Assembly: GCA_945873115.1 (NCBI GenBank)
Contig: CAMCBT010000001.1
Coordinates: forward strand, 1 to 64,000
Source: an uncultured Mitsuokella sp.
GTDB lineage: Bacteria; Bacillota; Negativicutes; Selenomonadales; Selenomonadaceae
Direction: 5' to 3'
DNA: 64,000 nucleotides
The notes under the pieces: model-generated
Seen by the model: only the letters and a program-made list of their open reading frames with translations
Database searches by the model: none
Told to the model about the DNA's origin: nothing
Made by a program: the position numbers and the translations under genes
In this document: one piece after another, positions 1 to 64,000 of the stretch
Layout of the letters: the number at the start of each line of letters is the position of its first letter
Position numbering within the stretch: the stretch's first letter is position 1

Positions 1-60
1 GAAACCAGCCAATCAGTCTGCGCCTACGGCTTGACTTCTTGGGGTTTCATAGTAATATAG
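1..60. repeat. possible remnant of an intergenic inverted-repeat element
   Basis: The left edge carries a short inverted repeat (GAAACC at 1-6, GGTTTC at 43-48). The string CCAGCCAATCAG at 5-16 is close to the reverse complement of the CTGATTGGCT motif inside the larger element at 7091-7252. A CATAGTA string at 48-54 also recurs near the ends of the elements at 1000 and 7252. The element is cut by the window edge, so its identity is tentative. Confidence 0.3.
31..58 (+). promoter_or_regulatory. putative sigma-A promoter for map
   Basis: TTGACT (31-36) and TAATAT (53-58) are separated by 16 bases, about 60 bases before the map start. It overlaps the possible repeat remnant. This is motif matching only. 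Confidence 0.4.
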
Positions 61-117
61 GTAGTGTATTACAGAGAGCGAAAGCAAATATCCCGATAAA
101 AGGAGTAACAGGAACGG

Positions 118-993
118 ATGAATCGCAACGATGAATGCTGGTGCGGCAGCGGAAAGAAGTACAAGAAGTGCCACGAGGCCTTCGACGAGCGCATAAAGGA
201 GATGAAGTTCGACTTCATGCGGGGGCAGGTGCGGCCCCCTCGGAAGCTTATCAACAATGCGGCAGACATCGCCGCTGTCCGGGCGGCAGGTGTCGTCAAT
301 GACGGCGCATTGGATCTGGCGGCGGGCATGATGCGCCCCGGTGTCAATACGGAGTCCATCGACGACGCCATCGCCGACTACCTGACGGCAAAGGGAGCCG
401 TCTCGGCGGACAAGGGCTTCGAGGGCTATCCGAAGAACACCTGCATCTCCATCAACGATGTGGTCTGTCATGGCATCCCCTCGAAGAAGACCATCCTCAA
501 GGAAGGTGACATCGTCAACGTGGACATCACCACGAAGTACAACGGCTACTTCGCCGATGCCTCCCGCATGTACATCGTGGGGGGCCATGCGGACGCCAAT
601 GCGGAGCGCCTAGTGCGGGTCTCCCGGGAGTGCATGGAGCTGGGCATTGCTGCGGCAAAGCCCTGGCACTTCCTCGGTGACATCGGCGCCGCCTGCGGCA
701 CCCACGCCCGGGAGAACGGCTACTCCGTCGTCACGGACCTCGGCGGCCACGGCGTGGGCAAGGGCTTCCACATGGAGCCCTTCGTCCCTCACACGGGCCA
801 GCCGGACACGGGCATGCTCCTCGTCCCCGGCATGATTCTCACCGTAGAGCCCATGATAAACGAGGGCACCTACAAGGTCACTGTGGACAAAAAGGACGGC
901 TGGACCGTCCGCACAAAGGACAAGAAACTCTCCGCCCAGTGGGAGAACACCATCCTCATCACCGAGACGGGCGTGGAGATTCTCTCCTCGTAA
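118..993 (+). CDS. map: type I methionyl aminopeptidase with N-terminal SEC-C zinc motif
   Basis: This 291-residue cytosolic metalloprotease removes the initiator Met from nascent proteins. Residues 7-19 form a SEC-C-type motif (CWCGSGKKYKKCH), a small zinc-binding extension found on part of the MetAP family and on SecA, thought to help ribosome or substrate docking. The peptidase domain follows with the expected metal ligands: two Asp in VNVDITTKYNGYFADAS, His in the GHGVGKGFHMEP block, Glu in LTVEPM and Glu in WENTIL. The start is the ATG at 118, with AAAGGAG at 98-105 upstream. It stands alone, not next to secY/adk/infA where many Firmicutes carry map, so a second map elsewhere is possible. 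Confidence 0.95.
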   Translation: MNRNDECWCGSGKKYKKCHEAFDERIKEMKFDFMRGQVRPPRKLINNAADIAAVRAAGVVNDGALDLAAGMMRPGVNTESIDDAIADYLTAKGAVSADKGFEGYPKNTCISINDVVCHGIPSKKTILKEGDIVNVDITTKYNGYFADASRMYIVGGHADANAERLVRVSRECMELGIAAAKPWHFLGDIGAACGTHARENGYSVVTDLGGHGVGKGFHMEPFVPHTGQPDTGMLLVPGMILTVEPMINEGTYKVTVDKKDGWTVRTKDKKLSAQWENTILITETGVEILSS

Positions 994-999
994 CAGTGA

Positions 1000-1066
1000 G
1001 TTCGTGTACCCTATGCGAACCCTTGAGCAGGGTGAGTGCAGGGTATACGAAGCGACTGCAACATAG
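1000..1066. repeat. short intergenic inverted repeat, family A
   Basis: TTCGTGTACCCT (1001-1012) pairs with AGGGTATACGAA (1040-1051) with one G-U position. The 25-base left part (1000-1024) matches the reverse complement of 7228-7252 at 21 of 25 positions by eye, so this is a short member of the family seen there. CATAGTA follows at 1062-1068. There is no T-run after the hairpin, so a terminator role is unlikely. Confidence 0.5.
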
Positions 1067-1090
1067 TATTTATCTTAGGAGGTAATTGAT

Positions 1091-1948
1091 ATGGCTGAAG
1101 GCTGCAATCACGACTGCAATTCCTGTGGCACCACCTGCGGATCTGACACCCGCAAGGATCTCCACGAAAAGCCCAATACCCTGAGCAACATCAAGCACGT
1201 CATCGCCGTCGTCAGTGGCAAGGGCGGCGTGGGCAAATCCCTCACCACGGGGCTCCTCGCCGTTGAGACCTCCCGCAAGGGAAAGCATGTGGGCATCCTC
1301 GATGCGGATATCACCGGCCCCTCCATCCCGAAGATGTTCGGCGTCTCCGGCTCTCCCACGGGAAATGAGCAGGGAGTCTATCCTGTCAAATCGAATCGGG
1401 GCATCGACATTGTCAGCATGAACCTGCTTCTCGAGAATGCCACGGACCCCGTCGTCTGGCGCGGCCCCATCATCAGCGGCATCGTCAAGCAGTTCTGGAC
1501 CGACTTCGTCTGGCAGGACGTGGACTATCTCTTTGTGGACATGCCCCCTGGGACAGGCGACGTGCCCCTGACCGTCCTCCAGTCCATCCAGCTGGACGGC
1601 ATCGTCATCGTCACCAGCCCCCAGGAGCTCGTCTCCATGATTGTGGAAAAGGCCGTGAAGATGGCGGAGCTCATGCACGTCCCCATCCTGGGCGTGGTGG
1701 AGAACATGAGCTATTTCACCTGCCCCGACTGCGGCAGCAAGCATTCCATCTACGGCGAGAGCCACATCGATGAGATTACCGCCGCCCAGGGCCTCGACAT
1801 CCTGGCGAAAATCCCCATCGAGATGAGCCTCGCCAAGGCCTGCGACACCGGCCAGATCGAAAATATCGAAAAGACCTACATGGAGGATGCCGTCAAGACC
1901 CTGATGGAAAAATCCAAGGCCATCGACAACCCCTACGCAGAAGCATAA
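1091..1948 (+). CDS. mrp: Mrp/NBP35-family Fe-S cluster carrier ATPase
   Basis: This 285-residue P-loop ATPase of the Mrp/ApbC family carries and transfers Fe-S clusters to apoproteins in the cytosol. A Cys-rich N-terminus (Cys at 5, 9, 12 and 16) precedes the deviant Walker A motif GKGGVGKS near residue 45. The DMPPGTGD block and a C-terminal CPDCG motif, which binds the bridging cluster at the dimer interface, are also present. The Cys-rich N-terminus is the feature of the NBP35-like subgroup. The strong Shine-Dalgarno TTAGGAGGT at 1075-1083 sets the start. It is monocistronic, ending in a terminator shared with the opposing gene. Confidence 0.92.
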   Translation: MAEGCNHDCNSCGTTCGSDTRKDLHEKPNTLSNIKHVIAVVSGKGGVGKSLTTGLLAVETSRKGKHVGILDADITGPSIPKMFGVSGSPTGNEQGVYPVKSNRGIDIVSMNLLLENATDPVVWRGPIISGIVKQFWTDFVWQDVDYLFVDMPPGTGDVPLTVLQSIQLDGIVIVTSPQELVSMIVEKAVKMAELMHVPILGVVENMSYFTCPDCGSKHSIYGESHIDEITAAQGLDILAKIPIEMSLAKACDTGQIENIEKTYMEDAVKTLMEKSKAIDNPYAEA

Positions 1949-2024
1949 GCCTATCTCGAAAGTAGGTACTGAAAGCCCCCCCTCTGGGAGGCACTCGAAG
2001 ATGGATGCCACATTTCTACACGTG

Positions 2025-2059
2025 AAAAAGAGGTCACTTCAAAGGAAGTGGCCTCTTTT
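2025..2059. terminator. bidirectional intrinsic terminator between mrp and the glycosyltransferase
   Basis: The stem 2026-2040 / 2045-2059 has a four-base loop (AAAG) and one G-U position. It is flanked by A residues on the left and T residues on the right, so it can terminate transcripts from both sides. Its right end overlaps the stop codon of the minus-strand gene. Confidence 0.85.
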
Positions 2060-2885
2060 AGTGCGCCAGATAAATCGGCGTGAGCTTTGCGTCCTCGGCG
2101 CGGGTCTTGTCGAGAAAGCCCGCCGCCACCATGGCGTCCAGCACCACGAACTGGCGCTTCTTTGCCATCATGAAGTCCACATAGGGAGAGTAGAGGGAGG
2201 GGGCATTCGGCAGGCCTGCCAGCATGGCGGCCTCCGGCAGACGCAAATCCTTCGGCCTTTTGCCGAAATACCCTTCGGCGGCGGGGCCTATTCCATAGTA
2301 GCTCGACCCGTAGTAGATGGTATTGAGATAGAGCTCCAATATCTCCTCCTTCGAGTAGTTCGCTTCCATATCGAGGGCCAGCAGGAATTCCTCCCCCTTC
2401 CGCCCGAAGGACTGCTCGTGGGAGAGGAAGAGATTCTTCACCAGCTGCTGAGTGATGGTGCTGGCGCCCTCCTCGATTTGCCCGTACTGGAGATTCACGA
2501 GGGTCGCTCGGGCGATGCCTGAGGGGTCAAAGCCCCAATGGCTGTAGAACTTCCGATCTTCCACGGCGATAATCGCCTGCTTCATATCCTCCGGGATATC
2601 CTGGATGGGCACATAGGTCTCCCGCCGGAGGCGGCTCTCCACCGCCCGCCGGAGAAAGAGGAACCGCTCAATCCTATCGAGGGCCGAGGGCTCCGTTGTC
2701 TCCGTCTGGGCGGAGATGGGGGCGGGGGCGAGCTTTGGCAGGAAGTCGCCAGCCTTTGACCAGGTGCGGGGCGAAAAGATGGCCGTGCCTCCCGCCAGAA
2801 AGAAGGCAAGGAAAAAGATGAGGCAGAGAAGCCCAATGTATCGCAGAAACGAGCGCATTGCCCGCCTGAACCGTGATTTCTTCAT
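2058..2885 (-). CDS. mtgA: monofunctional biosynthetic peptidoglycan glycosyltransferase (GT51)
   Basis: This 275-residue enzyme polymerises lipid II into glycan strands at the outer face of the inner membrane. One N-terminal transmembrane anchor (about residues 14-36) follows a basic stretch. GT51 motifs appear in order: VEDRKFYSHWGFD with the catalytic Glu, GASTITQQLVKNLF, and the EEILELYLNTIYYG block, ending with LPEAAMLAGLPNAP. There is no transpeptidase domain, so it is the monofunctional type rather than a class A PBP. It lies alone on the minus strand with its own promoter. The symbol mtgA is used by analogy with Gram-negative bacteria. Confidence 0.88.
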   Translation of the reverse strand: MKKSRFRRAMRSFLRYIGLLCLIFFLAFFLAGGTAIFSPRTWSKAGDFLPKLAPAPISAQTETTEPSALDRIERFLFLRRAVESRLRRETYVPIQDIPEDMKQAIIAVEDRKFYSHWGFDPSGIARATLVNLQYGQIEEGASTITQQLVKNLFLSHEQSFGRKGEEFLLALDMEANYSKEEILELYLNTIYYGSSYYGIGPAAEGYFGKRPKDLRLPEAAMLAGLPNAPSLYSPYVDFMMAKKRQFVVLDAMVAAGFLDKTRAEDAKLTPIYLAH

Positions 2886-2966
2886 AGCATGTCTCCTTCT
2901 GGGCCGCCCCCAGGTTCTTGCTGTCCACGTCGAAGTCCTCGAAGATCTAGCCTTTAATCTCCAGTA

Positions 2967-2975
2967 AGTATACCA
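2967..2975 (-). promoter_or_regulatory. putative extended -10 promoter for the glycosyltransferase
   Basis: On the minus strand this reads TGGTATACT, an extended -10 (TGn plus TATACT), about 80 bases before the gene. The -35 hexamer is poor, as is common for extended -10 promoters. Confidence 0.45.
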
Positions 2976-2990
2976 TAAATCTGTTCCCCG

Positions 2991-3035
2991 TAAAACAAAA
3001 AAGCAGTATCACGAAGCTTGCTATCCGTGATACTG
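2991..3035 (-). terminator. minus-strand intrinsic terminator with no evident upstream gene
   Basis: CAGTATCACG (3004-3013) and CGTGATACTG (3026-3035) form a perfect 10-bp stem. On the minus strand it is followed by TTTTTTGTTTT, a textbook terminator. It sits upstream of the minus-strand glycosyltransferase promoter and nothing on that strand obviously feeds it; see findings. The rest of the 2886-3232 gap holds the two divergent promoters and a small hairpin at 3054-3074. Confidence 0.7.
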
Positions 3036-3177
3036 ACTTGCTGTTGTGGAAAACGCCAGGGACGATTGGCGTGGAGGTATTCACAAGATTTTACACTATC
3101 ATCAAATCCATGGGCCCATTATATTCCCTACTGCCTCGCCTTATCTTTCCATTATTGTTCTCTTTTGGAAGATTTTT

Positions 3178-3186
3178 TGGTATAAT
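3178..3186 (+). promoter_or_regulatory. putative extended -10 promoter for gatCAB
   Basis: TGGTATAAT at 3178-3186 is a consensus extended -10, 47 bases before the gatC start. A poor -35 (TTCTCT, 3158-3163) sits 17 bases upstream. Confidence 0.6.
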
Positions 3187-3232
3187 GGGAAAGGTTTCTT
3201 TCTCAATTACGAAAATCGGATGGTGAAATTAC

Positions 3233-3523
3233 ATGAAAGTCACAAAAGAGGATTTTGAGAACGTGGCGAATCTGTCGCGCCTTTCCATTCCGGACAGCCA
3301 GACAGAGGCCTACCTTTCCCAGATGGATGCGATTCTCTCCTATATGGACAACCTCTCCGAGGTGGATACGGAGAAGGTAAAGCCCACTACCTATGCTCTC
3401 CCTATGGAGAATGTCTTCCGTGCCGATGAGGTGCGCCCGTCGCTCCCCCGGGAGCTGGCCCTCTCGAATGCGCCCCTGCAGGAGGATGGCTACTTCAAGG
3501 TGCCGCGGGTATTGGAAGAGTGA
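3233..3523 (+). CDS. gatC: Asp-tRNA(Asn)/Glu-tRNA(Gln) amidotransferase subunit C
   Basis: This 96-residue small subunit of GatCAB is thought to help fold and stabilise the amidase GatA against GatB. It has the family's start (KEDFENVANLSRLSI) and the conserved MDAILSYMDNLSEVDTE..PTTYA pattern. It is first in a three-gene operon, and gatA begins 15 bases after its stop. Its presence suggests that Gln-tRNA and/or Asn-tRNA is made by transamidation of a mischarged precursor. Confidence 0.95.
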   Translation: MKVTKEDFENVANLSRLSIPDSQTEAYLSQMDAILSYMDNLSEVDTEKVKPTTYALPMENVFRADEVRPSLPRELALSNAPLQEDGYFKVPRVLEE

Positions 3524-3538
3524 GGAAAGGATAAGACG

Positions 3539-5007
<1,469 letters not shown>

Positions 5008-5011
<4 letters not shown>

Positions 5012-6447
5012 AGTACGAAGCTGTCATCGGTCTTGAAATCCACTGCGAGCTCAAGACAAAAACAAAGATTTTCTGTGGCTGTGCAACGGGCTTCGGCGCG
5101 GAGCAGAACACCCATGTATGCCCCGTCTGCCTGGGCCTTCCCGGCGTGCTTCCCACCATAAACCGCCGGGTTGTGGAGTTCGGCATCAAGGCGGGCCTCG
5201 CGACGAACTGCACCATCAACAAGTACAGCAAGTTCGACCGAAAGAACTACTACTATCCGGATCTGCCGAAGAACTGGCAGACGAGCCAGTATGATTTACC
5301 CATCGCCGAGCATGGCTGGGTGGATATCGATGTGGAGGGGGAGAAGAAACGCATCCGCCTGACCCGCATCCACATGGAGGAGGACGCAGGAAAGCTCGTC
5401 CACTCCGGCAATACCATCAAGGACTCTGCCTCCTCGAATGTGGACTACAACCGCACCGGCGTGCCGCTCCTGGAGATTGTCTCGGAGCCGGATCTCCGCT
5501 CGGCGGAGGAGGCCCGGGCCTACATGGAGAAGATAAAGGCCATCATGGAGTACATCGATGTGTCCAACTGCCGCATGGAGGAGGGCAACCTCCGGGCAGA
5601 CATCAACGTATCCCTGCGTCCTGTGGGCACGACGGAGCTCGGCACCCGCACGGAGATGAAGAACATCAACTCCTTCAAAAGCCTGGTGGAGGCCATCGAG
5701 TATGAAATCGAGCGACAGACGGAGGTGCTGGAGGACGGCGGCCACATCATCCAGGAGACCCGCACCTTTGACCCGGCCCGGGGCATTACGCTTTCCATGC
5801 GGTCGAAGGAGAACGCTCACGACTACCGCTATATGCCGGAGCCGGATTTGCCGCCCATCGTGACGACGGAGGAGGAAATCGAGAAATTCCGCAGCGAGCT
5901 GCCGGAGCTGCCGGATGCCCGCAGGGCCCGCCTCGAGAAGGAGTACGGCCTCTCGGACTATGACGCGGGGATTCTCACCGGCTCCCGGGCCATGGCGGAG
6001 TACTTCGATGCGGTCATCGCCACCGGCGCGGACGCAAAGCTGGCGGCCAACTGGATTATGGGCGACCTGTCGAAGAATCTCAATGCAGAGTCCATCACCA
6101 TAGAGAAGTCTCCTGTGGAGGCAAAGCGGCTGGGCGAGATGATTCTCCTCATCATGAAGAACACCATCTCTGGCAAAATTGCCAAGAAGGTCTTCCAGGA
6201 GATGTGGACCAGCAAGGACGCTCCGGCGAAGATCGTGGAGGACAAGGGTCTCGTGCAGATCACGGACACGGCTGCCATCGAGGGTATTGTGGATGAGGTC
6301 ATCGCGAAGAACGAGAAGGCCGTCGCCGACTACAAGGGCGGCAACAAGAAGGCCATCGGCGCTCTCGTGGGCCAGGTCATGAAGGGCAGCAAGGGGAAGG
6401 CAAACCCCCAGATGGTCAATGAGCTGTTGGCGAAAAAGCTACAATAA
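5008..6447 (+). CDS. gatB: Asp-tRNA(Asn)/Glu-tRNA(Gln) amidotransferase subunit B
   Basis: This 479-residue subunit binds the mischarged tRNA, phosphorylates its side-chain carboxylate and amidates it. It opens with the diagnostic [18 protein letters not shown] and contains [15 protein letters not shown]. The C-terminal YqeY-like tRNA-binding tail ends in [19 protein letters not shown]. The start overlaps the gatA stop by four bases. The operon ends at the terminator at 6469-6502. Confidence 0.97.
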
Positions 6448-6468
6448 TATACGGGCAATCGATACAGG

Positions 6469-6502
6469 CAGGGGATGGGCAAGTGCTCATCCCTTGTTTT
6501 TT
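6469..6502 (+). terminator. intrinsic terminator after gatCAB
   Basis: GGGATGGGCA and TGCTCATCCC form a GC-rich stem with one G-U position and a short loop, followed by TTGTTTTTT ending at 6502. Confidence 0.8.
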
Positions 6503-6544
6503 ACAGAAAAGGGGAGTACTCTAGGGGCATAGGAGGAAAAACTC

Positions 6545-6826
6545 ATGAAACACATCACTATGATAAAGATGCAGGGCTGCCCCTACTGTGCCAATGCTCT
6601 CCGTGCCATGGAGGAGCTCCGGGGCGAGGATAAGTACAAGGTTCTGACCGTGGAGGAGATTGACGAGAATCTCGAGACGGAGAAGGCGAAGCCCTTTGCC
6701 AAGGACTACTACTATGTGCCTTCCTACTTCGTGGAGGGGAAGAAGCTCTACGAGGCACAGCCGGGCCAGGACTACGATGCCATCTATGCGTCGGTTAAGA
6801 AGGTCTTTGATGAGGCCCTGGCTTAA
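6545..6826 (+). CDS. glutaredoxin-like thioredoxin-fold protein
   Basis: This small cytosolic protein of 93 residues has a thioredoxin fold. The active-site motif CPYC lies at residues 12-15, the dithiol glutaredoxin signature, with a VPSYFVEG cis-Pro loop near residue 58 and a C-terminal helix. It probably acts as a dithiol-disulfide reductant, but the physiological partner cannot be read from sequence. The start is supported by AGGAGG at 6531-6536. Its stop codon overlaps the putative -35 of the next gene's promoter. Confidence 0.8.
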   Translation: MKHITMIKMQGCPYCANALRAMEELRGEDKYKVLTVEEIDENLETEKAKPFAKDYYYVPSYFVEGKKLYEAQPGQDYDAIYASVKKVFDEALA

Positions 6827-6849
6827 GGAAAAGATGGAATAACCGATAA
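6824..6849 (+). promoter_or_regulatory. putative sigma-28 (SigD/FliA-type) promoter for the YjfB-like gene
   Basis: TAAG (6824-6827) and ACCGATAA (6842-6849) are 14 bases apart, close to the flagellar sigma consensus TAAA-N15-GCCGATAA (seven of eight in the -10 element). It stands 33 bases before a motility-family gene, which agrees with that class of promoter. Confidence 0.5.
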
Positions 6850-6882
6850 TACTATTGTAAGGAATATAAAGGAGGGATATAT

Positions 6883-7071
6883 ATGGATAACATGAGCATT
6901 GCCGCGGCCTCTGTCGGGATGAATCAGGGACAGGTCATGCAGCAGTTCGGCGTCGGCGTCCTGAAGATGGCGATGAATTCGGAGGCTCAGGGTACGGAGG
7001 CACTTCTGGAGTCACTGCCCCAGGAGAGCCTCGACCCGAATCTCGGCAAGAGCGTCGACATCCAGGCGTAA
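6883..7071 (+). CDS. YjfB-like putative motility protein
   Basis: This 62-residue protein begins MDNMSIAAASVGMNQGQV and has an amphipathic helical centre (VLKMAMNSEAQGTEALLESL), ending LDPNLGKSVDIQA. This is the pattern of the short YjfB family annotated as putative motility proteins, found in flagellated Firmicutes and often under the flagellar sigma factor. The biochemical function is not known. GGAGG at 6871-6875 gives a seven-base spacing to the ATG. The upstream sigma-28-like promoter supports co-expression with late flagellar genes. Confidence 0.7.
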   Translation: MDNMSIAAASVGMNQGQVMQQFGVGVLKMAMNSEAQGTEALLESLPQESLDPNLGKSVDIQA

Positions 7072-7090
7072 TACGTTGTGAGCTAGGTAC

Positions 7091-7252
7091 GTTCCGTGTC
7101 CCCTCGCTCACCCTATCTCCGCTTTGCTGACCTGTCCAAGAAGACAGCCATAGGCTGGCTGATTGGCTAACAGGTGGCATGCGAAAGCGTCCCAAGATCG
7201 ATAGTGATTGGCTGACGCTGACTGCTAAAGGGTTCGCGAGGGGGACACGAAC
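7091..7252. repeat. 162-bp intergenic inverted-repeat element, family A
   Basis: The left arm (7091-7114) and right arm (7229-7252) are inverted copies agreeing at about 21 of 25 aligned positions. Inside lie two direct copies of a (C/G)TGATTGGCT(A/G)A motif (about 7159-7171 and 7204-7215). The right arm matches 1000-1024. No ORF is visible, so the element looks like a small non-autonomous palindromic repeat or MITE. It occupies most of the 7072-7337 gap; the remainder is an AT-rich stretch before the hrcA promoter. Confidence 0.65.
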
Positions 7253-7337
7253 ATACTATGTAACAAAATCAATTCTTTCAGTTAAAAGGCTGGAAGAATT
7301 TTTTTTACAATTTATTTGACTTTTTGACATTTAGCCA

Positions 7338-7366
7338 TTGACTTTTTGTTTTTTTCGTTGTATAGT
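7338..7366 (+). promoter_or_regulatory. sigma-A promoter of the hrcA heat-shock operon
   Basis: TTGACT (7338-7343) and TATAGT (7361-7366) have a 17-base spacer, immediately upstream of the CIRCE operator, so a bound HrcA would block transcription initiation or early elongation. Confidence 0.8.
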
Positions 7367-7382
7367 CTTTATAGATTTGAAG

Positions 7383-7409
7383 TTAGCACTCGGCTAACCA
7401 GAGTGCTAA
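7383..7409 (+). promoter_or_regulatory. CIRCE operator (HrcA binding site)
   Basis: TTAGCACTC (7383-7391), a nine-base spacer, and GAGTGCTAA (7401-7409) match the CIRCE consensus perfectly. It lies between the promoter and the hrcA start and also falls in the mRNA leader. It is the only CIRCE seen in the window, consistent with one regulated transcript for hrcA-grpE-dnaK and possibly dnaJ. Confidence 0.97.
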
Positions 7410-7433
7410 CAATGAGAAAGGAGGGGAGAGCGG

Positions 7434-8468
7434 ATGGCTGGGGAGCTTGACGAGCGCAAGCAGCGCGTACTCAGGGCAGTCATCGACGATTATATCCAGT
7501 CGGCGGAGCCCGTGGGCTCCAGGACACTAGCCCGGCGGTACGACCTGGGGGTGAGCCCCGCCACCATACGAAATGAGATGGCGGATCTCGAGATGCTGGG
7601 ATATCTTCGCCATATCCACACCTCCTCCGGCCGCATCCCCTCCTCAAAGGGGTATCGGTTCTACGTGGATGGGCTAATCCCTCCCGCGCCGGTGGGTGCG
7701 GAGGAGCGGGCCTGCATCGATGCCTGGTATCGGAAGCGGGTAAAGCGCATTGATGAGGTCTTTCAGGAGACGGCACGTCTCATCGCGGAAATCACGAAGA
7801 ACGTGGCCATCGTCCTGGCACCCCAGATGACAAAGGCGCGGTTCCATTGCCTGCAGTTCCTTCCCCTGGATCGGGAGCGGGTCGTCGCCGTTCTCATGAC
7901 GGATGCGGGCTTTGTGGAGAACAAGATTATCCACATGCCGGCGGGCTCCTCCTTTTCCGATTTTCAGCGGATGTCCTCCTTTATCAATGAAAGGCTGGCG
8001 GGCAGAGCTCTTGCAGAGATCACCCGGGGCGCCTTCCGGGAGCTCCACGAGGCGATGGGGGATGAGGCCATCTTCGAGGCGGCCTTCTCCGTCATCGAGC
8101 GGGCGCTGGACGACACGAAGGAAGAGCGGCTGTATCTAGGCAGCACTACCCACATGCTGGACCAGCCCGAATACCACGATGTGGAGCGGGTCAAGGAGGT
8201 CCTGCTTCTCCTGGAGGAGCAGGAGCTGGTGAAGGATATCCTCCATGCACACATGGGGGAAGGGCTGGAGGTCACCATCGGGCAGGAAAATGACAACGAC
8301 CATTTCAAGGAGTCGAGCCTGATTACCGCCACCTACCATCTCCACGGGGAGCTCCTGGGCACCATAGCCGTCATGGGGCCGACCCGGATGGAGTACGCAA
8401 AGGCCATGAGCCTGCTGGAGTATATGAATGACAACCTGACGAACGTCATACGGCGTTTGGAATGGTAG
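7434..8468 (+). CDS. hrcA: heat-inducible transcription repressor HrcA
   Basis: This 344-residue repressor binds CIRCE and needs GroEL to stay active, so misfolded protein titrates the chaperone and derepresses the operon. The N-terminal winged-helix domain shows ERKQRVLRAVIDDYIQSAEPVGS and GVSPATIRNEMADLEMLGYL, followed by the SSGRIPSSKGYRFYVD signature, then a GAF-like dimerisation region ending EYAKAMSLLEYMNDNL. The perfect CIRCE 25 bases upstream shows autoregulation. Start: GAGGGGAGAG directly before the ATG. Confidence 0.96.
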   Translation: MAGELDERKQRVLRAVIDDYIQSAEPVGSRTLARRYDLGVSPATIRNEMADLEMLGYLRHIHTSSGRIPSSKGYRFYVDGLIPPAPVGAEERACIDAWYRKRVKRIDEVFQETARLIAEITKNVAIVLAPQMTKARFHCLQFLPLDRERVVAVLMTDAGFVENKIIHMPAGSSFSDFQRMSSFINERLAGRALAEITRGAFRELHEAMGDEAIFEAAFSVIERALDDTKEERLYLGSTTHMLDQPEYHDVERVKEVLLLLEEQELVKDILHAHMGEGLEVTIGQENDNDHFKESSLITATYHLHGELLGTIAVMGPTRMEYAKAMSLLEYMNDNLTNVIRRLEW

Positions 8469-8497
8469 CGGGGCTGTCCCCGGAAGAGGTGAGTGAA

Positions 8498-9094
8498 TTG
8501 TCATCCCACTTGAATAAGGATTTGAAGGAAAAGGACAAGGAAAAGATGGAAGAGATGCAGCGCGAAATCGACGCCGCCGAAGCAGAGCTCCGAGAGGAGG
8601 CCTCGCCGGAGGAAGAGGCCAGCGAGGAGACTGCCGAGGAGCCGAAGGCCGACGAGATTGAGGCTCTGAAGGCGGAGCTTCAGGAAAAGGACGATCGGCT
8701 GAAGCGGCTCCAGGCGGATTTCGAGAATTTCCGCCGCCGGACGGGCAAGGAGCGCGAGGAGCTCTCCGCCGTCGTCACCCAGGAACTTCTGAAGGACATG
8801 CTTCCGATCCTCGACAATTTCGACCGCGCCATGGCGGCGGAGCAGAAGGACGGGGAGGCCTTCCAGAAGGGGGTTGAGATGCTGTATCAGCAGTTCAAGG
8901 AAACCCTCGCCAAGAATGGTCTCGAGCCCATCGAGGCGGAGGGCAAGAAGTTCGATCCGAACTTCCACCAGGCGGTCATGCGTACAGCAGACCCCGACAA
9001 GGAGGATGATACGGTCTCCCAGGTGCTCCAGGCAGGGTACCAGGCAAAGGGACGGGTCATCCGCCCCGCAATGGTTCAAGTCGTCGCAAATTGA
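8498..9094 (+). CDS. grpE: nucleotide exchange factor GrpE
   Basis: This is the co-chaperone that releases ADP from DnaK. A long acidic, coiled-coil N-terminus (KEKDKEKMEEM, repeated Glu/Ala) leads to the head domain with FENFRRRTGKEREEL, LLPILDNFDRAM-type motif, FDPNFHQAVM and the C-terminal GRVIRPAMVQV. The open frame extends back to an ATG at 8462 that overlaps the hrcA stop, but the only good ribosome site is GGAAGAGG (8482-8489), eight bases before a TTG at 8498. That start gives 198 residues; starts at 8462 or 8489 are possible. It is coupled to hrcA in one operon. Confidence 0.93.
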   Translation: MSSHLNKDLKEKDKEKMEEMQREIDAAEAELREEASPEEEASEETAEEPKADEIEALKAELQEKDDRLKRLQADFENFRRRTGKEREELSAVVTQELLKDMLPILDNFDRAMAAEQKDGEAFQKGVEMLYQQFKETLAKNGLEPIEAEGKKFDPNFHQAVMRTADPDKEDDTVSQVLQAGYQAKGRVIRPAMVQVVAN

Positions 9095-9153
9095 TTGCGG
9101 CTTGATATAAGCTTGTAGATTGAAGTTTTATACATATTTAGGAGGATAAGACC

Positions 9154-11013
9154 ATGTCAAAGGTTATTGGTATTGATCTCGGTACGACAAACTCCGTTGT
9201 ATCCGTCATGGAAGGCGGCGAGCCCACCGTCATCACGAACCCGGAGGGCAGCCGTATCACCCCATCCGTCGTGGGCTTCACGAAGGACGGCCAGCGTCTC
9301 GTGGGCCAGCTGGCAAAGCGCCAGGCGGTCTCGAACCCGGATCGCACGATTTCGTCCATCAAGCGCCACATGGGCGAGACGGACTACAAGGTGACGATTG
9401 ATGGCAAGAGCTACACGCCACAGGAAATCTCCGCCATGATCCTGCAGAAGCTCAAGGCTGACGCAGAGGCATACCTCGGCGAGACGGTCTCCCAGGCGGT
9501 CATCACCGTGCCGGCCTACTTCAACGACAGCCAGCGTCAGGCCACGAAGGACGCAGGCAAGATTGCAGGACTTGAGGTTCTGCGCATCATCAACGAGCCG
9601 ACGGCAGCAGCCCTCGCCTACGGCCTCGACAAGGATGAGGATGAGACGGTTCTCGTCTTCGACCTGGGCGGCGGCACCTTCGATGTCTCCATCCTGGAGC
9701 TCTCCGGCGGCACCTTCGAGGTTCTCGCCACCAATGGCGACACCCACCTCGGTGGCGACGACTTCGATAAAAAAGTTATGGACTGGATGGTGGAGTCCTT
9801 CAAGAAGGAAAACGGCATCGACCTCTCACAGGACAAGATGGCAGCGCAGCGCCTGAAGGAAGCGGCTGAGAAGGCGAAGATCGAGCTCTCCAGCATGACC
9901 CAGACGAGCATCAACCTGCCCTTCATCACGGCAGATGCCTCGGGCCCGAAGCACCTGGATCTGACGCTCTCTCGCGCCCAGTTCGATGAGATGACCCGCG
10001 ACCTCGTGGAGCGCACCATGGAGCCCACGAAGAAGGCCATGGCAGATGCAGACCTCACGGGCAGCGACATCAACAAAATCATCCTCGTGGGCGGCTCCTC
10101 CCGTATCCCGGCTGTCCAGGAGGCTATCCGCAACATCCTGAACAAGGAGCCCTCGAAGGGTGTCAACCCGGATGAGTGCGTCTCCGTCGGTGCTGCTATC
10201 CAGGGCGGTGTTCTCGTGGGCGAGGTCAAGGACGTGCTCCTTCTCGATGTCACGCCGCTGTCCCTCGGCATTGAGACCCTCGGCGGTGTCTGCACGAAGC
10301 TCATCGAGCGCAACACCACGATTCCGACCCATAAGAGCCAGGTATTCTCCACGGCTGCGGATAACCAGCCCTCCGTCGATATCCACGTCCTCCAGGGCGA
10401 GCGCGAGATGGCGGCCGGCAACAAGACCCTTGGCCGCTTCGAACTCACGGATATTCCTCCGGCACCGCGTGGAGTGCCCCGCATCGAGGTCTCCTTCGAT
10501 ATCGACGCCAACGGCATCGTCCATGTCTCCGCAAAGGATCTCGGCACGGGCAAGGAGCAGAAGATTACGATTCAGTCCGACAGTGGCATGAGCAAGGAAG
10601 ACATCGACCGCATGGTCAAGGAAGCCAAGGCCCATGAGGCGGAGGATAAGAAGCTCAAGGAGTCCGTCGATGCCAAGAACCAGGGAGAGGCCCTCGTCTA
10701 CCAGGCAGAAAAGACCATCAAGGATCTGGGGGACAAGGCGGACAAGACCCAGGTGGCAAACGTCCAGCAGGCCATCGACAAGCTCAAGGAAGCCCTGAAG
10801 GGCACGGATACGGAGGCCATCAAGAAGGCTACGGAAGATCTCCAGAAGCCCCTCTACGAGCTCAGCGCAGCCGCCTACCAGCAGGCCCAGGCCGCAGGCG
10901 CCCAGCCGGGCGCAGGAGCCGGAGCGCAGCAGGAGGCACCGGCCCAGGACGCTGGCAAGAAGGAAGAGGATGTCGTGGATGCTGAGTTCACGGATGTCAA
11001 AGACAACAAGTAA
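9154..11013 (+). CDS. dnaK: molecular chaperone DnaK (Hsp70)
   Basis: This 619-residue Hsp70 binds exposed hydrophobic segments in an ATP-driven cycle. It has all signatures: [10 protein letters not shown] at residues 5-14, [14 protein letters not shown] in the ATPase core, and [13 protein letters not shown]. The linker [15 protein letters not shown] precedes the substrate domain. The lid ends in an Ala/Gly/Gln-rich tail with terminal [16 protein letters not shown], typical of bacterial DnaK. The region lacks the insert of about 24 residues found in the Gram-negative nucleotide-binding domain, as in other Firmicutes. TTAGGAGGAT precedes the ATG. Confidence 0.98.
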
Positions 11014-11018
11014 GGGAC

Positions 11019-11170
11019 CCGCTGATTAAATGAGGTGCTCCGGATTTGCGTGGATGCGCTGTATCTCCCTAGGAGACAAACCGGAGGCGTAGCAGAGCTA
11101 CGCTGAGGATTTGTCGACGACGGGAGGACAGTGCAGACGCGTGAAGACGGAGTGTCGAATTAATCAGTGG
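11019..11170. repeat. 152-bp intergenic palindrome between dnaK and dnaJ
   Basis: The outer ends CCGCTGATTAA (11019-11029) and TTAATCAGTGG (11160-11170) are inverted copies with one G-U position. The centre GCGTAGC-AGA-GCTACGC (11087-11103) lies exactly midway. The arms between are imperfect inverted copies, so the whole unit folds into one long hairpin. It fills most of the 238-base dnaK-dnaJ gap, has no ORF, and is unlike the family at 7091. It looks like a MITE or other mobile palindromic element and may affect how much transcript reaches dnaJ. Confidence 0.75.
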
Positions 11171-11250
11171 TTCCTGAGCTATAGAGCCATGCGAGCGGGG
11201 AGCAGGGGCAAGTTGCCTGCTGCCCGCTTGTTTGTAAAGAGGTGTAGAGC

Positions 11251-12408
11251 GTGAGCGAAAAACGCGATTACTATGAAGTCCTTGGCATCCAGAAGGGCGC
11301 GAGCGAGACGGAGATAAAAAAGGCCTACAAGAAAATGGCCCGCAAGTATCATCCGGACCTCAATCGCGATGACCCGAAGACAGCCGAGGAGAAGTTCAAG
11401 GAGGTCAATGAGGCCTACGAGATCCTGAAGGATCCGAAGAAGAAGCAGGCCTATGACCAGTTCGGCCACGCTGCCTTTGAAAACGGCATGGGTGGCGACG
11501 GAGCTGGCGGTGGCGGCTTCGGGGGCTTTGGCGGTGGCTTTGGAGGCTTCGGCGGAGGCGGCGGCTTCGACGATATTTTCGACATGTTCTTCGGCGGTGG
11601 CGGCCGCCGCAGCTCTGGCGGCGTTCGGCCGGAGCGGGGCTCGGATCTCCGCTACCAGCTGGAGCTTACCTTCGAGGAGGCGGCCTTCGGCAAGAAGGTG
11701 GAGATCGCCTATCCCCGCACGGAGGAGTGCTCCGAATGCCATGGCAAGGGCGGCACGGACGCAGAGAAGTGCCCGGACTGCCAGGGCACGGGCATGCGCC
11801 AGCAGGTGCAGAACACCCCCTTCGGCCGCATCGTAAACCAGACCGCCTGCTCCCGCTGCGGCGGCACGGGCCAGATTATCAAGAACCCCTGCAAGAAGTG
11901 CCATGGCTCCGGCCATACCCGAGAGCGGCATAAGGTGGATGTGACCATACCGAAGGGCGTGGATCAGGGCACGCGGCTCCGGGTCCAGCGGGGCGGTAAT
12001 GCGGGCTCCCACGGCGGGGACTACGGCGATCTCTACGTGTATGTCTCCATCAAGCCCCACAAGTTCTTCCAGCGCAGCGGCAATGACGTGGTGGTGGAGG
12101 TGCCCGTCTCCTTCGTGGAGGCGACGCTGGGCGCCACGGTGCAGGTGCCGACCCTGGACGGCCCCGTGGACATGAAGATACCCGAGGGCACCCAGACGGG
12201 CAAGACCCTTCGCCTCAAGGGCCGCGGCATCCCCTTCCTCCGGGAGAATGGCCGCGGCGATGAGCACGTGGTGGTCAAGGTGCTGACGCCGCAGAACCTT
12301 ACCGCAAAGCAAAAGGAGCTCCTGCGGGAGTTTGGAGAAATCAGCGGAGACAAGGTGAACCCGGAAAAGAAAAGCTTCTTGGATGGGATAAAGAATCTAT
12401 TCAAATGA
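11251..12408 (+). CDS. dnaJ: chaperone protein DnaJ (Hsp40)
   Basis: This 385-residue co-chaperone stimulates the DnaK ATPase and delivers substrates. The J domain (residues 5-70) contains the HPD motif in [14 protein letters not shown] long Gly/Phe-rich stretch follows (about 80-125). Next is the zinc domain with four CxxCxGxG-type repeats ([32 protein letters not shown]), then the C-terminal beta domains with [14 protein letters not shown]. The start is GTG, supported by AAAGAGGTG at 11236-11244. It is the last gene of the heat-shock cluster but is separated from dnaK by a palindrome. Confidence 0.97.
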
Positions 12409-12413
12409 TATTG

Positions 12414-12444
12414 ACGCTGCTTCAGAAATGGAGCAGCGTTTTTC
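12414..12444 (+). terminator. intrinsic terminator after dnaJ
   Basis: ACGCTGCT (12414-12421) and AGCAGCGT (12432-12439) form a perfect 8-bp stem followed by TTTTTCT. Confidence 0.88.
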
Positions 12445-12540
12445 TATGCCTTGATTCTAAGGGAATTCGTGTACAATAAATTTCAAGGTCTTTAATTTTT
12501 CACCGAGAAAAGCTTGACACATACTCTAAGGGAAGTCTCC

Positions 12541-12569
12541 TTGCGGAGGTTTTAGAAATGATGTAAAAT
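12541..12569 (+). promoter_or_regulatory. putative promoter for the 12616 gene
   Basis: TTGCGG (12541-12546) and TAAAAT (12564-12569) have a 17-base spacer, 46 bases before the next start. The -35 is weak. A TTGACA at 12514-12519 has no good -10 partner. Confidence 0.35.
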
Positions 12570-12615
12570 AGGAACGTCGTATTTTGGCGAAGTACAGTCG
12601 GCAGGAGGTGGGCCC

Positions 12616-13188
12616 ATGAATCTTCTTTCTCGAATTATCGGCCACACTTGTCTTGTGTTGCGCCATAAGTTCTGGGTCTTCCGCTTTGCCTGCGTTGCCG
12701 GCATTCCCTGGCAGGGAATGATGCACGACCTTTCGAAGTTCTCCTGGACGGAGTTTTCCGAGAGTGTGCGCTACTACAATGGCAAGGTGTCGCCTATCAA
12801 GATTTGCAAGGAGAAGAATCACGGCCTTTCCAAGGCCTGGATTCATCATCATGGACGTAATCTCCACCACTACGAGGCCTGGTATGATGACTTCGACCAC
12901 GGTCCTGTGCCCAGGGACATGCCCTATAAGTACGCGGTGGAGATGATCTGCGACTGTCTTGCCGCCGGCCGCACCTACGGAGGGAAGGATTTTACCTATG
13001 CCTCGGAATACTATGGCTGGTGGAAAAGGCGCCTCAAGGGGGGCTGTGGCATGAGCGACCATATGAAGGCATTCATGGAGGCTGTCCTAAGTCGGCTGGC
13101 CCGGGAGAACAGCCTCGATGCCCTTCGGCCGGGCTCGACCCGGAAAATATATGCGGAGACCGTGGGAAAGAATCCCTTTGATTACTGA
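12616..13188 (+). CDS. DUF5662-like protein of unknown function
   Basis: This 190-residue protein is rich in His, Trp and Tyr. Its motifs look metal-binding: MMHDLSKFSWTEF near residue 36 (an HD pair), WIHHHGRNLHHYEAWYDD near residue 77, and a C-terminal SEYYGWWKRRLKG and MAFL-like helix. The pattern resembles the DUF5662 family, whose biochemical role is unknown; the HD and HHH motifs suggest a metal-dependent hydrolase-like fold, which is inference only. No signal peptide is evident. GGAGGTGGG precedes the ATG. The next gene follows after 17 bases, so the two are probably co-transcribed. Confidence 0.65.
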   Translation: MNLLSRIIGHTCLVLRHKFWVFRFACVAGIPWQGMMHDLSKFSWTEFSESVRYYNGKVSPIKICKEKNHGLSKAWIHHHGRNLHHYEAWYDDFDHGPVPRDMPYKYAVEMICDCLAAGRTYGGKDFTYASEYYGWWKRRLKGGCGMSDHMKAFMEAVLSRLARENSLDALRPGSTRKIYAETVGKNPFDY

Positions 13189-13205
13189 AGAAGTGGGGGA
13201 GAGAC

Positions 13206-14000
13206 ATGATAGATTTGCCCGCTGGCTGGGCGGAACGACTTCAAAATATCGATTGGGATGCGGTGCGGGAGAAGGTGCAGGACTATGGATTGGCCCTGAA
13301 GGTGGTGCAGGGCACCTGGTCGCGGGAATCCCTGCTGGACATCGCCCAGGGGAAGATCTTCATCCCGGACAGTGTCATGAATGACGCCATCGCAAAGAGC
13401 CTGACACCCGAGGGAAATCTCAAGGCCCTGACCCTCGCCTCCCAGGAAAATGGCAGGCTTGCCATAGCTGCCGAGGCAAAGGACTTCGGAAAAATCGAGC
13501 TGACAGGAGAAATCAAGGAGTTCGTCCACGAGGGGGAGAATTCCTACATCGTCTATCGGGTGCGGGAGAGGAACCTGCCCGGCAAGGGGCTGGCCTCCTG
13601 GATATTTTCCCGCATCTCCATGTCCATGGCGAGCCGCCTCCTGGGCCATCTGGAGCTGCCGGAGATCATGCCCATGGAGATTCATGGCAATACCATCCGC
13701 GTGGACTACAGCAAGGCTCTCGCCGAGTCGAAGCTGGGGACGACGGAGTTCGAGGGCCATCGCCTCATGGACATGATTATCATCACAGGTGCCACGCCAA
13801 AGGCGGGGGGCATCGAGTTTAAGACCCAGCTCAATGTGCCGGACGATGTGCGTGAGGCCCTCCTGCGCATCGCCTTGAACAAGGGACAGAACGAGATGCA
13901 GGCGGCGCCAGGGGAGGAGAAGCCCGCGGAGCCGGTAGGCTCCAGCGATGAAAAGGCGGGACAGGCAGCGCAGGCCGCTTCGGCTGATGCGAAAGAATAG
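13206..14000 (+). CDS. hypothetical protein, 264 residues
   Basis: I do not recognise a named family. The protein is soluble, with no signal peptide or transmembrane helix. The central part (about residues 60-215) alternates beta-rich stretches such as GRLAIAAEAKDFGKIELTGE and LPEIMPMEIHGNTIRVDYS, resembling lipid-binding LmeA/DUF2993-like proteins, but this is only an impression. The last 30 residues are a low-complexity Ala/Glu tail. GGGAGAG at 13197-13203 supports the ATG. It lies between the DUF5662-like and DUF4127-like genes, closely spaced to both, as a likely three-gene unit. Confidence 0.6.
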   Translation: MIDLPAGWAERLQNIDWDAVREKVQDYGLALKVVQGTWSRESLLDIAQGKIFIPDSVMNDAIAKSLTPEGNLKALTLASQENGRLAIAAEAKDFGKIELTGEIKEFVHEGENSYIVYRVRERNLPGKGLASWIFSRISMSMASRLLGHLELPEIMPMEIHGNTIRVDYSKALAESKLGTTEFEGHRLMDMIIITGATPKAGGIEFKTQLNVPDDVREALLRIALNKGQNEMQAAPGEEKPAEPVGSSDEKAGQAAQAASADAKE

Positions 14001-14010
14001 GAGGATTTTT

Positions 14011-15666
14011 TTGCGGATAACAAGATTTGGAAAGGCTCTGGCCGTATTTGCCCTATGCGCTACGGTTTCCATGCCTCTCATGGGCCAGGTGGAGGCCAAG
14101 GCGAAGGAGAACAAGACACCGAAAATCGTATTCATCCCTCTGGATAACCGGCCCATTTCCGACAAGCAGACGGCGGATGTGGCGAAGAAGGCGGGCTATG
14201 ATGTCATCGTTCCTGGCGACGAAATCCTCGGCAACCGGGATGATCTTGGCCACCCGGATGAGCTCTGGTCCTGGCTGGAGACGAATGCCCAGGATGCAGA
14301 TGCCGCCGTCATTGCAGCGGACTCAATGCTCTACGGCAGCCTCGTGGGCTCCCGCAAGCATACGGAGAAGAAGTCCACGGTCCTCTCCCGGGTGGAGAAA
14401 TTCCAGGAGTTCCGCAAGGCCCATCCGAAGCTGAATCTCTACGTATTCGGCTCCGTCATGCGCACGCCCCGCACCGGCGAGGCCTCGGGCCACGAGGAGC
14501 CGGGCTACTATCGGAACTACGGTGCCGATATCTTCCGCTACACGGAGCTCAAGGACAAGCAGGAGGTGGAGGGCCTCACGAGCCGCGAGAAGAAGGAGTA
14601 CGCCTTCCTGGAAAAGCTCATCCCCCAGAAGTCTCTCGCTGACTGGATGGGCCGTCGCACGAAGAACTTTGAGGCAAACAAGGAAATGATTGGCCTCACC
14701 CGAAAGGGGGTCTTCAACTACTTCGTGCTGGGCCGGGACGACAATGCACCCTACTCCCAGACCCACTATGAGACCCGGCACCTTCTCGAGGATGGGAAGG
14801 ATTTGGGCGGCACCCGCTTTCAGTCCATTGCCGGCATCGATGAAATGGGCATGCTCATGCTGGCCCGGGCTATCAACGATATGCGCCGGGAGGTTCCCTT
14901 CATCTATGTCCGCTACAATTGGGGACGAGGGGAGTTCACCGTTCCCTCCTACTCCGACGAGAAGATAGGCGACTCCATCGCCAAGGCCATCCTTGCCACG
15001 GGGGCAATGCAGGTGCGCTCGCCGGAAAAGGCGGATTTGGTGCTGACAGTCAACACGAATCCTGACGGCAAGACCTACGAGGCGAATATGCTTCAAAATG
15101 ATGGAAAACAGCGGGAGGGCACGAAGTATTTCGCCGATATCGTGTCGGACTACGTGGCAAAGGGCTATCCCGTCGCCATCGCCGATATCGCCTTTGCCAA
15201 TGGCTCCGACAATGCCCTGATGAACGAGCTGAAGAACCGCGCCCTGCTCTTCAAGCTACGGGGCTATTCGGGCTGGAATACGGCGACGAACAGCACGGGC
15301 TTCGTGCTGGGGGAGGGTATGCTGACGAACCGCATGACGAATGACGCCATCGACTCCTTGCTCGTGACCCGCTACCTCGATGACTGGGCCTACCAGGCAA
15401 ATGTCCGGAACACCGTGGCCCGCCAGCTCACCTGGCTGCGCGGTGACGGCGTCTACGGCCTCCTGGGGTCGAAGAAGGATGCGGTCTCCGTGCGCTCCAC
15501 CCGCATGCTCCAGCAGTTCGTGGAGGCAAACCTCCCGCCACTTCCGGAGCTGGAGGATCTCACGGTCACCTTCCCCTGGAACCGCATGTTCGAGTCGGAC
15601 ATCATCCGCTCGGAGCACTTCGATTTGGAAGAATACATGAAGCAGAAAAAGAGCGAAACGAAGTAG
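14011..15666 (+). CDS. secreted DUF4127-family protein
   Basis: The 551-residue product has a Sec-type signal peptide (RITRFGKALAVFALCATVSM, then a VEAKA processing region). The mature part begins KIVFIPLDNRPISDKQT, diagnostic for the DUF4127 family. Later blocks include AADSMLYGSLVGSR, FNYFVLGRDDNAPYSQ, IDEMGMLMLARA and AVAIADIAFANGSDN-like segments. The family is extracytoplasmic and of unknown function; an enzymatic role on a sugar or cell-wall substrate is only a guess. The frame is open back to an ATG at 13948 inside the previous gene, but AGGAGG at 13999-14004 sits six bases before a TTG at 14011, which starts exactly at the signal peptide. Confidence 0.8.
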   Translation: MRITRFGKALAVFALCATVSMPLMGQVEAKAKENKTPKIVFIPLDNRPISDKQTADVAKKAGYDVIVPGDEILGNRDDLGHPDELWSWLETNAQDADAAVIAADSMLYGSLVGSRKHTEKKSTVLSRVEKFQEFRKAHPKLNLYVFGSVMRTPRTGEASGHEEPGYYRNYGADIFRYTELKDKQEVEGLTSREKKEYAFLEKLIPQKSLADWMGRRTKNFEANKEMIGLTRKGVFNYFVLGRDDNAPYSQTHYETRHLLEDGKDLGGTRFQSIAGIDEMGMLMLARAINDMRREVPFIYVRYNWGRGEFTVPSYSDEKIGDSIAKAILATGAMQVRSPEKADLVLTVNTNPDGKTYEANMLQNDGKQREGTKYFADIVSDYVAKGYPVAIADIAFANGSDNALMNELKNRALLFKLRGYSGWNTATNSTGFVLGEGMLTNRMTNDAIDSLLVTRYLDDWAYQANVRNTVARQLTWLRGDGVYGLLGSKKDAVSVRSTRMLQQFVEANLPPLPELEDLTVTFPWNRMFESDIIRSEHFDLEEYMKQKKSETK

Positions 15667-15678
15667 GATTGCTATGCT

Positions 15679-15703
15679 GGGAGCCGTGCAAACGGCTCCC
15701 TTT
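15679..15703 (+). terminator. hairpin terminator after the DUF4127 gene
   Basis: GGGAGCCGT (15679-15687) pairs perfectly with ACGGCTCCC (15692-15700), loop GCAA, followed by only TTT. It may be reinforced by the second hairpin downstream. Confidence 0.6.
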
Positions 15704-15735
15704 GCGTTATCCATTTATATGGTCTGGCTTTCTGG

Positions 15736-15774
15736 CAGGAAGCCTCCTTCAAGCGGGGGGGCTTCCTGTTTTTT
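15736..15774 (+). terminator. second intrinsic terminator before purE
   Basis: CAGGAAGCC (15736-15744) pairs with GGCTTCCTG (15760-15768) and is followed by TTTTTT. It ends one base before the purE promoter, insulating the purine operon. Confidence 0.85.
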
Positions 15775-15775
15775 A

Positions 15776-15804
15776 TTGACAGGGGGGCTGTTTCCCGTTA
15801 TGAT
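15776..15804 (+). promoter_or_regulatory. sigma-A promoter of the purine operon
   Basis: TTGACA (15776-15781), a 17-base spacer and TATGAT (15799-15804). The leader to purE is about 80 bases and holds a small hairpin (GCACGG with CCGTGT, 15835-15860). I see no purine riboswitch core or PurR box in it. Confidence 0.75.
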
Positions 15805-15890
15805 GAAAGAGACAAATGTCTTCTTTTCTTTCGGCACGGTCTATATGCTCTAGCCGTGTCGCGGATGCTTTGTATAGGGGAGGAATACGC

Positions 15891-16376
15891 ATGAAAGTCG
15901 CTGTTATGATGGGAAGCGATTCGGATTGGCCGATTTTAAAGGGCGCTGTGGATTTCCTGAAGAAATTTGACATTGAGGTGGAGGTCATCGTGGCCTCGGC
16001 CCATCGGACGCCCGCCCGTGTACGGGAGTTTGTGGAGTCGGCCCCGGAGAAGGGCATCGGGGTCTTTATCGTGGCGGCCGGGGCGGCAGCACATCTTGCT
16101 GGCGTCGTGGCCAGCTACACCACGTTGCCGGTCATTGGCGTGCCCATCAATGCCACGTCCCTGAACGGCATGGATGCGCTTCTCTCCACAGTCCAGATGC
16201 CCTCGGGCATCCCGGTCGCCACCATGGCGGTCAATGGGGCGAAGAATGCGGCGATTTTCGCTGTGGAAATCTTTGCCGTGTCGGACAAGGGGCTATCGGA
16301 AAAGCTCGCCGCCTATCGGAAGGAAATGGCTGACGAGGTGGAAAAGAAGGCAGAGCGCGTCAAGGCGCAGCTCTAA
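15891..16376 (+). CDS. purE: N5-carboxyaminoimidazole ribonucleotide mutase PurE (class I)
   Basis: This 161-residue enzyme of de novo purine synthesis moves a carboxyl group within N5-CAIR to give CAIR. It begins VAVMMGSDSDWPILKGA and carries the VASAHRTP active-site motif, the GAAAHLAGVVAS loop and GVPINA. No PurK is nearby; class I PurE normally works with PurK, which must then be encoded elsewhere. The frame is open further upstream, but GGGGAGGAA just before the ATG at 15891 and the conserved N-terminus fix the start. It is the first gene of the pur operon. Confidence 0.95.
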   Translation: MKVAVMMGSDSDWPILKGAVDFLKKFDIEVEVIVASAHRTPARVREFVESAPEKGIGVFIVAAGAAAHLAGVVASYTTLPVIGVPINATSLNGMDALLSTVQMPSGIPVATMAVNGAKNAAIFAVEIFAVSDKGLSEKLAAYRKEMADEVEKKAERVKAQL

Positions 16377-16434
16377 GCAGCAAAAGCATATCGAGTAGTT
16401 CGTCTGTCGGAAGCATGAGGTAACGAGAACGACA

Positions 16435-17874
16435 ATGTATGAGAATGGCTATTCCCAGAAGGGAAAATGGAAAGAGGAGTGCGGTGTATACGGCATCTAT
16501 TCGGAGATGGAGGACGTATCGTCCATGACGTATCTCGGCCTGTACGCGCTGCAGCATCGCGGGCAGGAGAGCGCGGGCATCGCCCTGACGGATGGGGCCT
16601 GGATGGACGTAACCCGGGGCATGGGCCTCGTCAATGAGGTGTTCCGCCACCAGCTGCCCCACATGGAGAACCAGCGCATCGCCGTGGGTCATGTGCGCTA
16701 CTCCACCACGGGATCGAGCCTCCTCGCGAATACACAGCCGCTCCTCGTGAACTACGCGGGGGGAAGGATTGCCATGGCTCATAATGGCAATCTGACGAAT
16801 GCCGCGGAGATTCGCCATAGCCTGGAGCAGGAGGGGACAATCTTCCAAACCTCCATCGACTCGGAGGTCATCGTGAACCTCATTGCCCGCTCCCGCAAGG
16901 AGACTGTCGAGGAGCGCATCATGGACTCCTTGCTGAAGGTGAAGGGATGCTATTGCCTCACCATCATGACGGAGGACAAGCTCATCGGCGCTCGGGATCC
17001 ACAGGGCTTCCGCCCCCTTTGCATCGGAAAGACCGAGGAGGGCAGTTGGGTCATTTCCTCGGAGACCTGTGGCCTCGACGTGGTGGGGGCTGCCTTTGTC
17101 CGGGACGTGGAGCCGGGCGAGCTCGTTGTCATCGATAAGGACGGCCTTCATTCCCGCTTCTTCGCCAAGGGAGAGAAGCGTGCCGGTTGCATCTTCGAGT
17201 ACATCTACTTCGCCCGGCCGGACTCGGTCATCGATGGGCAGAGCGTCCACGAGGCCCGGTTCGAGATGGGGCGCATCCTTGCTCGGGAGTCAGGCTTTCA
17301 GGGTGATGTCGTCATGTCCGTGCCGGATTCCGGCACCACGGCGGCCACGGGATTTGCCTATGAGTCGGGCATTCCCTTCGCCGAGGGGCTCATCAAGAAC
17401 CGCTATATCGGTCGCACCTTCATCCAGCCCACCCAGAAGAAGCGGGATACGGCAGTGCGCCTGAAGCTCAATCCCGTTCGCTCCCTCGTGGATGGGAAAT
17501 CCGTCATCATGGTGGATGACTCCATCGTCCGGGGCACGACGAGCGGGAAAATCGTCAAGATGCTCCGCAATGCCGGGGCAAAGGCTGTCCACATGTGCGT
17601 CAGCAGTCCTCCCATCGGCTTTCCCTGCTACTATGGCATCGATACCAGCATCCGCAAGGAGCTCATTGCCGCCACGAAGAGCGTGGAGGAAATCCGGGAA
17701 TATATCGGGGCGGACTCCCTCCACTTTCTGAGCCTGGAGGGGCTGAAGCAGTGTGTGCCGAAGCTCAATGCGGATGACATGTGCTATGCCTGCTTCAATA
17801 GTGCTTATCCCATCGCCGATGGGGAAAAGCCTGCAGGAGATAGCAAGTATGTCTTCGAGCGAGGGAAGTGCTGA
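16435..17874 (+). CDS. purF: amidophosphoribosyltransferase PurF (Fe-S type)
   Basis: This 479-residue protein catalyses the first committed step, making phosphoribosylamine from PRPP and glutamine. A 15-residue propeptide precedes the catalytic Cys16 in EECGVYGIYS, so autocleavage is expected. The PRPP-binding motif is VIMVDDSIVRGTTS. Four cysteines fit the [4Fe-4S] ligands of Bacillus-type PurF: one in AGCIFEYIYF, one in GFPCYYGID and two in MCYACF. The enzyme is therefore likely oxygen-sensitive, consistent with an anaerobe. It overlaps no neighbour and purM follows after 23 bases. Confidence 0.96.
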   Translation: MYENGYSQKGKWKEECGVYGIYSEMEDVSSMTYLGLYALQHRGQESAGIALTDGAWMDVTRGMGLVNEVFRHQLPHMENQRIAVGHVRYSTTGSSLLANTQPLLVNYAGGRIAMAHNGNLTNAAEIRHSLEQEGTIFQTSIDSEVIVNLIARSRKETVEERIMDSLLKVKGCYCLTIMTEDKLIGARDPQGFRPLCIGKTEEGSWVISSETCGLDVVGAAFVRDVEPGELVVIDKDGLHSRFFAKGEKRAGCIFEYIYFARPDSVIDGQSVHEARFEMGRILARESGFQGDVVMSVPDSGTTAATGFAYESGIPFAEGLIKNRYIGRTFIQPTQKKRDTAVRLKLNPVRSLVDGKSVIMVDDSIVRGTTSGKIVKMLRNAGAKAVHMCVSSPPIGFPCYYGIDTSIRKELIAATKSVEEIREYIGADSLHFLSLEGLKQCVPKLNADDMCYACFNSAYPIADGEKPAGDSKYVFERGKC

Positions 17875-17897
17875 GGAATCGGAAGGAAAGGAACGTC

Positions 17898-18950
17898 ATG
17901 GCAGAAAAAATGACCTACAAGGACTCCGGCGTCGACATCGATGCGGGAAATCGCTCGGTGGAGCTCATCAAGGAGAGTGTCAAGGCCACGTATCGCCCAG
18001 AGGTGCTGGGAGACCTGGGCGGCTTCGGCGGCCTCTTTGCGCTGAATGCCGGGAAGTACAAGGAGCCTGTCCTCGTGTCCGGCACGGACGGGGTGGGGAC
18101 GAAGCTGAAGCTGGCCTTCCTGCTGAACCGCCACGATACCATCGGCCAGGATGCCGTCGCCATGTGCGTCAACGACATCCTGGTGCAGGGGGCGGAGCCT
18201 CTCTTTTTCCTGGATTATCTCGCCGTGGGATCCCTTGACCCGGAGCAGGTGGCAGCTGTGGTGAAGGGCGTGGCAAATGCCTGCAAGGAATCGGGCTGTG
18301 CCCTCATCGGCGGCGAGACGGCGGAGATGGCAGGCTTCTACCCGAAGGGCGAGTACGATATCGCGGGCTTCTCCGTGGGGGTCGTGGAGAAGTCGAGGCT
18401 CATCACCAGCGAGCGGGTCAAGGAAGGGGACGTGCTCCTCGGCCTCCCCTCCTCAGGCGTCCATTCCAATGGCTATTCCCTCGTGCGGAAAATCTGCTTT
18501 GAGCGCAAGGGCTTCAAGGGGGATGAATACATCGAATCTCTGGGAAAGACCATCGGGGAGGAGCTCCTGATTCCGACTCGCCTCTATCCGAAGACCTGTC
18601 TGCCCCTCATCGAGAAGCACGATATCCACGGCATGGTGCATATTACAGGTGGCGGTTTCTACGAGAATATCCCTCGGGCCCTTCCCAAGGAGCTTGCTGT
18701 CGAAATCGACGGGGCAGCCTGGAAACTGCCGGAAATCTTCCGACTCCTCCAGGAATGGGGCAATGTGGATTGGAAGGAAATGTATCGCACCTTCAACATG
18801 GGCATCGGCATGGTGCTCATCGTATCGAAGAAGGAGGCAAAGGCCATCCAGTCGGAGCTTGCCGCGAAGGGTGAGGCTTGCTATGAAATCGGCCGCGTCC
18901 TGCGGGGCGCTCACGATGTCACGATAAAAGGTGGCGTTTTTCATGGCTGA
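17898..18950 (+). CDS. purM: phosphoribosylformylglycinamidine cyclo-ligase PurM (AIR synthetase)
   Basis: This 350-residue ATP-dependent enzyme closes FGAM to AIR. It begins MTYKDSGVDIDAGNRSVELI and has GTDGVGTKLKLAF, the metal/ATP loop, LIGGETAEMAGFY and GLPSSGVHSNGYSLVR. The frame extends ten codons upstream to 17868, but the ATG at 17898 with AAGGAAAGG ahead matches the family N-terminus. Its end overlaps purN by eight bases. Confidence 0.96.
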   Translation: MAEKMTYKDSGVDIDAGNRSVELIKESVKATYRPEVLGDLGGFGGLFALNAGKYKEPVLVSGTDGVGTKLKLAFLLNRHDTIGQDAVAMCVNDILVQGAEPLFFLDYLAVGSLDPEQVAAVVKGVANACKESGCALIGGETAEMAGFYPKGEYDIAGFSVGVVEKSRLITSERVKEGDVLLGLPSSGVHSNGYSLVRKICFERKGFKGDEYIESLGKTIGEELLIPTRLYPKTCLPLIEKHDIHGMVHITGGGFYENIPRALPKELAVEIDGAAWKLPEIFRLLQEWGNVDWKEMYRTFNMGIGMVLIVSKKEAKAIQSELAAKGEACYEIGRVLRGAHDVTIKGGVFHG

Positions 18951-19551
18951 GGTACTGGGAGTCCTGTGCTCGGGACGGGGAACGGATCTGCAGGCCATCC
19001 TCGACGCCATCGATCGGGGTGAGGTGGATGCCAAAGTCGCCGTCGTTATCGCTGACAAGCCGGAGGCCTTCGCCCTTGAGCGGTCAAAAAAGGCGGGCAT
19101 TGCCGCCGTCCTCGTGGATCGGAAAAAGTACGAGGGCCGGGAGTCCTTTGAAGAGGCACTTATCGAGGCTTTGGAGAAGGCCGGAGTGACGCTCGTGGTG
19201 CTGGCAGGCTTCATGCGGATTCTGACTCCTCTGTTCGTCCGCCACTTTGCGGGCCGCATCATGAATATCCATCCGGCACTTCTTCCTAGCTTTCCAGGGG
19301 CCCATGCCCATCGGGATGCCCTGGCCCATGGGGTCAAGGTGTCGGGCTGTACCGTCCATTTTGTGGATGAGGGGACGGATAGCGGCCCCATCATCCTCCA
19401 GGCGGCGGTGCCTGTCCTCGATGGGGACACGGAGGAGACTCTTTCCGCCCGGGTGCTGGAGGAAGAGCACCGCATCTATCCCAAGGCTATCCAGCTCTAC
19501 TGCGCCGGGAAGCTCAAGGTCACGGGGCGCATCGTTTCCATTGTGGAATAA
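18943..19551 (+). CDS. purN: phosphoribosylglycinamide formyltransferase PurN
   Basis: This 202-residue enzyme transfers a formyl group from 10-formyltetrahydrofolate to GAR. Motifs include VLCSGRGTDLQAILDAI (families usually show GSN where this has GTD) and the active-site Asn-His-Asp set: NIHPALLPSFPGAHAHRDA and VHFVDEGTDSGPII. AAAGGTGG at 18927-18934 supports the ATG at 18943; a GTG at 18931 is an alternative. It overlaps the end of purM, indicating coupled translation. Confidence 0.94.
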   Translation: MAEVLGVLCSGRGTDLQAILDAIDRGEVDAKVAVVIADKPEAFALERSKKAGIAAVLVDRKKYEGRESFEEALIEALEKAGVTLVVLAGFMRILTPLFVRHFAGRIMNIHPALLPSFPGAHAHRDALAHGVKVSGCTVHFVDEGTDSGPIILQAAVPVLDGDTEETLSARVLEEEHRIYPKAIQLYCAGKLKVTGRIVSIVE

Positions 19552-19594
19552 GAATTTGCGGCAGAATGAAATCGTGCAAAGATAAGGAGTCATT

Positions 19595-20188
19595 ATGAAA
19601 ATCAAGCGTGCACTCATCAGCGTGTCCAATAAGGAAGGCGTCGTGGAGTTTGCAAGAAGGCTGCATGCGTGCGGTGTGGAAATCGTCTCCACCGGCGGAA
19701 CAATGAAGGCCATCAAGGAGGCGGGCATTCCCGTCATCTACGTGAGTGATGTGACGGGCTTCCCGGAAATCATGGATGGCCGGGTTAAGACCCTAAACCC
19801 GAAGATTCATGGGGGCATCCTCGCTGTGCGAGACAATCCGGAGCATGTGAAGGCCATGGAGGAGCACGGTATCACGGGCATTGACCTGGTGGCGGTCAAT
19901 CTCTATCCCTTCAAGGAGACCATTGCAAAGCCGAATGTCACCCTCGCAGAGGCCATTGAAAACATCGATATCGGCGGCCCTGCCATGGTGCGGGCGGCAG
20001 CGAAGAATTTCAAGTTCGTCACCATCGTGACGAATCCGAAGCGCTACGAGGAAATCGCAGAGCAAATTGAAAAGAGGAGGGAGGTAGCGGACCGCACCCG
20101 TATGGAGCTGGCCCAGGAGGCCTTTGCTCATACCTCGGCCTATGACTCCATGATTCAGGAGTATCTTTCTGAGCAGTTGAAGAAGTGA
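19595..20188 (+). CDS. purH: IMP cyclohydrolase (PurH N-terminal domain only)
   Basis: The 197-residue product corresponds to the MGS-like IMP cyclohydrolase half of PurH, which closes FAICAR to IMP. Motifs include [59 protein letters not shown] and [16 protein letters not shown]. It stops after [20 protein letters not shown], exactly where canonical PurH of roughly 510 residues continues into the AICAR transformylase domain. purD starts ten bases later, so there is no remnant of the second domain. The transformylase step must be encoded elsewhere as a separate protein. I see no frameshift, so a natural single-domain form is the best reading. Confidence 0.93.
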
Positions 20189-20197
20189 GGCGCACGT

Positions 20198-21472
20198 ATG
20201 AATATCCTGATAATCGGATCGGGCGGACGGGAGCACGCCCTTGCTTGGAAGCTCGCCCAGTCGCCAAAGGCGGACAAGCTCTATGCGGTGCCGGGCAATC
20301 CTGGCATGGCGGAGGTCGCCACCTGCGTTCCTGACGTTTCCATCACAGATAACGACGCCCTTGTCGCCTTTTCAAAATCCCATGATGTGGATCTCGTCGT
20401 CGTGGGGCCGGAGGTACCGCTCACGGGCGGTGTCGTCGATGCCATGACGGAGGCAGGCATCAAAGCCTTTGGCCCGACGAAGCTTGCGGCAGAGGTGGAG
20501 GGCTCCAAGTCCTTTTCCAAGCACGTCATGGAAAAATATGGTATTCCCACGGCTGCCTACGCTGTCTTTACCGATGCGGACAAGGCTCGGGCCTATGTGG
20601 AGGAGCAGGGGGCACCCATCGTCATCAAGGCGGATGGCCTTGCCGCAGGCAAAGGGGTCATCGTCGCGGAGACGAAGGAGCAGGCACTCGAGGCTGTCGA
20701 TGCAATCTTGAAGGATGAAGCCTTCGGCGTGGCGGGCAGCAGTGTCGTCATCGAGGAATTCATGGAGGGGGAGGAGGCCAGCCTCCTGGCCTTTACGGAC
20801 GGGGAGACTGTCCGGCCCATGATCAGCGCCCAGGACCACAAGCGGGCCTACGATGGGGACAAGGGCCCTAATACCGGCGGCATGGGCACCTACGCACCTG
20901 CCCCTGTCATGACGAAGGATCTGGTGGATGAGGTGACGGAGCGCATTCTACGGACCATGGTGAAGGCTCTGAAGGCCGAGGGACGCACCTACAAGGGTTG
21001 CCTCTATGCCGGTCTCATGATTACGAAGGAGGGCCCGAAGGTGGTGGAGTTCAACGCCCGCTTCGGCGACCCGGAGACCCAGGTGGTCATTCCGCTTCTC
21101 CGGGGAGACCTGGTGGAAATCATGCTAGCCTGTGCGGAGGGCACCCTCGACAAGGTGGACTTCTCCTGGGAGAAGGGCGCAGCTGTCTGCGTCGTCCTGG
21201 CCTCGGGGGGATATCCCGGTGCCTACAAGAAGGGCGTGCCCATCGATGGCATCAAGAAGGCAGAGTCCCTTGGGACTCTCATCTTTCATGCCGGCACGGC
21301 AGAGAAGGACGGAAAGCTCGTCACGGCAGGGGGCCGCGTCCTGGGCGTTGTTGCCAAGGGCATGGATATCCGCTCGGCGGTGGACAGGGCCTACAAGGGG
21401 GTCGAAGCCATCTCCTTCGAGGGAGAATTTCATCGCAAGGACATCGCTCATCGGGCTCTGGAGCGCCTCTGA
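20198..21472 (+). CDS. purD: phosphoribosylamine-glycine ligase PurD
   Basis: This 424-residue ATP-grasp enzyme joins phosphoribosylamine and glycine to give GAR. It begins NILIIGSGGREHALAWKL and contains GPEVPLTGGVVDAM, the ATP-grasp core IVIKADGLAAGKGVIVA, DHKRAYDGDKGPNTGGMG and EFNARFGDPETQVV. It is last in the operon; purC, purB, purL, purQ, purS and purK are not in the window. A strong terminator follows at 21503. Confidence 0.96.
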   Translation: MNILIIGSGGREHALAWKLAQSPKADKLYAVPGNPGMAEVATCVPDVSITDNDALVAFSKSHDVDLVVVGPEVPLTGGVVDAMTEAGIKAFGPTKLAAEVEGSKSFSKHVMEKYGIPTAAYAVFTDADKARAYVEEQGAPIVIKADGLAAGKGVIVAETKEQALEAVDAILKDEAFGVAGSSVVIEEFMEGEEASLLAFTDGETVRPMISAQDHKRAYDGDKGPNTGGMGTYAPAPVMTKDLVDEVTERILRTMVKALKAEGRTYKGCLYAGLMITKEGPKVVEFNARFGDPETQVVIPLLRGDLVEIMLACAEGTLDKVDFSWEKGAAVCVVLASGGYPGAYKKGVPIDGIKKAESLGTLIFHAGTAEKDGKLVTAGGRVLGVVAKGMDIRSAVDRAYKGVEAISFEGEFHRKDIAHRALERL

Positions 21473-21502
21473 TATGCAGGGCATAATCCGATTTGATTAT
21501 GG

Positions 21503-21535
21503 AATACGGTTGCATTTTGCAGCCGTATTTTTTTT
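21503..21535 (+). terminator. intrinsic terminator of the purine operon
   Basis: AATACGGTTGCA (21503-21514) pairs with TGCAGCCGTATT (21518-21529), one G-U, followed by a run of T residues to 21535. Confidence 0.9.
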
Positions 21536-21549
21536 GCCATCTGCCTGGC

Positions 21550-21568
21550 AAATGAAAATTATTCATTT
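21550..21568 (+). promoter_or_regulatory. putative Fur box upstream of feoAB
   Basis: AAATGAA-AATTA-TTCATTT is a perfect 7-bp inverted repeat and fits the Fur 7-1-7 pattern partly (TGAAAAT-T-ATT). It lies 28 bases before the -35. A second partial site, reading TGAGAATGATATC on the minus strand, is at about 21640-21652 between promoter and gene. Iron-transport context supports Fur control. Confidence 0.5.
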
Positions 21569-21595
21569 TATCACAATAGATGCGACTGATTATAC

Positions 21596-21624
21596 TTGAC
21601 AAACATAGTGAGATAGATTACCAT
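21596..21624 (+). promoter_or_regulatory. putative promoter of feoAB
   Basis: TTGACA (21596-21601) is consensus. The best -10 at 17 bases is TACCAT (21619-21624); CATAAT at 21622-21627 is an alternative with a 20-base spacer. Confidence 0.5.
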
Positions 21625-21674
21625 AATCTTGGGTAAAAGATATCATTCTCATAAGCAAGTAGGAGGCGTTCACG

Positions 21675-21899
21675 TTGACACTCAAAGAGGCCAAGACTGG
21701 CATGTCTCTCAAGGTTCTGAAGATTGGTGATACGGATCTGAAGGAGCGCTTGATGACCATGGGGCTTATCCCGGGGACGAAGATTACGGTTCTTCGCTCC
21801 GCGCCGCTGGGCGACCCGATTGCAATCGGCATTCGTTCCTATAACCTCGCCCTGCGCCGTCAGGATGCAGAGCACATCGAGGTTCAGCAGGTCGGCTAA
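21675..21899 (+). CDS. feoA: ferrous iron transport protein FeoA
   Basis: This 74-residue SH3-like cytosolic protein associates with FeoB and is needed for Fe(II) uptake. The sequence LKVLKIGDTDLKERLMTMGLIPGT then VLRSAPLGDPIAIGIRSYNLALR is typical. The start is a TTG at 21675, eight bases after AGGAGG (21661-21666). feoB begins 20 bases after its stop. Confidence 0.93.
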   Translation: MTLKEAKTGMSLKVLKIGDTDLKERLMTMGLIPGTKITVLRSAPLGDPIAIGIRSYNLALRRQDAEHIEVQQVG

Positions 21900-21919
21900 A
21901 GGAAGGAGATTTTGCTAGA

Positions 21920-23818
21920 ATGGCAACTTTAGCAGTCGCACTTACCGGCAATCCGAATACCGGCAAGTCGACCATTTTTAATGAGCTTACCGGTGCACGC
22001 CAGAAGATTGGCAACTGGCCGGGCGTCACCGTCGACAAGAAGGTGGGCTACACCCGCTACAAGGACCGGGCTATCTCCATCGTGGATTTGCCGGGCACCT
22101 ACAGCGTCAATGCCCGCAGCCCGGAAGAGAAAATCGTCATCGATTATCTCATGAACAACAAGCTGGATCTTGTCATGGACGTGGTGGACAGCTCGAACAT
22201 CGAGCGCAACCTCTTCCTGACGGTCCAGCTCCTGGAGCAGGGCATACCCCTTCTCATCGACCTCAACATGCAGGACGATGCAGAGCGACGGGGCATCCGC
22301 ATCGATACCAAGAAGCTGGAAGAGGTCGTCGGCATGCCCGTCGTGGAAACGGTGGGCCGCAGCAGCAAGAGCCGCAAGAAGCTTCTCGATGTCTTCACCA
22401 GCACGGTCATGGCCCACTACGAGGTGAGCCCGACGGTGCAGGCCCATATCGATAAGATTGAGGCCATCAAGAGCAGCTCCAAGACAGAAGAGGAGAAGCA
22501 GGAAGAAATCATCGAGGCTCGCTACGCCCTCATCGACACCATCATGGCGGCCGCCGTCAATACGGCGAACATGAGCCAGTCCACATCGGAAAAGGTTGAC
22601 AGGTATCTGGCCAATGGCGTTCTTGCCCTCCCAATTTTCCTCGCGATTCTCTACCTTGTCTTCCAAATTACCTTTACCTGGATCGGCCAGCCCATTGCGG
22701 ACTTCCTCGACGAGGCCATCAATACAGACTTCGTGGAATTCATGACGGATACCCTCACAGCGGCGGGCGTCGCCGACTGGATGGTTTCTCTCGTCTGCGA
22801 TGGCATCATCGCCGGCGTCGGCGCAGTTCTGACCTTCGTGCCCCTCATCTTCGTCCTGTTCTTCTGCCTGTCCTTCTTGGATGGCACGGGCTACATGGCG
22901 CGCATCGCCTTCATCATGGATCCGATTATGCGCCGTTGCGGCCTGACGGGCAAGGGCATCATGCCCCTCATGATGGGCTTCGGCTGCGGTGTGCCGGCTA
23001 TCATGGGTGCTCGCGCTCTTGACTCGGAAAAGGATCGCATGATTTCCATCCTTGTCACGCCCTTTTTGACCTGCGGCGCGAAGCTTCCCATCATGGCGCT
23101 CTTCGCGGCCATGTTCTTCCCGGATGACGCAGCCAACGTGGTCTTTGCCATGTATATCCTCGGCATGGTCATGGCAATCGTTGTGGCAAAGGGGCTGGGC
23201 TCCACCGTCTTCAAGACCCAGGGCTCCACGTTCCTTCTGGAGCTCCCGCCGTACCGCATGCCGGACATGAAGTCGGTGCTCCTGGAGACCTGGGACAAGG
23301 GCAAGGGCTACCTCATCAAGGCTGGTACGATTATCTTCGCCGCCTCCGTCCTGCTCTGGATTCTTTCGAACTACAACTTCTCCGGCCCCTGCGAGATTGA
23401 AGATAGCTTCATCGCCTCCATCGGCAGTGCCATGTCGACAATCTTCACGTTCCAGGGCTTCGATACCTGGGAGGCTGGTGCAGCCGTCATTTCCGGTATT
23501 CTCGCCAAGGAGACGGTGGTGGCAACCATCGGCGTCCTCTACGGGGCAGCCGATGTCTCCACGGAAGCTACGGATGCTGCGGATACGGCTCAGACCCTTC
23601 TTCAGACGGGCATGGCCGGTGCCTTCACGAGTCTTTCCGCCATCGCCTTCATGGTCTTCTCCCAGCTCTACACGCCCTGCGTCACGGCGCTCGGCACCAT
23701 CAAAAAGGAAGCTGGCGGCTGGAAGTGGGTGGCCTTCTCGGCGGTTTACATGTTCGTCATTGCCTGGTTCGTCTCCCTGCTTGTCTATCAGATCGGCAGG
23801 CTGCTGGGTTTCGCGTAA
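21920..23818 (+). CDS. feoB: ferrous iron transporter FeoB
   Basis: This 632-residue inner-membrane Fe(II) transporter has an N-terminal G protein domain. G motifs are GNPNTGKST (residues 10-18), WPGVTVDKK, DLPGTYS and the NxxD motif in DLNMQDDAERRG. The membrane part has two Gate-like repeats with LSFLDGTGYMARIAFIMDPIMRRCGLTGK and the conserved GFGCGVPAIMGARAL cysteine motif, then LTCGAKLPIMALF. It is shorter than enterobacterial FeoB (about 770 residues), as in many Firmicutes, with a compact linker. It is co-transcribed with feoA and the small Cys-rich gene that follows. Confidence 0.95.
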   Translation: MATLAVALTGNPNTGKSTIFNELTGARQKIGNWPGVTVDKKVGYTRYKDRAISIVDLPGTYSVNARSPEEKIVIDYLMNNKLDLVMDVVDSSNIERNLFLTVQLLEQGIPLLIDLNMQDDAERRGIRIDTKKLEEVVGMPVVETVGRSSKSRKKLLDVFTSTVMAHYEVSPTVQAHIDKIEAIKSSSKTEEEKQEEIIEARYALIDTIMAAAVNTANMSQSTSEKVDRYLANGVLALPIFLAILYLVFQITFTWIGQPIADFLDEAINTDFVEFMTDTLTAAGVADWMVSLVCDGIIAGVGAVLTFVPLIFVLFFCLSFLDGTGYMARIAFIMDPIMRRCGLTGKGIMPLMMGFGCGVPAIMGARALDSEKDRMISILVTPFLTCGAKLPIMALFAAMFFPDDAANVVFAMYILGMVMAIVVAKGLGSTVFKTQGSTFLLELPPYRMPDMKSVLLETWDKGKGYLIKAGTIIFAASVLLWILSNYNFSGPCEIEDSFIASIGSAMSTIFTFQGFDTWEAGAAVISGILAKETVVATIGVLYGAADVSTEATDAADTAQTLLQTGMAGAFTSLSAIAFMVFSQLYTPCVTALGTIKKEAGGWKWVAFSAVYMFVIAWFVSLLVYQIGRLLGFA

Positions 23819-23856
23819 ACGCCGAAACGTAAATTTTCCCAAAAGGAGGGAGCAAT

Positions 23857-24018
23857 ATGCCGACATTCATCTGTGGAGCAGTCATTGCTGTAGGTCTTTA
23901 CTATGCACTTCGCCACGTCATCCGTAATTTCCGGATGGGGCGGGAGGATTGCTGCGGAGGCTCCTGCTCCTCCTGCAGCGGCGCATGTCATGGCTGTCAT
24001 GCAGCTCCTGCAAAATAA
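23857..24018 (+). CDS. FeoB-associated Cys-rich membrane protein
   Basis: This 53-residue protein has one N-terminal transmembrane helix (FICGAVIAVGLYYALRHVI) and a Cys-rich tail (CCGGSCSSCSGACHGCH). This is the architecture of the small FeoB-associated Cys-rich family that often follows feoB in Firmicutes in place of FeoC. The cysteines may bind iron or a cluster; this is not shown. AAAAGGAGGG at 23841-23850 gives a clear ribosome site for the ATG. Confidence 0.85.
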   Translation: MPTFICGAVIAVGLYYALRHVIRNFRMGREDCCGGSCSSCSGACHGCHAAPAK

Positions 24019-24028
24019 GATAACGATT

Positions 24029-24062
24029 CAAGGGCCCTCGGGATTTTCCTCGAGGGCCCTTG
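24029..24062 (+). terminator. hairpin after the feo operon
   Basis: CAAGGGCCCTCG (24029-24040) and CGAGGGCCCTTG (24051-24062) form a perfect 12-bp GC-rich stem. The T-run is nearly absent, so termination may be inefficient or the hairpin may serve mainly to stabilise the 3' end. Confidence 0.6.
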
Positions 24063-24133
24063 CTGTAAAAGAGATCCGGTTTTCGGATGCGGCTGAGCAT
24101 TGCAAAATTATCAGGAGAGATTCTTTCTTTTTC

Positions 24134-24162
24134 TTGATTGGAGCGTAAAACTATGATAATAT
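24134..24162 (+). promoter_or_regulatory. possible promoter of the tpsA locus
   Basis: TTGATT (24134-24139) and TAATAT (24157-24162) have a 17-base spacer in a very AT-rich stretch (24150-24195) with several alternative -10 matches. The assignment is tentative. Confidence 0.35.
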
Positions 24163-24204
24163 AATATTGTTTATTATTATATATTATCTTATAGGAGTCT
24201 ATGT

Positions 24205-27200
24205 ATGAAAAAGACGGAACTTGCCAAAAGAATTACAAGCTGCCTGACACTCGGTGTATTCTCCACGCAGTCCCTCCTTGCTTTTGCTGCAGAAATCCTC
24301 CCAGACAACAATGCTCCTGTTGAGGAGCGTCCGCTGGTGATGGAAACGGCAAACGGGATTCCCCTTGTCCATATCACGGACCCGACAGCGGGCGGAGTCT
24401 CCGTCAACCATTACGAATTCTTCAATGTCCCGGAACGGGGAGCCATCCTCAACAACAGCTTTGATCTCGTCTCTACGCAGCTGGCGGGATACGTACAAGG
24501 CAATCCGAATCTTATAAGCGGCACAGCCCATGTCATTGTAAACGAGGTGACAAGCGCAAATCCCTCGGAACTCCGAGGCTTCCTGGAGGTCGCAGGAAAC
24601 AAAGCCGACATCGTCATAGCCAATCCCAACGGGATTTTGGCAGACGGTGCCGGTTTTTTGAATACCGCAAGAGTCATCCTTGCCACTGGGCGCACGGAGC
24701 TGGATGGATCAGGCAATCTGGCATCGTTGCGCGTAGATAGTGGAAATATCGTTGTAGCGGGCAAAGGCCTCAATGGCCTGGGCGCGGACTCTGCCGAGCT
24801 CTATGCGCGGGCCATCGAGGTCAATGCCGGCCTTTGGGCAAAGGATGCGAAGATCGTCACCGGGACGAATGTCATCGGTTACGGAGATGGTGTCATATCT
24901 CCCAGCGAAGAGAAGGGAGACGCTCCTGCCTATGCCTTGGACGTAGCTGAAATCGGCGGGATGTACGCGAACCGCATCACGCTCATTGGGACGGAAAAGG
25001 GAGTCGGTGTCAATCTCCAGGGGCAGATAACGAGCACCCAGGCGACCTCCCTTGATGTGAACGGAAACCTGAAGACCGCCGGAAATCTATACTCGGATGG
25101 GAATACCTCCCTTCAGGCCGAGACTGTAGAAAACAGCGGGAAGATCATCAGCAATGGAAATACAGAGATCCGGGCAGAGACGGTTGTCAATAAAGGTGGA
25201 GCGGTATACGGGAATGAGATTTCCATCCAGGCGGAGAAGCTCGTCAACGAAAAGAATGCTGCCCTGGAATCCCGTCTGGCCGAAGAGATGGCCGTGCTGA
25301 AAGAGAAGTCCGACACCCTGGAAGCGGCTCATAAGGAAGATGTGACGCGATTCACAAACGCAGGCGCGGAAGCGTCCTATCGACGGAATATCGAAGCGGC
25401 GGAACGGGCCTATGATGCCCAGCTGAAAATCGTAGAGGATATCAAGAAAGAGCTCGCAGCGCATCCAGCAAGCGCGATTGCCGCGAGACAAAAGCTTTCC
25501 GTAGATGCAGGCACAATCCGCAATTCGGGGGACTCGCTTCTGTACGCTGGAGAGGACATGGACTTGTCTGTCCGAAAGAAGCTGATAAACAATGGGGCGC
25601 AAATCGAGGCAAAGGGCAGTATCCGCATTGCTGCGCCCGTGACGCAGAATGAAAATGCCGCCTTTTCTGCGAAACGGGTCATCACGAAAATACAGGAAAA
25701 CCCGACAAAGCTGCGCATCGATGAGGGCGGCCATAGCGAGCAGGGACAGGCCTTTCCGGAGTGGGAATTTACCGAAAAGGACAGCGGCTACGGCGCAATC
25801 CACAGCGCAGCTCCTGGAGAGAAAATCAATCATTTTACAGTCGTTCGGAGCCATTCAATTCTCTCCGAGGAACAAGTGCAATCCTCCCTTCCCGGCAGTA
25901 TCCGGGCAGGCAGAGACATCCTTCTGGACGGAACTGTTGAAAACGAGGACAGCCGCGTCGTGGCAGGCGGAACCCTGCAGGCGACAGGACCCGTCCATAA
26001 CACGGCCACAATGCAGCAGGAGATGGCAGTCACCTTCGGGACGGTCCAGCCCAGCTATACGGAACGAAGAAACTGGCTCCACAAGGGAAAGGTGCGAAAG
26101 TATGGCGACAGCTCCTACATGACACCGGAAATCGCAAAGAGCAATCCGTCGCCCCTAGGCATCCAGCTTTATGCAGACAGCAAGGATGACCTCGCCAAAC
26201 AGGCGGATATTACAGCAAAGGAGCGGGAGCGCGTACAGAGTGCCCTTTCTCCCTTCGGGCTTGTTCCAATGGCCTCGGGCCAAGGAGAGCAGCCAGGACA
26301 GGTGGGGAGTTTTTCTATCAGCGCACTCTATCGTGTTCATCCAGAAGCTACGGCAAAGTACCTCGTCGAGACAGATCCCGCCTTCACCAGCAAAAGGAAA
26401 TTTCTTTCCTCCGACTACATGTATCGCCAGCTGAAGTGGGATATGGACAAAGTCCCCAGGCGGATAGGCGACGGCTTCTATGAGCAGCAGCTTTTGGCCG
26501 ACCAGATTCTCCGGCAGACAGGCAAGCGTCATCTCGAAGGCTATGAAGATGACGAAGAGGCGTACAAAGCTCTTATGGATGCGGGGGTGGCATACGCCAA
26601 AGAAGTGAACCTCGCTCCCGGCATCGCCCTCTCAAAGGAGCAGGCCACAGCACTCACCCGCGATATGATATGGCTGGAGGAACGGGAAGTCACTTTGAAT
26701 GGCAAGAGGGAACGGGGGATATATCCTGTCCTTTATAGCAGAAATGCAAAGGGCTTGCGTCTCTCAGAGGGAGGCAGCCTCATATCGGCGAAGAATCTTG
26801 TCCTTGAGACGAAGGAAGGCCTCACAAATGCAGGAACCCTCTACGGCGAAAGCATTCAGGCAGCAGCAGGAAATATTGAAAATACAGGTCAGATTCTTGG
26901 GCAAAACATCAATCTAAGCTCCGGGAAGGATATCCAGGTGCAGGGCTCCATCCTTGGAGATAAGAATGTCCTCTTGGAAGCAAAAGGGGATATCGCCGTC
27001 AAGAGCACCACGGAACGCCTTGCTCATCAGGATGTGCTCAATACTACAGCCGGGATTTCCGTCACGGGGGATGGAGGCCGCCTGGTGATGAACGCAGGGA
27101 AAAATCTGGGGCTGGCAGGTGCGACGCTCATGGCCTCCGGAGAAAAAGGCAAGATCCAGCTAGCTGCTGGACAGGATGCAATCCTATCGACGAAGAAGCT

Positions 27201-30099
27201 TCAAAGCGATAAGGACATGACGGCAAGTGCGGAGAATTACCTGCGCACGAAGCGCGGCACGGAGCTAGGGACGAAAATCCATGCAGATGGGGATATCACG
27301 ATTTCCTCAGGAAACGATATCGTGGCAAGGGCAGCGATAGTCAGCAGCGAGGAGGGAACCGTCTCCCTTGCAGCGGGGAATGACATTGCCTTGGAAGCCG
27401 GGCGGGAGACAGCGGAGGATCACTATGGAATCCAGTATAAGGGCAGCGGGCTTCTCTCGACGAAGACCACCACAATCCGCTCAGATGCCGAGATGGATAC
27501 AGCCCGTACAACCGACATCACCGGGAAGAACGTCAGTCTTTCTGCCAAGCGTGACATAGCCCTCTCTGTGGCCAATATCGTGGCGGACAAGGAAGCATCT
27601 GTCGATGCCGGACGGGATTTTTCGGCCGCATCCGCCGAAAATCATTCCCATACAGAAAACCATAAGGCCGTCAAGAAATCCGGGATCCTCTCCTCGGGCG
27701 GGATCGGCTTTATGATTGGGACGCAAGAAACAAAGACGACTCGGGACAGGGATTCCATGACCCAGCAGGGCACGAATATCGCTGCGCTTGATGGGAGCGT
27801 CTCCGTCAATGCAGAAGGAAAAGCCCATATCTCCTCCAGCAACATCCTTGCGGGGAAGGATGCAACCCTCTCGGCAAAGGAAATCACAATCGATGGGAAG
27901 GACAACGTCTATCGCGATATTCTCACACAGGAGGAGAAGACAACAGGCCTGACCATAAGCTTCGGGGCGGGACTCCTCGACCTGGGGCAGGAAATCTACA
28001 CGCCTATCAAGCGCATGGGCGAGGTTCGGGATGACCGGCTCAAAGCCCTGTATGCCTACCAGGCAGGACGGATCCTACACGATGAATTCTCGGCAGGAAA
28101 TCCCCTGACAGATAAATCCATATCGCTCCATATCGGCCTAGGAACAAGCCAATCCTATAGCCGTACGGAGAATATCCAAAAGGAATATGCGGGCAGTCAG
28201 ATTACCGCAGGAGAGAATGCAAGCCTCACTGCAAAAGAGAAGGATCTGACGGTCAAGGGCAGCAACGTAGCAGGAAGGGATGTTTCCCTTGCAGCACAAG
28301 GCAATGTGCGTCTGGAAGCGGGAGAGGATACAAGCATAACCACCACGGAGGATAGATATAGCTCGGCGGGGCTCGGTGCAGCTTTTTTCCCACAGGGGCT
28401 ATCCGGCCTCAGCCTTCATGCAAACAAAGGACAGGGAGACAGCAGGGAAGCCGTCACCACCTACACGCCAAGCCGCGTATCTGCAGAGAAAAACCTTTGC
28501 CTCTCCGCCGGAAAAGACGTGGACGTCATCGGAAGCAAGGTACAGGGAAGTCAAATAGCGGCAAAGGTCGGCGGCAACTTGCATATCGAGACCCTGCAGG
28601 ACAAGGAGACCTATAGAGAGCAGAACACCTCCGCAGGGATAGGGGTATCCTGGAGTCTTCATGGGGGTGCCTTCTCCAAGCCTACCTTCGGCGGGGACTG
28701 GAGCAAGGGAAATATCGACTCCCACTATCGCAGTGCAAGGGAGCAGGCAGGCTTCTATGCAGGAAAAGACGGCTTTGATATCTATGTCCAGGGGAACACC
28801 AACCTGAAGGGAGGAATGCTAGCCAGCGAAGCCTCTGCGGACAAGAATCATCTGTCCACAGGGACATTCTCTTTCAGCGACCTGGAAAATAAGGCAGACT
28901 ACAGCGCGATAGGCATCGGTGCGTCCTATCATGCGTACGGCGACTACGACAAGATGAAGCCGAACGCGAAAAACAAGATCTACAACACCATAGGCCTTGC
29001 GCCGAATCTTTCCATGCCCGCCATGGGGAAGGCGGATAGCAGCACGAAATCTGCTGTTGCTCCTGGCAGGATAGACATCCGAGAGAATCCCACGCAGGAT
29101 GTCTCTGTCCTGAGCCGTGACACAAGAAATGCGCTGAATGAGCTGGGCAGAATTTTCGACAAGAAGACGGTGGAGGAGCAGCAGGAACTTGCCCGCGTCT
29201 TCGGCGAGGAAGCCTTCCGCCTCGCCCACAACCTCCGGGACGATGGCAGCGGCAGAAAGATTGCAGTCCATGCTATCATCGGCGGAATCATGAGCCAGAT
29301 CACGGGAACAGGGGTTGCATCTGGAGCGATAGGTGCAGGAGTGAATGAGGCTGTCATTGGTGAGATAAAGAAAATTAAAGACCCGGGAATGGCACAAATC
29401 GTCAGTACGATTGTCGGTGCTGCATCAGCCAAGCTGATAGGAAAAAGTGCAGGTTCTGGTATCGTATCAGCGGTAGGTGGAACAAAGTGGAATTATCTGG
29501 CAGAGGATCATGTTCCAGTTACAATTGGCATTAGTGTGAAAGATGCTGGATTGGGGCATGTGGGAATTGTTGTCGAGACAGATACGGGAGCTTATGACTC
29601 AGCTGATTATGGGCGATATGGTACGGATGTCGTAGAGAGCAGTAGTGGCTTTGCCGCCCCGATTGGTCAGGGAACGGTTATTACACGATGGTTCTATGAT
29701 CCAACAGGTAAATACACCTATATGCTAAATCCAGAATATGTAAATCCTGAAGAAACGGTAAATGCATATAACGACTGGATAAAAAGCAACGGCTATTTAC
29801 AGATTCCCATAGACCAAACAACGAATTATTTTGGAGAAGCCTGGGATGAAAGTATCAACCAAAATACACAATATTATAGAAACGGTGAAGAGGACTATAA
29901 TCTTTTAAGCAATAACTGTGCTACAACTACCAGAGATGCCATCATACAAGGTACGGTATATAAAGCACTAAGTCCTGAGGCTGCAATAACTATAGAGCGG
30001 CTACGGAATGAATTCAATCCTTCAACTATTCGGGAAATCCTAGAAGAAGATTTGATTGAATTTCAAGGAAAGGGATTAGTGGTGGGACGTGCTTTTTGA
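24205..30099 (+). CDS. TpsA/CdiA-like filamentous hemagglutinin exoprotein with variable C-terminal tip
   Basis: The 1964-residue protein is predicted to cross the outer membrane by two-partner secretion. After a signal peptide (about residues 1-30, LTLGVFSTQSLLAFAAE), the TPS domain shows NPNLI (100-104) and NPNGI (140-144), which define the family. Next come a helical Ala/Glu-rich stretch (about 350-440), a central FHA block with LTRDMIWLEEREVTL near 816, and long beta-helix repeats to about 1690. A Gly-rich pre-toxin segment (HAIIGGIMSQITG) leads to the junction GTKWN at 1759-1763. The last 200 residues differ in base use (AT-rich) and form the tip. The downstream gene order A-I-orphan-B resembles Burkholderia CDI loci. 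An adhesin without toxin activity cannot be excluded. Confidence 0.88.
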   Translation: MKKTELAKRITSCLTLGVFSTQSLLAFAAEILPDNNAPVEERPLVMETANGIPLVHITDPTAGGVSVNHYEFFNVPERGAILNNSFDLVSTQLAGYVQGNPNLISGTAHVIVNEVTSANPSELRGFLEVAGNKADIVIANPNGILADGAGFLNTARVILATGRTELDGSGNLASLRVDSGNIVVAGKGLNGLGADSAELYARAIEVNAGLWAKDAKIVTGTNVIGYGDGVISPSEEKGDAPAYALDVAEIGGMYANRITLIGTEKGVGVNLQGQITSTQATSLDVNGNLKTAGNLYSDGNTSLQAETVENSGKIISNGNTEIRAETVVNKGGAVYGNEISIQAEKLVNEKNAALESRLAEEMAVLKEKSDTLEAAHKEDVTRFTNAGAEASYRRNIEAAERAYDAQLKIVEDIKKELAAHPASAIAARQKLSVDAGTIRNSGDSLLYAGEDMDLSVRKKLINNGAQIEAKGSIRIAAPVTQNENAAFSAKRVITKIQENPTKLRIDEGGHSEQGQAFPEWEFTEKDSGYGAIHSAAPGEKINHFTVVRSHSILSEEQVQSSLPGSIRAGRDILLDGTVENEDSRVVAGGTLQATGPVHNTATMQQEMAVTFGTVQPSYTERRNWLHKGKVRKYGDSSYMTPEIAKSNPSPLGIQLYADSKDDLAKQADITAKERERVQSALSPFGLVPMASGQGEQPGQVGSFSISALYRVHPEATAKYLVETDPAFTSKRKFLSSDYMYRQLKWDMDKVPRRIGDGFYEQQLLADQILRQTGKRHLEGYEDDEEAYKALMDAGVAYAKEVNLAPGIALSKEQATALTRDMIWLEEREVTLNGKRERGIYPVLYSRNAKGLRLSEGGSLISAKNLVLETKEGLTNAGTLYGESIQAAAGNIENTGQILGQNINLSSGKDIQVQGSILGDKNVLLEAKGDIAVKSTTERLAHQDVLNTTAGISVTGDGGRLVMNAGKNLGLAGATLMASGEKGKIQLAAGQDAILSTKKLQSDKDMTASAENYLRTKRGTELGTKIHADGDITISSGNDIVARAAIVSSEEGTVSLAAGNDIALEAGRETAEDHYGIQYKGSGLLSTKTTTIRSDAEMDTARTTDITGKNVSLSAKRDIALSVANIVADKEASVDAGRDFSAASAENHSHTENHKAVKKSGILSSGGIGFMIGTQETKTTRDRDSMTQQGTNIAALDGSVSVNAEGKAHISSSNILAGKDATLSAKEITIDGKDNVYRDILTQEEKTTGLTISFGAGLLDLGQEIYTPIKRMGEVRDDRLKALYAYQAGRILHDEFSAGNPLTDKSISLHIGLGTSQSYSRTENIQKEYAGSQITAGENASLTAKEKDLTVKGSNVAGRDVSLAAQGNVRLEAGEDTSITTTEDRYSSAGLGAAFFPQGLSGLSLHANKGQGDSREAVTTYTPSRVSAEKNLCLSAGKDVDVIGSKVQGSQIAAKVGGNLHIETLQDKETYREQNTSAGIGVSWSLHGGAFSKPTFGGDWSKGNIDSHYRSAREQAGFYAGKDGFDIYVQGNTNLKGGMLASEASADKNHLSTGTFSFSDLENKADYSAIGIGASYHAYGDYDKMKPNAKNKIYNTIGLAPNLSMPAMGKADSSTKSAVAPGRIDIRENPTQDVSVLSRDTRNALNELGRIFDKKTVEEQQELARVFGEEAFRLAHNLRDDGSGRKIAVHAIIGGIMSQITGTGVASGAIGAGVNEAVIGEIKKIKDPGMAQIVSTIVGAASAKLIGKSAGSGIVSAVGGTKWNYLAEDHVPVTIGISVKDAGLGHVGIVVETDTGAYDSADYGRYGTDVVESSSGFAAPIGQGTVITRWFYDPTGKYTYMLNPEYVNPEETVNAYNDWIKSNGYLQIPIDQTTNYFGEAWDESINQNTQYYRNGEEDYNLLSNNCATTTRDAIIQGTVYKALSPEAAITIERLRNEFNPSTIREILEEDLIEFQGKGLVVGRAF
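28417..29285 (+). repeat. 869-bp direct repeat, copy 1 (inside tpsA)
   Basis: By direct comparison this segment appears identical base for base to 31202-32070, offset 2785. It encodes TpsA residues from His1405 to just before the tip. After 29285 the two copies diverge gradually but stay co-linear, with the same 2785 offset, up to the GTK codons at 29479-29487, then become unrelated. Confidence 0.95.
29491..30096 (+). other. C-terminal effector (toxin) domain 1 of TpsA, permuted papain-like
   Basis: TpsA residues about 1764-1964. The motif GLGHVGIVVE contains His1785 and SNNCATTTRDAI contains Cys1905. A His-first, Cys-later order with a small-residue run after an NNC motif is the arrangement of circularly permuted papain-fold enzymes (NlpC/P60-like, LRAT, PPPDE, DUF4105-like). 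A Tyr- and Asp-rich middle separates them. Peptidase, amidase or acyltransferase activity is inferred, not shown. The domain is AT-rich and absent from the second cassette, as expected for an exchangeable tip. Confidence 0.5.
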
Positions 30100-30110
30100 G
30101 GTATAAGTCA

Positions 30111-31187
30111 ATGGTATCTACGCATAAATGTAAAATAATAGTCATTTTCTTATTGCTTGCTGTATTTTTTATCTTCTGGATTATCAAGGCAGGATTTCAA
30201 TATTACACGGATCAAACCCGGTATTCAGGAACCATTATAGGCCAATATTTAAAAACAGTGCATCCATCATTCATCCTCCAGAATCCCAACAATCCAAAAG
30301 AAAAAGTTGATATTGTTCTTACCATGTTCTTTCAAGAAGAAGATCGGGTAATATCGCCTGTGCTTGTGTCAGAGGGGCTTTACTTTATTCTGACAAAATG
30401 GTACGAAGAAGAACCGCCTCGAATTATGTTTCTTAACGAAAATTCTTTAAAGGAAATAAACATTAAGTGGCCTGAGAATATATCAGATTTCTATGTGAAA
30501 AAAATATACGTTTATGACCAAAAAATATATCTGGCATTGCTTGCCAAAAATTATGGGATTCCCGATAGGATTTATGTTGTTTCTAAAACTGGTGGTATTG
30601 CCAGAGAGGTTTGCGATAATGTAGATCTCCATAGTCATGGAGATTCTAGCGCACAAATGGATGGCGTTCCTATCCAATATAGGGACGGGTTAATTTGTTA
30701 TAGCTGGGATGATCCAAGTATCGAATTTGTAAATGAGGAAAGAGAAGAGAAGTTGTTTTCACTGCCAGTAGGAACTGCCATGTTGATGAAAGGTTGGTAT
30801 GAGGAAGGCAAGAGCCTTCTGCTATGGAGTGAAAATCCAAATTATGGAATTGTAGTGGATTTAAAGGGGGAAGTTTTATTTGAGATATATCGTTCCTTGT
30901 TTTGGGGAACTAGTAGTTGGGATGTATATGGAAATGTGGATAACGCCATTCTCTTGAAATCCATGTCTATCAGAGATTATGATTATGTACCAGGTATTGA
31001 TAAATTATATTTTTTACGTCGGGAAAATATAAAACACTTTGATTCTGGTATATACGATGTTAGTACAGGCAATATGATTCCGTTACACTGGAAAAACATC
31101 ATTTCCCCAAAGGGGTGGGCGAAAGTCGATTATGACAAGGAATATTTTGACAGTTTATCCAATTCTGCTAAGGCAGAAATACGGTGA
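30111..31187 (+). CDS. membrane-anchored protein, candidate immunity protein for tip 1
   Basis: This is a 358-residue product with no recognised family. A basic N-terminus (STHKCK) precedes one transmembrane helix (IIVIFLLLAVFFIFWIIKAG), then a large domain of about 320 residues rich in Trp, Tyr and short beta-like segments (GLYFILTKWYEE, RIYVVSKTGGI), recalling a beta-propeller. The positive-inside rule puts that domain in the periplasm. Position directly after the tip, separate reading frame and strong AT bias are typical of CDI immunity genes. GAGG at 30098-30101 supports the ATG at 30111; a TTG at 30096 overlapping the tpsA stop is an alternative. At 358 residues it is large for an immunity protein. 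Confidence 0.55.
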   Translation: MVSTHKCKIIVIFLLLAVFFIFWIIKAGFQYYTDQTRYSGTIIGQYLKTVHPSFILQNPNNPKEKVDIVLTMFFQEEDRVISPVLVSEGLYFILTKWYEEEPPRIMFLNENSLKEINIKWPENISDFYVKKIYVYDQKIYLALLAKNYGIPDRIYVVSKTGGIAREVCDNVDLHSHGDSSAQMDGVPIQYRDGLICYSWDDPSIEFVNEEREEKLFSLPVGTAMLMKGWYEEGKSLLLWSENPNYGIVVDLKGEVLFEIYRSLFWGTSSWDVYGNVDNAILLKSMSIRDYDYVPGIDKLYFLRRENIKHFDSGIYDVSTGNMIPLHWKNIISPKGWAKVDYDKEYFDSLSNSAKAEIR

Positions 31188-32764
31188 TTATACTGATCCC
31201 CCATGCAAACAAAGGACAGGGAGACAGCAGGGAAGCCGTCACCACCTACACGCCAAGCCGCGTATCTGCAGAGAAAAACCTTTGCCTCTCCGCCGGAAAA
31301 GACGTGGACGTCATCGGAAGCAAGGTACAGGGAAGTCAAATAGCGGCAAAGGTCGGCGGCAACTTGCATATCGAGACCCTGCAGGACAAGGAGACCTATA
31401 GAGAGCAGAACACCTCCGCAGGGATAGGGGTATCCTGGAGTCTTCATGGGGGTGCCTTCTCCAAGCCTACCTTCGGCGGGGACTGGAGCAAGGGAAATAT
31501 CGACTCCCACTATCGCAGTGCAAGGGAGCAGGCAGGCTTCTATGCAGGAAAAGACGGCTTTGATATCTATGTCCAGGGGAACACCAACCTGAAGGGAGGA
31601 ATGCTAGCCAGCGAAGCCTCTGCGGACAAGAATCATCTGTCCACAGGGACATTCTCTTTCAGCGACCTGGAAAATAAGGCAGACTACAGCGCGATAGGCA
31701 TCGGTGCGTCCTATCATGCGTACGGCGACTACGACAAGATGAAGCCGAACGCGAAAAACAAGATCTACAACACCATAGGCCTTGCGCCGAATCTTTCCAT
31801 GCCCGCCATGGGGAAGGCGGATAGCAGCACGAAATCTGCTGTTGCTCCTGGCAGGATAGACATCCGAGAGAATCCCACGCAGGATGTCTCTGTCCTGAGC
31901 CGTGACACAAGAAATGCGCTGAATGAGCTGGGCAGAATTTTCGACAAGAAGACGGTGGAGGAGCAGCAGGAACTTGCCCGCGTCTTCGGCGAGGAAGCCT
32001 TCCGCCTCGCCCACAACCTCCGGGACGATGGCAGCGGCAGAAAGATTGCAGTCCATGCTATCATCGGCGGCATCATGAGCCAGATTACAGGAGCAGGATT
32101 TGTCTCTGGCGCGATAGGTGCAGGGATAAATGAAGCAATTATCCGTGAAATAAAAAAGATAAGAGATCCAGGGACTGCACAAATTGTAAGTGCAATTTTG
32201 GGGGGCGCGTCTGCAAGGATAAGTCACAGTAATGTCATGGGAGGAAGTTTGGCTGCAATTATAGGAACAAAGGAAAACGCATATGGTGAACGTCCTACTT
32301 ATGATGGAGCAATCATATATGTCAATGAAATAGGATATTTTAAAATAGAAAATGGTATAGATGTTTATTTGCCGAATGGTGTACCAGAAAACGTATACGT
32401 ATGGTTGCAAGACCCAGAGAATCCAAATTTTGGCTGGGATTATAAAAAAGGAGATGGAAAGGGGAGCGGGGATCGATATACAGATAAAGTAGTAGTCTAT
32501 CAAGTATATACAGTAATTGATGGAAAAGCCTATGGTATCGCAATTTTAGACGATACGAAAGCAGAGAAAAAAGAAAGAATTAATCAAGAGGCTAAGCTGT
32601 ATATGGAGGCGATAGTTGCAGCGAGCAATTCTGGCATTGCCAAGGAGTTGATGGATTTTGCAAAACAATATAACGAAGCACCGCAAGAGGCGAGTTATGA
32701 TGGTATACAGAATGAATTATTCATGCAGGTGCTCAACTATATAAAGAATCTATATGAGAGGTAA
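31184..32764 (+). CDS. orphan TpsA/CdiA C-terminal cassette carrying a second tip
   Basis: The open frame of 526 residues begins at a GTG that overlaps the stop of the preceding gene by four bases, but it lacks a signal peptide and TPS domain. From 31202 on it repeats TpsA residues 1405 onward: 869 bp exact, then divergent but co-linear to GTKEN at 32264-32278. The last 160 residues are a different tip with blocks AIIYVNEIGYFKIENG, NVYVWLQDPENPNFGWDY and a Lys/Glu-rich helical end. I recognise no family for it. This is the layout of displaced cdiA-CT/rhs orphan modules, silent until recombined onto the full gene. Confidence 0.75.
   Translation: MIILIPHANKGQGDSREAVTTYTPSRVSAEKNLCLSAGKDVDVIGSKVQGSQIAAKVGGNLHIETLQDKETYREQNTSAGIGVSWSLHGGAFSKPTFGGDWSKGNIDSHYRSAREQAGFYAGKDGFDIYVQGNTNLKGGMLASEASADKNHLSTGTFSFSDLENKADYSAIGIGASYHAYGDYDKMKPNAKNKIYNTIGLAPNLSMPAMGKADSSTKSAVAPGRIDIRENPTQDVSVLSRDTRNALNELGRIFDKKTVEEQQELARVFGEEAFRLAHNLRDDGSGRKIAVHAIIGGIMSQITGAGFVSGAIGAGINEAIIREIKKIRDPGTAQIVSAILGGASARISHSNVMGGSLAAIIGTKENAYGERPTYDGAIIYVNEIGYFKIENGIDVYLPNGVPENVYVWLQDPENPNFGWDYKKGDGKGSGDRYTDKVVVYQVYTVIDGKAYGIAILDDTKAEKKERINQEAKLYMEAIVAASNSGIAKELMDFAKQYNEAPQEASYDGIQNELFMQVLNYIKNLYER
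31202..32070 (+). repeat. 869-bp direct repeat, copy 2 (orphan cassette)
   Basis: Apparently exact copy of 28417-29285 in the same reading frame. It begins with CATGCAAACAAAGG right after the 3' end of the first immunity gene, and the first mismatch at its right end is at 32071 (C for A). Confidence 0.95.
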
Positions 32765-32771
32765 TTTTATT

Positions 32772-33237
32772 ATGCTAGATGTGTTCCTTCCTGATTTTTA
32801 TCGATGCGTGCAGGCAATATCATATTTTTTTATAGTATTTCTATTTCTTTGTGTATGCTTTCGATTTAATATTAAATTTTTCATGTTGAAAGATGTAAAA
32901 TTTACCTCGTATTTAAAAAAAATGTTGACAATTTATTTTTTTACATGCGTATCGAGTTTTTTTTATATCATATATAGAGAAACGAGCTGGGGCCAGACGG
33001 ATTTTCTTGGATTTTTTTTTGCTGTTGTATCTGATGTGATGTTGATAAGCACAATATTTGACTGGACAAAGAAACATGGATGTAAAAAAAATCACACAGC
33101 TTATCTTACTCGTGCTATATATTAGCGCAGATTTATTTCGAATAGGAGGAGGGAATCATAAAGAAATCATTTTTTTGACATTATGTCTATGGGGATATTT
33201 TTTGTATAGACTTTACCCACCGACTGAATCCAAATGA
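32772..33237 (+). pseudogene. small multi-pass membrane protein, candidate immunity gene 2, frameshifted at an A8 tract
   Basis: The first frame runs from ATG 32772 to 33125 (117 residues) with three transmembrane helices (ISYFFIVFLFLCVCF, TIYFFTCVSSFFYIIY, GFFFAVVSDVMLIST). An A8 tract at 33084-33091 is followed in another frame by KITQLILLVLYISADLF and EIIFLTLCLWGYFLYRLY, two further hydrophobic helices, to a TGA at 33235-33237. Removing one A would join them into a 154-residue protein with about five helices. It directly follows the orphan tip, as an immunity gene should. Alternatively the second part is a separate 53-residue gene from ATG 33076. A sequencing error in the tract is also possible. 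Confidence 0.55.
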
Positions 33238-33254
33238 GTATGATATATGCAATC

Positions 33255-33376
33255 TTGTTGCTGAAACAGGAAATATGATTCCATTACATTGGTAAAACAT
33301 CATTTCGCAAAGGAGTGGACGAAAGTCGAATAATTTGAAAGTTTATCCAATGTTGCAGAGGAAAACATACGATGAT
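33255..33376 (+). pseudogene. decayed remnant of an immunity-1-like 3' end
   Basis: This noncoding stretch is clearly related to the last 120 or so bases of the immunity gene at 31065-31187: it shares GGAAATATGATTCC, AAAACATCATTTC, GACGAAAGTCGA and AGTTTATCCAAT in the same order. It has an in-frame stop (TGG TAA in place of TGG AAA) and indels. It lies immediately upstream of tpsB. The surrounding 33238-33453 gap holds no other gene that I can see. Confidence 0.75.
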
Positions 33377-33453
33377 AGTATGGTAGAATGCTTGTATTCG
33401 TCATTCCAACTGGGACAGGCGGATATTGTTTTTTGGAAGCTAAAGGGGGAGCT

Positions 33454-35127
33454 TTGAGACATATCATCATTTTAGTAGCTTTGTTGTTCGCTCTTTCCGT
33501 TCTTTTTTCTTCATCTGTATCAAATGCTGCACCGATACAGCAAGAGCAGCTTGATCAGTCCCGGATACAAGAGGAAGAGAGACATGAACGAATAAATCAG
33601 AAACGCGCGGAGATTGACATGCCATCAGACTCTTCTAAAACGATTTCTGATGATGAGGCAGATGTCCATATATTCATAGGCAAAATTATCGTCAAAAATG
33701 AGGGGAAGAAGTTTCCTTTTCTGGACAATGTCACACGAGGATATGAGGGGCGGGAGCTTTCGTTAAAAGATATCAATGAGGTCGTCAACAGGATGAATCG
33801 AGAACTGCTGAAGCGTGGCTTTTCGACAAGTCGTGTTGTCATCCCGGAGCAGAATCTTTCGAATGGGGAGTTGCGTCTTGTCCTGCAGATTGGTCGTATT
33901 CATGAGATTCGATTTGCAGAAGGGAGTGATATCCTCTATACAGGGAATCTCTTTCCGTTTCGCGAGGGCGATATTCTGAATGTGCGGGATATCGAGCAGG
34001 GGCTGGAGCAGGCAAAACGGCTGCCTTCGCAGGATATTACCGTGAAACTGCTGCCCGCACAGGAACCACAGATGACGGATATCGTGGTCACGGTGTCGCG
34101 CGGCAGGAATGTTTACGGCACGATTTCGATGGATGATTCCGGCCTTGAGGATACGGGAAAGCTTCAATTCTATGGGAGCGTCGGCGTGGATCAAATATTC
34201 CAGCGAAATGATATCCTGCGTATTGGCATGAATCTTGATGGAGCGCAGGATGGCTACATCAAGGGAACCCGTGGACACCATATCAGCTATACGATTCCGT
34301 ATGGGAATCACACCTTCACGCTTTCCTACCAGCGGTCGAAATACCACCAGATCGTGGAAAGCAATCCATACGATTTCATCAGTGCAGGAGATACGAATAT
34401 TTCGATGTTTTCCTGGGACTATGTGCTTCATCGTACGGCAAGCCGGAAGACGAGTATGGATCTGCGGCTCCGAAAGAGGAATTCCCATAGCTTTATCAAC
34501 AATGTGGAGCTTCCTATACAGGCAATGCACCAGACTTCACTGGAGCTGGGATATGCAGAGCGGCTGTACATGGGGCGGGATACCTTTTATTTCCGGTTGG
34601 CACATCGCTTTGGACTCGGGTGGCTGGGTGCACAGGAGGAAAAGACGTATCCCTTGGCACCGAAGACGCGCTATCGCTTATGGGTCTTTGATGCAGACTA
34701 TGTCCATCCCTTTACCCTTGGAAATCGGCCTGCTGTATTTACATCATCCTTTCATGGGCAGTATGCGATGAACGGAGTGAGGCTCTATGGAGTGGACATG
34801 ATCAGCATGGGCAACCGATATACGGTACGCGGCTTCGATGGTGAGGTGACTCTCATGGGGACGAACGGATGGTATCTTCGAAATGAGCTTGCTACGAAGT
34901 TTCCCAAGCAAAAGATGGAGCTTTATCTTGGGCTGGACATTGGCGCTGTATATGGGGATGGATCCAATCTATACAATGGGCGCATGATTGCAGGCTCAGT
35001 CCTTGGCCTTCGGGGAGCGGTAGGGAACGTCTTCTATGATGTATTCGTTGCAGCACCTATAGAGAAGCCCGCAGGTTTTCACACATCCGGCAGCACAGGA
35101 GGATTTACTCTCGGTGTAAAGTTTTGA
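33454..35127 (+). CDS. TpsB-family outer-membrane transporter (FhaC/ShlB/CdiB type)
   Basis: This is the two-partner secretion pore for TpsA. After a signal peptide (IIILVALLFALSVLFSSSVSNAA) comes a charged N-terminal helix (QQEQLDQSRIQEEERHERIN). Two POTRA domains follow (about VHIFIGKIIVKNEG to VTVSRGRN), then a 16-strand-type beta barrel with the conserved loop motif YTVRGFDGE and a C-terminal Phe (GFTLGVKF). The frame opens at ATG 33388 (579 residues), but the residues before the signal are unconvincing. TTG 33454 (557 residues) starts at the signal peptide, though its AAGGGGGAG site is only two to three bases away, so the start is uncertain. tpsB placed last in the locus is unusual. Confidence 0.9.
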   Translation: MRHIIILVALLFALSVLFSSSVSNAAPIQQEQLDQSRIQEEERHERINQKRAEIDMPSDSSKTISDDEADVHIFIGKIIVKNEGKKFPFLDNVTRGYEGRELSLKDINEVVNRMNRELLKRGFSTSRVVIPEQNLSNGELRLVLQIGRIHEIRFAEGSDILYTGNLFPFREGDILNVRDIEQGLEQAKRLPSQDITVKLLPAQEPQMTDIVVTVSRGRNVYGTISMDDSGLEDTGKLQFYGSVGVDQIFQRNDILRIGMNLDGAQDGYIKGTRGHHISYTIPYGNHTFTLSYQRSKYHQIVESNPYDFISAGDTNISMFSWDYVLHRTASRKTSMDLRLRKRNSHSFINNVELPIQAMHQTSLELGYAERLYMGRDTFYFRLAHRFGLGWLGAQEEKTYPLAPKTRYRLWVFDADYVHPFTLGNRPAVFTSSFHGQYAMNGVRLYGVDMISMGNRYTVRGFDGEVTLMGTNGWYLRNELATKFPKQKMELYLGLDIGAVYGDGSNLYNGRMIAGSVLGLRGAVGNVFYDVFVAAPIEKPAGFHTSGSTGGFTLGVKF

Positions 35128-35210
35128 ATTGGGCTAAGTAATAATCCAGGTACGTTTTGGGACGGTTTTTGGATATAGTTCAGTGCTGGTTAGTGTAAAA
35201 TACTCAGTGC

Positions 35211-35248
35211 TGGCAAATCTTGCCAAAACCATAGAAACTGGCTATAAT
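35211..35248 (+). promoter_or_regulatory. murB promoter with an operator-like palindrome over the -35
   Basis: TTGCCA (35220-35225) and TATAAT (35243-35248) have a 17-base spacer. The perfect inverted repeat TGGCAA-ATC-TTGCCA (35211-35225) overlaps the -35. Two direct copies of CAGTGCTGG (35181-35189, 35205-35213) lie just upstream. A regulator site is possible. I see nothing else in the 35128-35315 gap. Confidence 0.6.
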
Positions 35249-35333
35249 GATTTCTGTCATTTGAGAAAAGGTTCAGTTTCGGTTTTGGATATATCCGACA
35301 GTATGTATTCTATAGATGGGTGGGAGTCGTTTG

Positions 35334-36248
35334 TTGATAGCGAAGGAGTTTGTGGAGAAGTGCCGGTCGTTTCTCGAGGCGAATCGGATTCGGCTGGATG
35401 AACCGATGAAGCTCCATACGACGTTTCAGATCGGAGGGCCGGCGGATTGCCTTATTTTCCCAGCCTCTATGGAGGAAACGGAGCGGATTTTCAAGCTTGC
35501 CGCCGAGTATAAGGTTCCCTTCACTATCCTTGGCAATGGCTCCAACGTGCTGGTGCGGGACAAGGGCATCCGCGGCCTCGTGATAAAGTTCGATAGGCCC
35601 ATGTCTCGCATCGAGGTGGACGGCACACGAATTCGCGCGGCAGCGGGGGCCATGCTGAAGGATGTGTCCGAGGTGGCAGCCACCAGCAACCTCACGGGGC
35701 TGGAATTTGCCTGTGGCATTCCCGGCAGCATCGGCGGTGCCGTTTTTATGAATGCCGGAGCCTATGACGGGGAGATGCAGGATGTCATCGCCTCTGTGAA
35801 GGCTGTCGACAGCAGAGGCGAGGTGCATGTATTCCCTCGAGAGGAGCTGCAGCTTGGCTATCGCCATAGTATTTTCCAGGAAAATGGGGAGGCAATCTGC
35901 GAGGTGGAGCTGGCACTTGCAGCTGGCAAGCAGAGCGAGATTCGCGAGAAGATGCAGGGCTTCACGGAGCGACGGGAGGCAAAGCAGCCCTTGGAGTTGC
36001 CCAGCGCCGGCAGCACCTTCAAGCGCCCGGAAGGGTATTTTGCCGGGACGCTCATCGATCAGACGGGCCTCAAGGGGCTCACTGTCGGCGGCGCCCAGGT
36101 TTCAAAGAAGCATGCCGGCTTTGTGGTGAACGCGGGAGAAGCCACGGCAGAAGATGTGCAAAACCTCATCCACGAGGTTCAGCGCCGCGTCCGCGAGGCC
36201 CATGGGGTGGAGCTAAAGCCCGAGGTTCGCATTATCGGCGAGGCTTAA
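35334..36248 (+). CDS. murB: UDP-N-acetylenolpyruvoylglucosamine reductase MurB (type II)
   Basis: This 304-residue FAD enzyme reduces the enolpyruvyl group with NADPH to make UDP-MurNAc, a cytosolic step in peptidoglycan synthesis. Motifs are MKLHTTFQIGGPADCL, ILGNGSNVLVRDKGIRG, CGIPGSIGGAVFMNAGAY, the YRHSIFQ region and GSTFKRPEGYFAGTLIDQ. The C-terminus GVELKPEVRIIGE is standard. The frame opens at ATG 35316, but GGGTGGGAG (35318-35326) is placed for the TTG at 35334. Transcription likely starts at the promoter above and ends at 36352. Confidence 0.94.
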   Translation: MIAKEFVEKCRSFLEANRIRLDEPMKLHTTFQIGGPADCLIFPASMEETERIFKLAAEYKVPFTILGNGSNVLVRDKGIRGLVIKFDRPMSRIEVDGTRIRAAAGAMLKDVSEVAATSNLTGLEFACGIPGSIGGAVFMNAGAYDGEMQDVIASVKAVDSRGEVHVFPREELQLGYRHSIFQENGEAICEVELALAAGKQSEIREKMQGFTERREAKQPLELPSAGSTFKRPEGYFAGTLIDQTGLKGLTVGGAQVSKKHAGFVVNAGEATAEDVQNLIHEVQRRVREAHGVELKPEVRIIGEA

Positions 36249-36314
36249 AGGCGTATTGTCATTTCTGTATTCAAACGCATTGGTTTTCTGGGAGTTCAAA
36301 ATATGATAGGAACC

Positions 36315-36352
36315 TGGCCAGCATATCCAAGTAGGAGATGCTGGCCATTTTT
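36315..36352 (+). terminator. intrinsic terminator after murB
   Basis: TGGCCAGCAT (36315-36324) and ATGCTGGCCA (36338-36347) form a perfect 10-bp stem followed by a T-run (TTTTTAT). The rest of the 36249-36534 gap holds only this and the addB promoter. Confidence 0.9.
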
Positions 36353-36451
36353 ATAAAAAGGTGTGGAAGCAAAGAACTTGCTGATGGCTTGACGGAGTAT
36401 TTGCGAACCTCGAAAGGAAGGAACTTCTGCGATGTGGCCGTTCCGGTTCTC

Positions 36452-36480
36452 TTGATTCTCCTTTTCCAGCTTGGTATACT
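36452..36480 (+). promoter_or_regulatory. sigma-A promoter of addBA
   Basis: TTGATT (36452-36457), a 17-base spacer and TATACT (36475-36480), 54 bases before addB. Confidence 0.7.
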
Positions 36481-36534
36481 AGGATTATTGATTTCATGTG
36501 AAATGACACGGTGCATGGAGGCTGAAGAGAGCAG

Positions 36535-39500
36535 ATGGCAGCTAGACTTGACTTTATCATCGGACGCGCAGGAACAGGGAAGAGCCATGCTTGTCTTACG
36601 GCAATGCGGGATCGCTTGCAGGAGCAGCCGATGGGGACACCGCTGATTCTCCTCGTCCCGGATCACATGACATACCGGATGGAGCGGGAGCTTGCGGCAC
36701 TTGTTCCCCGGGGAAAGGGCTATTTCAGGGCCTATGTTTTTGGCCTGCGCCGATTTGGTCGCCATATCCTGCTGGAAACGAGCCCGTCTCTTGCGCCGCG
36801 TATCAGCGAGGTGGGGCGCAGACTCATCCTCCGCAAAATCCTCCTGCGCCATCAGCAAAAGGGGGATCTCTCGGTATTTGGCAGATCTGTGCGCAAGCGA
36901 GGCTTTACAGAGAGTCTCTCGGAGGCAATCCAGGAGTTCAAGACCTATCGCCTCACCAGTCAAATGCTCCGCGAGGCGGCGGCAAAGCTCACGAAACAGG
37001 ATCGTCTTGTCGAAAAGCTTCAGGAGATGGCACTTCTTGCGGACGAATTTGAAGCGGAAATGGCAGGACGGGCAAATGATGCAGAGGATATGCTGGAGGA
37101 GCTGGCCAGAAAGATTCCCGCATCGTCCTTCCTGCAGGGGGCAGAGGTCTGGGTGGATGGCTTTGCCCTCTTCAACCCCCAGGAGCTTTCTGTCCTGACA
37201 GCTTTCATGCGCAAGGTCGCGAAAATGCATATCACGCTTCCCCTGTCAGGTGTCCTTGATTCTTCCGGAGACCTTTCCCTTATGCTACCGGAAAACACCC
37301 AGGAAACGGGACTCTTCCATCGTTCCTATGAGACCTTCCAGGAGCTTCGGCGCCTCGCGAGGACGGAGGTGGGCATTGAAGACGATATACCGATCACGTT
37401 CCTGGCGGAAACGAGACGCTATGCGCAAGCACCAAGTCTTCGCCATTTGGAACAGGAGCTCTTCGCCCATCAAGGGCATGTATATGATGGAAGAGCGGAT
37501 CTTGCCATAACGGAGGCTGCGAATCGCCGTATCGAGGTGGAGAGCATGGCCTCCGATATCCTGCGCCTTGTGCGGGAGAAGGGAAAGCGGTTCCATGAGA
37601 TCGGCGTCCTCGTGCGAGATGAGGAGGCCTATTTGGACACCATTCGTCTCGTCTTCGAGGAGTATGGGATTGCCTTCTTCATCGATGGGAAGCGGCCGAG
37701 CATTCACCATCCATTGGCCGAGCTTTTGCGCTCTGCCGTAGAGGTGGTGCAAAAAAACTGGGCCTACGAGTCTGTCTTCCGTCTGCTTCGGACGGGTTTT
37801 TTCCCGATTGCGCAGCAGGAGGTAGATCTTCTTGAAAACTATGTACTGGAGTTTGGCATCCGGGGAAAGCACCGCTGGGTGCAGGCCGAGGATTGGAAGT
37901 ACGCCCGAAGATATACGCTTGAGGTGGAAGAGGAGCTCAGCGAATCCGCCCGCGAGAATCTGCAACGGATAGATGGACTTCGTCGAGCTGTCTCTCATCC
38001 ACTGGCCAAGTTTGATGCGGCCTTTCGCGGGGCAAATACGCTGCGCGACAGGGTGGTAGCACTCTGCGATCTGCTTGACGATCTGGGGGCTCCGGACCTT
38101 CTTACCTCCTGGAAGGATGCAGCGGGTGAGGCAGGACGCCTTGCAGAGTCGGAGGAGCACGGGAAAATCTGGTCGGATGTGATGAAGCTCTTTGATCAGA
38201 TGGTGGAAATCAGCGGCGAGGAAGCCATGGATATGGCCGAGTTTTCGACCATTCTTGGGGAAGGCCTCGATGCGCTGCAGATTGCACTGATTCCCCCTGG
38301 ACTTGACTACGTGACGGTGGCCTCCTTTGATCGGAACAGCCTCGGAGGAACCGCCGCCATCTACATCCTGGGAGCCGATGCGGATACGATGCCACGGCGG
38401 CAAGGTGAAAGCGGTATTCTCTCTGATGCGGAAAGGCTCCATGTGGCAGAGGCACTGGAGGAGCTTCATAAGTCCGGTGGGGAAAAGCATACGATTTCTC
38501 GAGGTGGCCAGGATCGGGTCTTTGTGGAGAAGTACTTCCTCTACCGGGGCTTTACGGAGGCAAGTGCGTATCTATGGGTTTCCTATCCTTTGGCAGGAAG
38601 TGAGGGGGAGGGCATCGGTCCTTCTTCCTATGTGCGAAGGCTCCAAAGACTATTTCCTCAAGCACAATTCCGTTCTATCCCGCTGGAGACAGTGCGGCGG
38701 GAGGACGATCTTCTCCTTGCGGCTCCCAGGCCGGCGCTTGCCGGGCTGGTTTCTGCCTTGCAGGGAGCACGGGAGAAGGGGAGCCTTGCTCCCCTTTGGC
38801 AGGATGTGTACAACTGGATGCTGGAAAAGGAAGCGGACTCTCCCTCCCTCCAGCTGGCACTCGATGGTCTCTTTGCGAAGGGGGGGAAAAAAATTCTTCC
38901 GGCCTTCCTTTCAAGGCAGCTTTTTGCGCCGAAGCGCTTTCTTCGGGGCAGCGTGACCCAGTTCGAGAGGTTCCATGCGTGCCCCTTTGCACATTTTTCC
39001 CAGTATGGACTGCACCTGCAGGAGCGCAGGACATATGAGTTTCGCAACATGGATTTTGGGCAGCTTCTCCATGAGGTTCTGCGGGAATATGGCAGCTTTG
39101 TCCAGGAAGCCTATGGGAGCCACTGGGAAAGCGTCCCCCATGAGCTGCGGGTAACGAAATGCCAGGAGCTCGTGGAAGAAGTGGCTTCGAGACTGCAAAG
39201 CGAAATTCTCCTCAGCAAGGCAGGCTATCGCCATCTGAAGGAAAGGATTTCGGCGACGGCTATCCGCCTCATACAGCACCTCTCCGCCTGGGCGGAGGCC
39301 TCTTCCTTCCAGCCGGCATTCTTTGAAAAGGGCTTCGGCAAGCCGACGGATGAGATTCGCCTTTCTCCCATCCTTCTGGAGGACGGCTTTCGCCTTTCCT
39401 TCAGCGGTCAGATTGACCGCGTCGATGTCCATGACCACGCACCCTACTATCTGGTGGTGGACTATAAAACGGGCAAACACGTGGAGGGCGTGAGCCTTTT

Positions 39501-40131
39501 CGAGGTGTATTATGGCCTTCGTCTCCAGCTCCTTGTCTATATGCTCGTGGCAAAGGAACTCCTGAAAAAGAGAGGTGAGGACAGGCTTCCTGCCGGAGCT
39601 CTCTACTCGCTTCTGCGAAATCCGATTCTCTCCGTGGAAACAAAGCTCTCGGAGGACAAGCTCCAGCAGGAAGTCCAAAAGGCTCTGAAAATGCCTGGCT
39701 GGATTCTGGCAAATCTCGATATTGCTGCGGCAATCGATCGGACCTTTTCCTTCATCAAGCCAAAGCCGTCAAAGAGCAAGAAGGAGAAGAACCCCGATGG
39801 CTCTCCTGTCCTGGAGTTTTCGGATAGCATGATGAAATCGGGAAACATACGCACCGCAGAGGATTTCCGGCTCCTGCTGGATTATGTGGAATATATCCTG
39901 CGCGATACGGGGCAATCCATCCTGTCGGGAGAAGTGGAGGCCAGGCCCTATCGCATCAAGAAGAAAAGCCAAAATGCCTGTGCCTATTGCTCCTTTCAGG
40001 ATGTATGTGGCTTCGATCCGGAGGTGCCAGGCTTTGCCTATCATGATATATCGCCCTTGGATGATACTGAGGCAAGAGAGCGCATCGAAAAGCAGCTGCT
40101 GGAAACAAAGGGTGCCGGGAAAGAGGAGTGA
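36535..40131 (+). CDS. addB: ATP-dependent helicase/nuclease subunit B
   Basis: This 1198-residue subunit belongs to the AddAB double-strand-break resection complex, the Firmicutes equivalent of RecBCD. It begins LDFIIGRAGTGKSHACL (Walker A) with a long degenerate helicase region thought to recognise Chi. The C-terminal nuclease domain has VVDYKTGKH. Four cysteines of the AddB [4Fe-4S] staple are visible: one in RFHACPFAHF and three in NACAYCSFQDVCGF. Length matches the family. Its end overlaps the addA start region, and both share one promoter. Confidence 0.94.
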   Translation: MAARLDFIIGRAGTGKSHACLTAMRDRLQEQPMGTPLILLVPDHMTYRMERELAALVPRGKGYFRAYVFGLRRFGRHILLETSPSLAPRISEVGRRLILRKILLRHQQKGDLSVFGRSVRKRGFTESLSEAIQEFKTYRLTSQMLREAAAKLTKQDRLVEKLQEMALLADEFEAEMAGRANDAEDMLEELARKIPASSFLQGAEVWVDGFALFNPQELSVLTAFMRKVAKMHITLPLSGVLDSSGDLSLMLPENTQETGLFHRSYETFQELRRLARTEVGIEDDIPITFLAETRRYAQAPSLRHLEQELFAHQGHVYDGRADLAITEAANRRIEVESMASDILRLVREKGKRFHEIGVLVRDEEAYLDTIRLVFEEYGIAFFIDGKRPSIHHPLAELLRSAVEVVQKNWAYESVFRLLRTGFFPIAQQEVDLLENYVLEFGIRGKHRWVQAEDWKYARRYTLEVEEELSESARENLQRIDGLRRAVSHPLAKFDAAFRGANTLRDRVVALCDLLDDLGAPDLLTSWKDAAGEAGRLAESEEHGKIWSDVMKLFDQMVEISGEEAMDMAEFSTILGEGLDALQIALIPPGLDYVTVASFDRNSLGGTAAIYILGADADTMPRRQGESGILSDAERLHVAEALEELHKSGGEKHTISRGGQDRVFVEKYFLYRGFTEASAYLWVSYPLAGSEGEGIGPSSYVRRLQRLFPQAQFRSIPLETVRREDDLLLAAPRPALAGLVSALQGAREKGSLAPLWQDVYNWMLEKEADSPSLQLALDGLFAKGGKKILPAFLSRQLFAPKRFLRGSVTQFERFHACPFAHFSQYGLHLQERRTYEFRNMDFGQLLHEVLREYGSFVQEAYGSHWESVPHELRVTKCQELVEEVASRLQSEILLSKAGYRHLKERISATAIRLIQHLSAWAEASSFQPAFFEKGFGKPTDEIRLSPILLEDGFRLSFSGQIDRVDVHDHAPYYLVVDYKTGKHVEGVSLFEVYYGLRLQLLVYMLVAKELLKKRGEDRLPAGALYSLLRNPILSVETKLSEDKLQQEVQKALKMPGWILANLDIAAAIDRTFSFIKPKPSKSKKEKNPDGSPVLEFSDSMMKSGNIRTAEDFRLLLDYVEYILRDTGQSILSGEVEARPYRIKKKSQNACAYCSFQDVCGFDPEVPGFAYHDISPLDDTEARERIEKQLLETKGAGKEE

Positions 40132-40133
40132 CG

Positions 40134-43100
40134 ATGAAATACACAGAGGATCAGGAAAAAGCAATCCGGACACGCCATAAAAATATCCTGGTGGCCGCGG
40201 CTGCAGGCTCCGGAAAGACCCGCGTCCTTGTGGATCGCATCATTGAGCAGCTCCTGGCAAGGGAGTGCAGCATCGAAGAGCTGCTCGTGGTGACGTTTAC
40301 CCGGGCTGCAGCAGCAGAGATGCGCGAGCGCATAGAGCGTGCTCTCTTAGATCGGCTCGAGACGGCAGAGGGGGAGGAGCTTCCCTGGATAGAACGGCAG
40401 CTCATCCTGCTGCCAGGTGCATGGATTTCCACGTTTCATGCCTTCTGCCAGCGTGTCCTTCGCCAGAATATCGAAGCTGTTGACGTCGATCCGCAGTTCC
40501 GTCTTGCTTCGGAGCAAGAGATTACCCTGATGAAGCGGGATGTGCTGGAGGAGCTTTTTGAAAGGCTCTATCAGGAGCCGGAGGAAAGCACGACGGAGGA
40601 GCAGCTCCTCCGGAAGAATTTTCTTTCCTTTACCGATGTCTATGGCGACGACCACGGGGATGAAAAGCTCTATGAGGCAGTCCTAAGCCTATATAACTTC
40701 AGCCAAAGCCAGCCCTATCCAAAGCTTTGGCTGGCAAAGCAGCGCGAAGCCTATGAGACGGCAAGAGAAAATGTCTGGACATCTCCCTGGCTCCCCCAGG
40801 CTGTAGAGGAGACACTCCGCCAGCTGGAGGAGCTCGAGGGGGATTGTGCTAAGCTGCTGGGGCTTGTTGAGGCTTCTGCCGACCCGGAGCTTTTAGCTGC
40901 CTGGGCGCCCTACCGGGAGCCTATTGCTGAGGCAGTTTCTGCTGCCCGTGCGGCAAGGGAGGCCGTGAAGAAGGTTCCTACGGGAGGAGAGGCGGCTTGG
41001 GACAATGCCAGGGAGAAGATCCTATCGATTCCAGCCATCTCCATATCGGGAGCAAAAAAATACCAGCTTTTGAAGGAGAGCTTTTCAGAGTATCGGACAT
41101 CCTTTGAAAATCTCCGCAAGCCCTATACGGAGCTCCTGAAAAAAATAAAGGATAAGGCGTATTTTTCCGAGACAGCAGAGGCACTGCAGGCGGAGGTGGG
41201 CGAGACCGGTCGCGTCATCAATGCCTATACCTGGGTGACGGAGCAATTCATCGATGCCTTTCAAGCGGCGAAGCGGGAAAAGAATATTCTCGATTTCAAC
41301 GATTTGGAGCATCTGACCATCGAGATTCTGTGCAGCGACCCATCCATGCTGTTGGAGCAAAGGGCTTTGGAGGAGGCGCGGACAGATGCTGCACGTGCGC
41401 TGCGGGAGGCGTTTTCCTTTATCATGGTGGATGAGTATCAGGATACGAATGGCGTACAGGAAGCCATCCTCTCACTTATCGCCCGGGAGGACAATCGCTT
41501 TATTGTCGGAGATGTGAAGCAGAGCATCTATCGCTTTCGCCTGGCGGATCCGACTCTCTTCCAGGAGAAATACGAGGCATTTCCGGAGAGCCCCTCGCAA
41601 GAGGAGCAAAATCAGCTCATCACCATGCGACAGAATTTTAGGAGCCGTGGCGAGGTGCTGGAGCCCATCAATTTCATTTTTGCACAGACCATGACCCGTT
41701 CCGCAATGGAAATCGAATACGATGCAAAAAGTCGCCTATACCCGGGTGCCACCTATCCGGAGGAGGAACGTACCCTAAAGGGGCCGGTGGAGCTTGGCAT
41801 TCTTCTTCGGACGGGGGAGGAGGTTGAGGAGGATCTGGAGGGGTTCTCCTTTGAGTCCCAGTATATTGCAGACCGCATTTTGGAGCTCATGGCCTCTGGC
41901 GTTCGCGTCTTTGACAAGGATGAGGGCTATCGGCCGATTGTCTTTCGGGATATCGCAATCCTTCTGCGGACAGTGTCGGGAAAGGCAAGCGAGCTCTTGG
42001 AGGTTCTGCAGGCAAATGGCATTCCTGCTTATGCCGAACTGAGCGGCGGCTACTTCGAGGCCTCGGAGGTGCGCTGCGTATTGTCGCTGCTCTCTGTGCT
42101 GGATAATGCGCGTCAGGACATTCCGCTGGCGGCTGTCCTTCACTCGCCCATCGGCGGATTCTCTGTGGCTGATTTGGCTCGCCTGCGCATATTATCCCCC
42201 CAAGGGGACTTCTATGACGCACTCTGCCTGGAGGGAGAGGAATTTGATGAAATCGACCAAGAGCTTCTAGCGCGTGCCGCAAGGTTTGTAACGCGGCTGG
42301 AGGCCTGGCGGCAGTACGCGAGGGGCCATAGTGTCCCAGAGACCATATGGAAGCTGTACCGGGATACGGGCTACTATGAATATGTGGGGAGCCTTCGTGG
42401 TGGCATGGTGCGCCAGGCAAACCTTCGTATGCTGGCTGAGCGGGCACAGGATTATGAAAAGACGAGCTATCGGGGGCTTTTCCGCTTCCTGCGCTTTATT
42501 GATGAAATGAAGCGTCGCGAAACGGATCTCTCCACAGCGCGAACCCTGGGCGCAGGTGAGAACGTCGTCCGCATCATGAGCATCCACAAAAGCAAGGGCC
42601 TGGAATTTCCTGTGGTGTTCCTGGCCGATATGGGGAAGCGCTTTAATTTGACGGATGCGCGCGGACAGTTCCTTTTCCATAAGGAGCTTGGCATAGGTGT
42701 GCGCCTCGCAGCCTCTTCGGAGGCGGGGCGACAGACCTACAGCACTTTGCCCTGGAAAGCCATATCCGATCGGATTGTAGCGGAGACTAAAGCCGAGGAA
42801 ATGCGCATCCTGTACGTTGCCATGACTCGGGCAAAGGAAAAGCTTATTCTGACGGGGGCAGTGCGCGCTGGAGATTTCGAAGGTCAGCTGAGGCAGGGGG
42901 CAATGCTGGCGGACGAGGCGGCCGAGCAGCTTCCCGACTCGTATCTTTCTAAGGCGAATTCCTATTTTGACTGGATTCTACCCGCAATCATGCGCCATAA
43001 GGATGGAGAGCTGCTCCGGGAACGGGCAGGTGTTGATGAATACGAGGACATGAGTTCCCTCGCAAGCGATGCGCATTTCAATATTTCTGTTTCTACCGAT

Positions 43101-43925
43101 ACGGATATGACAGGGCGGGGGGAGCAGGGCGATACGCTCAGCGAGCTCTTCCAAGCGGTTCAGGGACGAAAGCCTCTTCCTCCCTCCGAAGGGGCCGAGG
43201 GAGTCAATCGCATTCTGAGCTTTTCCTATAATTTCAATGGGCTGGAGGAGGTTCCGGCAAAGCTTAGTGTCACGGAAATCAAGCGTCGCTTCGAGGCGAT
43301 AGAAGGGGAGGAGGCCCCAGCAGTACCCCTTCTTAAGGAAACCTCAGTATTTTCGCGTCCCCGGTTTCTGCAGGAGGATACGGGAATGCAGGCGACGGAA
43401 CGAGGAACCTTTATCCATGCGGTCATGCAGCATCTCGACTTTTCTGCAGAGCTATCGCGGGAGGCGATTGCAGAGCAAATACGACAGATGGCATCTATCG
43501 GCTGGATTGATGGCCGGCTGCTTACGGACTCCTTTCTTTCCTCCTTGGCAGACATGGCGGAGGGATTCCTTTGCTCTCCTATTGGAAAGCGCCTGAGGGG
43601 GGCCCGCCATATTTGGCGTGAGCTTCCCTTTAGCCGGTTGTTTCCAGCAAGGAGATTCTTCCCCGCTGTCAAAAGCGATGAGAAGGTTCTCGTGCAGGGC
43701 GTGCTCGATGTCCTGTTTCAAGATGAAGAGGGGGCATTTGTCCTCCTGGACTATAAGACGGATCGGGGAATCAATGGGGCGCTTGCAAGGGAACGCTATA
43801 GGCATCAGCTAGCAATTTATGGGGAAACGGCGGAAGAAATTCTCCGGGAGCCTGTGACGGAACGCTACCTATATCTTCTCTCTGCGGGAATCTGCGTGAG
43901 GATGGAAAGTGGACAAAATGGCTAG
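40134..43925 (+). CDS. addA: ATP-dependent helicase/nuclease subunit A
   Basis: This 1263-residue UvrD-like 3'-5' helicase fused to a RecB-type nuclease drives AddAB. Motifs in order: AAAAGSGKTRVLVDRI (Walker A), VVTFTRAAAAEMRERI, FIMVDEYQDTNGVQ (Walker B region), VGDVKQSIYRFR, MSIHKSKGLEFPVVF, VAMTRAKEKLI, and the nuclease motif FVLLDYKTDRG near the end. GAGGAG at 40122-40127 supports the ATG at 40134; a GTG at 40128 is the alternative. It overlaps the next gene by eight bases, tying DNA repair and pilin genes into one transcript. Confidence 0.95.
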   Translation: MKYTEDQEKAIRTRHKNILVAAAAGSGKTRVLVDRIIEQLLARECSIEELLVVTFTRAAAAEMRERIERALLDRLETAEGEELPWIERQLILLPGAWISTFHAFCQRVLRQNIEAVDVDPQFRLASEQEITLMKRDVLEELFERLYQEPEESTTEEQLLRKNFLSFTDVYGDDHGDEKLYEAVLSLYNFSQSQPYPKLWLAKQREAYETARENVWTSPWLPQAVEETLRQLEELEGDCAKLLGLVEASADPELLAAWAPYREPIAEAVSAARAAREAVKKVPTGGEAAWDNAREKILSIPAISISGAKKYQLLKESFSEYRTSFENLRKPYTELLKKIKDKAYFSETAEALQAEVGETGRVINAYTWVTEQFIDAFQAAKREKNILDFNDLEHLTIEILCSDPSMLLEQRALEEARTDAARALREAFSFIMVDEYQDTNGVQEAILSLIAREDNRFIVGDVKQSIYRFRLADPTLFQEKYEAFPESPSQEEQNQLITMRQNFRSRGEVLEPINFIFAQTMTRSAMEIEYDAKSRLYPGATYPEEERTLKGPVELGILLRTGEEVEEDLEGFSFESQYIADRILELMASGVRVFDKDEGYRPIVFRDIAILLRTVSGKASELLEVLQANGIPAYAELSGGYFEASEVRCVLSLLSVLDNARQDIPLAAVLHSPIGGFSVADLARLRILSPQGDFYDALCLEGEEFDEIDQELLARAARFVTRLEAWRQYARGHSVPETIWKLYRDTGYYEYVGSLRGGMVRQANLRMLAERAQDYEKTSYRGLFRFLRFIDEMKRRETDLSTARTLGAGENVVRIMSIHKSKGLEFPVVFLADMGKRFNLTDARGQFLFHKELGIGVRLAASSEAGRQTYSTLPWKAISDRIVAETKAEEMRILYVAMTRAKEKLILTGAVRAGDFEGQLRQGAMLADEAAEQLPDSYLSKANSYFDWILPAIMRHKDGELLRERAGVDEYEDMSSLASDAHFNISVSTDTDMTGRGEQGDTLSELFQAVQGRKPLPPSEGAEGVNRILSFSYNFNGLEEVPAKLSVTEIKRRFEAIEGEEAPAVPLLKETSVFSRPRFLQEDTGMQATERGTFIHAVMQHLDFSAELSREAIAEQIRQMASIGWIDGRLLTDSFLSSLADMAEGFLCSPIGKRLRGARHIWRELPFSRLFPARRFFPAVKSDEKVLVQGVLDVLFQDEEGAFVLLDYKTDRGINGALARERYRHQLAIYGETAEEILREPVTERYLYLLSAGICVRMESGQNG

Positions 43926-44289
43926 GATCCAAGGGGGCGAAAAGGGCTTTTTTGTCCTGGAAGCTCTCCTGCTGCTGTGCTGCCTTATGATTGCCACCTC
44001 TGGCATCCTCGTGGCATATCGTGCAGTACTTGTGTCGGAGCGGGCTCGGACTCGAACGGAGGCAGCTTTTCTTGCACAAAACGAAATCGAGTCGTATCTC
44101 TCCCAACAGCAACAAGAGGCAGCTAGCATAGAAACGACGAGGGATGGTGTCGTATATCATATCGAGCGCACGGTGGAGGAGAGAGCAGAGCGAAAAGAGG
44201 CTGTGGCCCAAGTGAGGTGGACTATACTTGGCCGAGAGGAACGCCTGGAGTTACGACGGGAGGTGGTGGAGCATGATTCGAAAACATGA
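43918..44289 (+). CDS. type IV prepilin-like protein 1
   Basis: This 123-residue protein has an N-terminal class III signal: a short basic leader ending KGFFVLEALLLLCCLMI. The G-F-x-x-x-E cleavage motif (Gly then Phe+1, Glu+5) is followed by a hydrophobic helix of about 20 residues. The rest is short and polar, as in minor pilins of the GspI/PilV or ComG type. It starts inside the 3' end of addA and runs into the next pilin gene by 17 bases. It is probably a minor pseudopilin that primes pilus assembly. Confidence 0.7.
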   Translation: MARIQGGEKGFFVLEALLLLCCLMIATSGILVAYRAVLVSERARTRTEAAFLAQNEIESYLSQQQQEAASIETTRDGVVYHIERTVEERAERKEAVAQVRWTILGREERLELRREVVEHDSKT

Positions 44290-44785
44290 GCAGGGCTTCA
44301 TCCTGCTGGAGGGGGTAATTGCTCTTCCCATACTCCTGCTTATTCTCGCCTCTATTGTAACGATTTCCGTCGCATCGGTCCGTCATTTTTACCGCATCTA
44401 TGCGATGGAGGAGCTGCGCTATGAGGTGCAGGAGGCTATGATGCGCATTGTGGAGGATATGTCGACGGCAAGCCAGGTGGAATGGGGCTTTACGGGAAAT
44501 GAAGACGGGCTGAGGGTACATCACCATACCGATACAGGGGGCAGATCCACGCATTTTTATTTTTTACACGTGAAGGATCATGTGAAGAACATGTATTATC
44601 AGTCCACAGACACACCTGTGACCGGAAAAAACGATCTGGCAACGGTGCAAATTGAGGAATTCCGGCTTGATAAGCTGGGAAACGGCCTCTATGCGGTTCA
44701 TATCAGGGGGGAGGTCCTCCAACTTTCGAAAGCCTATGAGCTTACCACAAAGGTCTATGTGGGCGGCAAGGGGGCATCCAAATGA
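44273..44785 (+). CDS. type IV prepilin-like protein 2 (PilW/ComGF-like)
   Basis: The 170-residue product starts MIRKHEQGFILLEGVIALPI, with the prepilin peptidase site G-F-I-L-L-E and a hydrophobic helix (LPILLLILASIVTISVA). A C-terminal domain contains an ARG/VEDMSTASQVEWGF-type stretch, as in PilW/GspJ minor pilins. The frame extends upstream to 44228, but GGGAGGTGG before the ATG at 44273 and the leader peptide fix the start. It overlaps the next gene by four bases. Confidence 0.75.
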   Translation: MIRKHEQGFILLEGVIALPILLLILASIVTISVASVRHFYRIYAMEELRYEVQEAMMRIVEDMSTASQVEWGFTGNEDGLRVHHHTDTGGRSTHFYFLHVKDHVKNMYYQSTDTPVTGKNDLATVQIEEFRLDKLGNGLYAVHIRGEVLQLSKAYELTTKVYVGGKGASK

Positions 44786-45213
44786 AAGAGAATGGCTCCG
44801 AGTCTGGCTTCATATCCCTTTGGGCGCTCATCGTAGCCTGCTTCGTCTTTGGCATCGGCCTTGCTCTCTCTGCTTACTTTGGGAATATGGGGAGGATGAG
44901 CGCTGAGTATGTAATAGAGACGCGTCTCCGCTTTGCGGCAGAGAGTGCAGCAGAGCATGCTGCCCAGGAGCTGGAAAAAGCGGGCAGCGCAGGGAGCCTG
45001 GCCTATGCTGCGGAATATAATGTGGCATATCCGGAAGAGCACTATCATTGTACGGTAAAAGCCCAGGAGATAGGAGGTCGCCTTATCATCACTGCCATAG
45101 CATATCGTGTGGAGAAGGCATCGGCGAAGGACTGGGATCGCCACAAGGTCAGGCGGGCTGTCTTGAAGCAAAACGGAGAGGGGTATGTTTGGGATGGATG
45201 GCTTGAGCAGTAA
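44782..45213 (+). CDS. type IV prepilin-like protein 3 (PilX-like)
   Basis: This 143-residue protein has the leader MKENGSESGFISLWALIVAC, a hydrophobic helix (ALIVACFVFGIGLALSAYF) and an Ala/Glu-rich first helix continuation (AAESAAEHAAQELEKAG), like PilX/GspK-class proteins that lack the usual Glu+5. Here position +5 is Trp, so it may sit at the pilus tip, as GspK does. It is translationally coupled (ATGA) to the previous gene and overlaps the PilMN gene. Confidence 0.6.
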   Translation: MKENGSESGFISLWALIVACFVFGIGLALSAYFGNMGRMSAEYVIETRLRFAAESAAEHAAQELEKAGSAGSLAYAAEYNVAYPEEHYHCTVKAQEIGGRLIITAIAYRVEKASAKDWDRHKVRRAVLKQNGEGYVWDGWLEQ

Positions 45214-46492
45214 AAGCGTAAGAGTCTGCCTGCGTCCCTATTTGCAAAGCATTGCAAGGAGGGCAAACGCTCTCTTTCCGGGGACTGATACAGCTGCCAT
45301 TGGCATAGGCTATTCCTCTGCCGGCATCACGGCCGCGGTCGTGCGTATGCAGGAGGGTGCGCCTTCTCAAAGGGAAGGTGAGCTGGCAGGGCCCACTGAC
45401 AACGCTATGGATTTTTTTCTCGTGGAGAATGTTTTGACGGGAAATTTTCCGGAGGGCGCATCCTTTGACTTGCAGCTCGTTGCGGAGAGGGCGGCGCAGC
45501 TTCTGGCAAACCACGGATTGGAGACCCTGCCAATCGGAATAGCGGTGCCAAAGGATCAAAGCTATCCGTATGAGATACGCTTGCCGGAGGAGGTGCTTGA
45601 GTGGCGGGAAGCCGTGCGATGGGAAATTGATGAGCAGTTGCAGCAGGAGGGCCTTGGGATTGATACCAGCTATATAGCATCCAGAAAATCAGGGGCTACT
45701 GTGGAAACGGCGGTGGTGCCCCGGCAATATGCGGAGGAGCTCCTGCGCCTGTTTTCACAGGCGATAAGGGCTCCCCATTGCCTATCGGTTTTCTACCCAC
45801 AGGCACCACAGGTGACAGGCCATACAGCCCAGCTTGGCACAGACATTGTTTCCTTTTCAGAGGCGAAGGATGAGGCTTCCTGCCGTGTACTGCTCCAGAC
45901 AGCAGGTCCTGCCCTTGCAGCGGCACTGGGAGCCTTGGGCCATGGGGAGGCTCTGGGGCTTTCAGTCTGGACAAACCGGTCGGACAAAGAGGGACTTCTT
46001 TTCAAAAGATTCTCGATTCTCGTGGCGGGGCTCACCTTATGCCTCTTGTTCTTGTGGGGCGCTGTGGATGGCGCACTGCTATGGTCTGCACAAGGGCAGG
46101 CAACGAAGGCGGAGGAGAGCGTCATGGGTCTCTCTCAGGACGCGAAGGACATGAAGCGATATGAGACACTACAAAGGCGCATCGATAAAAAGGAAGCACT
46201 TCTTTTGAAGCTGTCCGAAGGTCCGATTCCTGCCTATGGCCTTCTGGTACACCTGGGGCGGCCGGAAGCACTGGTGGAGGGCGTGTGGCTCACGGGGGTA
46301 CATGTCCAGGAAAAGGGGGAGCTTCTGCTTCAGGGCAATGCCGTGACTATGGAGGCGCTCAGCCAGTTTATGGGGGCGCTGGAGGGCGACACGGGGTTTT
46401 TCAAGGACACGCCGGTTCTGGAGGAAGCAGATGAGGGACAGAAGGAAAAGGGCAAGGGAATTTCCTTTCGCATCCGGACAAGTTGTAGGTGA
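45194..46492 (+). CDS. PilM-PilN fusion, type IV pilus inner-membrane assembly protein
   Basis: The 432-residue product joins two usually separate proteins. Residues 1 to about 265 resemble PilM: AAIGIGYSSAGITAAVVRMQ at the start of an actin-like fold, then IRLPEEVLEWREAVRWEIDEQL, though ATP-site motifs look degenerate. One transmembrane helix (FSILVAGLTLCLLFLWGAVDG, about 270-295) leads to a PilN-like periplasmic domain with a coiled segment and GVWLTGVHVQEKGELLLQGNAV. This is the GspL-like layout. GGAGAGGGG at 45175-45183 fits ATG 45194; ATG 45185 is an alternative. PilO follows at once. Confidence 0.7.
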   Translation: MDGLSSKSVRVCLRPYLQSIARRANALFPGTDTAAIGIGYSSAGITAAVVRMQEGAPSQREGELAGPTDNAMDFFLVENVLTGNFPEGASFDLQLVAERAAQLLANHGLETLPIGIAVPKDQSYPYEIRLPEEVLEWREAVRWEIDEQLQQEGLGIDTSYIASRKSGATVETAVVPRQYAEELLRLFSQAIRAPHCLSVFYPQAPQVTGHTAQLGTDIVSFSEAKDEASCRVLLQTAGPALAAALGALGHGEALGLSVWTNRSDKEGLLFKRFSILVAGLTLCLLFLWGAVDGALLWSAQGQATKAEESVMGLSQDAKDMKRYETLQRRIDKKEALLLKLSEGPIPAYGLLVHLGRPEALVEGVWLTGVHVQEKGELLLQGNAVTMEALSQFMGALEGDTGFFKDTPVLEEADEGQKEKGKGISFRIRTSCR

Positions 46493-46497
46493 TGTGC

Positions 46498-47061
46498 ATG
46501 AGGCAGCTGAAATTATTTCTGGAAGCCGTTGAGGGGAAAAAGCTCCTGGCGGGGACGACAGGAACCTGCGCAGTGCTGGTGCTGCTCTTCTTTCTATTCG
46601 TGCATCAGCCCCTTATGGCCTCCCGTGCAGCAGAGCAGGAAAAGCAGCAGCAAAGCGAAATGCTTTATCGACAGGTTGCAAATTTCAAAAATGCGCATAT
46701 TAACGAGAGCGATCCAGGGCAATCACTGGAGGTGCGGAAGAAGCAGACGGACGCACATTTGCCTGATGCTCTGCAGCAGAGGGAGTTCCTCCAGGCACTG
46801 CAAAGGATAGCGGCGGGAAATGGTGTCCATATTACACAGGTAAAGCCGGAAAGGCTTGTGGAGGGGGAGGGCTTCGCCTATATTCCCATCGCACTCACAG
46901 TAGAGACGGATTATTTCTCCCTGCTCGACTTTTTGCGGGAGCTGGAGAATATGGATCGGTTTGTCAGGATTACGGAGTTTTCCGTGGCTCAGGATAAGGG
47001 AAAACTTCGATGCGAAATAAAACTATCCATTTACGTGAGTCGTCTTGAGAAAAGCGACTGA
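46498..47061 (+). CDS. pilO: PilO-like type IV pilus assembly protein
   Basis: This 187-residue protein is bitopic: a cytoplasmic N-terminus, a transmembrane helix (AVLVLLFFLFVHQPLMA), a coiled segment rich in Gln, and a ferredoxin-like periplasmic domain with IAAGNGVHITQVKPE and DYFSLLDFLRELENMDRFVRITEF, the PilO signature. With the PilMN fusion it would form the alignment subcomplex between pilus base and outer-membrane secretin. No PilP, PilQ secretin, PilB, PilT or PilC is in the window. The start could be the ATG at 46492 (TGATG overlap) or 46498. Confidence 0.75.
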   Translation: MRQLKLFLEAVEGKKLLAGTTGTCAVLVLLFFLFVHQPLMASRAAEQEKQQQSEMLYRQVANFKNAHINESDPGQSLEVRKKQTDAHLPDALQQREFLQALQRIAAGNGVHITQVKPERLVEGEGFAYIPIALTVETDYFSLLDFLRELENMDRFVRITEFSVAQDKGKLRCEIKLSIYVSRLEKSD

Positions 47062-47065
47062 ATTT

Positions 47066-47094
47066 ATGACAATTTCAGCGATATATGGTATTCT
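47066..47094 (+). promoter_or_regulatory. putative promoter of aroCKB
   Basis: ATGACA (47066-47071) and TATTCT (47089-47094) have a 17-base spacer, and TGG before the -10 makes it extended. It would uncouple the aro genes from the pil genes. Confidence 0.4.
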
Positions 47095-47131
47095 TTTAGG
47101 GAAAACTTTTTGATGAGAAGCAGGAGATAGT

Positions 47132-48298
47132 ATGAGTGCATTTCGTTTTATGACAGCTGGCGAATCCCATGGCCCTTGCCTGACGGCCATTCTGGAGGGG
47201 CTTCCTGCAGGAATCCCTCTTCAGCTGGAGCCAATCAATCGTGAGCTAGCCAGGCGTCAGAAGGGCTTTGGTCGTGGCGGCCGCATGGCCATCGAGACGG
47301 ATACCTGTGAGGTCCTCTCAGGCATTCGGTTTGGAGAGACAATCGGGGGACCCATTACCCTGCAGGTGCAGAACCGGGACAATGCCAACTGGAGAGCGCG
47401 CATGGCGGCCTTTGGGGCCCCCGAGGGGGAGGCGGTCACGGCAGTGCGCCCGGGGCATGCAGATCTCACGGGTATTTTGAAATACAATCGAAAGGATGCC
47501 CGGGACATCCTGGAGCGCTCCAGTGCCCGAGAGACGACCATGCGGGTGGCAGTGGGGGCTGTCTGCAAGGAATTCCTCCGCGCCCTCGGCATAGAGGTGG
47601 TATCCCAGGTCCTGACCATAGGTGGCATTCGCGTGGACGCGACGAAAATCGACCGTTCACGGCTTGGCAAGGATATGGATTCGGAGCTCAATTGCTACGA
47701 TAGCGCGGCAGAGGAGCGCATGAAAGAGCGCATTCGCGAGGCCATGAAGGCGGGCGATACCCTCGGCGGCATATTCGAAGTGACCGTGCGGGGCGTTCCG
47801 GCGGGGCTTGGAAGCTATATCCAGTGGGATAGAAGGCTGGATAGCAAGCTCTCCGCGGCGATTGTCGGAATCCAGGCCATAAAGGGCATCGAGTTCGGTG
47901 ATGGCTTTGAATGCGCCGTAAAGCCCGGCAGCCAGGTGCATGATGAGATCTTCGTGGATGGAGATCATCGCCCCTATCGCAGGACGAATCATGCAGGAGG
48001 CCTGGAGGGCGGCATGACGAATGGGGAGGAAATCGTCTTCAAAGCAGTGATGAAGCCGATTCCGACCCTCATGAAGCCCCTTCATACTATCGATAGCGCC
48101 ACAAGGGAGCCCGTGCTTGCCAGCAAGGAGCGCAGCGATTGCTGTGCGGTACCGGCGGCCTCTGTGGTGGGGGAGGCCATGACGGCCATTGTCATAGCTT
48201 CGGAAATCTGCGAGATGTTCGGGGAGAGCTCATTGGAGGATCTCAAGAGCTCGATGGCTGCCTACAAGAAGCGGCTGGAGGACAGGTGGAACGCATGA
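47132..48298 (+). CDS. aroC: chorismate synthase AroC
   Basis: This 388-residue enzyme, dependent on reduced FMN, converts EPSP to chorismate, the last shikimate-pathway step. Signatures: GESHGPCLTAILEGLPAGIP, RRQKGFGRGGRMAIE, PGHADLTGILKYN, DARDILERSSARETTMRVAVGA and RRTNHAGGLEGGMTNGE. Length is normal for Firmicutes. The end overlaps aroK by four bases (ATGA). Confidence 0.96.
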   Translation: MSAFRFMTAGESHGPCLTAILEGLPAGIPLQLEPINRELARRQKGFGRGGRMAIETDTCEVLSGIRFGETIGGPITLQVQNRDNANWRARMAAFGAPEGEAVTAVRPGHADLTGILKYNRKDARDILERSSARETTMRVAVGAVCKEFLRALGIEVVSQVLTIGGIRVDATKIDRSRLGKDMDSELNCYDSAAEERMKERIREAMKAGDTLGGIFEVTVRGVPAGLGSYIQWDRRLDSKLSAAIVGIQAIKGIEFGDGFECAVKPGSQVHDEIFVDGDHRPYRRTNHAGGLEGGMTNGEEIVFKAVMKPIPTLMKPLHTIDSATREPVLASKERSDCCAVPAASVVGEAMTAIVIASEICEMFGESSLEDLKSSMAAYKKRLEDRWNA

Positions 48299-48825
48299 AT
48301 CGTATCATACTGATGGGCTTCATGGGGACGGGGAAAAGCACGACGGGACGAATCCTCGCCCAGAAGCTCGGCTATGAATTCCTCGATCTCGACAAGGTCG
48401 TAGAGGAGGCGGAGCAACGGAGCATTCCTGATATCTTTGAAAAGGAAGGGGAAGCCTATTTCCGCCAGAAGGAAAAGGAGCTGGCAAGGGCTGTCTGCCA
48501 GAGGGACAATGTGGTCATTGCCGTGGGCGGTGGCACGGTTGTGGATCCGGAAAACAAGGAGCTTCTCCTATGCGCAGGAAAGCTCATCGCCCTCTATGCA
48601 GATGTGGACACAATCCTGGAGCGCACCAGGACGGAAGGGGCAAGGCCCGTCCTCGACAAGGCCTCGGAGACAGGGCGTCGTGAGGCCATCGAGCACCTGC
48701 TGCGGGAGCGAAGGGATGCCTATCGGGGCGCACACTTTTCCATCGATACGAGCCATATCTCTCCCCAGGAGGTGGCGGACGGGATTCTTCGATTCATAAA
48801 GGCAGGTGCAGAGAAGCATGCGTAA
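48295..48825 (+). CDS. aroK: shikimate kinase AroK
   Basis: This 176-residue kinase phosphorylates shikimate at O3. It begins RIILMGFMGTGKSTTGRILA (Walker A), then EFLDLDKVVEEAEQRSIPDIFEKEGE (shikimate-binding Asp), and AVGGGTVVDPEN (the GGG motif), with the adenine/lid Arg region RTRTEGARPVL. The frame opens much further upstream in an aroC-overlapping frame, but the ATG overlapping the aroC stop is the family start. It overlaps aroB. Confidence 0.95.
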   Translation: MNRIILMGFMGTGKSTTGRILAQKLGYEFLDLDKVVEEAEQRSIPDIFEKEGEAYFRQKEKELARAVCQRDNVVIAVGGGTVVDPENKELLLCAGKLIALYADVDTILERTRTEGARPVLDKASETGRREAIEHLLRERRDAYRGAHFSIDTSHISPQEVADGILRFIKAGAEKHA

Positions 48826-49906
48826 GGTTCCAGTGGAGCTGGGGAAAGCAAGCTATGACATCTATATCGGCGACTCGATTCAGAAGGAGTTGGCGGAATT
48901 CCTAGAATGTCCGTCCTTTTCGAAAAATGCACTTCTTGTGACGGATACGAATGTGGGCCCCCTCTATGGGGAAAAGGCAAGGTCGCTTTTGGAGGGAGCG
49001 GATCTTTGCGTCCACATGGCAAGCATTCCGGCCGGCGAGTCCTCCAAGAGCCTTGAGGTGGCGGATACCCTCTATACAAAGGCCATTGAGGCGGGCCTCG
49101 ATCGGAAGTCTCCGGTCATTGCCCTGGGCGGCGGCGTGGTGGGAGATCTTGCCGGCTTCATCGCTGCCACCTATATGCGAGGCGTGCCCTTTCTTCAGAT
49201 GCCCACAAGCCTTCTCGCCCAGGTGGATTCCAGCGTGGGCGGCAAGGTGGCGGTCAACCATCGTCTTGGGAAGAATCTGATTGGCGCCTTCTATCAGCCG
49301 AATGGTGTCTTTATGGACATGACCTGCCTTGACACGCTTCCGGACCGGGAGCTTTATACGGGGCTGGGCGAAATCGTGAAGTATGGCGTGATTGCGGACG
49401 CTGCCTTCTTTTCCTACCTTGAGGAGCATGCCGAGAGGATTCTCCAGAAGGCACCTGAGGAAATGGTGCAGCTTGTGGCACGCTCCTGTGAAATCAAGGC
49501 AGACGTGGTCAGCCAGGATGAGAAGGAAGCAGGCCTCCGCCGTATCCTAAATTTCGGCCATACGATTGCCCATGCCATCGAAAAGGAGACCGGGTACAAG
49601 CGCTACAATCATGGGGAGGCCGTGGCCATCGGCATGCTGGGAGCCGCGGATATCAGCTGCCAGCTGGGACTCGTCCAGCCGGAGACGGTCGAGAGGCTTC
49701 GGAGCCTTATTATACGGCTCAAGCTCCCCACAAGAGCGGCGGGATGCAGGGTGGAGGCTATGTATCAGGACATCTTCCACGACAAAAAGACCATCGGAGG
49801 CAAGGTGCACTGGGTCCTGATGGAAGGAATCGGACGCGTTATCGTGCGCAGCGACGTGCCGGAGCATATCGTTCGCAGCGCCATGGAGCACTGCATCGAA
49901 GGATGA
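48818..49906 (+). CDS. aroB: 3-dehydroquinate synthase AroB
   Basis: This 362-residue NAD- and metal-dependent enzyme converts DAHP to 3-dehydroquinate. Motifs include VALGGGVVGDLAGFIAATYMRG-type (ALGGGVVGDLAGF), PTSLLAQVDSSVGGKVAVNH, KNLIGAFYQPNGVF, the metal ligands in LNFGHTIAHAIEKETGY and NHGEAVAIGM, and DKKTIGGKVHWVL. The ATG at 48818 overlaps the aroK stop by eight bases; a GTG at 48806 is the alternative. The ABC permease gene starts 39 bases after its stop. Confidence 0.95.
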   Translation: MRKVPVELGKASYDIYIGDSIQKELAEFLECPSFSKNALLVTDTNVGPLYGEKARSLLEGADLCVHMASIPAGESSKSLEVADTLYTKAIEAGLDRKSPVIALGGGVVGDLAGFIAATYMRGVPFLQMPTSLLAQVDSSVGGKVAVNHRLGKNLIGAFYQPNGVFMDMTCLDTLPDRELYTGLGEIVKYGVIADAAFFSYLEEHAERILQKAPEEMVQLVARSCEIKADVVSQDEKEAGLRRILNFGHTIAHAIEKETGYKRYNHGEAVAIGMLGAADISCQLGLVQPETVERLRSLIIRLKLPTRAAGCRVEAMYQDIFHDKKTIGGKVHWVLMEGIGRVIVRSDVPEHIVRSAMEHCIEG

Positions 49907-49945
49907 GTTTCCCATTGCAGGAAATAGGCAAAGAGGAAATGGTAG

Positions 49946-50941
49946 ATGAATAAGTTGTCTCGGAGGTTCAAGGCTCATCCCTTGGGAATTCTTCTGATAC
50001 TGGCCTGCTTGGCACTTGGTGGTGGACTATCCAGCATTATGCTGGGTTCCGTGCACATCCCCGCAGAAGAGGTGCTCTCTACGCTTCTTTCCGGCAGCAG
50101 CGGTGAGCATGGACAGATTTTGATGAATATCCGCCTGCCCCGCACCCTTGTGGCAGCACTTGTGGGGGTGAATCTTGCCCTTTCCGGTGCCATATTGCAG
50201 GCTGTCATGAAAAATCCCCTGGCAGATCCCCATATCATAGGCATATCGAGCGGAGCAGGGCTTTTCGGCATCCTCATCATGCTGCTTTTTCCCGCCTGGT
50301 CCCAGCTTGTGACTCCGGTGGCATTTCTCGGGGCGATGGGGGCAGCCCTCCTGATATATGTGCTGGCCTGGAAGAATGGGATTCAGCCCATACGGATTAT
50401 TCTGGCGGGCGTGGCGGTCTCCGCCTTTCTCTCCGCCTTCATCTCTGCTTTGATGATTCTCTACAGCGACCGGGTGCATTCTGCTCTCATGTGGATGGTG
50501 GGGGGCCTCTCTGCTCGAAGCTGGCCCCACGTGGCCATGCTTTGGCCCTATACGCTCTTAGCAGGTACAGCAGCACTTTTTGCAGCGCGCCATATCAATA
50601 TCCTTCAGCTGGGCGATGATATGGCAAAGGGGCTGGGGCTCCGGGTGGAGGTCGCTCGGGTGCTTCTCACGGCGCTCGCAGCCCTTCTTGCAGCGAGTGC
50701 CGTTTCCGTGGTGGGGCTTCTGGGGTTTGTGGGGCTTATCGTTCCCCACGCGGCCCGACTCATCATCGGATCGGACTATCGCTTCCTGCTCCCGGCCTCC
50801 GCTCTTCTCGGGGCGGCGGTGCTGATGTACAGCGATACCGTGGCGCGGATTGCCTTTTCTCCCGTAGAGCTCCCCGTAGGCATTCTGATGGCGGCAATGG
50901 GGGCGCCCTTCTTCTTGTTTCTACTGAGAAAGCAGCTTTGA
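49946..50941 (+). CDS. FecCD-family ABC transporter permease (iron chelate, heme or cobalamin)
   Basis: This 331-residue integral membrane protein of the BtuC/FecD/FhuB type has about nine or ten helices. Conserved stretches: IRLPRTLVAALVGVNLALSGAILQAVMKNPLADPHIIGISSGAGL, GGLSARSW, and GLVGLIVPHAARLIIGSDYR-like. The substrate cannot be read from the permease. Only the ATPase follows; no binding protein gene is adjacent, so it must be encoded elsewhere. Confidence 0.9.
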   Translation: MNKLSRRFKAHPLGILLILACLALGGGLSSIMLGSVHIPAEEVLSTLLSGSSGEHGQILMNIRLPRTLVAALVGVNLALSGAILQAVMKNPLADPHIIGISSGAGLFGILIMLLFPAWSQLVTPVAFLGAMGAALLIYVLAWKNGIQPIRIILAGVAVSAFLSAFISALMILYSDRVHSALMWMVGGLSARSWPHVAMLWPYTLLAGTAALFAARHINILQLGDDMAKGLGLRVEVARVLLTALAALLAASAVSVVGLLGFVGLIVPHAARLIIGSDYRFLLPASALLGAAVLMYSDTVARIAFSPVELPVGILMAAMGAPFFLFLLRKQL

Positions 50942-50942
50942 T

Positions 50943-51743
50943 ATGGGTCTTACCGTAGAACATCTCTGTATTTCCATCCAGGGGCATGCTATTCTAAAGA
51001 ATGTGTCCCATCGCTTCACGGAGGGGGCCCGCACCTCCATCATAGGCCCAAATGGCGCGGGAAAATCGACGCTTTTAAGGGCACTTGCGGGCATACAGCC
51101 TACTTCCTCGGGCCGTGTGCTTCTAAATGGGAAGGACATCCATGGAATGACGCGCAAGCACCTGTCGAGAAGCATTGCGATTCTTCCTCAGGGAGCAGAG
51201 GCCCCGCAGGCTACGACGGTGGAGCAGCTGGTGGGCTTTGGAAGGTTTCCCTATCATTCCCTGTTCGGGAAAAACGATGCAAAAAAGGACAGGGAGGTGG
51301 TGGAATGGGCCCTCGCAATCGCCCATGTGGAAGCACTGCGGAAGCGGGAGGTCCATTCCCTCTCCGGGGGAGAGCGCCAGCGCGCATTCCTTGCAATGGT
51401 GCTGGCCCAGCAGCCCAAAATCCTGCTCCTCGATGAGCCCACCACATATCTCGATATCGCCCATCAGCTGGAAGTGATGAACATCATTAGAGAGGTCAAT
51501 AATAAATATGGCATAACAGTCATCATGGTGCTCCATGATATGAATCACGCCCTTCAGTTTTCCGATGAAATCGTGATTATAAAGGATTGTGGAATATTTG
51601 CGAGCGGAGCTCCAAAGGTCATCATGACGGAGAAGACGATTGCGGAGGTCTTTGGCGTCCAGGTGGACACCTTTGTCAATCGCACGGGAAAGATGGTACT
51701 CTCTCCCCTTCGCCTTGTGGATGAGGCAGGCAAGGGAAGATGA
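50943..51743 (+). CDS. ABC transporter ATP-binding protein (FecE/BtuD type)
   Basis: The 266-residue ATPase has Walker A GPNGAGKSTLLRALAG, Q-loop ILPQGAEAP, signature LSGGERQRAFLAMVLAQ, Walker B ILLLDEPTTYLD and H-loop MVLHDMNHA. With the permease one base upstream it powers import of a metal chelate. The Fur and Feo genes in this window give a general iron context but no direct link. Confidence 0.92.
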   Translation: MGLTVEHLCISIQGHAILKNVSHRFTEGARTSIIGPNGAGKSTLLRALAGIQPTSSGRVLLNGKDIHGMTRKHLSRSIAILPQGAEAPQATTVEQLVGFGRFPYHSLFGKNDAKKDREVVEWALAIAHVEALRKREVHSLSGGERQRAFLAMVLAQQPKILLLDEPTTYLDIAHQLEVMNIIREVNNKYGITVIMVLHDMNHALQFSDEIVIIKDCGIFASGAPKVIMTEKTIAEVFGVQVDTFVNRTGKMVLSPLRLVDEAGKGR

Positions 51744-51771
51744 GGTTCTTTCCGCCTCTCAGGACTGGAAT

Positions 51772-51800
51772 TTGCAACGCATGGCGTATGATGGTATAAT
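51772..51800 (+). promoter_or_regulatory. sigma-A promoter of pncB
   Basis: TTGCAA (51772-51777), a 17-base spacer and TATAAT (51795-51800), 43 bases before the pncB start. Confidence 0.7.
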
Positions 51801-51842
51801 CGAACCAGATTTTTCGGGAATATTTGCAGGCAAGGTGGGTAT

Positions 51843-53303
51843 ATGACACAGTTTGACCAGCGCAACATTACGATGATGATGGATTTTTACGAGCTGACAA
51901 TGGCAAATGGCTACTTCGCCAACCAGGACAAGGATAAGCGCGTGGCCTTCGATGTATTTTATCGTGCGAATCCGGATGAGGGCGGATTCGCTATTTTTGC
52001 TGGTCTTGCCCAGGTCATCGAGTATGTGGAAAATATGACCTTTTCCCCTGAGGATGTGGAATATTTCCGGCAGCAGGGAGTCCTTTCCGAGGAATTCCTG
52101 GCATATCTGGAGAATTTTCGCTTTACGGGGGATATTTATGCCATGCCAGAGGGGACAATCATGTACCCCAATGAGCCCATTCTGACGGTCGTGGCGCCCC
52201 TCATCGATGCGCAGCTGGTGGAGACGGCCATCCTGGCACAAATCAATCACCAGTCCTTGATTGCCACAAAGGCGCGGCGTATATGCTACGCTGCCAAGGG
52301 ACGGGCGGTATCGGATTTTGGCGCCCGCAGGGCCCACAATGTGGACGCTGCGACCTACGGGGCCAGGGCGGCCTATATCGGCGGCGTGGCAGGGACGGCC
52401 ACCTGCTCGGCAGGCCAGATGTTTCATATCCCCGTGTCCGGGACCATGGCCCATAGCTGGGTCATGTTTTATCAGGATGAGTTCGAAGCCTTCAAGAAAT
52501 ATGCCCAGGCGTATCCCGATGGAACCGTGCTCCTGGTGGATACCTACGATGTCATCCACTCCGGCATCCCCAATGCCATCCGCGTGGCAAAGGAGGTTTT
52601 GGAGCCCATGGGGAAGCGGCTCCTTGGCATCCGCATCGACTCGGGAGATCTCGCCTACCTTTCAAAGCGTGTCCGACGCATGCTGGATGGGGCGGGGCTT
52701 TCGGACTGCAAGATTATCGTATCGAACAGCCTCGATGAGGTGACGGTGAGCTCGCTCTTGCTGCAGGGGGCCTGCATCGATGGCTTTGGTATCGGCGAGC
52801 GGCTCATCACGGCAAAATCCGAGCCGGTTTTCGGCGCGGTATACAAGCTTGCAGCAGTGGAGGAGGAGGAGGGATCCTTCCAGCCTCGCATCAAGGTATC
52901 GGAAAATGTCGAGAAGATTACGAACCCCGGGCTCAAGGAGCTCTATCGCATCTACGACGAGGATGGCCATGCCGTCGCCGATATGATTGCGGTGGCGGGA
53001 GAAACGGTGGATTTATCCCAGCCCTATCACTATATCGATCCGCAGAAGCCTTGGAAAAATCGGAAGTTCGAGGGCTGCACCGCAAAGAATCTGCGGCGTA
53101 AGTTTGTCGAGAAGGGCAAGCGCACGGAGACGCTTCCTCCCATCGAGGAAATCCGTAGCTATGTAAAGGAGCAGCTCCAGCATGAGATATGGGAAGAGGA
53201 GCAGCGCTTTGAAAATCCGCATCGTCATTATATCGATATGACGCCGGACTACTATGAGCTCAAGATGGATCTTTTGACGGAAACGCGCCGCAAGCATGGG
53301 TGA
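51843..53303 (+). CDS. pncB: nicotinate phosphoribosyltransferase
   Basis: This 486-residue enzyme salvages nicotinate into NaMN with PRPP and ATP. It starts FDQRNITMMMDFYELTMANGY, contains SDFGARRAHNVDAATYGARA, the substrate loop GTATCSAGQMFHIPVSGTMAHSW (with the catalytic His) and IRIDSGDLAYLSKRVR. The length fits the Firmicutes subgroup. GCAAGGTGGG precedes the ATG. aroE follows, with its start five bases past the pncB stop. Confidence 0.94.
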   Translation: MTQFDQRNITMMMDFYELTMANGYFANQDKDKRVAFDVFYRANPDEGGFAIFAGLAQVIEYVENMTFSPEDVEYFRQQGVLSEEFLAYLENFRFTGDIYAMPEGTIMYPNEPILTVVAPLIDAQLVETAILAQINHQSLIATKARRICYAAKGRAVSDFGARRAHNVDAATYGARAAYIGGVAGTATCSAGQMFHIPVSGTMAHSWVMFYQDEFEAFKKYAQAYPDGTVLLVDTYDVIHSGIPNAIRVAKEVLEPMGKRLLGIRIDSGDLAYLSKRVRRMLDGAGLSDCKIIVSNSLDEVTVSSLLLQGACIDGFGIGERLITAKSEPVFGAVYKLAAVEEEEGSFQPRIKVSENVEKITNPGLKELYRIYDEDGHAVADMIAVAGETVDLSQPYHYIDPQKPWKNRKFEGCTAKNLRRKFVEKGKRTETLPPIEEIRSYVKEQLQHEIWEEEQRFENPHRHYIDMTPDYYELKMDLLTETRRKHG

Positions 53304-53308
53304 AGAAT

Positions 53309-55334
<2,026 letters not shown>

Positions 55335-55368
55335 GTATTAAGAAAGCTAAATAAAAAGGAGTGTAAAT

Positions 55369-55671
55369 ATGGATTCGGAAATGATGACATCCTTTGGGAC
55401 ATGGGCACCCATTCTTCTCATGGTATTGATTTTTTACTTCTTGCTGTATCGGCCGCAGAAAAAGGCGCAGAAAAAGCGGCAGGATATGATCAACGCACTG
55501 AAGAAGGGGGCACGGGTTGTCACCCTCGGCGGAATTTATGGTACGGTTGTCTCTGTGGGAGACAATACGTTGAAGCTTGAAATTGCAAAGGGGGTCGTCA
55601 TTGAGATTGCTAGGGCAGGCATCAGCAGCATAGTCTCCGACAAGGAGGCAGAAACGGAAGAGAATGCGTAA
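55369..55671 (+). CDS. yajC: preprotein translocase subunit YajC
   Basis: The 100-residue single-pass membrane protein has helix PILLMVLIFYFLLYRPQKKA, followed by the family motif KKRQDMINALKKGARVVTLGGIYGTV. It joins SecDF-YidC as an accessory of the Sec channel. AAAAGGAG precedes the ATG. A folate gene separates it from secD. Confidence 0.95.
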   Translation: MDSEMMTSFGTWAPILLMVLIFYFLLYRPQKKAQKKRQDMINALKKGARVVTLGGIYGTVVSVGDNTLKLEIAKGVVIEIARAGISSIVSDKEAETEENA

Positions 55672-55680
55672 GGAAAGGCG

Positions 55681-56301
55681 ATGAGGCAGCCCATGGAAGC
55701 AAAGAAGATGCTGCGAAGATCTGCATTGGCTGCAAGGCGGGCCCTCACGGCAGAGACTCGGAAGGATGCCTCAGAGGCAATTATCGAAAAACTGCTTTCG
55801 GAGAAGGCCTATCAGAGGGCAAGTATAATTTTTGCTTATGCAGCCATGCCGGAGGAGGTACAGCTTGATATCTTTCTCCAGCAGGCCCTTTGCGATGGGA
55901 AGGTCGTAGGCATCCCGCTTATCACAGGGAAGGGAAGGATGGAGGCGGTACGCCTCCATCATCTTGAGGAGCTGGAGCCGGATGCCTATGGGATTCGCTC
56001 TGTACCAAAGGCAAAGAGGATTCTTCTTGACCCGAAGGAAATCGACCTCGTGGCTGTGCCAGGCGTTGCCTTTGATCGAAATGGCGGACGTCTTGGAATG
56101 GGGGCGGGCTTCTATGATCGCTTTTTTTTCGAAAGGGCTGTGAGGGCCGAGCGCATAGCCCTTACCTTCGAGTGCCAGCTGGTGGAGCAGGTACCGACGG
56201 AGTCCCATGATGCCTTCGTAGATATCATCCTGACGGAGCAGCAACGGATTGTATGTCCAAATCATATGAGCAAAGGTAGTGAATCATTTGCGAAAAGATA
56301 A
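55681..56301 (+). CDS. 5-formyltetrahydrofolate cyclo-ligase
   Basis: This 206-residue ATP-dependent enzyme converts 5-formyl-THF to 5,10-methenyl-THF. Motifs: MLRRSALAARRALT at the N-terminus, IIFAYAAMPEEVQLD and the signature VAVPGVAFDRNGGRLGMGAGFYDRFF. It lies nine bases after yajC and overlaps secD by about 14 bases, so it is expressed with the Sec genes. The function is unrelated to secretion; the insertion into the yajC-secD pair is noteworthy. Confidence 0.93.
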   Translation: MRQPMEAKKMLRRSALAARRALTAETRKDASEAIIEKLLSEKAYQRASIIFAYAAMPEEVQLDIFLQQALCDGKVVGIPLITGKGRMEAVRLHHLEELEPDAYGIRSVPKAKRILLDPKEIDLVAVPGVAFDRNGGRLGMGAGFYDRFFFERAVRAERIALTFECQLVEQVPTESHDAFVDIILTEQQRIVCPNHMSKGSESFAKR

Positions 56302-57547
56302 CCTGATCAAACTGATTGCTTGTGTCGTGGCAATCGTCGCACTTTTTGTCTTCTTCGTGAAGCCACTGTCCAATTCCATACGGCAGGGGCTCGATCTTCA
56401 GGGAGGTACCCATGTGGTCCTGGAGGCAGAGGATACGGAGGCCGCTAAGGTCAATGATGATGCGATGAACCGGGTCGTGACCATCATGGAAAAGCGCGTC
56501 AATGCGCTGGGGCTTACGGAGCCGATTATCCAGCGGGAGGGAGAGAGGCGTGTCATCATCGAGCTCCCGGGAGTTAAGGATCCGGATGCGGCCATCAAGA
56601 CCATCGGCAAGACAGCCATGCTGGAGTTCAAGGATGAGGATGGAAATACGGTCCTCACGGGTACCGACCTTAAGGATGCACAGGCCTCCACAAACCAACA
56701 GACGGGCCAGAATGTGGTCAACCTTGAATTCTCCGATGAGGGGGCCAAGAAGTTTGCCGACCTCACGACGAAAAATGTGGGCCGAACCATTGCCATTCTT
56801 CTCGATGGGGAAGTCCTGACGGCACCGAATGTCCGGGAGCCGATTCTCGGTGGCAAGGCGGAAATTTCTGGGCAGAAATCCCTGGAGGAGGCCCAGAATC
56901 TCGCCGTAGTCCTTCGGAGCGGCGCACTTCCCGTGAAAGTCAACATCATCGAGACCCGCACCGTCGGCCCGTCCCTCGGTCAGGATTCCAAGGACAAGTC
57001 TCAGGTCGCCTTCGTCATTGGCCTTGGTGCTGTCCTCGTATTTATGCTTCTCTTCTATCGTCTGTCAGGCTTTATTGCTGATATCGCCCTGATGGCTTAT
57101 ACGCTGATGCTGCTGGCCGCCCTTTATCTCCTGGATGCTACGCTGACGCTTCCCGGTGTTGCTGGCATTATCCTCACCATCGGCATGGCTGTTGATGCGA
57201 ACGTCTTGATTTTTGAGCATTTCAAGGAGGAGTATCAGATCCAGGGCAAGAGCCTGCGCCTTTCCATGGACGCAGGCTTCAAGCGAGCCTTTACGACCAT
57301 TTTCGATTCAAACATCACGACGATCATCGCAGCTGCCGTTTTGTTCTTCCTAGGGACGGGCACGATTCGTGGCTTTGCCATCACGCTGGGCCTTGGAACG
57401 CTGCTTTCCATGTTCACGGCCATCACGCTTACCCAGTACATGCTGAAGCTCTTAATCAACTCCAAAATTTTCGAGAATCCCGCAGCCTATGGCGCGACAG
57501 GCTTTATGCTATGGAAGAAGGAGGATTTGAAGAATGCAAAGGTTTGA
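56288..57547 (+). CDS. secD: protein translocase subunit SecD
   Basis: This 419-residue RND-type membrane protein works with SecF to use proton motive force in late protein export. It has six helices. Conserved parts: the N-terminal helix (LIACVVAIVALFVFFVKPL), GLDLQGGTHVVLEAED, the P1 domain, EISGQKSLEEAQNLAVVLRSGALP and IGMAVDANVLIFEHFKEE, the helix 4 motif. It is shorter than E. coli SecD, as in other Firmicutes. The frame opens with a GTG at 56279, but AAAGGTAG fits the TTG at 56288 better. It overlaps secF by 14 bases. Confidence 0.94.
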   Translation: MRKDNLIKLIACVVAIVALFVFFVKPLSNSIRQGLDLQGGTHVVLEAEDTEAAKVNDDAMNRVVTIMEKRVNALGLTEPIIQREGERRVIIELPGVKDPDAAIKTIGKTAMLEFKDEDGNTVLTGTDLKDAQASTNQQTGQNVVNLEFSDEGAKKFADLTTKNVGRTIAILLDGEVLTAPNVREPILGGKAEISGQKSLEEAQNLAVVLRSGALPVKVNIIETRTVGPSLGQDSKDKSQVAFVIGLGAVLVFMLLFYRLSGFIADIALMAYTLMLLAALYLLDATLTLPGVAGIILTIGMAVDANVLIFEHFKEEYQIQGKSLRLSMDAGFKRAFTTIFDSNITTIIAAAVLFFLGTGTIRGFAITLGLGTLLSMFTAITLTQYMLKLLINSKIFENPAAYGATGFMLWKKEDLKNAKV

Positions 57548-58442
57548 CATAGCAGGTCATCGAAAAATATGGTTCCTGCTGTCGGCACTCATCATCATTC
57601 CAGGGCTGATCTGCATGTTCGTCAAGGGATTTAATTTTGGAATTGACTTCACAGGCGGTACAATCCTTGATTTGAAGTTTGACAAGCCGGTGACGATAGC
57701 AGAGGTGCGCTCAAGTCTCGCAAAGCATGGTCTCGATGGAGCGACGATTCAGCTATCCGGCGCAGCCTCGGATGTGACCTCGTCCGATGATGTGATGATT
57801 CGCACGGCAGATCTAGAGGAAGAGGAGCGCAAGGAGGTCATGGCGACCCTCAAGGAGGATGTGGGCTCCTATACGGTTCTCCGAGAGGAAAAGGTGGGTG
57901 CGACCATTGGCGGCGAGCTCATCACAAATGCCGTTCTCGCCATGGTGGTGTCCTGGGCACTCATCATCCTCTATGTTGCCTATCGCTTTGAATTCAAGTT
58001 TGGCATAGCGGCTGTCCTGGCGCTCATCCACGATATCCTCGTGGTGCTTGCCGTCTTTTCCTTTACCCAGCGCCAGATTGATTCGTCCTTTATCGCGGCT
58101 CTTCTGACCATCGTGGGCTATTCCATCAATGATACGATTGTCATCTTTGACCGTATCCGCGAGAATCTGAAGCTTCACTTCCGGAAGGGCGGGAATATCG
58201 AGGAGCTGGTCAATCGCAGCATTTTCCAGACGCTTACCCGCTCCCTCTATACGGTTTTCACGGTGCTCTTCACCACGGCGGCCCTCTATTTCTTCGGGGG
58301 AGAGACAACGAAGGACTTTGCCTTTGCCCTTCTCGTGGGCTTCAGCGTTGGCTGCTATTCCTCTATCTTCATAGCAAGCCCGCTTTGGATGACCTTCCGC
58401 GAAATGAGCGGCAAGAAGCGTGTGCAGCCGGCTAGATCATAA
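57534..58442 (+). CDS. secF: protein translocase subunit SecF
   Basis: The 302-residue partner of SecD has the family motifs NFGIDFTGGTILDLKF, VGATIGGELITNAVLAM, ALIHDILVVLAVFS and SINDTIVIFDRIREN, with six helices. AAGGAGGA within secD serves the ATG at 57534. A weak hairpin follows at 58453-58476. Confidence 0.96.
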   Translation: MQRFDIAGHRKIWFLLSALIIIPGLICMFVKGFNFGIDFTGGTILDLKFDKPVTIAEVRSSLAKHGLDGATIQLSGAASDVTSSDDVMIRTADLEEEERKEVMATLKEDVGSYTVLREEKVGATIGGELITNAVLAMVVSWALIILYVAYRFEFKFGIAAVLALIHDILVVLAVFSFTQRQIDSSFIAALLTIVGYSINDTIVIFDRIRENLKLHFRKGGNIEELVNRSIFQTLTRSLYTVFTVLFTTAALYFFGGETTKDFAFALLVGFSVGCYSSIFIASPLWMTFREMSGKKRVQPARS

Positions 58443-58452
58443 TCATTGTGTA

Positions 58453-58480
58453 TGGGACTGTGTAAAGGCAGTCCCACTTT
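58453..58480 (+). terminator. possible terminator after secF
   Basis: TGGGACTG (58453-58460) pairs with CAGTCCCA (58469-58476), followed by CTTTT. It is a moderate hairpin with a short T-run, so read-through to recJ is possible. Confidence 0.5.
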
Positions 58481-58507
58481 TGGAATTTAATTGTCAGGAA
58501 AAGCCTT

Positions 58508-60505
58508 ATGATAAAAGAATGGGATCTAATGGAACCTGTGCCAAATGCCACAGCCTATGCCAAGGAAATCGGTGAATCGCCGCTGGTGGCGGGGATCCTG
58601 TGGCACCGTGGGATACGGACAAAGGAGGAAGCCTTGGCTTTTCTGCATCCGGATCGCAGCCCCTACAGCAACCCCTTTGAGATAAAGGATATGGATGTGG
58701 CAATCCAGAGAATCCAGAAAGCAATCCAGGAGAAGCAGCACATTACCGTATATGGGGATTATGATGTGGATGGAATGACGGCCACGTCCCTTTTGCTCAG
58801 GACTCTCAGGAAGGCTGGGGCAGAGGCGGATTTCTATATTCCCGACCGCATGCGGGAGGGCTATGGCTTCAATCGGGCAGCACTGGAGGAGCTTTCGGAG
58901 GCGACAGACCTCTTGGTTTCCGTGGACTGCGGCGTGGCCTCCGTGGAGGATGTGAAGGCTGTCGCGGAAAAGCTCGATATCATTATCACGGATCATCATC
59001 TGCCAGGATCCGCGCTTCCGCCCGCGCTCGCTGTCCTCAATCCCCATCGAGAGGACTGTCCGTCCAAGGAAAAGGAGCTTTGCGGTGTCGGTGTCGTATT
59101 CAAGCTCTGCCAGGCCCTTTGGACGGCCCTTGGAAAGGGGACCTTTGAGGAGGATCTGGAGCTGGTGACGATTGGCACGATTGCCGACCTCGTGCCTCTG
59201 CGGGGAGAGAATCGCAAGATTGTCAAAGAAGGGCTTTCCCGTATGCAAAACACAGGCAATAAGGGCATAGCGGCCCTTATCGAGGTGGCCGGACTCCAGG
59301 GCAAGGAAATCAATGCGGGCCATGTAGGTTTTATGCTGGCCCCACGCCTCAATGCCTCCGGCCGAATCGGGACGGCAAAAAAAGGTGTGGCACTCCTGAC
59401 CTCAGAGACTTCCTCCGAAGCGAGCCGCCTCGCTCTTGACCTTGACCTGCTCAATACGGAGAGACAGACCATTGAGCGCGACATACTGGAAAGGGCCATC
59501 CATTCCCTCGAAAAAGCAAGCGTAGAGGATATGCCTGCCCTCGTCGTGGCGGGAGAAGATTGGAATCCAGGCGTTATCGGCATCGTTGCTTCCCGTCTTG
59601 TGGATCACTACTACAAGCCTGCGATTGTCTTTGACATACAGGAGGATGGAACCTGCAAGGGCTCCTGCCGGAGCATCAAGGGACTCCATATGTTTGAGGC
59701 GCTTCAGGCAACAGCAGAGCATATCGAGCAGTTTGGAGGCCATGCCATGGCGGCAGGCCTCACGGTGAAGCGGGAAAAGCTCCCTGCCTTTCGGGCGGCG
59801 TTTTCGGCGTATTGCAAGGAGCATTTGACGGAGGAGGAATACATCCCGAAGGTGAGCGTCGAATCCGAGCTTGCGCCGAAGGATATCACATTTTCCCTTG
59901 TGGAGGATTTATCCCGCCTGGAGCCCTATGGCATGGAGAATCCCAAGCCCTTTTTTGGCTGTCGGTCTATGCGGGGGACGGAGGCAATGGCAATCGGCAA
60001 GGAAAAGCGTCATTTGCGGTTTCAGGCCGGGACGAAGGATGCCCCTGTAACGGCACTCATGTGGAATAAGGGGCATCTGGCGGGAATTGTCAATGCGGAA
60101 GCCATCGACATCGTATATGCTCCAAGTGTCAACGAATGGAATGGCCATAAGAGTCTGCAGTGCATCGTGAACTCGATGCAGCCAGCAGCCTCGGAGCGGG
60201 TCTTTCCCAATCGGGATATTCTCCTAGAGCTTTATCGCTATTTGCGTGGAATCTTCAAGAGAGACGGCAGAATCCCCTTTTCAGCCGAGACGCTTGCCCT
60301 TGACTATCGGAAGACTTCCCATATATCCTATTACACGATGTGCAAGGGCCTGCAGGTTTTTCAGGAGCTGGGCATTCTGCTATCCGATGCAGAAGAAATG
60401 TGCTACACTATGCCAGCACAAAGCAGCAAGCTGGATCTCATGACCTCGCCGACCTATAGACGAGGCATGCGTCATGTTGAGCTTATGGGAGGGACACGTG
60501 CATGA
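58508..60505 (+). CDS. recJ: single-stranded-DNA exonuclease RecJ
   Basis: This 665-residue 5'-3' exonuclease acts in recombination and repair. DHH motifs: ITVYGDYDVDGMTATSLL (motif I), VSVDCGVAS, IITDHHLPGS (DHH), GTIADLVPL, and the DHHA1 region with IEQFGGHAMAAGLTVKREKL. Length is between E. coli RecJ (577) and Bacillus RecJ (786). The C-terminal part after residue 550 contains an extra domain seen in the Firmicutes type. It overlaps rel by four bases; the apt gene often found between them in Firmicutes is absent. Confidence 0.95.
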   Translation: MIKEWDLMEPVPNATAYAKEIGESPLVAGILWHRGIRTKEEALAFLHPDRSPYSNPFEIKDMDVAIQRIQKAIQEKQHITVYGDYDVDGMTATSLLLRTLRKAGAEADFYIPDRMREGYGFNRAALEELSEATDLLVSVDCGVASVEDVKAVAEKLDIIITDHHLPGSALPPALAVLNPHREDCPSKEKELCGVGVVFKLCQALWTALGKGTFEEDLELVTIGTIADLVPLRGENRKIVKEGLSRMQNTGNKGIAALIEVAGLQGKEINAGHVGFMLAPRLNASGRIGTAKKGVALLTSETSSEASRLALDLDLLNTERQTIERDILERAIHSLEKASVEDMPALVVAGEDWNPGVIGIVASRLVDHYYKPAIVFDIQEDGTCKGSCRSIKGLHMFEALQATAEHIEQFGGHAMAAGLTVKREKLPAFRAAFSAYCKEHLTEEEYIPKVSVESELAPKDITFSLVEDLSRLEPYGMENPKPFFGCRSMRGTEAMAIGKEKRHLRFQAGTKDAPVTALMWNKGHLAGIVNAEAIDIVYAPSVNEWNGHKSLQCIVNSMQPAASERVFPNRDILLELYRYLRGIFKRDGRIPFSAETLALDYRKTSHISYYTMCKGLQVFQELGILLSDAEEMCYTMPAQSSKLDLMTSPTYRRGMRHVELMGGTRA

Positions 60506-62718
60506 CCGGAGAAGATAAGGGAAGCATTACGATAGAGCGTGTGCTGTCGACCGTCCATCAATATGCGCCAACGGCAGATCTGGGCCTCATTCGTCGCGCC
60601 TATGAGCTCTCCAGCCAGGCGCACAAGGGGCAATTCCGGGTCTCGGGGGAAGACTACATCATCCATCCCCTTCACGTGGCCTACATCCTGGCCCAGCTTC
60701 ATATGGACGATGCGACCATCAGCGCGGCCCTTCTGCATGATGTTGTGGAGGATACTCTCTATACGAATGAGCAGACGAAGGAGATCTTCGGCGAGGAAAT
60801 CGCCATGCTTATCGACGGTGTGACGAAGCTCGGCAAGCTGCAATACAAATCGAAGGAGCAGGCCCAGCTGGAAAGCTACCGCAAGATGTTCCTGGCCATG
60901 GCAAAGGACATCCGCGTCATTATGATAAAGCTGGCGGACAGGCTTCACAATATGCGCACGCTGAAATACATGCGGGTGGACAAGCAGAAGCGCATTGCCC
61001 AGGAGACCATAGAGATTTATGCGCCCCTTGCGAACCGTCTCGGCATCTCCAGCATCAAATGGGAGCTGGAGGACCTTTGCCTGCGATATCTGGAGCCGGA
61101 GTTTTATTATGAGCTGGTGGAAAGCGTCAAGCAGAAGCGCAGGGAGCGTCAGTCCTTCATCGATACCTCTGTCGCACAGATCCGCGAAAAGCTGGAGGAG
61201 GCAGGCATCAAGGCGGAGATAACGGGAAGGGCCAAGCATTTTTACAGCATCTATCGCAAGATGAAGCGGGGCCATAAGGACATCAGCGAGATATACGACT
61301 TGTCGGCTGTACGCGTCTTGGTGGACTCGGTGAAGGACTGCTATGGCGTGCTCGGCGTCATCCATGCCATGTGGAAGCCCATGCCCGGCCGCTTCAAGGA
61401 CTACATCGCCATGCCGAAGTCCAATGGCTATCAGTCTCTCCATACGACGGTCATGACCCGGGGTTATCCTCTGGAAATCCAGATACGCACCTTTGCCATG
61501 CACCAGATATCGGAGTATGGTGTCGCAGCCCATTGGAAATACAAGGAGTCCGGCAAGAGCATCCAGGCGGCCAGTGCCATGGACCAGAAGATGAGCTGGC
61601 TTCACCAGATGGTGAATCTCCAGAAGGACTTCAGCGATCCGAAGGAATATTTTGAGGCACTGAAGGTGGATGTCTTTTCAGATGAGGTTTTCGTCTTCAC
61701 GCCGAAGGGAGATGTTATCGATCTGCCGAAGGGATCCATCCCCATCGATTTTGCCTACAGAATTCATACAGAGGTGGGGCACCACTGCGTCGGTGCAAAG
61801 GTCAATGGGAAGCTTGTGCCACTGGAGTACAAGCTGAAAAATGGTGATATCGTTTCGGTCATCACGAACAAGGCGAATAATGGCCCAAGCCGGGACTGGC
61901 TCAACATCGTCGCCTCCTCGGAAACCCGCAGTAAGATCCGGTCCTGGTTCAAAAAGGAAAAGCGCGAGGAAAACGTGGAGCGGGGCCTTGAGCTCATAAA
62001 GGACGAGGCAAAACGCCTCGGCTACGCGCCGAAGGTGCTCCTGAAGGAAGGGCGCCTGCAGAAGGTGGCAGAAAAGCTGAACGTCCAGACGGAGGAGGAC
62101 CTTCTGGCGGCGCTCGGCTATGGGGGTGTTGCGCTCCCTGGAGTCATCGCGAAGCTCATAGAGCTCTACAAGAAGGACATGCAGGAGGCAACACCGCCCG
62201 ATGTATCGAAGCTCCTGTCCGAGCTCAAGACACCCCAGCATGGAAAGAGCAAGAAGGGCAGTCATGGCATCCTGGTGGCGGGCGAAAGCGGCCTCATGGT
62301 CCGTTTGGCAGGGTGTTGTAGCCCAATCCCTGGGGATGAAATCATAGGCTATATCACACGAGGACGCGGGGTATCTGTCCATCGCGCCGACTGTCCCAAT
62401 GTGCTCAAGGATACAGACTTTTCCCGCATGATAGAGGTAAGCTGGGATGTAGGGCTTGACAAGGAGTATACCGTAGAGCTGGAAATCGTCTGCAACGATA
62501 AAAGCGGCGTCCTGGCAGAGCTCCTCGCCGTTCCGTCAGAGCTCAAGATCAACATCCGCAGTGTCAACGCGAATCCAAATCGAAGCAACAAGACCTCAAG
62601 CGTCGTCATGGGGCTCAATGTCAAGAGCGCGGGGGATGTGGAAAAGCTCATGACGCGTTTTCGCCGCCTGAAGGATGTCTATAGCGTATCCCGGGCGATG
62701 GGACGGAATGGCTGTTAA
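60502..62718 (+). CDS. relA: bifunctional (p)ppGpp synthetase/hydrolase Rel
   Basis: The 738-residue stringent-response enzyme has four parts. An HD hydrolase domain contains ALLHDVVEDTLY near residue 75. The synthetase has YRKMKRGHKDISEIYDLSAVR and RFKDYIAMPKSNGYQSLHT; its RFKD form is the one found in bifunctional Rel/SpoT rather than RelA. The TGS domain has VFTPKGDVIDLPKGS. The C-terminal ACT domain follows a Cys-rich CCSPIPGDEIIGYITRGRGV. Both catalytic sites look intact. It is coupled to recJ by an ATGA overlap. Confidence 0.95.
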   Translation: MTGEDKGSITIERVLSTVHQYAPTADLGLIRRAYELSSQAHKGQFRVSGEDYIIHPLHVAYILAQLHMDDATISAALLHDVVEDTLYTNEQTKEIFGEEIAMLIDGVTKLGKLQYKSKEQAQLESYRKMFLAMAKDIRVIMIKLADRLHNMRTLKYMRVDKQKRIAQETIEIYAPLANRLGISSIKWELEDLCLRYLEPEFYYELVESVKQKRRERQSFIDTSVAQIREKLEEAGIKAEITGRAKHFYSIYRKMKRGHKDISEIYDLSAVRVLVDSVKDCYGVLGVIHAMWKPMPGRFKDYIAMPKSNGYQSLHTTVMTRGYPLEIQIRTFAMHQISEYGVAAHWKYKESGKSIQAASAMDQKMSWLHQMVNLQKDFSDPKEYFEALKVDVFSDEVFVFTPKGDVIDLPKGSIPIDFAYRIHTEVGHHCVGAKVNGKLVPLEYKLKNGDIVSVITNKANNGPSRDWLNIVASSETRSKIRSWFKKEKREENVERGLELIKDEAKRLGYAPKVLLKEGRLQKVAEKLNVQTEEDLLAALGYGGVALPGVIAKLIELYKKDMQEATPPDVSKLLSELKTPQHGKSKKGSHGILVAGESGLMVRLAGCCSPIPGDEIIGYITRGRGVSVHRADCPNVLKDTDFSRMIEVSWDVGLDKEYTVELEIVCNDKSGVLAELLAVPSELKINIRSVNANPNRSNKTSSVVMGLNVKSAGDVEKLMTRFRRLKDVYSVSRAMGRNGC

Positions 62719-62734
62719 GATGTGTGTTTTCTCG

Positions 62735-62763
62735 TTGTAAAAGAGACTTCATTTTGCTATAAT
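62735..62763 (+). promoter_or_regulatory. sigma-A promoter of fur-hemZ
   Basis: TTGTAA (62735-62740), a 17-base spacer and TATAAT (62758-62763), 30 bases before the fur start. The AT-rich sequence around the -10 could include a self-regulatory site, but I see no clear palindrome. Confidence 0.65.
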
Positions 62764-62792
62764 TTAATGACGTTTAGAAAGAAGGTAGTATT

Positions 62793-63251
62793 ATGGCGGA
62801 AACGTTTACGATTACGGATTTGAAGCTGCGCCTTCAGGAGCGCCAGCATAAGATGACGCCACAGCGTCAGACAGTCCTTCAGATTTTCCTCGATCATCCG
62901 GGTGAGCACTTGAGTGCAGAGGATGTACACGGGCTTTTGCGGGATAAGCGGTCGGAGATCGGCCTTGCAACGGTGTACCGCAGCCTGGAGCTTCTGTCGG
63001 AGCTTGGCATCCTGCAGAAGATTGAATTTGGCGATGGTTGCAGCCGCTACGAGGTCAACACCCTTGACCCCACGCAGCACCATCATCATCATCTGATTTG
63101 TACAAAATGCGGCAAGGTCATCGAGTTCGAGGAGGATCTCCTGGACGATCTGGAAAGGGATATCAAGACCAAGACGGGCTTTTCCGTGCAGGACCATCAG
63201 GTGAAATTCTTTGGCCTTTGCAAGGAGTGTCAAGCGGCCGGTGAGAATTAA
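62793..63251 (+). CDS. Fur-family metal-responsive transcriptional repressor
   Basis: This 152-residue regulator has an N-terminal winged helix (KMTPQRQTVLQIFLDHPGEHLSAEDV, then GLATVYRSLELLSELGIL). The metal-binding dimerisation domain has the His-rich motif HHHHHLICTKCGKVIEFEED and a second zinc pair (GLCKEC), giving the structural CxxC..CxxC site. Features fit Fur or PerR; the five-His motif favours Fur slightly. It may control the feo operon in this window, whose leader has Fur-box-like palindromes. It overlaps hemZ by 11 bases. Confidence 0.88.
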   Translation: MAETFTITDLKLRLQERQHKMTPQRQTVLQIFLDHPGEHLSAEDVHGLLRDKRSEIGLATVYRSLELLSELGILQKIEFGDGCSRYEVNTLDPTQHHHHHLICTKCGKVIEFEEDLLDDLERDIKTKTGFSVQDHQVKFFGLCKECQAAGEN

Positions 63252-64000
63252 GACCTTTACGCTCAACAGCACACAGGAAGTGCTCCATAAGATTACACGG
63301 GAGGTCCTGACACTTTTTCGCGTGGAAATCACCGGGAAAGAGGAGGCGGATTATCTTCAGATGTCCGTCGTGAACAGATGTCTTTCCGAGAAGCCAGTTC
63401 GCGTGGAAACACGCCTTCTTCTCTTTGACAAGGAAGGGACGGAGCATGTCTATACACGCTATGAGACGGGGAGTGCTGATGAAAAGCCCTCCGGGGCTTT
63501 CAATCGCATCATAAAGCTCAACCTCTATCATATATTCCGTGAGAAGCTAGGACTTCCTGCAGCTCCCTGGGGTATTCTTCACGGTGTACGTCCCACGAAA
63601 ATCGTTCATCGCTGGATTCGGGCGGGCATGGATGAGAAAGCCATTCTTTCCCGTCTCAAGCGGGAGTACGAATGCAGCGAGGAGAAGGCTCGGGTCATCG
63701 TGCCCATGGCCTTTCGCCAGTTGCCGTTTTTAGAGACCTCAGAGGAACATACCGTAAGCATCTACGTGGGCATTCCCTTTTGCCTCACGCGCTGTCTCTA
63801 TTGCTCTTTTCCCGCAAATGTTTTGCCCGACGAGAAAAGGCTTCAGGCCTTTATGGAGGCCTTTCATAAGGACCTTGCGGCAGCGAGGCAGGAGGTGGAG
63901 GCCTATGGGCTCCATGTGCAAAATATTTACATCGGCGGGGGGACACCCACAAGCCTCCCCGATAAATTCTTTGCTGAAATGCTCGGTATGGTATATAATG
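63241..64000 (+). CDS. hemZ: HemZ-type radical SAM coproporphyrinogen dehydrogenase (5' part, cut by window end)
   Basis: 253 codons are present and the frame runs off the window. After an N-terminal region of about 170 residues, including GILHGVRPTKIVHRW, typical of HemZ rather than HemN, comes the radical SAM motif GIPFCLTRCLYCSFPAN with CxxxCxxC, then NIYIGGGTPTSLP, the HemN-family SAM-binding motif. The family acts in oxygen-independent coproporphyrinogen III oxidation, though the function of HemZ itself is less secure. The GTG start lies inside the fur 3' end, so heme synthesis and iron control share a transcript. Confidence 0.85.
   Translation, partial: MRIKTFTLNSTQEVLHKITREVLTLFRVEITGKEEADYLQMSVVNRCLSEKPVRVETRLLLFDKEGTEHVYTRYETGSADEKPSGAFNRIIKLNLYHIFREKLGLPAAPWGILHGVRPTKIVHRWIRAGMDEKAILSRLKREYECSEEKARVIVPMAFRQLPFLETSEEHTVSIYVGIPFCLTRCLYCSFPANVLPDEKRLQAFMEAFHKDLAAARQEVEAYGLHVQNIYIGGGTPTSLPDKFFAEMLGMVYN

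What the first reader, a model, noticed from the sequence alone, without database searches (positions are those of the whole stretch)
33084..33091. A8 tract splits the second candidate immunity gene
The frame from 32772 reads through three membrane helices, then shifts at eight consecutive A residues. The alternative frame continues with two more membrane helices to 33237. With seven A residues the gene would be a continuous 154-residue protein. A homopolymer in an immunity gene next to a silent toxin could be decay, a phase-variable switch, programmed slippage or a sequencing error.
Basis: partly seen in the sequence, partly recalled or inferred. Interest (0 to 1): 0.55.

Follow-up and report, generated by a model that had tools for sequence, protein, structure and literature searches.

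The report
Broken immunity gene in orphan toxin module
A run of eight A's splits what is probably a membrane protein that protected a bacterium from a spare toxin parked behind its contact-inhibition-type toxin gene; the simplest reading is ordinary gene decay rather than a genetic switch.

Summary
The A8 tract (33084-33091) and the frame change across it are real. The surroundings are a two-partner-secretion (CdiBA-like) locus: tpsA, an immunity-like gene, then an orphan toxin module sharing 1,022 bp with tpsA at 96% identity (about 800 bp at 99-100%), the split gene, a broken 3' remnant of another immunity-like gene, and tpsB. The upstream frame is surely coding (0 of 3,000 shuffles stay open). 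The downstream frame is only suggestive (4.5% of shuffles), but its stop falls within about 30 bp of where the remnant begins, where a module should end. No homologue of the split protein was found in 380 genomes of the class, so the decisive comparison failed. The tract is not special: the gene is 30% GC with seven A/T runs of 7 or more, explained mainly by its codons, and five of five A8/T8 runs checked in ordinary genes of this contig are in frame. A sister species' orphan immunity gene is broken too; the Dialister relative's membrane immunity gene is also split near an A run. Best reading: a one-base slip in a weakly selected orphan immunity gene (about 50%). Rivals: naturally shorter protein, sequencing error, slippage or phase switch.

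The parts
24205..30099 (+). tpsA: large CdiA/FHA-like secreted protein, 1964 aa
   Evidence: PF05860 TPS E 4.6e-46, PF13332 hemagglutinin repeat E 1.2e-47
30096..31187 (+). imm1: candidate immunity protein of the main module, 363 aa, one N-terminal membrane helix
   Evidence: overlaps the tpsA stop; relatives in a sister species; no family match
28408..29429 (+). tpsA copy of the repeated segment
   Evidence: 979 of 1022 bases identical to 31193-32214; 99-100 of 100 identical per block from 28500 to about 29300
31184..32764 (+). orphan toxin fragment, 526 aa: repeated tpsA segment followed by a different C-terminal toxin region (32273-32764)
   Evidence: toxin region has relatives in the class
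32772..33125 (+). imm2, first frame: 117 aa, three hydropathy peaks; AGAGG ten bases before the ATG
33084..33091 (+). A8 tract where the reading frame changes
33076..33237 (+). second frame: 53 aa from ATG 33076, two weak hydropathy peaks; no good ribosome site upstream
33236..33376 (+). broken 3' remnant of an imm1-like gene; BLAST-supported from 33266, protein-level similarity perhaps from 33212
   Evidence: 76% identity over 124 alignment columns to 31065-31188 with 13 gap columns; in-frame stop
33388..35127 (+). tpsB: outer-membrane transporter partner
   Evidence: PF03865 ShlB E 3e-92, POTRA domains

Best explanation
The gene is the immunity gene of a displaced (orphan) CdiA-CT-like module. 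Such modules are pushed behind the main toxin gene by recombination between the shared segments. Once displaced, the immunity gene is under weak selection; replication slippage at one of its many A/T runs changed the length of the 33084-33091 tract by one base, cutting off the last two membrane helices. Shown: locus anatomy, repeat, tract, two open frames, neighbouring remnant. Inferred: that both frames once made one protein, that the change is a mutation in the genome, and that the product is now inactive.
For: Orphan layout and 1,022-bp shared segment. The second frame stops at 33235-33237, within about 30 bp of where the next remnant begins (33212-33266), whereas the first stop would leave roughly 90-140 bp unaccounted for. 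Decay is common here: the downstream remnant has a stop and gaps; sister species G001 has an orphan imm1-like gene split by a frame change and carrying a TAG behind a toxin fragment with 1 TGA and 2 TAA. The relative in Dialister succinatiphilus (named) has a membrane immunity gene also split in frame near A6/A7 runs. ATG 33076 has only GGA upstream. In the passages read, orphan modules are described as remnants displaced by new insertions (PMC6336857).
Against: The downstream frame is only borderline as an open frame (135 of 3,000 shuffles), and base-composition scores do not favour it (0.3 bits; the same model picks the true frame in only 14 of 32 windows of imm1, so it is uninformative). 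No homologue shows an intact long form. The toxin frame of the same module is intact and about 800 bp of the repeat is 99-100% identical to tpsA, so the module looks recent, which gives little time for decay. In E. coli EC93, orphan immunity is expressed and works (PMC3150448 passages), arguing that such genes can be kept.
Confidence: 0.5

Rival explanations
1. The gene is whole as it stands: a 117-residue three-helix immunity protein ending at 33125, and the downstream open frame is chance or a separate small overlapping gene.
For: Membrane proteins next to related toxins can be short: 93 aa in L028, and an open piece of 124-125 aa in L029. Chance openness of the second frame is 4.5% for that frame and 12% for any frame. 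In the GeneTack study, singleton frame changes without homologues are expected to be one third gene overlaps (PMC3711429 passages).
Against: The second frame's stop lies at the module boundary; ATG 33076 has a poor ribosome site; L029's own gene is probably longer than its second piece.
Confidence: 0.23
2. Sequencing or assembly error in the homopolymer; the real gene is intact.
For: The genome is a 109-contig draft and homopolymers are classic error sites (general knowledge); no reads are available here.
Against: Five of five A8/T8 runs checked in ordinary genes of the contig (those in open frames of 200 codons or more, out of seven runs of 8 outside imm2 in 104 kb) are in frame with Pfam hits. 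The T9, T8 and other A8 runs in the same gene keep its frame.
Confidence: 0.15
3. The tract is a slippage device: RNA-polymerase slippage or replication slippage (phase variation) yields some full-length protein.
For: The gene is rich in runs of 8 or more (P 0.047 against synonymous shuffles), and a second related module (Dialister) also has its membrane immunity gene split near an A run.
Against: Eight is below the nine at which selection against slippage appears in many genomes (PMC1088944 passages); transcription slips at runs are mostly insertions and in E. coli deletions were rarely at runs (PMC5574713 passages); A8/T8 runs sit in five ordinary genes here; the Dialister frame change goes the other way; no conserved site and no strain data.
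Confidence: 0.09

Closest known systems
Orphan cdiA-CT/cdiI modules of CDI loci (E. coli EC93, EC869; Acinetobacter)
   Same: Toxin fragment sharing sequence with the upstream tpsA, followed by a small immunity-like gene, behind the main toxin and its immunity gene; remnants accumulate downstream.
   Different: Host is of another class (the relatives found that have names are a Veillonellaceae bacterium, a Dialister and a Bacillota bacterium); no VENN motif; tpsB follows the array; immunity gene split; toxin and immunity of unknown families.
Pore-forming CdiA-CT of E. coli EC93 (a CDI toxin that dissipates proton motive force; passages)
   Same: Possible likeness only: a short helical toxin tail beside a membrane protein.
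   Different: No sequence match was found; the activity here is unknown.
Frameshifted genes at A runs rescued by transcriptional slippage ('pseudo pseudogenes', PMC1088944 passages)
   Same: A frame break at an A run that slippage could bridge.
   Different: Eight not nine; no conserved site, no homologue, no expression evidence.

Membership tests
CDI / two-partner-secretion polymorphic toxin (CdiBAI-like) | TPS secretion domain and hemagglutinin repeats in a large exoprotein | tested here: met
   PF05860, PF13332
CDI / two-partner-secretion polymorphic toxin (CdiBAI-like) | ShlB/FhaC-type partner transporter | tested here: met
   PF03865, POTRA
CDI / two-partner-secretion polymorphic toxin (CdiBAI-like) | Variable C-terminal region after a conserved segment, with adjacent small gene | tested here: met
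CDI / two-partner-secretion polymorphic toxin (CdiBAI-like) | VENN motif before the toxin region | tested here: not met
   absent from tpsA and from the orphan fragment; so I call it CdiBA-like, not a proven CDI system
CDI / two-partner-secretion polymorphic toxin (CdiBAI-like) | Contact-dependent inhibition and specific immunity | not testable with these tools
   needs competition assays
Orphan toxin/immunity module | Toxin fragment without the N-terminal TPS domain, sharing sequence with the upstream gene | tested here: met
   979 of 1022 bases identical; Pfam finds PF13332 and a sub-threshold DUF637 hit, no TPS domain
Programmed slippage / phase-variable gene | Site conserved in homologues or variable between clones | tested here: inconclusive
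   no homologue found; no strain data

The most novel reading that the evidence does not exclude
Membrane immunity genes of orphan toxin modules in this bacterial class may be kept off or low by frame breaks at A runs that slip back, so that spare modules stay dormant but can be re-armed when recombination joins the toxin to tpsA. Two modules with related toxin regions (this one and Dialister's) both show a split membrane gene near an A run.
Probability: 0.05. Interest if true: 0.6.

Novelty: new member of a known kind. Interest (0 to 1): 0.15.

Why it matters
It adds an example, outside the Proteobacteria of the papers read, of an orphan toxin module beside its two-partner-secretion locus, with a repeat about 800 bp long that is 99-100% identical and could still recombine. 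If the immunity gene is really broken, a recombinant showing the second toxin would lack self-protection, which bears on whether orphan modules are a usable reserve or debris. The A8 itself teaches little.

Tried and rejected
Homologues of imm2: first-frame protein in 189 family genomes (2 of 189 matched: itself and a stop-filled chance match), viral contigs, plasmids; read-through protein in 380 class genomes (1 of 380, itself) and phages; second frame in viral contigs.

Toxin region: none in viral contigs or plasmids and none in genome contigs with the single protein; 3 named loci in genome contigs with the alignment, at least two of them (L043, L044) copies of loci already held. In class genomes 12 of 380 matched, one of them the window itself and one (G173) an AAA-ATPase-like chance match (the name is my reading). 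The profile of the tail gave 5 of 380; in the phylum 5 of 398, one the window itself and four weak (E 0.003-0.009); three of those four loci (L052-L054) were looked at and show ordinary genes, such as what looks like an aspartokinase in L052 (my reading).

Likeness of imm2 to the membrane proteins beside related toxins: I saw a similar layout by eye with Dialister's, but alignment scores are at shuffle level, BLASTP finds nothing, and hydropathy correlation is 0.52 against a block-shuffled mean of 0.46 (P 0.28). Rejected.

Coding bias by frame: uninformative. Toxin model: mean pLDDT 64, no PDB match at E 0.001 or better. Pfam, NCBIfam and PADLOC gave nothing above cut-off for imm1, imm2 or the toxin tail (NCBIfam was not run on the toxin tail alone).

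Full report
Observation. The A8 at 33084-33091 is in the sequence. The frame from 32754/32772 ends at 33125, and the next frame is open to 33237. Read across the tract it gives 154 residues.

Locus. tpsA (24205-30099) carries PF05860 and PF13332; tpsB (33388-35127) carries PF03865 and POTRA domains. Between them lie imm1 (30096-31187), an orphan toxin fragment (31184-32764), the split gene and a broken remnant of the 3' end of an imm1-like gene. The orphan fragment repeats 1,022 bp of tpsA with 979 identical bases, and blocks from 28500 to about 29300 are 99-100% identical, so the duplication or conversion looks recent. There is no VENN motif. The tpsA-derived segment is found in 3 of 3 genus genomes searched, the window's own included; further modules lie in contig C15 of the same genome.

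Toxin relatives. The toxin region (32273-32761) matches 12 of 380 class genomes, itself included and one chance match included. In most of the others the shared part ends before a different toxin; in L027, L028 and L029 a short tail ends the protein. L028 and L029 are followed by small membrane proteins (93 aa; an open piece of 124-125 aa) and L027 by a 270-aa protein with two membrane helices. These membrane proteins are not detectably similar to imm2.

Is imm2 one protein? For: the second stop lies within about 30 bp of where the next remnant begins, and ATG 33076 has a poor ribosome site while ATG 32772 has AGAGG. Against or neutral: openness of the second frame happens in 135 of 3,000 shuffles; frame bias is uninformative; no homologue was found. 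I put about 75% on one original protein.

Is the tract special? The gene is at 30% GC in a 55% GC window and holds seven of the 43 runs of 7 or more found in 104 kb. Dinucleotide shuffles expect 0.96, but synonymous-codon shuffles give 5.6, so the protein's residues and codons explain most of it; runs of 8 or more are slightly in excess (P 0.047). Five of five A8/T8 runs tested in ordinary genes (5-FTHF cyclo-ligase, pseudouridine synthase, an RlmN-like radical SAM protein, RsgA, a tetrapyrrole methylase by Pfam) are in frame. So A8 is neither avoided nor systematically misread here. The other two runs of 8 outside imm2 (7299, 21528) lie in no open frame of 200 codons and were not tested.

Decay nearby. 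The remnant after imm2 has a stop and gaps. In sister species G001 an orphan imm1-like gene is split by a frame change and has a TAG, and the toxin fragment before it has three stops. Dialister's related module has a membrane gene split near A6/A7 runs; the frame change goes in the other direction, and the same 600 bp is found in both copies held, which may be one assembly. Not all orphan genes decay: C15 modules in this genome keep open immunity-like frames of 165 and 196 aa.

Literature (passages only). Orphan modules behind cdiA are common, their toxin fragments generally lack start signals, and their immunity gene can be expressed and functional (PMC3150448); in Acinetobacter they are called remnants displaced by insertion (PMC6336857). 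Selection against A/T runs appears at nine in a large share of genomes (PMC1088944). Transcription slips at runs are mainly insertions (PMC5574713). Singleton frame changes without homologues are expected to be one third overlaps, the rest errors and indels (PMC3711429).

Verdict. Most likely a one-base slip in an orphan immunity gene under weak selection. Shorter natural protein, sequencing error and slippage remain open in that order. The one tension worth keeping is that the toxin is intact and its repeat nearly perfect while its immunity gene looks broken.

Noticed in passing
28408-29429 and 31193-32214: Direct repeat of 1,022 bp, 96% identical overall and 99-100% identical for about 800 bp; recombination across it would delete imm1 and join the second toxin to tpsA.
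   Followed up: partly
33236-33376: Broken 3' remnant of an imm1-like immunity gene between imm2 and tpsB, evidence of an earlier module.
   Followed up: yes
L029:1680-2140 (Dialister succinatiphilus): Membrane protein gene beside a related toxin tail is split in frame near A6/A7 runs; the first frame ends GGA AAA AAA TGA.
   Followed up: partly
L038 reverse complement 6940-8000 (sister species G001): Orphan imm1-like gene broken by a frame change and a TAG.
   Followed up: partly
L039 (G000 contig C15): Second two-partner-secretion locus in the same genome with several modules and what looks like a shortened tpsB (237 aa).
   Followed up: no
32273-32600: The toxin region's first 80 to 110 residues recur in other proteins of the class before different toxins; possibly a shared pre-toxin or entry domain with no Pfam model found.
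   Followed up: partly
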